DNA of 64,000 bases, from assembly GCF_015832195.1 (NCBI RefSeq), contig NC_052017.1, forward strand, positions 104,066,429 to 104,130,428. The letters are read 5' to 3'. Origin of the DNA: Motacilla alba alba (Eukaryota > Chordata > Aves > Passeriformes > Motacillidae). Under the pieces are notes generated by a model. The model was not told where the DNA came from. It saw nothing but the letters and a program-made list of their open reading frames with translations, and searched no databases. The translations under genes and the position numbers were made by a program. Positions 1-64,000 of the stretch are shown here, in pieces; the first letter of the stretch is position 1; every line of letters begins with the position of its first letter.

Positions 1-3000
1 AGCTGAAGCCAGCTGTTTGGCAGATGCTCTATACTGTTTGCCCAGTGTACAAAAAGCCAATATAGGTTCTGTGTCTCCAGTGACATGTGGAATCAGCTCT
101 GCACTTGTTTGAGCAAATAGACAGCTGCCAGCTAATGGATCCATTAGCAAACTTCCCACAGAATATCCTGTCTTTATCACTGCATGAAATTTTAATAACT
201 TTTAATCATTACTTTAGTTGAAAGTTAAGAAGACCTTTTTGTAAGACCTTTTTGTAAGGCATTTGTTTTACAGAAGCGAAGGCATGTCTTTTCTTGACAG
301 AAACAATTACTTTTTTATGCTAACACTGAGAAGTGAAGCTATAGTAGCAGTGGAAATCTTCAATGTTTTTTTCATCTTTTTATTAGCATTTGTGAACCTC
401 AAATTATTTTTCTGTATTAGGTAGCACGGGGAGTTACTTCTTAGTTGGAGGATTTTTCGTATGTTTTAGGTGGGAAAATATTTGCAGTCTTGCCTTATCC
501 TTCTGGAAACAGACTTGATTTGCTTGTTCTAACTTGACGTACTCTTTGTAGTGAAAAATTGTCTGTGCTCTTTTTTAGCTGTATGAACAATTTCAATAAT
601 CAAAAGTAATGAAATCAAAATGTTGCAAACTGCCCTTCCCTTAGTGATTTTCATTTGCTATACCTCTTAGTTATGGTACGGTACCTGGTTTATATGAGAA
701 GTTGAGAAGAGAGGAAGTCCCTAGAGCATCTTTCCCTTTGTGGCACATTGAAACTGCTACATGTGACTGTTTCTCCTGGCCTTACTCAAGATGAAGTCTC
801 CAGAAGGCAACTGGGACATGCTGCATTGTAACACAAGAGAAAAATCAGAGTAATATTCAGTTGGCCCCTAAAGGAAACACCAGTTTTCTTGGATGTCTTT
901 TGTTTGGTTGTTTTGGTTTTTTGGGGTTTTTTTTTAATAGTGAATGGGTCTTGTTATCAAGTGCATTACAGCAAGTGAAACAAACATGAGCCTCTCCCAG
1001 CCCTTTGGTTCAGGGTTTCAGGTGCTAACACCCAGCCCTCAAAATCTTGATGCTGATGGGTAGAGTATGGGCTCAGTGTTTGGAGATATTTGCAGGCTGC
1101 TTTGCTCTAAGGCATGTGACTGGAACACAGTCAGTTTATCCACCTGAGTTGAAATGCCCTCTTGCAATGAAAACTTTATATAATCTTCCTTCGTGCCAGT
1201 AGGAGACCATCATTGAAGCACTCCTGACAATCCTGTGTCCCAAGGAACCACGGGGTAACTTATGTAACTACCAACTGGAAGGAGCAAAGACATGTTAGAT
1301 AAACGAGTAGGTTCTTTGTGACACCCACCTCTCTGGGCTGGATGGACAAGGCTGCAGACACCCTGAGGGAATTTGTCAGTATGCTAAGATACAATGGCTT
1401 TAGAAGAAAAACTTGTTTTTCTTGGTCTGATAGCTCATCCTTAAAGGAAAGCAGAAAAATGCCAACACAAAGACTTTACTGGCCACACTTTTCAATTACT
1501 GTTGAACAAAGCTTTCCTCTCATCTGGCACTCTGCTATAAAAAGGAGTTGGGAAGATAAGAGGGAAACACTGACTTTCTTGGAGCTCTCATCTTCTCAGA
1601 GTGTTTATTAAGGGTCTTCTTCATTGCCTGAGATGTTTGTACAGTATTGAATAACAGTTATCTGTTGCTCTTTATATGACTTCTCCAAAAAGTGCAAATC
1701 CAGTGAGATGCTACTAAATTTTCATTTGATTCCTACTTCCTGGGGTACTCTCATTCTTCTTTTGATTTCTGTGGGCATCCTGTTAACCTTCAGCTGTCCT
1801 TAACAGTGATCATTTTAGCTTCTGTTTCTACTTGAAAACATTCTAACAGAGGTTTGTTTTCATCTAGAAGGCAGAACAAGACAGCTGGGCATAAATCCAT
1901 GCCTTTCTGAGTATGGCTTCCTGATACACCTCCAGCAAGCTCACTGCCACCCTTTCCCACCCAAAACGTGTGGGCACAGTGATCAGAATCAATAGGTGAA
2001 TGTTTGTTTCAAAGAAAAAACAAGATGCTGAAGTTACTCGAATAGATTGCCTCAGACACCAGTCTGGTGTGAAATAATGATCTAACAAGTGGGAAGTCAG
2101 TGGCTTGTGAATAAGATACCTTGGGCCAGCATTTCTTTAAATAGATGGACTTCTGCAGTGAAAATAGGAATTTCCCATCTGAATCTATTTCTAAAGAGTT
2201 CAGTGCGTCAGAAAGAGAGCTGTTAGCTTTTTATGACAAAAATTTATTCCTTAATATGTTTTTGCTGGCCAGGCAAAGCTTGATAAAAATAGGTGTAAAG
2301 TTATTTCAGTTGCATACATTTTTGATAACAAGTGTAGTACCAGAATAATTAAATCCAGCATTGCACACCAGCTGCTTAGGGATTTTTTGTTCTTTATCCA
2401 GCAATTTATTATAAGACTAAACAGTACTAAGTCGTTGGGGGTTTCCCCCCACAGGATGTGCAGTCAGGGATTTTTACTATTCACTCTTGGTTTATGTCAT
2501 CTTACCTCCCCTCATGCCTCTAATTCATCCTCACAAATTCATACATAGAATTTTCCTGCAGATTGCACCTTTTTTTTTTTTTTTTTTCCTTTTGAAAGCT
2601 AAGGAGTTTGCTCAATTTTCTTTTTTGGGTATACAGTTATAAAAGTGGTTTACATTTTTGTCTGCTTATTTCTGAATGTCTTTCTCTTTGAAGTGCTGAT
2701 TGAATCTCTGCTGCTCTGTTAATCTCTTTAACCCCTGAAAGAAGATTACCTTAACAGTGAAGTGGCTGGGGAGGGGAGAAGCAAGGGGAGAGGCTGATTC
2801 TGTTTTTCTAGAATGAATTCAGGTCTTCAATAAGGGCTTTGCTTTGTGACACTCAAGCATCCCAATAGTAAGTTCTTGCTGCTAACACAGCCTTAGCAGG
2901 TGAGCATGTACGGGTGATAGTAGTTACAGCCATTTGATAAACCAGCAGTTCCTTGGGCAGAATCCAGCAATTTTACTGGACTTGGTAAATTGTTTACTAT

Positions 3001-3019
3001 CTGTTTTTTATTGCCTTTT

Positions 3020-3063
3020 TACCTTTTTTTTTTCTTTTTTTTTTCTTTTTTTTTTTTTTTTTT
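3020..3063 (+). repeat. T-rich low-complexity tract
   Basis: About 44 bp of T interrupted by single C residues, in the non-coding region upstream of the YES1 coding exons. No adjoining retroelement body is recognisable. Confidence 0.8.
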
Positions 3064-4366
3064 ATCTTGAGGTCTTATCAGCCTGCTACAAGTTAGGAAG
3101 TTAGGTAAATGCCAGAAGGAAGAAAAAATATTTGTGATGGACATTTGGACAGATGTCTGTGTGCTTCCTTTTTAATCTACTTTATTAACATTAGTAGTGT
3201 GCTGGACTTTTGAATTAAGTGCTCAACTTGCAGCCAAAGGCAAGGAATCAGTGCTACTAAAAAAGACATTTTTGTAAAGGTGATTGGATTTTTATTCAAT
3301 GCTAGCAGAAAAAATAATTCAGGTTTTTAAAAAATTTTCAAGTAGGCCTTATAGGAAGACAGGAATTCACAATAGGCAGCCACATGGCCAGAAGAAAATA
3401 TTTTGGATTATAGTGTCTGTTTGCAGTGGTAGAGAAATTTAAAGGATGTGATTCTGGATGTTTGACTTCTATTATGAATTAATAACTGGCTTTTCTACTT
3501 TACAAAGTAACGTGGTTTTTGTTAAGTATTTAGGCCCATTGCAATCTTATTCACATATTTGAGCCTGGCTCTCTTAACATTTGTTCATAGTTAATAAATT
3601 GGCAATAATAGTATAAGAAATAAAAATAATTGAAAAGGTGTGCTTTGTGATGATTCATTATTCTGTGGAAAACCATAAATGTGATTTGTAAAAAGGGAAG
3701 TTGTTTTACTTTGTTGCTGCTTGTTTCTGCATCAGTAATTGTATTACATTGCAGTATTAGGGGCTGAATTGACAGGGTGAATATAGTTAATCTTTTTGAG
3801 CATTAAATTTTATAGGGTGTTTCACTGTCTGTGGACCTTGTTCCTTCCAGGAACTCTGATTCATGGTTCTTGAGGAAATTACAGTATCTTTATTATTGTA
3901 ACGGTTAGTTATACGAAGCTGTTATTTTCTCTCAGTATGACTGTATTACAGCAGCATTTGTTTAGTAGAATTTACTTTGTTCCGTATTTCTGTCTAATAG
4001 CTAACAAGGTATAGAAGGAATTGAGAAGGGAAAAAATAATTAGACACACATTGGGAAATACTGTGTTTCCCTAATTGTTAGTTAGAGTCCGTGAAATTGT
4101 TATTGTACTTATCAAAATACGTGGTTTTCATGCTTTCAGGCTCCTGCTGTTTATTTTTTTCTTTGATTCATTAAAGAATGTGGAGCAGTTGATTTCCTGT
4201 GTCTGTAGAGGTTTTACTTTTGTAGCTAAAGTAGATTTTTAAACCCCCTCCTGCAAATAACACAGGGATTTTAATGCCAGACTAGTGCTGCATCTAAAAG
4301 GCGCTGCTGTTTTCTTCCTGATTTGTTTCCCAACTGGGGTAAGCCAGAAAATGCCTGCTACCAGTT

Positions 4367-4396
4367 GTCACCACCTGATAAATGACAGGTGGTGAC
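4367..4396. repeat. Perfect inverted repeat with paired E-boxes
   Basis: Arms gtcaccacctg and caggtggtgac are exact reverse complements (11 bp) separated by ataaatga. Each arm contains CACCTG, the E-box bound by ZEB/Snail-type repressors. It lies in YES1 non-coding upstream sequence. Confidence 0.7.
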
Positions 4397-5229
4397 TTCT
4401 TAAGGCTCAGTCGGTGTTAATTGCTGGTGACAGGTCTCTTCTCTGATTCCCTTCTGCAGCAGGTAATAGGTGCCCCCACGGTAAACAACTCTGGCACTGT
4501 CTGCCTGTAGTGGGAGCTGGTGGCAGTCCTGGGACATCAGGGATATAAATTGTCACCTGGCCTGGCACAGTTCCATTTTTAAATCCCTTAGGATATTGCA
4601 ATTACTTTTGGGTTTTTTGCAATTTTACTTACTCTAGAGCTTAACCCTGTCCTCTGGCTGTGAATATCTGAGGTTTGTTTGGGAGATGTATTTGGGGGGC
4701 TGGCAGCGGATGAAAACTTCTCCATGTCTTTAAAGATGTCAGCAGTTGGTCAAGACTTCATTGCACAGATGTTTAAAAAGAAAGCAGGAATGCCCCATTC
4801 ATTTTCTTTGTATAATTGCTTTGGATTTGCTTCCTATAATTGAGTCTGGATTTGTCACATCTGTTTCCCCCTCCACCCTGCTATAGAAGACTCCAGTGTC
4901 TTTTCCTCATCTGTAGCCTGATTCCCCCTTTTTTTCTTTGTTACCATTTACAGTCTGTCAAGTAACCAGGATGAAGAATAATCCAAATGTGCTGTTATTA
5001 TGTGAAGTTGTAGGGGAAAATAATTAAGGCTTCCCTGGTCTGCTAATAGTTTAGGTTTTATTCCAGAACTCTTTTTCATCAGAGTTTACACTCTGCATGG
5101 GTTTTAACAGTAATAAATTCACATTTGGATTAACTTTTTGGGAATATCTGTGTTAGCTATCTTAAGACAACATGAAGGTGAACTCTTCTTTTTCTTTTTT
5201 TTTCTCCTCTCATCCTCATAGAAGCAACG

Positions 5230-19198
<13,969 letters not shown>

Positions 19199-21300
19199 GC
19201 CAACAGTCTATATAACATGCACAAATCTGCCAAATGTAAAAGACTTGCAAAGAATTCCTGAAATCTCTTAAGGAATCACAGGAAAGAAAATCTTCGCTAC
19301 TTTGCATGCTCTTAATGGCAAACTGGAATTTCATAATGCCGTTGCACAAAACCACTTTTAAAGTGTTATACTCTGATTTACCAATGACATATTTTTATTA
19401 TTTCCTCTTTCCCAACTTATTTTCAGGGTCCAAAGGAAGCTTACTGAAAATACGGGGCAGAAAAAATGAGTGTTGGTGTGAACAATAGCAGAAAAACCAA
19501 TGTTTCAAATCCTTTATTCTCCCAATATTTGCTGATCATTGTACTATTGAGGGAATTGTCTGGAATTAGTGATCTTGGAGTAAGGCCTTTTTAAAGCAGA
19601 AGAACTTTGTGGGACCAAGCAATTCTATTCCAGTTCAGTAAAACTCCCTGTGTTTAAAACTACGTGTGTGCCCCCACCCGCGCAAAACAAAAGATGGTAC
19701 AACAGTATTTGATTTATAGTCTCAATCTTTAAGCTTCCACTTTCATGGACTTAATTAGGGTAAGCAGGTAAAAAGAGAAATTGGAACAGTGAATGAGAAA
19801 CTTTATCTAAATGGTAGACCTCAATAGTGAGATTAGAGAGCATAATGCACTGTGTTAATACTTGTGTTAATATAACTGGAAAGTAGCATGAGCGATTTTT
19901 CCTTTTTTCTTTCTGCATAGCTAATTAAGAATAATGAAGGTAACTAGAAGATGAGGTAATATTTTATAAAATTGTGGTGATAAAGTATGATGATATTTGA
20001 ACTTGAAGCTATGTAATACAATCACAGGGGGAAAGCCTTTAATCTTTTAAGCTCCAATGGAACAGTGAGCTTTTGTATGGGAAGACTGCCTGAACAAAGT
20101 TACAAAGTTCACCAGGAAAGCAAGACTGAAGCTGGTAAATGGCCACCTTTTAGTCCTTTTTCAGAGACAGGTTTGGTACTGTTGTATGTGGCTCGTGAGT
20201 GTTAACGAGGGTGGGTGCCACAAGTGCTATCTGTCACTAGTTCAGGGATTTGATTGCACTTTTGCTTTTCTTGGCTATTAAGACACACACACCGTTGCTC
20301 TTCCCACTTCTGCCCTTCCTACAGAATTATTTAACTAAAAATAAGTGAAAGAAAATGTGAAAGTTTAAAAAGTAAAGGGATAAAATATATTTAATATTGT
20401 CCAAATAATGAAATTTGCTGGTATTCAGCCCAGCTGACACTACATCTAGATTTATTTTCTTTGGCTACTGACATATCAAGCAATAACGTCATGTCTTTTA
20501 CTCAACAATTTGCATGAGGTCTTGAATTTCTGATCAAGCTTATATACTTTAATTTTGAAACACTCTTACTTAGTTACTGGCTTGGAATTGATATTATCAT
20601 TGTAAAGCTATCCAACAAATGAATTCAGAAGAGCCGGTAATATAGTTCTGGTACTAAACTTAACATTCATGGGTTTACACTACATTGAATCCAACTACCA
20701 AACAGATCTGTGTAGGAACAGTGCCATCATTTTTCATTTTCCCTCATCATTGCTCATCAACTGTACATCTGTGGTTATCAAATTTTAAAAGGGCTTTCTG
20801 TAAGAAAAACAAAAACAAAACAAAAAAACACATACACAAAATACTCAAAAAACCCAAAAAATATGATGAAATTTTAATTTTTCTAAATATTTTAAAATAA
20901 TAACACAATCATATGAGTTTATGTATTAATACAGTCATAACAAAAAATGCCAAAAATGACACTGGCATTGTATGGATTTTTAATTACTGAATGGAACAGT
21001 TCATTGTAATAACACTTGTATAGTAAAGGAATAAAACACTAACTTAATGAACGTGTTCATTGTAAATGGTTGTGTATTATAAAACTTCTCCAAAAGAGTT
21101 TGTATGTTTATGAAAATTTATTTGTTTCACCTGAAGACCTTGATGTGGTTCTTACCCTAACAGAGTTTAAAGTTCACATTCACACTTTTTATATAAATAG
21201 TAATAAGTTTAATTATGTAACTAAGTATTTTTATAAAGTATGGCATTGTTGAACTGTTTTGCAGAATTGGTTCAAAATAAATTTCACCTTGATTGCATCT
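19199..21300 (+). other. YES1: YES1 3' untranslated region (inferred extent)
   Basis: AT-rich sequence after the YES1 stop without a plausible coding exon. Two AATAAA hexamers (21030-21035 and 21276-21281) are followed by less AT-rich, G-rich sequence, so a 3' UTR of about 2.1 kb is the simplest reading. The exact end is inferred, not shown. Confidence 0.6.
21276..21281 (+). terminator. YES1: Likely YES1 poly(A) signal AATAAA
   Basis: Canonical AATAAA followed about 35-50 nt later by G-rich sequence (aggtggggcagggag) that could act as a downstream element. AATAAA hexamers at 21382 and 21401 and an upstream one at 21030 are alternatives. Confidence 0.5.
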
Positions 21301-23708
21301 GCTTATTTGAGGTGGGGCAGGGAGAAGGTGGGAGGAGGACAAAAGCAGAGTAGCCTTCACATTGAGGGGAGGAGGATGGGAATAAAACATTCATGAGAAT
21401 AAAACATTATTTTTATCCTCTGTAAATTGTACTTCCATGCAGGATTGTGAGTTCATTGTGCATTATTGCTGTTAAAACACACATTTTCTAGACCAGTTCA
21501 CAGGTCCTTGGCAGGAATGGGTTAGAACAATTCTGCCTGGGCTTAAAACAAACCCCTCTGGTGGACAGACAGATGGACTTGGGATTCTTGTTAGGGCAAG
21601 TCCAACTTAAACTCTCAGCTGGCAGTTACTGTCATGCTGTAAGGCAAGCACATATCCTCCCTCTTGCTTTCTCTGGGATTAACAGCCACTGTTCACTTCA
21701 AATTTTTCAGGGAATTTTATACATTTGTTCTTGTGATAGCCAATGTTTTATCTCAACCTCATTGAATGTTACCTGTCTCAACAACTAGTATGATTCAAAA
21801 TGCAGATCCTGGCACATATATGCAGTGCCACTGTAGGTCAAGGAGCTAGTACTGTTTGACTTTCAATAATAACTAACAGAGAACTAAAACCATTCTTACA
21901 GAACCTACAGTCTACAAAGTTTACTGTATTTTTAGTATTTCCTGTAATGTAATTAATGTTTTACTATTTTTAAAGAGAACAGTCATGTAATTTCTGGTAA
22001 TCTGTGCTCCTCCCTGTTGTCCATCCAAACCTTGTGATTCCCATTCTGCATGCTAGGCCTGCAGACTGTTTCTGTCATGCATTGTTTCAAGCTGTAGTGT
22101 TTTAAAAATATTTTCGTAGTATTTTTGAGTAAACTTCCAAACATAAACATGTGTATGATCCTACTGTTTAGATAAAGTACATTCCTACTTTAGCATAAAG
22201 CATTATGAAAAGAACCTTATGTGTTCTTATCATTGCAACCACTGAATTGTCATTTCACTAGGCTTGTGAGTAGCCCTTAAAACTGAAAAGAAGCCTTGGA
22301 AAGGACTGGAGGGGTTTTTGTTGGGTTTGGCAGGTTATTTTAGTTGGTTGGGGTTTTTTTGTTTTGTTTAAAGAAAGACTTCTAGAGGTTGCTGATGGGC
22401 AGAAACAAGGCAGAATGCTGTCTTACACACACTCATCTATAATACTAATGTTTATTCTAAAACATGTTTTCTGCAGCTGGAGTGAGTATAAATGAGTATA
22501 AAGAAGTAAACTTAATGAGCCCCCACTTTTGTTATTTATTTTCAACTGTTCAATAAACTTCTCAGTTTTTAAGTTTTCCATGGAGATGCTGTAGATGTTT
22601 GTATTTGTAGCAACATTCCCCTGACACTTCACTTAGAGCTACGCAGTCAGGTTGGGTTTAAACCACAGGAGCACTCAACGTATGCTAAGCAGTACATTGC
22701 AAGCAGGAAACTCAAATCCTCACACCTGGCTTAAGGAATTTAGGGCTAGATTGGAACAACTGATGCGGGCACCAGAAGCAGGTCTGGGTGGATAAGTGCC
22801 TCAGTCCAGAACTGTCATTCACCCAGTAACTATTGCCTTGTGCAGTAGGTCTTTGGGCTCTGTGCAAATGTCTGAACGTGCAGGTTCCTTCATAGACATG
22901 CATCTTGCTCCCACTTCAGCCTCATTGTAGTACAGGAACAAAACCCCCTTTGACCTTCCAGGCGCTGCAGGAGTGTGACTGTCAGTGTGGGGCTGGGAGC
23001 ATCCCCCCAGATACACATCTCTGACAGACACCTTTCCAAGATAGGGTGGGAAGAGTCAGGAGATGGAAGTGAGGTGGTTGTGTCTATTTTTGATGTAACA
23101 GCCTGGAGTGTAAAACCTGGGTTCTGATCAAGAATCCTGGCTAGCTGGGTGTCAGCTGTGAGAGACTGTTGTGAGGGTGTTGAGAGTTGGAAGCAGAACC
23201 CACTGAAGAACTTCACCCTCAGCTGCAGACTTTAACATTTCTTCAAGGACCAGATTATTTTCTCAGCACCTTTTCCTAGTGACACAGAGAGAGTGTTAGC
23301 TACAGAAACAGCAACAGCTTCCCTGCTTCTTTCCCCCATAGCATAGGGGAGGAAAAGAGGGTGAGTGGGATAGGAGGATGGAGGCAAGAAGCTGAAGTAC
23401 CACTCTTCATCACTGGGCAGAGGGAAGCAGGCTGAGGGGTGTGGCATGGCAGATGTCATATGTTCCTGTCCCTGTCATATTTCAAAAAGGAGGTAGAAAT
23501 GCTGGGGAACTGAAGAGCATCTGTTCCCTTGTGCACAGTGGAAATGGAGCAAGGCTAATGCCAAGTGCTGCTTCTGTTCTTGCTGGTGGCTCTGGGCAGC
23601 CCACCCTGACTGGTTTCCAGCAGATCAGCTTCATATTAGTTGGGGAGTCCCAAGCATTGTTTTGCTTTCAGGAATTTTAAAGAATGAACCTTGATCAGCT
23701 CTTAGGAA

Positions 23709-23803
23709 ATTAAAAATAAAAAAAAAAAATAAAAAAAAAATAAAACAAACAAACAAAAAAACCCACAAAAAAACACACACAAAAAAACCCTAAAAAAACC
23801 CAC
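23709..23803 (+). repeat. A-rich low-complexity tract
   Basis: About 95 bp dominated by A with interspersed C and T (runs of aaaaaaaaat, acaaac, cacacac). It could be the degraded poly(A) tail of a retroelement, but no element body is recognisable upstream. Confidence 0.75.
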
Positions 23804-26039
23804 AAGATACTGAGAGCCTGACAAGGGAGCAAGAGAGTTACTGGCCCCTGGAACCCAAATAGACAGCATATCGGACTCTGGGAGGTAGCTTAGCGTTCCT
23901 TTCCTAGTGAATGTATGTGGATGTAGGATTTTCCGTCAGGTTTCCCTCCTCTCCATGGTGGTATGGTGTACCTAGGAAATTCACAGAGTTCAGACATTTC
24001 CCATGGGACCCATGTTCTTCTCTGGTCCTACTCTTTGAGCTTATTTTCCTTGTTAGTTCTGCATGCAAACGTGCTTTCTGCAGGTAGTACATTGATAATA
24101 TTTTTTAACATTCTCTTCAAAAGCATAGTTTTTGTCAAATTGTAACAACCACTGTTGTTGGGGTATCAAAGTATTTATTTTTTGTGTATTTTTAAAGAAC
24201 ACTCTCCTTCTCTTAGAATTTAATTTACTGTTGGCAAGGAGAAACGTGTTGGCCATTGTGTTGTTTTTGTTTTGTTCTTAAGGACAGGACAGATACCCAG
24301 TTAAACTCAGCAGGGTCTAGAAACAGACTGGAAATCTAAAAGGGAAACCTGAATACAAGCAGTCTTGATGAATTAGTCATGTACCAACTGGAAAGCTGAC
24401 TGCTGTGAAAGCATTCCTTTCTTTAATCAAAAAGCTACTGCCAGTAGGAGCACTTCCTTTGTGCCCTGCTGCTAGGTTATTGAGTCTCTAGCTGAGGCTA
24501 CTGGTAAGTACATACTGTGAATGGATATATCTGTGCATTTTACCTTTGCTCCTGAAAATCCATCCCAGGTGTGCTAACGATGCACCTTTTTTTCTTGCAC
24601 CGCCACAGGTGCCAGCTGCTGGATTCACCGTTCATTCAATACCCTCCCTATACATTCATTAAACACATTTATTCTTATTTGGGGCAGTCTTCCAGGGGCT
24701 AAGTGGCTGTTGATCCTTCTCTTGCCCTCAGTGTTTGGCAGTGCCAGGGGTGTATTTGCTGAAGTAAGGAAAGGTAAGGAAGCATTTCTGCTCATTCAAA
24801 AACAAAATATGATAAATCTCAGTTCAGTATGACTCCTGTGATAAAAGTACCACATGTGAAGAAAACATCTAATCATTTAACTGCTCCTTCATGAGAACAG
24901 TGAGGACTTTTCCCTGCTTCTCCAGCAAGGGTAGAAAATGCCACTCAGGGGCAGCTCATGGTGTGCTGTGGAAAAGGGAATGACCATGCTAAACTGCAGC
25001 CCCTGTTCAGTCCTGCCAAGGAGGCCAAGTCAGTGATTCTGTCCTTCCAGAGAGTCCCCAGGAAAAGGCAAGAGTGTTGGTTCACATTCCTGAGAGTGAA
25101 AGCTGGTGACTAGATGACTTGGGTTCCTTAAATGCCTCTATCCGCCTTCCTCTGCTCTCAGCTCTAGCCAGGGTGTTTACAACCAATCAGCTTTTATTTC
25201 TGCATTGTGGCTATGCAGTAATAGCACGGACACATATGAGAATTCACAGGTTGGTGTTTTCTCTTTTTTAAGTGGAGAGTGCCTGGCAAATTAAGCAGTT
25301 TTATAAGAACAAGGTTAGATCTGTATCCCTACCACTGAAGTTTTGATTTTGTTCTATATTACCCTCTTCATTTCTGAAATGACTCTGTCTTTCAGAGTGG
25401 CTTATGACTACCAAAAATGTATATTATTTCCATTGTGCTAAAAGACTAGAAGTACAATAGAAACAATTTCCATATTTACATTTTAGTCTAGTGTTACTTG
25501 TTAAAAGGACTGCATCAAAATCTGTTTATTTAATTTTCTTGACATCTTTATCAAGGAACTGCCATTTGCAAGGACAGGATTTTTTTTTCCACATGGAAGT
25601 GAAGTTCAATCAATTGCCTCCATGAGTTAAAGGATATAATGAGCAGATTACAAGTAGGCTAAATATGAGCTTTGGCGCCACTGTGATTAGAATGGCCCCA
25701 GCCTTTTCAGACTGCTACTAAGTGTTCTGAAGAGCAAGTGTGTGTATATACTTAGCAATAGATATGCCCCTGATCTCAATTGATCAGTAAAGTAGGAAGA
25801 ATGACCCTTTTTGCAACCTGGGGATGACAAAGAGCATTCAGGAGGATAGTGGGATACATATCCACTTTGAAAGGTCAGCCTATCTTGTGGAAATGCTCTT
25901 GATCTATTGACAAAATAGCTTGGGCTTCATTTGTTCTTTGTTCCAAGACATACACTGTTATGCCAGGCAATAAACAGAAATCTACTGAGAGGCAGCACCT
26001 CTCCCAGGGGTTTCCAAGGTACTTACCATCTTGCCCAAC

Positions 26040-26200
26040 AACCCTTATTGCCTAATACATAGCATTTCTCACACGCTCTCAAACAAATGAGATCAGTGTC
26101 ATTATTTCTGTCATTATCCTTTATCAAGGGGCAAAGGTATGTTTTGACTCATCCAGGGTCAAGTTGAAGACCATGATCAAGCAGCAGCCAGAATCTAGCA
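26040..26200 (+). repeat. MIR-like SINE fragment (tentative)
   Basis: Order of motifs resembles the MIR core: a tail of tagcatttctcacacgctct, then cattatttctgtcattatcc, then ggggcaaagg and catccagggtca. MIR elements are ancient and shared by amniotes, so strong divergence is expected. By-eye match only. Confidence 0.35.
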
Positions 26201-27234
26201 TTTGGTTGATTGAACATTTCCTTTCAGATGGGCAAATTTTATCTCTGACCCCTCGTCTTGAGCTTGGAGAAGAAAAGCTGCAGTAATTTCCCACTATTGT
26301 TCACAATGGACTCCTGAGCTACTTAAAAAAAAAAAAATCCAACGAGAGAGAGAAACTTGTATAAAACCTGTGGGCCCAGTCCTGCGCAGCAATTTGGCTG
26401 CCCCAAAGTCAGAGTACCAATGACATCATGAAGACAGCATGGAGCATGGATCTCTAGGCTGAGGCTTGTCTGGTGGTCCTGGGATGCAGCTAGCCACCTT
26501 TCAGACAGCCCACATGTGGGTGAGTGCTGGACCTTGGCCTTTGAGAAAGGCAGGAACTGTCAGTTGGATCTGCCTTCCCAGGTCACTGAGCTGCCACATC
26601 TCAGACACATGGCCAGGGGGGCAGGAGGTTTTTGTTAGGCAGTTTGGACAGGACACAGCTTCTGTGACTGTTCCACAAGCACTGCCCAGTGAGCACATTC
26701 ACAAGTTCCCTACGGTTCTCATTGCTCCCTTCTTGTACCTTGGTGTAGGTTCCAGACATCACTGGTTTGCAGCAGTGCCCTTTCAGCCGTAGACGATAGA
26801 ATGAGCACTTCCTTCTTGGCCATTCCAGTCTGTTTCACTGACACTTCAAATATGTCAAAACCTTTTAAGCATTCAGCCAAACATCCACAAAACCTCTGAC
26901 TTGGTGATATAATGCCTTTCCTCCTTCAATCTACCTTTGCTATTGTTTCTCACAGAAATAATTTCTCACAGAAATGTCTCATTTGTTGGTTTGGTTTTTT
27001 TTTTTTTGGTTATTCACTTAGAATCTAGGAAGTATATACTCAGTTATTTTAAGCTTCTTTAGGAACAAACCATTATGCTTAGCCAGCCTAAGACTGGAGC
27101 CTGCGTGTCACCTGGTTTGTTGTAAGATACTGAAAACCCTACCTGTCATCCTGGGTGAAATGTGCATAGTACAACCTGCCTAGATATATAAATGTCCTCA
27201 GGCACTGTAGTACCTGATTCATCACATCCAAGAG

Positions 27235-27335
27235 AAGTGGGATAGGATGTTGTTCCCACAATGCAGGTGGGAACAGCAGAGGAGCTGAGACACAGGCAAG
27301 GAAAATGACTTAGCCAGAATCACACAAAGGAGTTC
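27235..27335 (+). repeat. MIR-like SINE fragment
   Basis: Shows the characteristic MIR order: ggaacagcagaggagctgag, acacaggcaaggaaaatgac, then ttagccagaatcacacaaag, paralleling the classic gaaactgaggc / gacttgcccaaggtcacaca segment. Better supported than the fragment near 26.1 kb but still a by-eye call. Confidence 0.5.
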
Positions 27336-28700
27336 ACACAAAACTGTTCCAGACATCGGTCACTCGTACCTCAAGCAAGTATCCTAAGGAGGGGAGAACT
27401 CACAGAACTGGAATCATTGTCTCTTAACTCTCAAGACTGTTTATTCCATGCTGCTGAAGAAAATGATGGTTGGCACAAGGCTTATGCTCTGTCTGTCCTT
27501 TCTATGACACTCTGCAGTTTGCTGAAGAAGATTGGCATGTGGTTTACCCTGGCAAAACCCTTTGCTCAGAATAAATGTTGACACTGAGTACTGGTATGTG
27601 GGACTGGAAAAAAACAATTCTGGTATAGCCTTGAGTCTTGGGGACTTGAAACAGCTGGAGCACAACTGCCATTACCTCACTGCCAGAAACAGAATGCCTT
27701 ATGAGGAAATGAGAACTTGAACGTGACTGCAAGTACCAAAACTCAGGGAGGTGCAGCAGTGGCTGGAAAGAGATGGTATGTAAAGGCTGCATAATTTGAA
27801 GAAAAATTTCCCTCACAGGATAAGGGGATCTGATGGCCTCTGTCCCCTCAATAGTGTTTTGGACTGCCAGTACAGGGTGGCTGTTTTCTTCCAGTGTGGA
27901 GTGGGAGGTGATACAAAATAACTTTCATCTTGAAAGCCCTCTGTGATTATTATTTTTTTTTTTTTGAGGAAGGAGTAAGCACCTGGAAACAGGAAGTATA
28001 AGATAAAACATGGCCACTCAACTAAACTGACAGTGGCCACCCAGGTCTGGGCACAAAATTAATGGCTCCATGCTGGTACTTCAAATTCACAGACTGTCTG
28101 AAAAGGTCAATTCTCAAAGTACCAGCTGAGGAAATGGCCCACAGTCCTTCTGTTATAGGCATTTGGATGTAATGAGGCAGTAAATTCGGCTATGCTTGGC
28201 ACTCATATGTGCTGTCAAAGCTTTCTTTATTCATGTGGTCAATAGAGACATGGGAGAAATTGTCAACAACTTTGAAGGCTTCTTCAGAGAGATTACCAGC
28301 AACAGGCAACTCTGCTGTAAGACACATTTTAGGCTGCTGTTGAGAAAAGGATAGTAACAAACATGTAAGTTGTGAATTTTCACAAAATAGTTCCATTTGC
28401 ATTCTTAGAAATTGGGAACACGTGTGGTTCTCAGACAAGCCAGTGTGAAAGTGACCAGTCAGAATTCCAGGGGGAGTGTTTGATGCAAGTTGCACATTTC
28501 TGCACCTTCTCTTTTTTTGTAATTTTTAACCAATATGAATTGTTTTGGTTTTTTTTTCCCCAGTATCAGTGACTTTTCCCCTTGCTGTGTTATTGACAGT
28601 GCACTCTTTTAAACCATAGGGAACAAAATATCATTTAACAAAAACTGTGAGTATCAAACCACTGTGGGTGACACTGAGGGCTCTACATTTTTTTGCTCAG

Positions 28701-28781
28701 TGGATTGGACCAGAGAAGGGCATTGATCACTTGGCTATAGCTGCTGTATGGAAAGCTCTGTGGGCCAAACAAGAGGGAAAG
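28701..28781 (+). pseudogene. ENOSF1: ENOSF1 exon remnant A (WIGPEKG block)
   Basis: 81 nt, phase 0, bounded by acceptor tttttgctcag and donor gtgatg, so both splice sites survive. The open frame reads WIGPEKGIDHLAIAAV then WKALWAKQEGK. Compared with the family (IGPEKGVVHLATAAVLNAVW then DLWAKQEGK) it lacks three residues between AAV and LWAKQEGK, an in-frame 9-bp deletion inside a buried helix of the capping/barrel region. Confidence 0.88.
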
Positions 28782-31700
28782 GTGATGCCCATGGGACCTC
28801 AATGTAAGAATGCTCATTAACTCAGAGAGGTCCTGGTTGCCCTCATTTCCATGTGGTCTTGATTTTGAAATAATCTATACGTATGACTGGCTTTAAAATA
28901 TCAAGTAAGATACAGTCATTGCTGAGTTCTTGGAGACTCTGCCCATGCTTAATTTTTGTAGGATGGAAAATTGTAGCCACTGCACAGTGCTTAGTGGTGG
29001 AATTGGTCGGAACATTGCAGAGCAATTTTGTGGAACTCCGGCATTTCTGAAAGAAAATATTTTTGCTGAGTCCTGTTTCTTTATATGCCTTTCTCTTGAT
29101 TTCATCTTTCTTACTCACATATTTTAATCTGAGATTTTCACCTTTTCGCTGCATCTCTGCTAAATATACTGTTGATCTGGGAGCCAAGTCTTTCATACTT
29201 AACATGTTGCTATTTATTAAAAATAGCCTTTTTAGGCAGAGATGAGCCATAAAAACAGCCTGGTTAGAAAGGAAAATTAGTGAACAAAAGATACGTCTGC
29301 TCAAAAAAAGACTGACATAGAAAGAGCTGCCTGGAACTGCGAGCCTGGGGTCCAGCCCTGTGAACTAGTGAAAAACATCCTTGAAAAGGGCAGCTGGCCT
29401 CTTTGAAGTGCAGCTGAGGTACCTAGAAACCAGAAACATCCACAGATACCGCTGATAAGCACCAAACAGGGAGACTGTAACAACAATTTGTCACGTGAAG
29501 GTAGAAAACAGTCTGAAAAAAATAATAGCTCTAAAGGAACAGATAACAGGATCCCTGGTTGTCTGTGAAAAATAGAAATTAAACAGGATCTATTTGCTGC
29601 TTAATGTCCCTCTTCCTCTTCAGATTATGTGCTATTAAAACACCTTATGTTTATCCAAAAATGAGCCTGAGAACTTCTTGGTTGAATCTCACACAACCTT
29701 TCTATAAGCATTTGGGGTCTCCCCAGGGTCACCTGGCCAAAAAGAAGTCTGTGATATGGATCACTTTGAAAATGGGACTCTATGAGTTCTCTTACTGTCT
29801 GTCTCCTCCTCTGTTTCAGGAAGGGTTGGTCCCCCAGGCTGTTCCCACCTTTTGAGATGGTTTTGCTGCTTTTGAAATCTGGCTCATTCACTTCATGTCA
29901 ATAGCATTGATATTAATATAAATAATCATAAAAATATCTGCTGTTATATCATTGATAAATTTGCTTCATTTGTGATAAACAGTAATCTAAAATAGTATAT
30001 AACTGCTTGGCTGCTGCTGTCATTGGTTATACCACAGTATTGATTCATGTCATTATTAAATGATACTAAGCTCTTGTCTGATAATTATATTATTGATGGC
30101 AGATACTAATTTGTAATAACTTGATATATATTCATTAATATTCATTTTATTAACCATAATATGTTTTCCAGTGGCAATTTTTGTCATATTTGTGGTAATC
30201 TGTAATAAAGGAAAGAAATTTAGTGGGCAAAGCTTTCATGTCCTCATGAATTACAGACTCCCACAAACGCACAGTCATTATCTCTCCACACCTTTTTTAA
30301 TAATCACTCTTCCAATACTGCTTCCATAATGAAACCAGGTTAAGAAGGGTACTGAATCCTTAATGATTTTCAGGAGAAAGTGTCAAATGTTCTTGCTTGG
30401 TGTTGAGAACCACTTTGCTTTGATGTCAGGAATTAACTTTGCGTGCCAAATGTAAATGTTACTTGCATTTTGTGTCATTTCATCGTGAAGAAAAAAGCTT
30501 CTGTGTGTTATGGCATCACTGTGGCTCCAGTTATTTCATGTGTTTTGTTTTCTAGTTTATGTGAAAGTTAGAGGTCAACGTGGTCAGAGAGTCTAAAAGA
30601 ACCGGGTCCTCTTAGAAGAGTACATGTTTTACCTGGTGTCCAAACTAAAATGGCCTTACAGCTCATGTCAGACAGAAGCTGTGTCATTGGCAGCGAGTGC
30701 TGCTTTCTGCCCAGAGAAGTCCTTTCCCTCCCAACATGCCCTCTTCCAGTCTGTTCTTGAGCAGAGATGCAAACTAGCCCCTCTCCTGGGGAAGCTCTAC
30801 AGCTTGTCTTTGCCCTCTCTTGCGTCACAGCCGGCAGCGGGGACTGATGTCTGCAGCTCAGGAAGCTGTGTACTTAAAGAATGTGCTTTAATCTGTAGGT
30901 CTTTGTTTAGGGTTTGGACAAGAAGCTGCTTTCCTTTAAGTCTGGATAATTGGGAGTTTGTTTTCGTTGTTTTAATGGCTGGGGGCTTTTTCAGAAGAAC
31001 AACTCCTTACTGAAAACTACAAACTTGGTAATTTAATTGCCTGTGCTACCATGTGCTGCTAGTAAATGTGTTCATGTTGATCTGTTTGCTGAAGAGATCA
31101 GTCATGTTGGGGGGGAGCTCCCTTCAGTATTAAGATCTAAAAGATCCTCTTCTAAAATAACTAGGGATTTCCTTTTCTGAGAGCAGGAGGTATGAGAATA
31201 GGGGTGCTTCTCTGTTTTAATTTGGCAGCTAAAATAGTATGACTTGGCTTTCCCATTTAATCTTTTACTCCTGCTTGGAAAGAGTTTAAAAAGAAGCTGA
31301 AAAGGGCTTATTATCAACTACTCACAGCCATGAAATTAGGCACACACACATTTGGCACTGCAACACAAGCTGATGAGGGAGGGGGGGTGTGAAGGTTTAG
31401 AATATCTGCTGTTTCAACTCCCTGCTTGCTTCAGAAAAATGGGGAAAAGATTGACAGCCAGTCCTCAACTGACTAGCATTACTTAATCTTTTTTTCATCA
31501 TACTGTTTTTTCATGCTATGGGGTTTTTTTTATTATTCTATACATCATGCTTGAAGGAGGCTGCCAGCATTTGCTATTCTGCATGGAATACAGATAGATT
31601 ACTGGTGTGCTACCAAAGGAGAAAGCTTGTGGTAAGTCATCTTTCCTTCAAAGCTGGAGTTTTGGTACCCTCCATTTTCCTAACCCTGGACTTGTCTCAT

Positions 31701-31850
31701 CAGTTTTGATGGGGGTAATTCTGTCAGGAACACACCATCAGCCTGTGAGACTGACGGGCTGGAGAAACAATGGGAATGATGAAGTCTGGAGTGTGAGGAG
31801 AACTCGATCCGGTTCAGTGTCATTTGATATTCACTCTTGTTCCCCTACAG

Positions 31851-31889
31851 AAATACTCCAAAATGGTCTGCTTGGGAAAAAAGAAAGAT
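31851..31889 (+). pseudogene. ENOSF1: ENOSF1 exon remnant B (EILQ-GKKER block)
   Basis: 39 nt after acceptor tcccctacag, ending at donor gtgagt. With a G from the preceding exon it reads EILQNGLLGKKER, matching family EILQKGQIGKKER. The final exon base is T; the family has Glu (GAA/GAG) next, which needs G. Joined to exon C, which begins AA, the split codon becomes TAA. Confidence 0.82.
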
Positions 31890-32347
31890 GTGAGTTTAAA
31901 TGCATCTGTACCTGATGAAAACAGTTTCTTTGCATCTCTTAGAGAGTGGGAAGGTGACTGTGTGAGATGCAGCCTGTTGTTTGCATCTTCTTGTGTGTCC
32001 CAGGAGAGCAATGTGAAACATCAGGTTTGTGCTACAGTGGTGATGTTTTGCCATGTAACTCTTTGCATTGGGTTAGCAAGGAGCTTGTGCTGATCTCAGC
32101 TTCTTCCAAGGATTTATCTGCTTTGCAGTTCTTTTGCAATAAAATAGCTAGGGAGAAGAGGGAAGGGCTTATTTGGCCAAATTGATCTATTTGATTGAAA
32201 TGTCAGGTTTTGGGAAAAAATAAAGAAGTAAAAACATCTCCAATCCTTCAGTTTTCCCAAATAACATTCTTTGATGCATTATTTAACAAAATAATATGCT
32301 GTTGACTGAAATACAGCCTGACTTGTAATTATTCTTATCTGCTTCAG

Positions 32348-32540
32348 AACAGACAATGTTAAAGTATGGATATCTGGCTTATTCAGGATCCTATTCCTGG
32401 CTATTTCTAGAACCTATCCTATTCCTATCCTATTCCTAGAACCAGACCAGCAGTTAAAACAGGTTTGAATGCTCAATTTTACAGCCATAAGATTTTAAAT
32501 AGTATGTGAAGTGGGAAATGCTAACAGATGACGATCGATT
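32348..32540 (+). pseudogene. ENOSF1: ENOSF1 exon remnant C (heavily decayed)
   Basis: After acceptor tctgcttcag the frame reads QTMLKYGYLAYSGSYSWL, matching family KQMLAQGYPAYTTSCAWLGY. A 29-bp tandem duplication (32415-32443, repeats of cctattcctat) then breaks the frame; past it QQLKQ aligns with DTLKQ. The continuation carries TGA at 32465-32467 and TAA at 32495-32497, yet still shows traces of the FKVKVGADLQDDMRR segment (gtgaagtggg, gctaacagatgacgatcga). The catalytic KxK lysines of this segment are lost. The 3' edge is approximate. Confidence 0.7.
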
Positions 32541-34728
32541 CTCACTGCTTGCTCCTAAACACTTACAAGTTTTGCTGGACTGACTGAAAATCTATCATTA
32601 CAAGTCCATTTAAGGAGGTAAAAAAGTGGGCTTAATAGCATTTCAGTGATTTTCTCAGTTAGGCAGAGTGTTTATGAATGAGGATATATCCATGGAACTA
32701 ACACAGAAATGGAAATTTCTTTGTTGGTATATTGTGTGTTACAGTGAGTTTGCATGGGTACAGCTGTTGTTGGTTTATGCAAGGGGCTTATGCACATAGG
32801 GATTCTCAGGGGAGTGCTACGAATTAACCAAAAAAATGATCATTAGGGGTGTTAATGAAAGGACATAAAATCTGTGCTTGGATAGATACATTGAGAAGCA
32901 CAGTAACCTTATCCTGTGGTAACTTCATGGATGAGAAATGGGGATGTCTTCTTCAGAGTCAACATGAACCTCAACATTTGATAAATGCTGGTTTAATCTA
33001 GAAATTCTGGTTGCCATCACTTTGAGGGATATTCTGGAACTGTCAGTAGCAGAGGCCCCTTGGCTTCCTTCATAAATAGCATCGCTATTGCCAGAGAGAG
33101 CTGCATGTGCTTGACTCCCTGTCTCAGTTCATTGGTGTCGGATCAAGTTAATATAGCCGGTATTTTTCCTTCATAAAATATACACCTTGGCATACCTAGA
33201 AATACTGTTACCAAGTTATGGGATGTTCATGCCTGGATTAGAAAAATGTATTATTTGTTACAGTTAGCTGGGATGAGGAGTTTCATTCAGCTGTATGTTA
33301 CTGATGTATCTGATCTCATTTTCTGATGGTTTCTTCTAGCTACTTGTGAGGAAGAACTAAAAAGCTTATTCTAATTACATGTAAATTAATATTATTCTAG
33401 ATGCAGTGTGGTGGAGTTATTTGGAGATGTATAATTAATTGATCTAACTTTGCTTGCAGTTGCACACACAGGCCTTGAGAGAAGGCTGGATAATGTACAG
33501 TAAACACCTGAATTGAGTGCTCTACTTCTGTGTTTTAAGCTTTGAAAGGACAAACTGGGCTTAGTCTAACTCTCGCAGGTCTGTGACATGGGCAGGGATG
33601 ACTTTGCTCCTGTATCTCTCCCAGACACTCCCCCCTTCCACTACTGCATAATGCTGCATTGCAGGAAAACAGAAGTGGTGCAGCAAAGCTGAGGGCTGAT
33701 CACAAGTGAAGATTAACGTGCTTCCGTTGACTTCCAAAACACCATCGCCGCTTTATTTTCAGAGTAGGATGAAGCTTACTCACAAGGGAGGAGAAGTAAC
33801 AAGGGAGTTCTTTCTGTAAGACAGTCATGCTAAAATTGTAAAATCTACTTTATGGATTCCAGTTTATGGCCCCATTAATCATTCAGAAGGGATCTATTTC
33901 ATGTTCCAAGTATGCATATACATTCAAAGTAAAAGTGGGTGATTATCTACAGGATGATATTTACTGATTGAGATCTATAAAAGAAATGATTGGCCAGAAA
34001 AAATAACTGTGATTATCACTTTTGCTACTGTACCATGTTATTTTCTGTTTAAAACCATTAGGTGAAATATCTCTTATATGCATTGATTGACAAATACTGG
34101 CTTTTTTCTTCTTCAAATCCAGAATAATGATATAAACAAATGTTGATATATTTCAGCAAATAGCAGTATTGGATATGGCTGTAGTAAATTTATTACTAAG
34201 AATTTTAACCTGTATTTCTGTGCCAGAAATTTGAGTCTGCGGGGGAGCCCCACTACCAGGATTGTCTTCTAGAAGATTTCAAGTGGCTTTTATATCCAGA
34301 GAGGCTTCCAGAGTAAAGCCTGTTAATAATTTTTAACATATATTTGGCCAAAAATAAGCTGGAAAAGAAGTTAATAAACTAAAATATTTGAGTGAAAATG
34401 AAAAAGTAGATGGAAGTCACTCATTTTTATTTTGAAATGTTACTTTGCTGACTGCTGTGGGTCGGATTCTTTGCCCCATATGTTCACTGACACAGTACAG
34501 CTGCTGACCTACCCTGGGTGCTGCAGAGCAGCACAAAGCTTTCATGGGATGCCATAAATCATGGAATGCTGAACCAGGAACTCTGTCAATATAGAATAGC
34601 AAGGACCTGAAGAGCCTGCAGAGGAATTATGATGTAATTTTCAGATGATTCATTTTTTATAGGAAAAAAAATTCCCTTGTGTGGGAGAGAAATTCTGCTT
34701 CAAAAACTCATCTTATTTAAACTATTGC

Positions 34729-34730
<2 letters not shown>

Positions 34731-34795
<65 letters not shown>
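34731..34795 (+). repeat. Poly(T) homopolymer, 65 bases
   Basis: An uninterrupted run of T between ttgcac and gtcagg. Read on the - strand it is a poly(A) tract, but no retroelement body is recognisable next to it. Its length in the assembly may be inexact. Confidence 0.95.
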
Positions 34796-34796
<1 letters not shown>

Positions 34797-35144
34797 TCAG
34801 GAAGCTTTTCTGCTGAAAATTTCAGGCAGCCATGTCCATGTTATAGGGTGCTTTACTTAAATATATGCTGCCAAAGATATACTCATTCCCACAGAAGACT
34901 GCTCTACTTCCTACGGGTCCTGATCTGCTCAGTTTGAACCTAGTCTGGATATTGACATAGTCATTGCAACACTGTATAAGTATAGCCAAAAGTTCAGTAC
35001 AGACAGTACAGCAATTCCAGCTCTTCATTTGCTTTCTATTTCCTGAATTTCTACCACTTCATAAAATTTTTGCAGTTTGTCAGGAAAAAAAAAAAACTCT
35101 CTAGAAACCCTCACTGTATTTGATTCTTATTTTTCTTGTCCCAG

Positions 35145-35291
35145 ATGCTGAATGCAAAGCAAAAATGGGAAATAAAGGAAGTAATAGAGTGGGTCACTGA
35201 ACCAGCTGAGATTAAACCCTCATGTATTAAGGAGCCAACTTTCCCAGATGAGGATATACATATCCAGATGGGATATGCAACTATTTCAAAG
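35145..35291 (+). pseudogene. ENOSF1: ENOSF1 exon remnant D (metal-ligand exon)
   Basis: 147 nt after acceptor cttgtcccag, open for 49 codons: MLNAKQKWEIKEVIEWV through CIKEPTFPDED and GYATISK. It aligns with family MMDANQRWDVPEAVEW, WIEEPTSPDD and GHATISK. The Asp of DANQ, a Mg2+ ligand in the enolase superfamily, is Asn; the IEEP acidic pair has become IKEP; four extra residues sit before GYATISK. The base pair after the last codon is CT where GT is expected, so the donor is lost. Confidence 0.87.
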
Positions 35292-35899
35292 CTTGGAGGT
35301 TTAATATTTTATTTCAATAATACTACAGTGACTCCAGTACTGATGTAATGTTGATACTGTTCCTTCACATATTCAGAGTTCAGTTTGAACTAGTAATTCA
35401 GAATACTATTAAATGTATTTGCTACAGGATCTTAATACATATTCTGTACCTGTATTCCCTTAAGTTTAAATAAATAATTCCTTTCTTAAAAAACATGTAA
35501 AAAGACTGCAATGCTTGCATAAGGAAGGCAGCCAACATTTAGTATGAAACAGGAATGGACTTTTTTTTTTTTTAATGTGTGGTTTCCAGTGAAGTTGGAA
35601 GTTTGGTTCAGAATTTGTGTTCCCAGCATGCTATACTTAGCAGCACTGTTAAAACCCCAGATCTGCTGTATGTGTATTTCTTTACTGCTGCACACACCCT
35701 GTTATACAATTCTTTACATTGCTTGTGGACAAGAGAAAGCAAAAAAAACCAATAAAAAATTTCATAACCTGTGTTACATTTTCTATAAAACACATAGAAA
35801 ACAGTGTGCTGTTATTGCATCCTTTTGTGCTACTGAGTAACTCCAGTGGGAATTCAGAGAACCAGAAGCAAGTCTTGAATGTTTGTTATTTCCTTCCAG

Positions 35900-35941
35900 G
35901 CCTTAACAGTGCTAGGAATTGGTGGAGCAACCAGAGAACAT
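35900..35941 (+). pseudogene. ENOSF1: ENOSF1 exon remnant E (GIGxATxE block)
   Basis: 42 nt, phase 0, with intact acceptor ttccttccag and donor gtgagt. It reads ALTVLGIGGATREH against family ALVPLGIGIATGEQ. The metal-ligand Glu is kept but the preceding Gly is Arg. Confidence 0.85.
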
Positions 35942-36739
35942 GTGAGTATATGTATAAGTGCTTTGGGCTTTTTCCTAATTACTGTTTGATTAATGAATCT
36001 ACTGCATAACCATTGGAGCATGTGCCAAAACTCCTTTGTGTGAAGTTAAACACTAAAGCTGAAAATGACTTGATCTCTATTTCAGCTATTCCCTACCAAG
36101 GTTGCCTTCACCTTATCTCCCTGGTTCACTCTTCCCACACACAATTTCTGTGAACAACCTGTAAATATCTGGGGTTTTTTTCACTATTATTATAAAAGCA
36201 ATTGCTGAAATTTCATATTCCTACATCAGTGAGAAATATGAAAGAACGCATGCTGTGATTGTGATTGCCCGTACGAAGGGCAGAGAAGCAAGGTACGAAG
36301 ATGAAGTCCATGCTGCTCTGTGGAGCACACTGCAGCCCCATGAGACAGCCTGGACAACACCTGTGCAGAACACTGCAGGCTGGACAATGTGGTCTGGAGA
36401 GCCCTGAAGGGCTGATGAAGCTGATATCCCCTGTAGCCCAAGGGTGATTGCTCAGCTCCCATTTTCATTTTGCTCTGTGGGTTTGGTGCTTCAGCCCGTG
36501 TTTGGCTGAAGCTAAACACTGCACAGCAGTGCATGTGTGGACATGACTCTGCAGTGGCAATATGAAGGAGTGGGGTTTAGAGGGGAGAGGTTCCAGGCTC
36601 CTCTAATTGCACCAACTCTATTTGTGCTGCCCTAACTCAGCTGTAAATATCAACATTCCAGGAAATCATGCTGTTAGCAAGCTGCAAGTCATCCTCTCAG
36701 TGGTACCAGTGGCACTGCCAGGGGTGCAGGAGGGCTGAG

Positions 36740-37446
36740 GAGCCAGGAGCATGGCTGGCAGGGCAGGTCTGAGGGAACAGCCAGAACTGGGAAGGTTACC
36801 AGACAAGGTTATGATGCAAGACAGCTCTGAGGGCAATCTCAGTCCCAGTGACAGAGACCAGGGTCAGACAGAGCCCAGGGACTGCCAGCCTGTCCATGGT
36901 GATGAAGTCAGGCCCAGGTCAAGCAGGGCTCAGCCTGGTTCAGGGTTCAGGGTCCACACCAGTGAGGTCCATGGCTCTGCACAGCTGCCATCACACCCGG
37001 GGTAGCTCAGGCAGGGACTGAGGCCGTGTCCTGAGCTGAGATGGGTCCGAAGGTAGGGTTGATGGGGGAGGGATTTCAGTGAGGCTGGGCAGGGCCAGCA
37101 GGGCTGCTCCTGCCTTGAGCTCCCTCCAAGACAGATGTATCCTCTAACCCAACAGAGAAGTAAATGGGCGGTGATGGGATTCCTCTGAAGGGGAATTTAA
37201 TTGCTGTGGGGTGTAGGGGGAATTTCAGGGGACACAGAACCAGGGCAGGGACACGAAAATGGGAAAGGGACAAGGATTGTTGGAGCCAGGTGGAGGGCTC
37301 AGGCAGACCCTGCACAGCCCCAGAGCCCTGGCAGGCTTATGGGTGGGGGTCAAAGTGGGGATGCTCAGATGGCCCCTGAAGATCATCAAGTACCCCTTGT
37401 GAGGGGGTCAAGCAGACTCAGCGTTTGGGCAAGGCCTGTGCTGTGG
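36740..37446. repeat. GC-rich repeat-like block left of the solo LTR
   Basis: GC content rises sharply relative to surrounding AT-rich DNA, with phrases such as cagagcccagggactgccag and cacacccggggtagctcagg that look like avian LTR or ERV-derived sequence. Together with 38042-38480 it seems to form one unit split by the solo LTR. I cannot name the family. Confidence 0.4.
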
Positions 37447-37451
37447 GAGGG

Positions 37452-38036
37452 TGTGCTGGTTTTGGCTGGGCTAGAGTTCATTTTTTCACAGTGGCTAGGG
37501 AAGGGATATGTTTTGGATTTGTGCTAAACACAGGGTTGATAATATAGAACTGTTTTTGATATTGCTAATGCAAAGCCAAGGCCTTTTCTGCTTTTCATAC
37601 TGCCATGCTGGCAAGGAAGATGGGCGTGCCTGGGAGTTTCGGAGGAGACACGGCAGGGACAGGTGACCCAAACTGACCAAAGGGATATTCCAGACCGTGT
37701 GGTGTCATGCTCAGTGCATAAAGTGGGGGGAAGAAGGAGGGAGGAGAGTATTCGGAGTGGTGACAATTGTCTCTCCAAGTAATCGTTATGTGTCATGGGG
37801 CCCTGCTCTCCTGGAGATGGCTGAACACCTGCCTGCCCATGGGAAGCAGTGAATTCATTCATTCCTTGTTCTGTTTGTTTGTGTACACAGCTTTTGCTTT
37901 CCCCAATAAACTGTCTATATCTCAAACCATGAATTTTCCAGCTTTTTCCCTTCCAATCCCACCCCTGACCCCGATGGTGGGGAATGAGCGATCAGCTGCT
38001 TGGGGCTGGGTTGCTGGCTGAGGTTAAACCACAACA
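37452..38036 (+). mobile_element. Solo LTR of an endogenous retrovirus (ERVL-like)
   Basis: 585 bp beginning tgtgctggttttggctgg and ending ggttaaaccacaaca, with terminal TG...CA. It is flanked by a perfect 5-bp direct repeat gaggg (37447-37451 and 38037-38041). Internal hallmarks of a widespread bird LTR are present: ttttggatttgtgctaaaca, ccaaactgaccaaagggata, ggagatggctgaacacctgc and a ccaataaactgtct poly(A) region. No internal retroviral genes are adjacent, so it is a solo LTR left by recombination. The 5-bp duplication fits ERVL or ERV1 rather than ERVK. Confidence 0.9.
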
Positions 38037-38041
38037 GAGGG

Positions 38042-38480
38042 TCAGAGCCCAGAGTCAGGCCAGGTTTGTAGGGCACTGCAGGCCTGGCTCTGCACTGCTG
38101 GCCGAGAGCTTGAGGCAGCCTGAGATGCCTGGCAGGCAGGAAGCCACAGGGGCCAGCTGCTCCCAAGGATTGGGAGCTGTCGGGGAGCCCCATGGGGGCA
38201 GCAGGGCAGGGTCCTCCCAGCCAAGCTTGTCCCACCTCCAGGGGTGCCAGGGGGCAATGAGGTGGCCCCAGCTTCATCTCCCTGGGGACGGGGATGAGCA
38301 GAGGCCAGGAGTGAGGAGAACCATGGTCAGACATGGCCCCTGGTGTGTCCAGCCAGGATGGGGTGTTGTTCCATGGCCAGACACGTCCACAGCTGTAGCA
38401 CAGCTGGAGGCAGGTACACCTGCCATGCAACCCAGGTAGAAATAAAGGCCCATGGGCAGAAGGTGTGAGCCCCAGGTGAG
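38042..38480. repeat. GC-rich repeat-like block right of the solo LTR
   Basis: Continuation of the GC-rich character seen left of the solo LTR, with an aaataaaggcc motif near 38440 that could be a poly(A) signal of an older LTR. Open frames here on both strands are long only because of GC bias; no protein motif is recognised. Confidence 0.4.
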
Positions 38481-40135
38481 ACTGGTCATGGTGAGGTCTG
38501 TCAGTGCTCTGTCTGGCCTTAAGAGGAATTTGTCTGGTACATTTGTAGCTATTTTAAAAGGGTGAAACCTGTCCTTTCCCCCAAGGAAACGAATTGCAAG
38601 CATTTGTAGTAAGTCACTGCCATCAGCTATATTTAAATACTTTTTGCATGAAATATTTTTAATGAGTCCAAAGACCAGAACTAACTAGCCAGATATATCA
38701 TAAATAGCAAGGTGTCAGCAGGCAGGCCGATACCTTTCAGAATACCAGTCTCCAGATTAAAGTAAATAGGTTTTTATTGCACCCATCTTTTTGCCAAGTA
38801 TTGACACCAAATCTACAGAGCCAAGCAATGTGAATTAACAAATTCTTGGTTCTCTGCAGCAACTGGAAACAACAGTGATGACATTAGCATAATTTCTCTG
38901 CTGCCAGTTTCTCATGCCAAGCCCTGCTATAAAAAATTTTAATTTTACTTCTCACTCTCAGCTGTTGTCTACCAGTTGATAGGACACTTTATTTGCAGAG
39001 GGGGGATGTTTTATAATGACTATCTAGTAGGATGGGTTTGAATTACCCTTTAGTACAGCCTTGCTTTACAAATTAAAGGCCAGTCCTGAATTTTGGCTTT
39101 ACTGGATGTTTTATATAACCTTTCTCTTCTTTTCACCATAGCATCTGAGAACCACATAAGCATTTAATGCATTTATTCACAGAAGTCCCAAGTGAATAAG
39201 GGAAATACAATTATCTGTACTAGAAACACGGGAAATTACCAAGAGGCCTGAAATGACAGAACAACTTAGTCCAGCTCCAGACAGGAAATCTGCAGCACAG
39301 CTACAAATTGAATCCTGACTCTTATCCAAGTGTATCTCAGCTACAAGGCCATCTCTCATCTGGCTGGACTGGTCTCCAGGAGGAAGAATGATTTCCTACA
39401 GCAGAATCACTGCTATTTTCACTTTAGCTGCCTCAAAATGGGAATAGCTGCTCATTCACATCGGCGAGCACATCCCAAAGCTGTGCAGTCCCAGGCATGC
39501 TGAATCCTGTCCCCAGAGTGCCCCCAGTTCCTGGCTGTGCACACAGTTAGGCCACCAGAGGGGTGTAAGTTGGCTCCCAAAGGAGTCTACATGGTAAAAA
39601 GATTTTGAGGGAGTGTGTGAAGCAATTATCTGGGACAGCTTCCCAATTAGTTTGTGTGAGCATTACATAATATCTGAGACAATATATTTGCCTCACTACA
39701 AGCTCAGTGTGCCTTTGTGCACGTTAAGCCCATGTCTGTGGCCTGGAATGGAGCAGCCATTTTCACTTGGTATTTTCACTTCACTTTCACTTACAGGATT
39801 CAACATCCAGTAAATTGGCAGTAATTTCCAAACTCAGTCCAGTACAACTATGCCCTTTGGCACACACTGAGTTTTACTCAGTGTACCTCAGTTCATTGTG
39901 TCAGGTGTAGTGTTCTTGACATTACAAGTATAAGCTGATTTTTAATACTGGCAACATCCTTGAAGTTCATTAGAATTCTCATGTGATCTCTCATTTAAAT
40001 TTTAATTATTTGGATTGACAGAGACACACACAGGAGGGACACTGTACAAATGCTTTAGTATGAGTCGCCAGCAGCTCTTATAATATTTTTATTTGAGAGT
40101 CTCCAGGTCTTAACTTTCCATTTTCTCCCTTCCAT

Positions 40136-40261
40136 CGCCACAACAGAGTGATATTTAAACATCTTCTACAAGCCAGGGTCTTGAGTTGTCTCCAAATTGA
40201 CAGCTGCAGGCTGGGAAGTGTGAATGAAAGCTTGTCTGTGCTGCTGATGGCCAAAAAGTTC
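40136..40261 (+). pseudogene. ENOSF1: ENOSF1 exon remnant F (IDSCRLGSVNE block)
   Basis: 42 open codons, the same length as the family exon: RHNRVIFKHLLQ, LQIDSCRLGSVNE and LSVLLMAKKF. It is the best-conserved block. The acceptor dinucleotide immediately before it reads AT, not AG, the first Cys codon has become Arg, and no GT follows the last codon. A cryptic AG ten bases inside the block would lead straight to a TAA. Confidence 0.9.
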
Positions 40262-43200
40262 CAGAGAAAGGCTCTGCAAAATGCAGCAGCAATGAGAAAA
40301 TTTTTCTCTCCCCATCCTTCAAGGCAGTCTGATTAGTTTCTTCAGCTGTCATGACTGTGATTTCTGAGCATAAGCTTGCATGCACTGCTGTAATTTTTGT
40401 TTCATGTTATGCACCGAAAGGCTTTGCGTGTCCCTGTGTGGCAGTCATCTCTAGTTTGGATTTGGGGGCCTCTATCAGTTAGTCCAGCACTTGATCATGT
40501 TTGATCATATCAAAGTATCTGAAAGGCTTGAAAACATTTTAGTTATATAAAAAAATCCCAATAACAACTAACTGTGGTGATCAATCTTTTTTTTCCCTTT
40601 AAAAAACATGTTGCTACTTGGTGGCCACAGCATGTATCGGTGTTGTTTCCCCACAAGCTCCCCTTCCTGTGGGTTGCAAAGGGAAGTTAGAAGGGTGGGT
40701 TGAATTTCAAGCAGGTGGATGTGAACTGTTTGTGGTTTTAATAAAGTCACTTGAAACCTGGGCTGCATTCCACATTCAGACACTTCACAGGTGCCAGTCA
40801 CTATGGTGACAAACTCACCAAGTCAGGCTCATTAGAAGACTTGATTTTGATGGCTGATCAGATGGATGTGTCAAAAATTCTGCAGTTCTTTCTTTTCTGA
40901 CCCTTCATCTACCGTAATCAGATAACTAATATCCTTTGTGGTACTGCAGTAAGGCAAATTTTGCAACATACCATAACATGTCAGAAACAGTATGGGTCAC
41001 AAAATTCGTCTAACAAGGTGGAATGTAGTAGATATTTGATCAAAGTGGTAAGAAATTTCATTGCTATCTCTGAATTGTTGAATGGCCTTTGGAAAGCGGA
41101 GAAATGATACAAGGATACATCTCTTGAAAGTATCAAGCTATGTCCCATGTTTTATCTAAAATACTGCTCTGAATACAGCCTGCAGTCATAGTAGTCATCT
41201 TTGCAGAATGAGCAGTGTTCATATTCTGCAAATCAAAATTCCTTAAATACCTCCTGTTCAGCTCTATATATTAAAGTTCTTCGAATATTCATATTTTTTC
41301 ATGAAAGCTCCTAGAATTCTCATATCTACAAATTTTAAAATGTATTTTTATTTTTACTCACAATAAAGTCTGTTGTTGGAGTGGTTTTTACATCTTTCTG
41401 ATCTTTTGAGCACCATAAACCTTCTTGATCTTCAAGGTACAAGCTTCACTCCAGCTGCTATTGGTAGTAAATTGTGCTGATAAAGGGAAACAGTGAAGTT
41501 GTAATTAATACCTATACTAAAAACTAGGAACTCTTCCAGAGCTGTAGAGACTACTCTGCTTATGTATGCGATGTATGTCCATACACCTAACTCCTCTGCA
41601 ATTTATGAAGAGAAGTAAATGATTCCCATCTGAATTCTTCTCTTGGCTAGGTATTCCTGTCCTGGATAACCACTGAGACTGCTAATTCCCACTAGTAAAG
41701 CCCTGAGGCCAGCTTTATTTCACATCCTCTCTGGCTACACTTACTAAAATGTCCTGCAGAATCCACCTTATCTGCAGTGTTACATAAAGTGGATTCCAGC
41801 AAAAGGAACTTTACTTGCTAAGTGTAGGCAGAACTGTTAAGTGAATGTGCAGCTTAATCTGTTTCCTTGTACTTTAGAGGGCTGTAGGAACACTCAAGAA
41901 CCTTTAATTTATAAAAGTATGCACATGGTAAGGAGCGGCTGACAACCTACAGCTGGGACATACCATTAATGAAAAGATAACACCTGGACCATCAGAACTA
42001 GAATAGACTAGTCTGACTTCAGAATATCAGACCAGTAGAGCTGAGATGAAGTTTATTAGGAGGAGCATGTGACAAAGCTCTCAGGTGTGGCAACAAGAAC
42101 GCTGCTACTACCTGTGAGTTCAGTAACTTGAGAGAAGACCCAAATGTGTGTGTTCTACTGCAGGTTGGGTACTGAGCATCCATGTAATGCAGCCTCAGAA
42201 AAGGATAAAGTTTGACCATTCCATGTTTCTCACAGGATCTAAGCTGAAAGAGCTCAGTCTGATCACCTCTTTTATAAACAATTCACTACAGTGTATATTA
42301 AGAACCTTTCTAATAAGCAGTGGTCTCTTTACTTACTTTTGGTGTGCTTACAACAGGCAGAGATTTTTTTTTTTTTTTTGTGCAATCCTCTTGGGCTAAA
42401 TGTCAGGAAAGGAGAATAACTTTTCATGTTTCAAAAAAATTAGTCTCAATATCAGTGATCAGAATAAGGAAAACCAGCATAATGACATATGCAAATAATT
42501 TTTATACAAAGTATGATTTTCAAAGTTATGATCAGTTTGGTTTAAGAAAGATTCAATGGTCCTCTTATGCAGGACCCTGAATGAAGGCACACTGATTATT
42601 AAATTCTTACAGTTATCTGAAATTGTACACTTTTCCAATATTTACCAGTTTGTTGACTTTAAAATTTAACTCAAAAAATTACTATGCATTTTTCTACATG
42701 TTCAAATATGTATTGCCTATCCTATGAATATTAACCACATATCTATCCACAATTAAATTGCTGAAGAGGAATTTAATGTGTTACTGCAGAAGGTACAAGG
42801 ATAAGGAGACTTGAAAGCTGAATTCTGCTAGAATTCAATTAATGAACTCCATTCTTAAAAATACTATGATCTCTAGGTTTTACTGCTCCCGGCTGCAAAA
42901 TTAGTCCATGTGTTTGTGGGGTCTGGTTTTAAACGATGACAGACAGCTGATTAGTAAAATTATCTGGTAACCTCTGTTTAACTGCAACTCTCTTTGATTT
43001 ATATCAAATCAGTAATCTATGTAGGGTTGAGGAATAAAAAAAAAAATAAATTGCTGCTACAGAGACATCATGCAGAGATTGCAGTTCCAGCAAGGTTCCA
43101 TTAAAATCTTTTGCCTTCCTGATGGTTCATCTGTGAAGACTATGGGAAGTTTGTTTTTCCTTGCCAGATGTTACCCTTCAAGACATTTTGCTTTCCAACC

Positions 43201-43279
43201 CTTTTCTACTGCTTACTATAAAAAACCACCCCAGAATTAAATATGCATCATGCCTTCCAGAAGATTTTTTAAAAAAAGC
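40262..43279. other. Non-coding interval between ENOSF1 remnant and TYMS 3' end
   Basis: About 3 kb of AT-rich sequence where the last ENOSF1 exons would be expected. I looked on the + strand for the PHAGG, EYVDHL and PPKDPGYS regions and found nothing I can support. No other gene or clear repeat was seen. Confidence 0.55.
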
Positions 43280-43285
43280 TTTATT
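43280..43285 (-). terminator. TYMS: Likely TYMS poly(A) signal AATAAA
   Basis: AATAAA on the - strand about 400 nt after the TYMS stop codon. No other hexamer of this form lies closer on the - strand as far as I can see, so a 3' UTR of about 0.4 kb is inferred. Confidence 0.55.
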
Positions 43286-43687
43286 AAACACACACTCTTT
43301 AGAATGCATTTAACAATTTCTCCCACCCTGAAGGAATCCTCTATCACACATACAAGTTCTTATTTTCAGTACCAAATCAAGCATGCAAGCCCGTGCTACT
43401 CACACTCAGTAACTGAATGGTAACAGAAATGGCCACTGGCAACTGAAACAATGTGTAGAAAAGCAGCTGTCTAACAACTTAAAACTGGGTAAACATCTGC
43501 ACGGCATATCAGGAATAATCACCTGTCCTGTACAACTACAGGGTAGCAGCACTGAAGGCAAATCTGGTCTGTGACTATTTAACAATAAAGCAAATACATT
43601 TTGAAGTATATAAAAGCCCCACCACTTTAGAGAAACTAAGTAGCTTAGGTACATTTCCACTTTAATATTTAATACTGGTTTATAGCA

Positions 43688-51724
<8,037 letters not shown>

Positions 51725-51760
51725 GGCGGGCGAGCGGCTCCGGCTGCGCGGCTCTCCCGA

Positions 51761-51808
51761 GCCCGCCAAAGCCCGCAGTTCCCGCCAAAGCTCGCAGTTC
51801 CCGCCAAA
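51761..51808 (-). promoter_or_regulatory. TYMS: TYMS 19-bp tandem repeat with consensus E2F sites
   Basis: Two full copies of a 19-bp unit (gcccgcagttcccgccaaa and gctcgcagttcccgccaaa) preceded by a partial copy ending gcccgccaaa. On the TYMS strand each full unit contains TTTGGCGGGAA (51779-51789 and 51798-51808), a perfect E2F-type element. They lie about 55-85 bp upstream of the ATG. E2F control of thymidylate synthase at G1/S is established in mammals. Confidence 0.75.
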
Positions 51809-51822
51809 CGGCGCCGAGGGGC

Positions 51823-51833
51823 GGGCGGGGCGG
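51823..51833 (-). promoter_or_regulatory. TYMS: GC box (Sp1-type) upstream of TYMS
   Basis: The sequence gggcggggcgg just upstream of the E2F repeats is a consensus Sp1-type GC box. Together with the lack of an obvious TATA box and the CpG-rich surroundings it fits a housekeeping, S-phase promoter. Confidence 0.6.
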
Positions 51834-51960
51834 AGCGGCACCACCTCCACCACCTCCCTCTCCCGTCCCCTTCCCTATCCCCCCCCCCTTCCTCCTTCAG
51901 TACCCGCCGCCTCCTGTGGTCCTGCGCGGCGCTGCTCCCCCTGAGGGAGGGCTGATCCGA

Positions 51961-51999
51961 GCCAATGCCCCGAGCCAATGCCCCGAGCCAATGCCCCGA
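51961..51999 (-). promoter_or_regulatory. TYMS: Triplicated 13-bp CCAAT element upstream of TYMS
   Basis: Three perfect tandem copies of gccaatgccccga. Each carries CCAAT, which reads as the inverted ATTGG on the TYMS strand, the orientation often used by NF-Y in cell-cycle promoters. The array lies about 235-275 bp upstream of the TYMS start codon. A fourth degenerate copy (accata) follows. Confidence 0.65.
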
Positions 52000-52016
52000 A
52001 CCATACCGGCTCGTTT

Positions 52017-52250
52017 AGGCTGGATCTTAGGAAGAGTTTCTTCATAGAAAGGTTCGTCACATATCAGAATAGGCTGCCCAGGGAGCTGGTGGAGCCACCG
52101 TCCCCGGAGGTGTTTGAGGAAAGGCGTGGTGCCATGTAGTGCCATGTTCTAGTAGACTTGGTGGTGTTCCGTCCAAGGTTGCGCCCATTGAGCTCAGAGG
52201 AGCTCAAGTCTTTTCATACTTGATTGACTGAGTGATTCTGTGACTTCGTT
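52017..52250 (+). mobile_element. CR1 LINE 3' end next to the TYMS promoter
   Basis: Typical CR1 terminal sequence: ggctggatcttaggaagag, tttcttcatagaaaggttcg, taggctgcccagggagctgg, ccccggaggtgtttgagga, ending with gagtgattctgtgact, the degraded CR1 3' octamer repeat zone. It is oriented away from TYMS and starts about 20 bp beyond the CCAAT array. Confidence 0.9.
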
Positions 52251-55200
52251 CTGCTCTAGTGGCATCATAAGCGCTCTGCAGGCTCATCCCATGCTGGAAC
52301 ATGCTGTTGACATTTGTCATCTTTCTCCCTCTCTCTGTAGCCTCAGGCATCCCATTTCAGAGCTGAACAAGACCAAAGCCTTCAGCTGGGCCTGGCAGGC
52401 TGTATGCCTCTGGTGCTAGATCCCCCCAGCCAGGATATCCCAAATGGCCAAAGCCCCAGTGCCAGCCTCCCTTGTCTCCCCTGCTGCGGTGGCCCTGCAG
52501 TGCCATGCCCCATGCACAGCTCACCTTGCACGTCCAGCAGTGTCAAACTGACCTGAGCTTCCAAAGCCAGGTTCCTTTCATGCCATGCCACGTCATGTCA
52601 TCAGCTTCCTGCTTCATATTTTATTGGCACATTTGCTGCTCACTAAGGGTAGTACTCATCACTTGGGTTTATTGGGTCTCATCGTGTTCATCTCAGCTTC
52701 TTCCATGTCCCTGTGTCATTTTGCATCCCGACCTGTGTTTGATTGCAACTGTTCCCAACATGGTGTTCTCTGAACATTTTCAGGGTATTAATCTCTGCTA
52801 GTCAGAAGAAACTGATTCTTCTCTGAATATTTCTTCGTTAGTATCTCTTGGAAGTCAAGAATTTCGTAAGAGTCACTTATCTCTGAGATAAACCCCAGCT
52901 TTCTGACAAGTGATGTGTTTACAGGAGTTATGACGGATAATCTCTCATGATTAGGGGCCTGAAATGCAGGTATGTATGATGGAAGCTAAGGAGCACAGAG
53001 GACTGTGGATTAGAAAATGCTACTACCTTTCTTTGCAGCAGGCAGAAAATAGTCTTTTCCACTAATTAAAAGAATGGAATAGCTTTTTTTCTTGTATAGA
53101 TTTGTACACTTAACATGTAGGTATAGAAGTAAAGGAAAACATAAAGTGTAAATAGAGTGTGGGTATTTTTCTCTGCTTATATCTGATAAAGATGTTTTTG
53201 TACACTTTGAAATTAGCATGCTTCATTTAGCAGAGCTACAGATGGAAATGGTGCAAATACCTGTGTGCAAAAAAATGCTTAGAAAAGCTTTGCATGGCAA
53301 ATGATACCAAATCACCTAGAGCTCTGCTTCTAGCTGAGAGATATATCAGTTCTTAACCTTTATTATAATTTACAAATACCACTGAAAGCTGATGTGTATA
53401 ATTTAGGAAGAAACAAGCTTCTTTACTGATAAAGGCTTTTAATTAATTAAGAAGTAAACTCCAGAGGCAGGCTACTGTTTGTAAGAAATGCCAAAGGCAG
53501 AAGACTTACTCATTAATGCATATTCAGATAAGTCATTTAATGTACACAATAAGCATCAAAAGCAACTGGAAGAAAAATGGAATATTTTCATTGCAAAATA
53601 ATATGCTACATGCAGATGGAAATCTGGTTGATTCAGACTTAACTGAATGTGAAACATCTGTAGGGATCAGTCTTGAAAAGGCTTGAGAATATGCTTGAAT
53701 GTAAGTATGCAAATAGAAATTACTTTTATGCTTACAGTTGATTATGTCCTTAAATCTTTGCATAACCAGAGCCATAGCTTGTTATCAAAGATTACCTTAC
53801 TGACAACATAAATAACATTTTATTTAAATAAACTAATATTGAAATGGGTTTGGGTTTGAGTTTAAAGATTTCTACAGTTTTTGGCTGATAGCTTATTTGT
53901 CACAGTATTTACTAAGCAACATTTTATTTATATGCATCTATTTTAACCATAGAAATTTAACAGTTAGCTATGTTGAGCATAGGGGTAGTTCAACTAAGGA
54001 GCATATACTTTATTTCAGGAAGAAAGAATTCACACTTCTTCTTTCCTAGGAGGGGGAAAAAAAAAGAAAAAGAAAGATTATATATTTTGGTTTTGAATGG
54101 AGAAAAATATGTTAGAAAAGTAAGTATATGTGGAATGTACCAGTGTCCTGCTATAGAAACATGCATAACATAAAAACCAGACAAGAACATTTCTTTTTCT
54201 CTCCCTTTCTATTCTTATAGATCTGTCCAGTTTTCTTGTAGAGCTTTAACTCTTTTTTAACCATTACATTTTCATGTACTCTAAGCCTTGTGCAAACTGA
54301 ATGGTGGTGTGATTTTGAAATCAACACTGCTTACTTTTCCCAGGTATTAAATGGCTACACAAGATATGGCCACAGGAAAATCAGACTAAGATTCAGGCTA
54401 AAAATCATCATCAAACTACAGAAATAATTATTGCCATCATTAAAACCTGAAGATTAGTATTCCATAATCTGAAATAGTATTTATCATTTATATTTATAAC
54501 TGCATATAAATTACGGAGAATTTTGAAGAAAAATTGTAGAGAATGTATTGGAGCATTTTATTTCATATGTTTATAAATATCAACAAGTAATTTCCCCAAG
54601 ATTTACCTAAGCAAAGTACATGGTTCATTCTGTCTAAATTCTGCAGCCCACCTCAGCCTCTCTGGTGGGAGTGATTTCTTTCATTGGCTCAAAAGTGTGC
54701 CTCTGACCTCAAAAGAATAAGCAGATTTAATACAAAATGCTGAAATCTTCTTCATCTACTTTGCTAACATTGAATGCTCTTTCTCTGCCTCCTGAGGCTT
54801 CTCTTTTTGTGCAGGTCCTGTTTCAAATACTCAGTTGAGGAAATCAGCTATGACCTAAAGAGAAACTATGTCCAAATCTGGTCCTTCTCAGAAGATTTGG
54901 GGACACTGCAGTGATTTGCCTGAATGTTTCATGTGTCTTGTGGCTCTATTACCCTGGCAGAGACAACTCTGAGAGTCAGAGGCCACTAAAGCTGTGCATC
55001 TCAGAGTCCCCTTGGAAGGGAAACACAGGGCAGGGTGGTTTACAAGTTTCACAGTAGTGTGATGCCACCTAAAATCATTCCATCTTTCCTGGAAATTCCC
55101 TGTGGGATTAGAGAATATGAAGCGTTTGTCCTCCCTGCCTCTCTGCCTGGTTCTTCCTTCCTCTTCTTGAAATGTTTTTAACAAGGAGAGAGCCTTCTTG

Positions 55201-55769
55201 TGTGTCCTTTTTACAGAAATGGTTGAAGCCTATGAGCAGGATCTTTCTGTGCATGATCCTACAAGTTGAACTGCAGCCTCTATTAATGAACACTCTTAAT
55301 CTGAGCAGTGTGCTGCTAATGCAGAAATGTTATGGCAAGACAGCTCTTCCAAGTCCTGGTGGTGATTCTCACTTTGCCCTCCTTTATCATCAAAAATAAT
55401 ATGAGCATGCTCGCAAACACTACTGAAAATTAAAAAAAACCAAAAACATAATGAATAGTGGTAATTCCAGTCCATTCATGATGAATGAACACAAGTGTTT
55501 TTTCATGCCAAGACACTGGACTGTGGTTGTGAGGCAATTCTTTTGTGAAGAAATATTTATTATCACATTACCTCATCCCAGCTGTTACTTAAAGATTGAG
55601 GGTTTCAGATATATAAGTCAAATCATTTAATATCATCATGTCTGTGTTTTACAGGCTAGAACACTGAGTGTTTGTTTGTATTTTCCATAATGCTTGTGTT
55701 TTTCTCAATGTGTCCTTTCTGAAAAGGCAGTCTTGTATACACCATGAATGAATCTTGCTCCAACTAAAG
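52251..55769. other. Intergenic region between TYMS promoter and CLUL1 3' end
   Basis: About 3.5 kb without a supported exon, RNA gene or named repeat. CLUL1 and TYMS are in tandem on the - strand, so this segment lies downstream of CLUL1 and upstream of TYMS. Confidence 0.65.
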
Positions 55770-55775
55770 TTTATT
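55770..55775 (-). terminator. CLUL1: Likely CLUL1 poly(A) signal AATAAA
   Basis: AATAAA on the - strand 66 nt after the CLUL1 stop codon, implying a very short 3' UTR. A second hexamer near 55557-55562 is an alternative. Confidence 0.5.
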
Positions 55776-55840
55776 GCAATATAAACACCTCTTATGAAGA
55801 AGTGTGTTCTCTGTGAAAGCAGAAAGAATGAACTTACCAC

Positions 55841-56008
55841 TTAAAAATTCTGCTTATACAATTGGAGTGCTTTCCCAGCTATGTATTCGATGAACTCAGG
55901 ACTCTTGGGATCTAAGTTGGGAGGAACTTTAATGGTGAAAGTAGGTGAAGTCAGAACATTCACATCTACCACAGTTTCATCTTTACTGGAGGGATCCCCA
56001 GGTACCAC
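55841..56008 (-). CDS. CLUL1: CLUL1 last coding exon with stop codon
   Basis: 168 nt from acceptor gatctcttctag to TAA at 55843-55841. It encodes [39 protein letters not shown] and [14 protein letters not shown], matching the clusterin C-terminal beta-rich end. Confidence 0.93.
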   Translation of the reverse strand: MVPGDPSSKDETVVDVNVLTSPTFTIKVPPNLDPKSPEFIEYIAGKALQLYKQNF

Positions 56009-59000
56009 CTAGAAGAGATCAGTACTTTAGACACTACAAACTGCTGTGTGCTTTCAGTTTTGTTTACACCTGCTGTGCCCGCTGTCTTTAATAGGGGAAA
56101 ATTAAAGAGGGGAATATTTTACCCTTGTCTACTTTCTTTAAATTGCTTTCTTCTGAAAAGACAGTGGGCGTCTGAATTTATGTAGGTGGTGGAAAGAGCT
56201 GACATGGCACTGCCAAGACCATATTAAAGAACTCATGTTAATATTTATATCATGAGTTACATCTATAAAGAGCTTCTGTTCTCCTAATGAAAACTTCTGA
56301 GCTGTCCCACTAAGTTCAATACAACATTTGTGTGATCGAATTTATTCACTCCTGTGTGTTTTTCCAAATCAGACCTAGTTCTGGAGCTTTATTTTCCTAG
56401 GACAGATATCTCACACTCAGTTGGGAAAGTGTGCCTGTCTCCTGTTCCTATTTTCTGCTTTTCTTTGCTGGATTGTACCATCATTTTTATAAAGTTTTGG
56501 TAGTAATCGTAGTAATTGACTATATATGAGTGAATATATATGATATATATTGACTATATATGAGTGAATATATATGATATATATTGACTATATATCCACT
56601 ATGAGTGGATTTCTGAGTTAGAAGAGAGAAAAAGATTTGTACCTTGCTCAGGAGAATGGATTGAATTTACCTTGGATGTATCTTTGCGTGTGAGACACAA
56701 TCAATCATTATGTATTTACTGAAATATTGGCCGATGCTGTCAAGCATGTGCAGCTTCCACTGCAAAAATCTGCATAACATTTGCTTTCTTTGAACTTTGG
56801 AATATGTAAGTACAGACACAGATAGCTAGCATCGATCCAATGTGGATGTGTTAGTGACTGGTGCAGTGCAATTTATCTGTGAAGGTAATCTGAGGCCTGT
56901 CAAAGCTGCTAGTGTCAATTTACCCTTATCAGACAGTGATTCAGGTTAGCCTGTCAGCCATCCATCAGACTAAAAGGATTTAGAGGAAAATAGTTTCTAA
57001 TCTCAGGAGTTTCAGCTCATTTAGGGATTACCAAGGACTCACAAATTCAAGATGAGTAGGAAAGTCATGTTGTAAAGCCAAACATTACACATGTATCAAC
57101 ATCCACAGCCCCCAGGAACATAAACATGAGCAAAATGCAGTTTAAAGGCAGCAGTAGCTCCCTTCAGAAGACAACCCTTACCTTAACTACGTTGAAAATG
57201 TTTTCTGGTCCAATGGTCATGTTGGATAACTCAGACACCCACCCAAACCTTTCTTTCATTTTGTTCAGCAAGTAGGAAGTGTCCTCTGTGTGATGCCGAA
57301 CCACCTGGAGAATCTGCTCGTACTGCTCCCCTGAGAGATTAACCAGCTTAAAGGCTTCATCAAACTTTATGTGCAGCTCAGGAACGTTTGGGCAATCTGT
57401 TAGAAAAGACAGTGTTATGTCTTGTTCTTCATCTTTTCTGTCTGAAGAAATGAAAACTGTAAAAAAGCCTAGCGAGGGGGCATGGTTTGGATGAATCTTT
57501 AAATAATGCTGAGAAAAGGAGGATAATTTTTTCTTTCTGATTATGAAAAGGAGAATAATTTTTGCTTTCTGATTATGGTAGATTTAGTTTAGACTCAATG
57601 ACTAAAAGAATGCATTATCCCATATAGCAAGTCATTTAGCAAGTTTATATCATATAATATAAGGTTTATATAATATTTCATGGCAATAGGTTTTCTGTTA
57701 ATGCTAAATAAGATCTGGTACATTTTACATATAGCAACTTCATAGTCTTCTTATAGATTATGGGTTCTTTTATTGGCTCATATTCTGTTATGAATCCTTC
57801 CCAGGTATATAGACTGCAAGGCAGGGGTTGAGGGAGCGAAGTACCTTCCACTGTAAGAGAAGTTTTTAGTCCACATGAGGAACCTGAACATATTTAAGTC
57901 TGTGGGACCTGATGAGTCCAGAGGGAATTGGCTGATGTAGCCACTCTCCATGATATTTGAAAAGTCATGGAAGAGAGGTGAAGTCTCTGGTGACTGGGAA
58001 AATGGAAATATTTCACTGATTTTTTAAAAAAGGGTTGTAAGAAGGACCCTGAGACTACTACTCTGTCAGCCTCACCTATGTGGCTGGAACAGATCCTCAA
58101 GAAGCTCTGCTTAGGCACATGGAATATAGGGAGGTGATTCAGGACAGCCAGCCCTTCACCAAGGGCAAGTCCTGCCTGACCAGTCAGTGGCTTCCTATGA
58201 TGGAGTGATTCCATCACTGGAGAAGGAAAGGGTTGGAAAAGTCATTTATCTGTACTTCCGTAAGGCCATTGACATAGTCCCCCACAACATCCTTTTCCCT
58301 AAACTGGAGAGATAAGGATTTGATGGGTGGAATGTTTGATGGATGAGGAATTGTGTGGATGGTCATATCCGGACGGTAGTTGTCAATGGCTTCATGCCCA
58401 GAGAGACATCATGGACAAGTGATGTCCCTTGGAGTCCATATTGGGACCCGTACTGTTTAATGTCTTAATCAATGACATGGACAGGGGGATCGAGGGGAAG
58501 CCTGCAGTCTTGGCAGGTTCACAGATGACACCAAGCTGAGTGGTGTGGTTGACACACCCAGGGGATGGGATGCCATGCAGAGGGACCTGGACAAGCTCAT
58601 GAAGTGGGCCCAGGTGAACCTCATGAGGTTCAGCAAGGCCAAGTGCAAGGTGTTGCACCTGGGCTGTGGCAACTCCTGCATCAACACAGGCTGGAAGATG
58701 AACAGATTGAGAGCAGCCCTGCCAAGAAGGACTAGGGGGTGCTGGTGGATGAAAAGCTGGACATGAACTGGCCATGTGTGCTCACAGCTCAGAAAGCCAA
58801 ACACATCCTGGGCTGCATCAAAAGAATCATGGCCAGCAGGTTGAGAGAGGTGATTTTGCCCTCCTACTCTTCTCTTCTAATACCGCTGAAGTAATTCATC
58901 CAGGTCTGGATTCCTGTATTGGTTTGACACAGCCTGGTTTTAGGTAGCAGGGGGGCCACAAGGATGGTGAGAAGCTGCTGGAAGCAGCTCCATCCCACCA

Positions 59001-62000
59001 TGTCTGGCAGATCCAATGGTTGATGGCTCTGAAGATGGCCAAAACTGGGCCAATGAGAGAGGTTGTCAACGCCTCTGTGATGACACATTTAAGAACAAAA
59101 TCAAAACAAAGTCACGGGGTTTTGCATCTAGTCAGAGAAGAGGAGGAGGTGAGAATGTGTGAGGGAAACAACTTGGAGACACCCAGGTCAGTGGAGAAGG
59201 AGGGGAGGAGGTGCTCCAGACACCAGAGCTGAGATTTCCCTGCAGGCCGTGGTGAGACCGTGGTGAGGCAGCTGTACCCCTGCAGGCATGGGGATCCACA
59301 GGGGATGCAGAGATCCACCCACAGCCCATGGAGATCCACAGGGAATGCAGAGATCCACCTACAGCCCCTAGGAATTCATGAGGGATGCAGAGATCCACTC
59401 ACAGCCCGTGGGGGAGGTGCCCATGCTGGAGCAGATGGATGCTTGGAGGCAGCTGTGATCCATGGAAGACCTGGTGGTGAGAGAAGGCCCCTGCTTCCAG
59501 GCTGGAGCAGCCTGTCTCTGGAGGATTGCACCCCATGGGAAGAGAGCCATGCCACAGCAGTTTTGGAAGGACTGTCTGCCTGTGGGAGGGACTCACGTTT
59601 CAGCAGATGCAGTATGGCTGCTGCTCATGAGAGTGGACCCACTCTGGAGAAGTTGACAGAGAACTGTCTGCCATGGGAGGGATGCCACAGCCTCACAGGG
59701 GAAGGACTCCTCTCCCAGAGCAATGGAAGAAAATCTCAGTGATGAACTGAACCAAAAAAAACCCATGCCCTGCACTCTTTGTGGGAGGGAGGGGCTGGGG
59801 GGAGAAGGTTTTTTAAGGGCTTATTTTACTTCTCATTATCCTCCTCTGTTTCTGTTAGTAATTAATTTCACTTTGCAACTAAAGTTGAGCCTTTTTTGTC
59901 CTTGAAATATTTATCCTGGTCCTTATCTCACTCTTGAAGCCTTCATTAACTTTTTTTCTTTTCTCTCCTTTGCCCAGCTGTGGCAGGGGAAGGTGAGCAA
60001 GTGACTCTTGTGGGTGCCTGGCGTTGGGCCAGTGTAGAACCACGACAACTCCTTAGCACAGAATGGCATGGACCGCTTGAACCAAGTCCAGAGGAGAGCC
60101 ACAAAAACTGTTAGCGAGTGGGAGCACCTCTCCTATTTATTAGGACGGGCCAAGAGAGCTGGGGTTATTCAGCCTGGGGAAGAGAAGACTCTGGGGACAT
60201 TTATTGTGGCCTTTGAATATAATTTGTGACTACCAGCACCTGGAGGGTGCCCGTAAGAAAGATGGGGACAAGAGGTAATGATTTTGAATTGAAAGAGGGT
60301 GGATTTAGATTACATGTAAGCAAGAATTTTTTTACAATAACGGTGGTGAAACACTGAAACAAGTTGCCCAGAGAGCAGGTAGATATCCCATCCCTGTTAA
60401 CATTCAAGGTCAGGTTGTGTGGGACTCTGAGCAACATAGTCTAGATGAATATGTCCCTGCTTATTTCTGGGGGGTTGGTCTAGATGACTTGTAAAGGTCC
60501 CTTTAACCCCAAATTATTCTATGATTCTGTGATAGAGGTTATTACAAGAAAGCCTGTATTCCTCTTGGATGTTAAGATCTAATATTTGTCTTACAACAGC
60601 TAGACAGTAGTATGAGACCAGTACCATCTGCCACAAATTCAGAACTGAAGATTGATGGTATTTTCTTTACTAAAATACAGATTTTAAACGAGAAAAATTT
60701 CTATGCAATAATTGCTCTGTAAAAATTCAATTTCTTTTCTGTCAAATTGGATTATCAAGGGGCACCTTCAAGCTGATGGTACAGTAACAAACTGGTATCT
60801 GTAATACATGGGTGTAGGTAAAAAGATAAGTGGTCAGATATTCTTTTTTAAGTGTTTCATTGTTCATTAATGTTTGCCTCACTGGAGATGTTCTGAAGAC
60901 ATTTAGGTTTAAGCATTAGGTTTAATGCTTAAATGCTCTTAGATTTTAAGATCTAAAGAATTCTGGAAAGACAGGTATGTTATGCTGCAGTGGGAGTCCT
61001 GACTGGCAGTTTTAGGTGATCAGTCTGAAGGTTTTTCAGGTGCCCATGGATGGTGCCAACAGAGCTTTGCCATCTCCTTATGTACTGACATGAAGTCTCC
61101 TTTTTGTCCTTCGTGTCAGTTCTATTTGCAGACAGGGTTCAACAAAAAGTAATTACAGGCTCTTCAGCACTTGCTTTCATTGCGAGGAGCTGAATGATAC
61201 CTGAGGTTACACCTGCTTGTCAGCAGGAGGAGCGACTGTCAGGAGTTTGAGCGTCTCCTCACTTTCTGCTCAGCACTGCTGCACCCAGGCAGGATCGGCT
61301 GCTGCCTCACGTCTTGCTTCTCTGCAGGACTGCAGCTCTAACAAAATACCTTATATATTTTGTTACGGGCTGTGGGACGTCTCTTTGGAGCACCAGCGGT
61401 ATGTTAAGAACTGAGCTATACTGACACTCTGTGGAGACAGTGGGGAAAGCTAATTGAAATCATCTGGAATGAGGAATGGTTGTTGTAGCCGTGGTTACAG
61501 TAAAAACTCAGTGACTATGTTAAATGTTAATTCCAGTAGAAAATTAAAACCTCTAAATCTATAAACCAGTAATCAATGCATTACAGAAAGAAAAAGAAAA
61601 AGAAAAAAAAAAAGTTATTTACCATGCAAAAGACTGTCTTGACATTTCTGGCATCTCTCATGAAACTGTGGGCATCCAGAGGAATTCTCCCGGAGCTCCC
61701 TGCACTGAAGTCTCTGGCGCCCTGACACAATTTTTGAAAACATGCCACTTCTGTCAGGATCTAGAATGAAGTCATAGTATTTTTAGACTGCTGTTAAACT
61801 TAGAGTCTTTATAAGTATGCAGTCATTACCAAGCCTGAGTGCTAGAATATAATTTCTTGTCCTTAATCCAAAGTATTTTGCATAAATTCCCTTCCCTACC
61901 CCTCCACTTCCCCTCCTTCCCACAAAAATAAAAGGAATAAATTATTAAAAAGTAGAAGTCAGGAGAAGATTCAAATCATGTTTTCTTTCAAGGAAATAAT

Positions 62001-63434
62001 GCTGTAGTATGTTTCTTTATAAAGACTTAGGAGTGTATTCTCCAGACATAACCAAACAATTGCTAATATTATCACACATTATTTCAACAAATGTGAGTTC
62101 TGGTAAGATCTTTTTGACCCTTAGAAGTCAAGATGTTTCATAATTGCATACAGTTACATGAAAACACAGTACCCAAATCTGTTTCTGAGGTAACATGGCT
62201 TATAATATAGAGCAAAATTAAAAAACACTGTTCAAGAGTCACTTAATTTTGCATTTCCTGGTGATCACATAATGTTTATATCACCTGCCACTCAGAGTTA
62301 TGGCATGTACTCACTGTGATTTCCCTGTAGACAAGGACCAGCATATATTTGTTCTGTTTGCAATAGTCAAATATGAGGCTTATTTGTTTTCTAAAAGTCG
62401 GCCACAGTCCTTTTCCTTCACTGAGTGTCATCGCCAATGGTATGCCCAGAATTTTCTGGTCACTGGAAAACCTGATGGCTGGTCTTTGATTAGCTGGTAT
62501 TTGATTGTCAGATTACATTGCTGCTGTAGCCTGGAACAGGACTTGCAGCTGTCAAGCTGAACTTAGCATCATTTGGCAGGGGCAGGGATATGCCTTGACA
62601 TCTCACCGAATTAGCCTATTTTTTTAGAATTGGTGACCATGTCAATAAGAGACGGTACAAATGATATCCTGACAAATGCTGAGATTAAATCTGTCAGTCA
62701 GCCTTATGAAAACCTGCATCCACCCTGAATTTAGGTGTTTCTGAGGAGCTTCTGCATGAAAATCAGGCTGTGTAGGACCCCTAAGTCCCCCTGCAACATT
62801 TCTCTGAGATTTCTAGATGACTTATATTTGTTCCTTTAACTGATAGCTATCCTTGACCCATAGCGTCCAGAGTTTCCTTACATATCTCACACTCACATAC
62901 TGGAAACTGAGTAATTCGCTGTAGTTTAGCCATCCCAAGGGGGTTGATGTCATTGACAGTGCAGTCAGTTTTCATCTTCTAACACTTGCCTTTGGTTTGT
63001 TCTGGCACATCTCTTCTGTGATCTCTGTATTCATCAAAAACATCGGTGATCACCTCACTGACACCTTCGAACACCGTCCTACTGAAATCAAAAACTATCT
63101 GTAAGAAGCCGGGCATGCCCCAGCCTCTCTGGGAGCCTTCAATTCTGGTGGTGACCTCAGGTAAAGCTGGCATACTGGGGGACTCGCTCAACTCCAGGTC
63201 AGACATGAAATAAGTCTGAAAAGACTGGTCAAATTCTTTTTGCATGCGCTTGAAAAAAATGAAACTTCTGTCAAATATTGAGCCCACATCCGATAATAGC
63301 TGGCTAAATAAATCTTCCATCTTTACTAGCTGGGTATCCTCTTTCTCAGGCTTTTCATTAGACTGGATGTCTCTTCCTTGCTCCGCATGGAAAGTAAATA
63401 TGAGTGGAGGTATTTTCCTCAAAAAATCTTCAAC
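55841..63434 (-). CDS. CLUL1: CLUL1 clusterin-like protein 1, C-terminal exons (gene runs off the window)
   Basis: CLUL1 is a secreted clusterin-family glycoprotein known mainly from cone photoreceptors of the retina. Four coding exons on the - strand are visible: 62990-63434, 61623-61760, 57182-57396 and 55841-56008, together 966 nt (322 codons including stop) in one continuous frame. Recognisable family features are [31 protein letters not shown], the Cys cluster [12 protein letters not shown], the segment [20 protein letters not shown] with [10 protein letters not shown], and a C-terminus ending in [10 protein letters not shown]. Potential N-glycosylation sites NSS, NLS and NMT are present. 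Exons for the signal peptide and N-terminal coiled-coil lie beyond 64000. Position next to TYMS agrees with conserved synteny. The human protein is somewhat longer at the C-terminus. Confidence 0.93.
56517..56595. repeat. 34-bp AT-rich tandem repeat (2.3 copies)
   Basis: Two identical 34-bp units (56517-56550 and 56551-56584), each starting tgactatatatgagtgaata, followed by a partial third. It lies in the CLUL1 intron before the last coding exon and has palindromic TATA-rich content. Confidence 0.9.
57182..57396 (-). CDS. CLUL1: CLUL1 internal exon
   Basis: 215 nt between acceptor gtcttttctaacag and donor gtaagg. It encodes [20 protein letters not shown], the Cys completing the conserved pattern, then an amphipathic segment and [18 protein letters not shown]. 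Confidence 0.93.
57518..57578. repeat. About 31-bp tandem duplication in CLUL1 intron
   Basis: Two close copies of a segment containing ataattttt, ctttctgattatg lie in tandem upstream of the 215-nt CLUL1 exon. Local duplication only. Confidence 0.7.
57850..58914 (+). mobile_element. CR1 LINE, 5' portion of a copy interrupted by an LTR
   Basis: Long match to CR1 ORF2 (reverse transcriptase) including recognisable motifs of the sense strand: gacatagtcccccacaacat (the FDTVPHN region), ttcacagatgacaccaagct (FADDTKL, the RT catalytic region), agggacctggacaagctcat, ggccaagtgcaaggtgttgc. It is full of stops and frameshifts, so non-functional. The copy is antisense to CLUL1 in its intron and continues at 60048 after the inserted LTR. 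Confidence 0.92.
58915..60047 (+). mobile_element. Full-length solo LTR inserted in CR1
   Basis: 1133 bp with terminal TG...CA (tgtattggtttgacacag to gtagaaccacgaca), flanked by near-identical 5-bp repeats attcc and actcc. The CR1 reads continuously if this segment is removed, which proves insertion. Internal features: a 40-bp tandem repeat (59291-59410), phrases such as gaggtgctccagacaccaga and a late stretch ttctcattatcctcctctgt typical of a common bird LTR. No internal retroviral genes, so a solo LTR. Older than its host element's insertion cannot be; it is younger than the CR1. Confidence 0.9.
59291..59410 (+). repeat. 40-bp tandem repeat inside the LTR (3 copies)
   Basis: Three diverged 40-bp units at 59291, 59331 and 59371, each containing gatgcagagatccac or a close form and cacagccc. 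They explain the overlapping open frames here, which are not genes. Confidence 0.9.
60048..60535 (+). mobile_element. CR1 LINE, 3' portion of the interrupted copy
   Basis: Continues the CR1 copy from 58914: ccttagcacagaatggcatg, gtccagaggagagccacaaa, ctggggttattcagcctggg, gaaacactgaaacaagttgc, tctagatgacttgtaaaggt and ends with attctatgattctgtga, the diagnostic CR1 3' terminus. Confidence 0.95.
61623..61760 (-). CDS. CLUL1: CLUL1 internal exon (cysteine cluster)
   Basis: 138 nt between acceptor ttcattctag and donor gtaaat. It encodes [39 protein letters not shown], matching the clusterin CxxxxxxxCxxC pattern. Confidence 0.92.
62990..63434 (-). CDS. CLUL1: CLUL1 internal exon (large clusterin-domain exon)
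   Basis: 445 nt after acceptor cttatacacag, coding [15 protein letters not shown] through [20 protein letters not shown] and [18 protein letters not shown]. The exon ends AAAG followed by gcaagt: a GC donor with otherwise perfect match. The split codon G|AT then joins the next exon in frame as Asp. Confidence 0.92.
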
Positions 63435-64000
63435 CTGTGTATAAGAAGGAGAAAAATCAGGAGACAGACAAGTTATCAATTTCTCATCTCTCAGGTAAGT
63501 GTCTCTAATTTTTCTCTTTCAAATACTCAAAGAAACAATGCCCTCTTAATAACTGCCAACACAGCGGATTCTCTGAAATAATTTAAGACACTAGACCCTA
63601 AAGAGGAGAAATACATTCAATCTAAATCATTAATTCCAAATCAGATCTGGAGTAAAAATTCTGCCAGTTGCCCTTTAATCTGTGAGGGCTCGAAGTCAGC
63701 ATTTGGGTTTCTTCCCACAGACAGCTTGGACTTTATGTTGTAAAGATGTGAGATGCATTTCTGTCTGCTTGTGTGCGGTGTAGCGAGCAGAAGGTGATTG
63801 TTCTCACCTTGACTTGTAAAAAGCCTACCCTCCCTCACCCCTGGGCAAATCCTCATGTCCTTGTGTGAATGGAAACCAGTAAAATCAATAAAGCAGTGAC
63901 TCTGAGTCCATGGTTTTACCAAGAGGCCAAGTGTCAGTTCTGCTATCACAGAGTTCCAGTTCCTGGGTCTCAGCCACTGGTTCCCCGCTCCCCACTCTAA
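63435..64000 (-). other. CLUL1: CLUL1 intron (partial)
   Basis: Sequence upstream of the 445-nt CLUL1 exon. The preceding exon (ending before VEDFLRK) is not visible, so this is intron up to the window edge. No repeat recognised. Confidence 0.7.

What the first reader, a model, noticed from the sequence alone, without database searches (positions are those of the whole stretch)
28701..40261. ENOSF1 appears to be a unitary pseudogene in this bird
Six blocks matching ENOSF1 lie in order on the + strand exactly where the gene sits in other amniotes, between YES1 and TYMS. They carry independent inactivating changes (spliced stop, frameshifting duplication, lost splice sites, replaced metal ligands), and the N- and C-terminal exons are not detectable. 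Loss of a conserved sugar-acid dehydratase, also known as rTS, that in mammals is antisense to TYMS would be a notable lineage-specific event. Long open stretches in D and F suggest the loss is not extremely old.
Basis: partly seen in the sequence, partly recalled or inferred. Interest (0 to 1): 0.88.

Follow-up and report, generated by a model that had tools for sequence, protein, structure and literature searches.

The report
Long-dead ENOSF1 gene in a bird
Next to its thymidylate synthase gene this bird carries the broken remains of ENOSF1, a sugar-acid dehydratase gene, and because predicted proteins of very different birds carry the same damage the gene was likely inactivated before the Neoaves (most living birds) diverged, possibly along with the enzyme that starts the breakdown of the sugar L-fucose.

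Summary
On the + strand between a Src-family kinase (YES1 by position) and TYMS, twelve ENOSF1 exon relics, two of them weak, lie in order (26,550-40,535; best E 1e-15). Stops, lost splice sites and replaced metal ligands are real. No other copy was found in this genome.

Age and scope need correcting. The ten bird models found (flamingo, stork, penguin, vulture, gull, five songbirds) are short and share lesions wherever they cover the site: residues 122-124 missing, E276K at a metal ligand, a four-residue insertion, G304R, no H355 segment. The loss is therefore likely older than the Neoaves radiation. The open stretches are ordinary for this region, and sampled exon relics are no better conserved than intron. 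A 2011 paper already inferred that birds lost ENOSF1; the relic's anatomy and dating are the additions.

HSD17B14, first enzyme of the same L-fucose pathway, was also not found here, while BDH2 and fucose salvage genes were. Loss of oxidative L-fucose breakdown is the bolder reading.

The parts
18992..19198 (+). Last coding exon of a Src-family kinase, YES1 by position (upstream flank)
   Evidence: Open frame to stop; phmmer best hits Fyn and Src kinases, E 3e-38. The name YES1 is inferred from position; no call gave it.
26550..26609 (+). Probable relic of ENOSF1 exon 1 (about aa 9-28)
   Evidence: Score 59 with a stork/penguin query, 0 of 100 dinucleotide shuffles; turtle query best at the same place but 42 of 100. 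Moderate support.
28202..28312 (+). Exon relic A, human aa 65-101
Evidence: E 1.7e-7; E 6.8e-10 with turtle P0126.
28701..28781 (+). Exon relic B, aa 103-132, lacking residues 122-124
   Evidence: E 1.7e-7; the same gap in 8 of 8 bird models that cover it. Acceptor CTCAG kept.
31565..31627 (+). Exon relic C1, about aa 144-164, stop TAG at 31595
   Evidence: E 3.8 human, 4.4e-5 with Vidua, whose model has Tyr there.
31850..31888 (+). Exon relic C2, aa 166-178, acceptor CTACAG and donor GTGAGT present
   Evidence: E 0.57 human, 0.001 with Vidua; sites read.
32347..32403 (+). Exon relic C3, aa 179-197
   Evidence: E 0.57 human, 9.7e-5 with Pyrgilauda.
32413..32438 (+). Tandem array (period 11, 2.4 copies) inside exon relic C3, likely frameshifting
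   Evidence: Tandem Repeats Finder.
33457..33498 (+). Exon relic C4, about aa 206-219 (weak)
   Evidence: E 6.6, no hit at E<=1; supported only by order and by the acceptor TTGCAG.
33923..34003 (+). Exon relic C5 with the KxK motif, aa 219-245, stop TGA at 33965
   Evidence: E 0.006 human, 1.4e-4 crocodile.
35145..35291 (+). Exon relic D, aa 248-292: D250N, E276K, four-residue insertion, donor AAG|CT
   Evidence: E 2.8e-9, 3.5e-12 crocodile; codons, border.
35900..35941 (+). Exon relic E, aa 293-306, G304R, both splice sites present (TTCCAG, GTGAGT)
   Evidence: E 34 human, 0.06 with Vidua; sequence.
40136..40265 (+). Exon relic F, aa 307-350; AT instead of AG before it, GA instead of GT after it
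   Evidence: E 1.1e-15; PDB 4a35 E 5.8e-16; borders.
40392..40535 (+). Exon relic G, about aa 350-382, stop TAG at 40452, acceptor apparently lost; a His codon at 40446 may be the old H355
   Evidence: E 1.6e-4 human; 40458-40535 E 1.2e-9 with Pyrgilauda; translation.
43690..51724 (-). TYMS, convergent downstream neighbour (43690 approximate)
   Evidence: Exon translations; one exon matches human thymidylate synthase, E 7.6e-32.

Best explanation
The interval 26,550-40,535 holds the decayed exons of an ENOSF1 (L-fuconate dehydratase) gene that likely lost its enzyme function before the Neoaves radiated and has probably decayed without selection since. Shown: ordered exon relics with stops, missing splice sites and undetectable exons at the place between a Src-family kinase and TYMS; no second copy found in this genome; shared changes in ten other bird models. 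Inferred: the first blow probably hit the active site (metal ligand E276 to Lys, loss of the H355 segment), later stops and splice losses being lineage-specific; and relaxed need for L-fucose oxidation is the likely cause, because HSD17B14, the first enzyme of that route, is also not found here while BDH2 and the fucose salvage family are.
For: Ordered relics. Stops. Own-genome searches with human and crocodile ENOSF1 return only this locus: 4 of 4 hits at E<=10 and 3 of 3 at E<=1 (each scored 5 candidates). Ten bird models of 240-338 aa against about 440 aa in most other vertebrates listed. Shared changes: residues 122-124 missing in 8 of 8 models covering them; E276K and the four-residue insertion in 9 of 10, the tenth (Cyanoderma) lacking that part; G304R in 7 of 7 covering it; H355 in 0 of 10. 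Neutral decay: window against stork and flamingo, exon pieces 206 of 263 residues identical (78%), intron read-through 57 of 68 (84%). Pathway: HSD17B14 gives five hits of 31-39% identity; the SDR gene beside MITF, where one chicken paper lists HSD17B14, is 27-45% identical; BDH2 gives six exon hits of 55-89% on one contig; PF07959 (FPGT/FCSK type, recalled) is found on two contigs.
Against: The bird comparison rests on predicted proteins, not DNA; models can skip exons and cannot show stops, and the ten were seen among the best 120 rows of 1312. A second search, with a profile of eight of them, listed seven of the ten and no further bird in its best 120 of 1750. No Palaeognathae or Galloanserae were seen, so 'before Neoaves' is a minimum, not class-wide proof. 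Clusters at 90% identity hide members (crocodile is 90.5% identical to the Anolis representative), so a full-length bird protein could be hidden. Two shared indels are multiples of three and exon E keeps both splice sites, which would also fit a period as a translated, catalytically dead protein. The exon/intron comparison is small and hand-picked: A (flamingo only), B, D and F against two intron pieces, all from local alignments; C1-C5, E and G were not counted. A chicken transcriptome paper names ENOSF1 as a target gene (PMC12586055).
Confidence: 0.86

Rival explanations
1. The gene first became a catalytically dead but still translated protein in early birds and was silenced later, separately in each lineage (shares its first step with the best explanation).
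For: The shared indels are multiples of three and E276K is a missense change. The window's stop at 31,595 is Tyr in the Vidua model and the one at 33,965 is Arg in the Vidua and Pyrgilauda models, though models seldom include stops. Exon E keeps both splice sites.
Against: All ten bird models lack the H355 segment and aa 383-440; sampled exon relics are no better conserved than intron read-through.
Confidence: 0.25
2. The relic is still transcribed as a non-coding antisense RNA that acts on TYMS.
For: Human ENOSF1 was found as a source of antisense RNA to TYMS (PMC13406643 section 3.3); some splice sites survive.
Against: The last exons, nearest TYMS, are not detectable and no excess conservation is seen. 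No expression data here.
Confidence: 0.08
3. A recent loss confined to this bird's lineage.
For: Some lesions are not in the songbird models that cover the site: TAG 31,595 and TGA 33,965.
Against: Active-site and structural changes are shared by birds of six orders (stork and penguin orders recalled).
Confidence: 0.04
4. Assembly error or misplaced copy.
For: None found.
Against: Models from other bird genomes show the same changes and no second copy was found in the assembly.
Confidence: 0.01

Closest known systems
Loss of ENOSF1 in birds (PMC3197473, 2011; PMC1261261, 2005)
   Same: 2011: no chicken or zebra finch homologue, birds apparently lost the gene after the split from reptiles (passages and section 5). 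2005: no chicken sequence found, perhaps for want of data (passages).
   Different: In the passages seen both rest on absence from databases. Here the decayed gene is seen in place, its lesions listed, and shared lesions give a minimum age.
ENOSF1 decay in rodents (PMC3197473)
   Same: The same gene reported as lost or being lost in another clade (section 5).
   Different: Independent lineage; not examined here.
Human ENOSF1 / bacterial L-fuconate dehydratase (PDB 4a35, 1yey)
   Same: Homologous, exon by exon.
   Different: Two of the three metal ligands replaced, catalytic His exon broken, both ends missing or nearly so.

Membership tests
Unitary pseudogene | Relic in the syntenic place of the functional orthologue | tested here: met
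   Between a Src-family kinase and TYMS. That the TYMS-rTS pair is conserved in other vertebrates is stated in PMC1261261.
Unitary pseudogene | No functional copy elsewhere in the genome | tested here: met
   None found with human or crocodile ENOSF1. Of four MR_MLE_C hits, one is relic F, two read as glycolytic enolases, one is weak. Assembly gaps cannot be excluded.
Unitary pseudogene | Disabling lesions in the coding or splice sequence | tested here: met
   Three stops, missing splice sites, undetectable exons.
Unitary pseudogene | No functional transcript | not testable with these tools
   No RNA data.
Unitary pseudogene | Introns present (not a retrocopy) | tested here: met
   Relics spread over 14 kb with splice sites at several borders.
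L-fuconate dehydratase (ENOSF1), functional | Three metal ligands D250, E276, E305 (numbering; roles recalled) | tested here: not met
   D250N, E276K; E305 kept.
L-fuconate dehydratase (ENOSF1), functional | Catalytic Lys of KxK and His355 (roles recalled) | tested here: not met
   KxK kept in relic C5. A His codon that may be H355 remains at 40,446, but its exon has no evident acceptor and a stop two codons later.

The most novel reading that the evidence does not exclude
Birds dismantled oxidative L-fucose catabolism: HSD17B14 (entry step) and ENOSF1 (dehydratase step) were both lost by the neoavian ancestor, leaving only salvage of L-fucose into GDP-fucose.
Probability: 0.5. Interest if true: 0.6.

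Novelty: new member of a known kind. Interest (0 to 1): 0.42.

Why it matters
The physiological role of mammalian L-fucose breakdown is called largely enigmatic (PMC13406643, abstract). A large clade that appears to live without its two molecularly characterised enzymes, while keeping salvage, would be a natural knockout that makes the question testable by labelled-fucose feeding. It also turns a 2011 inference from absence into a physical, datable relic, and shows that automatic annotation names this relic ENOSF1 in eight of the ten bird models seen, four of them without a low-quality mark.

Tried and rejected
A shared +1 frameshift at the donor of exon F in all Neoaves looked likely from the read-through residues of the bird models. 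Rejected, because guinea-pig and bat isoforms (P0158, P0029) indicate that the exon ends with the first base of codon 350, so CAGA|GTAAGG is the ancestral donor.

Retention of exon F under selection was considered (42 of 42 residues as in turtle in the stork and penguin models). Not supported, because intron read-through is about as conserved; that test is small.

The chicken 'HSD17B14' beside MITF (PMC12747192, passages) contradicts the table in PMC7064643 that lists none in chicken (passages). In this genome the gene at that place is 27-45% identical to human HSD17B14 and 21-45% to BDH2, so it is probably a different SDR. Absence of HSD17B14 by search could still be an assembly gap.

(a pattern search) served only to learn what genome is held. 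The repeat finder at the tandem array found nothing; Tandem Repeats Finder did. Paper searches for a described ENOSF1 loss or relic in birds. One search matched 1,211 papers on two of three terms and listed 30, none with ENOSF1. The main text of the 2014 paper on genes missing in birds (PMC4290089) mentions neither ENOSF1, TYMS, YES1 nor HSD17B14; supplements could not be read. HSD17B14 in birds. PMC9559480 was looked at and held only a reference. No structure prediction was run.

Full report
What is there. The window lies at C2:104,066,429-104,130,428 of a 1.07 Gb genome in 618 contigs. A Src-family kinase ends at 19,198 on the + strand and TYMS runs on the - strand from 51,724 to about 43,690. 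Between them, human ENOSF1 gives eight ordered + strand hits with E<1; a ninth hit with E<1 is out of order. Ten further queries (crocodile, two turtles, lizard and six bird models) raise the support of most weak ones and extend the relic. Relic C4 remains weak (E 6.6), held only by order and an acceptor. A probable exon-1 relic at 26,550 is found with a bird-derived query (0 of 100 shuffles); a turtle query has its best match at the same place but without significance (42 of 100). Exon 2, a small PLWKLLVDM exon and aa 383-440 are not detectable.

State of the gene. Stops at 31,595, 33,965 and 40,452; an 11-base tandem array in C3; no donor at D, no acceptor or donor at F, no evident acceptor at G; D250N and E276K; G304R; residues 122-124 missing; four residues inserted in D. 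Exon borders are inferred from other vertebrates' isoforms and the bird models. Exon E, by contrast, is intact with both splice sites. No other ENOSF1 copy was found in the genome with human or crocodile queries. Of four MR_MLE_C family hits, one is relic F; two (C1, C21) look like glycolytic enolases by reading their translations; the fourth is a weak hit (E 1.4) with no clear ENOSF1 match.

Other birds. A query joined from the window's blocks found ten bird models among the best 120 of 1312 hits: Pyrgilauda, Vidua, Melozone, Coccothraustes, Cyanoderma, Ciconia, Phoenicopterus, Larus, Sarcoramphus and Spheniscus. All are 240-338 aa, four are marked low quality and two (Coccothraustes, Cyanoderma) are unnamed. 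A profile of eight of the ten listed seven of the ten and no new bird. On the alignment of all ten with one crocodile and two turtle proteins, residues 122-124 are missing in 8 of 8 models that cover them, E276K and the insertion are in 9 of 10, G304R in 7 of 7 covering it, and H355 in none. D250 is kept in the five non-songbirds and is Asn in three songbird models and in the window; Vidua's model is built differently there and Cyanoderma's lacks the site. Flamingo, gull, vulture and snowfinch were checked as Neoaves in the taxonomy; the placement of stork and penguin is recalled. The simplest account is one early active-site loss followed by lineage-specific decay. The window bird is probably a songbird, since its changes match those of the songbird models; no call named the species.

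Age clues. In 19,301-43,600 there are 26 + strand stop-to-stop stretches of at least 74 codons, the two in question among them, and 31 on the - strand, so two such stretches say little. Pieces of exon relics A, B, D and F are 78% identical (206 of 263) to stork and flamingo (A to flamingo only); two pieces of intron read-through are 84% identical (57 of 68). No selection on the exons is seen in this small, hand-picked sample.

Pathway. HSD17B14 and ENOSF1 are the only two molecularly characterised enzymes of mammalian L-fucose breakdown; BDH2 is a candidate third (PMC13406643, passages and section 3.3; PMC11293516, passages). In this genome HSD17B14 yields only five hits of 31-39%, BDH2 yields six exon hits of 55-89% on one contig, and the PF07959 family, to which the salvage enzymes belong (recalled), is present on two contigs. 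One table lists no HSD17B14 in chicken and another paper lists one beside MITF; the gene at that place here is too divergent. Co-loss is thus plausible, not proven, and was tested in this one genome only.

Known before. PMC1261261 (passages and abstract) found no rTS in chicken but noted that data may have been insufficient. PMC3197473 (passages and section 5) found none in chicken or zebra finch and stated that birds apparently lost it. PMC12586055 (passage) names ENOSF1 in chicken as a microRNA target, so an annotation of that name is in use. The six searches named under Tried and rejected returned no description of the relic in what they listed.

Verdict. Real, more complete than described, old rather than recent, and in outline already known. 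The additions are the physical relic, a minimum age from shared lesions, and the lead on pathway loss.

Noticed in passing
G000:C12:4614259-4631190 (loci L028-L030): An SDR-family gene near MITF, 27-45% identical to human HSD17B14 and 21-45% to BDH2; a chicken paper lists the gene at this place as HSD17B14, probably a wrong symbol.
   Followed up: partly
window 37452-38036: A stretch that looks like a solo LTR of an avian endogenous retrovirus (recognised from memory, no call) between relics E and F.
   Followed up: no
window 34731-34795: An uninterrupted run of 65 T between relics C5 and D.
   Followed up: no
P0121, P0122, P0124, P0140: Public bird annotation carries ENOSF1 relics as ordinary protein-coding genes without a low-quality mark.
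   Followed up: yes
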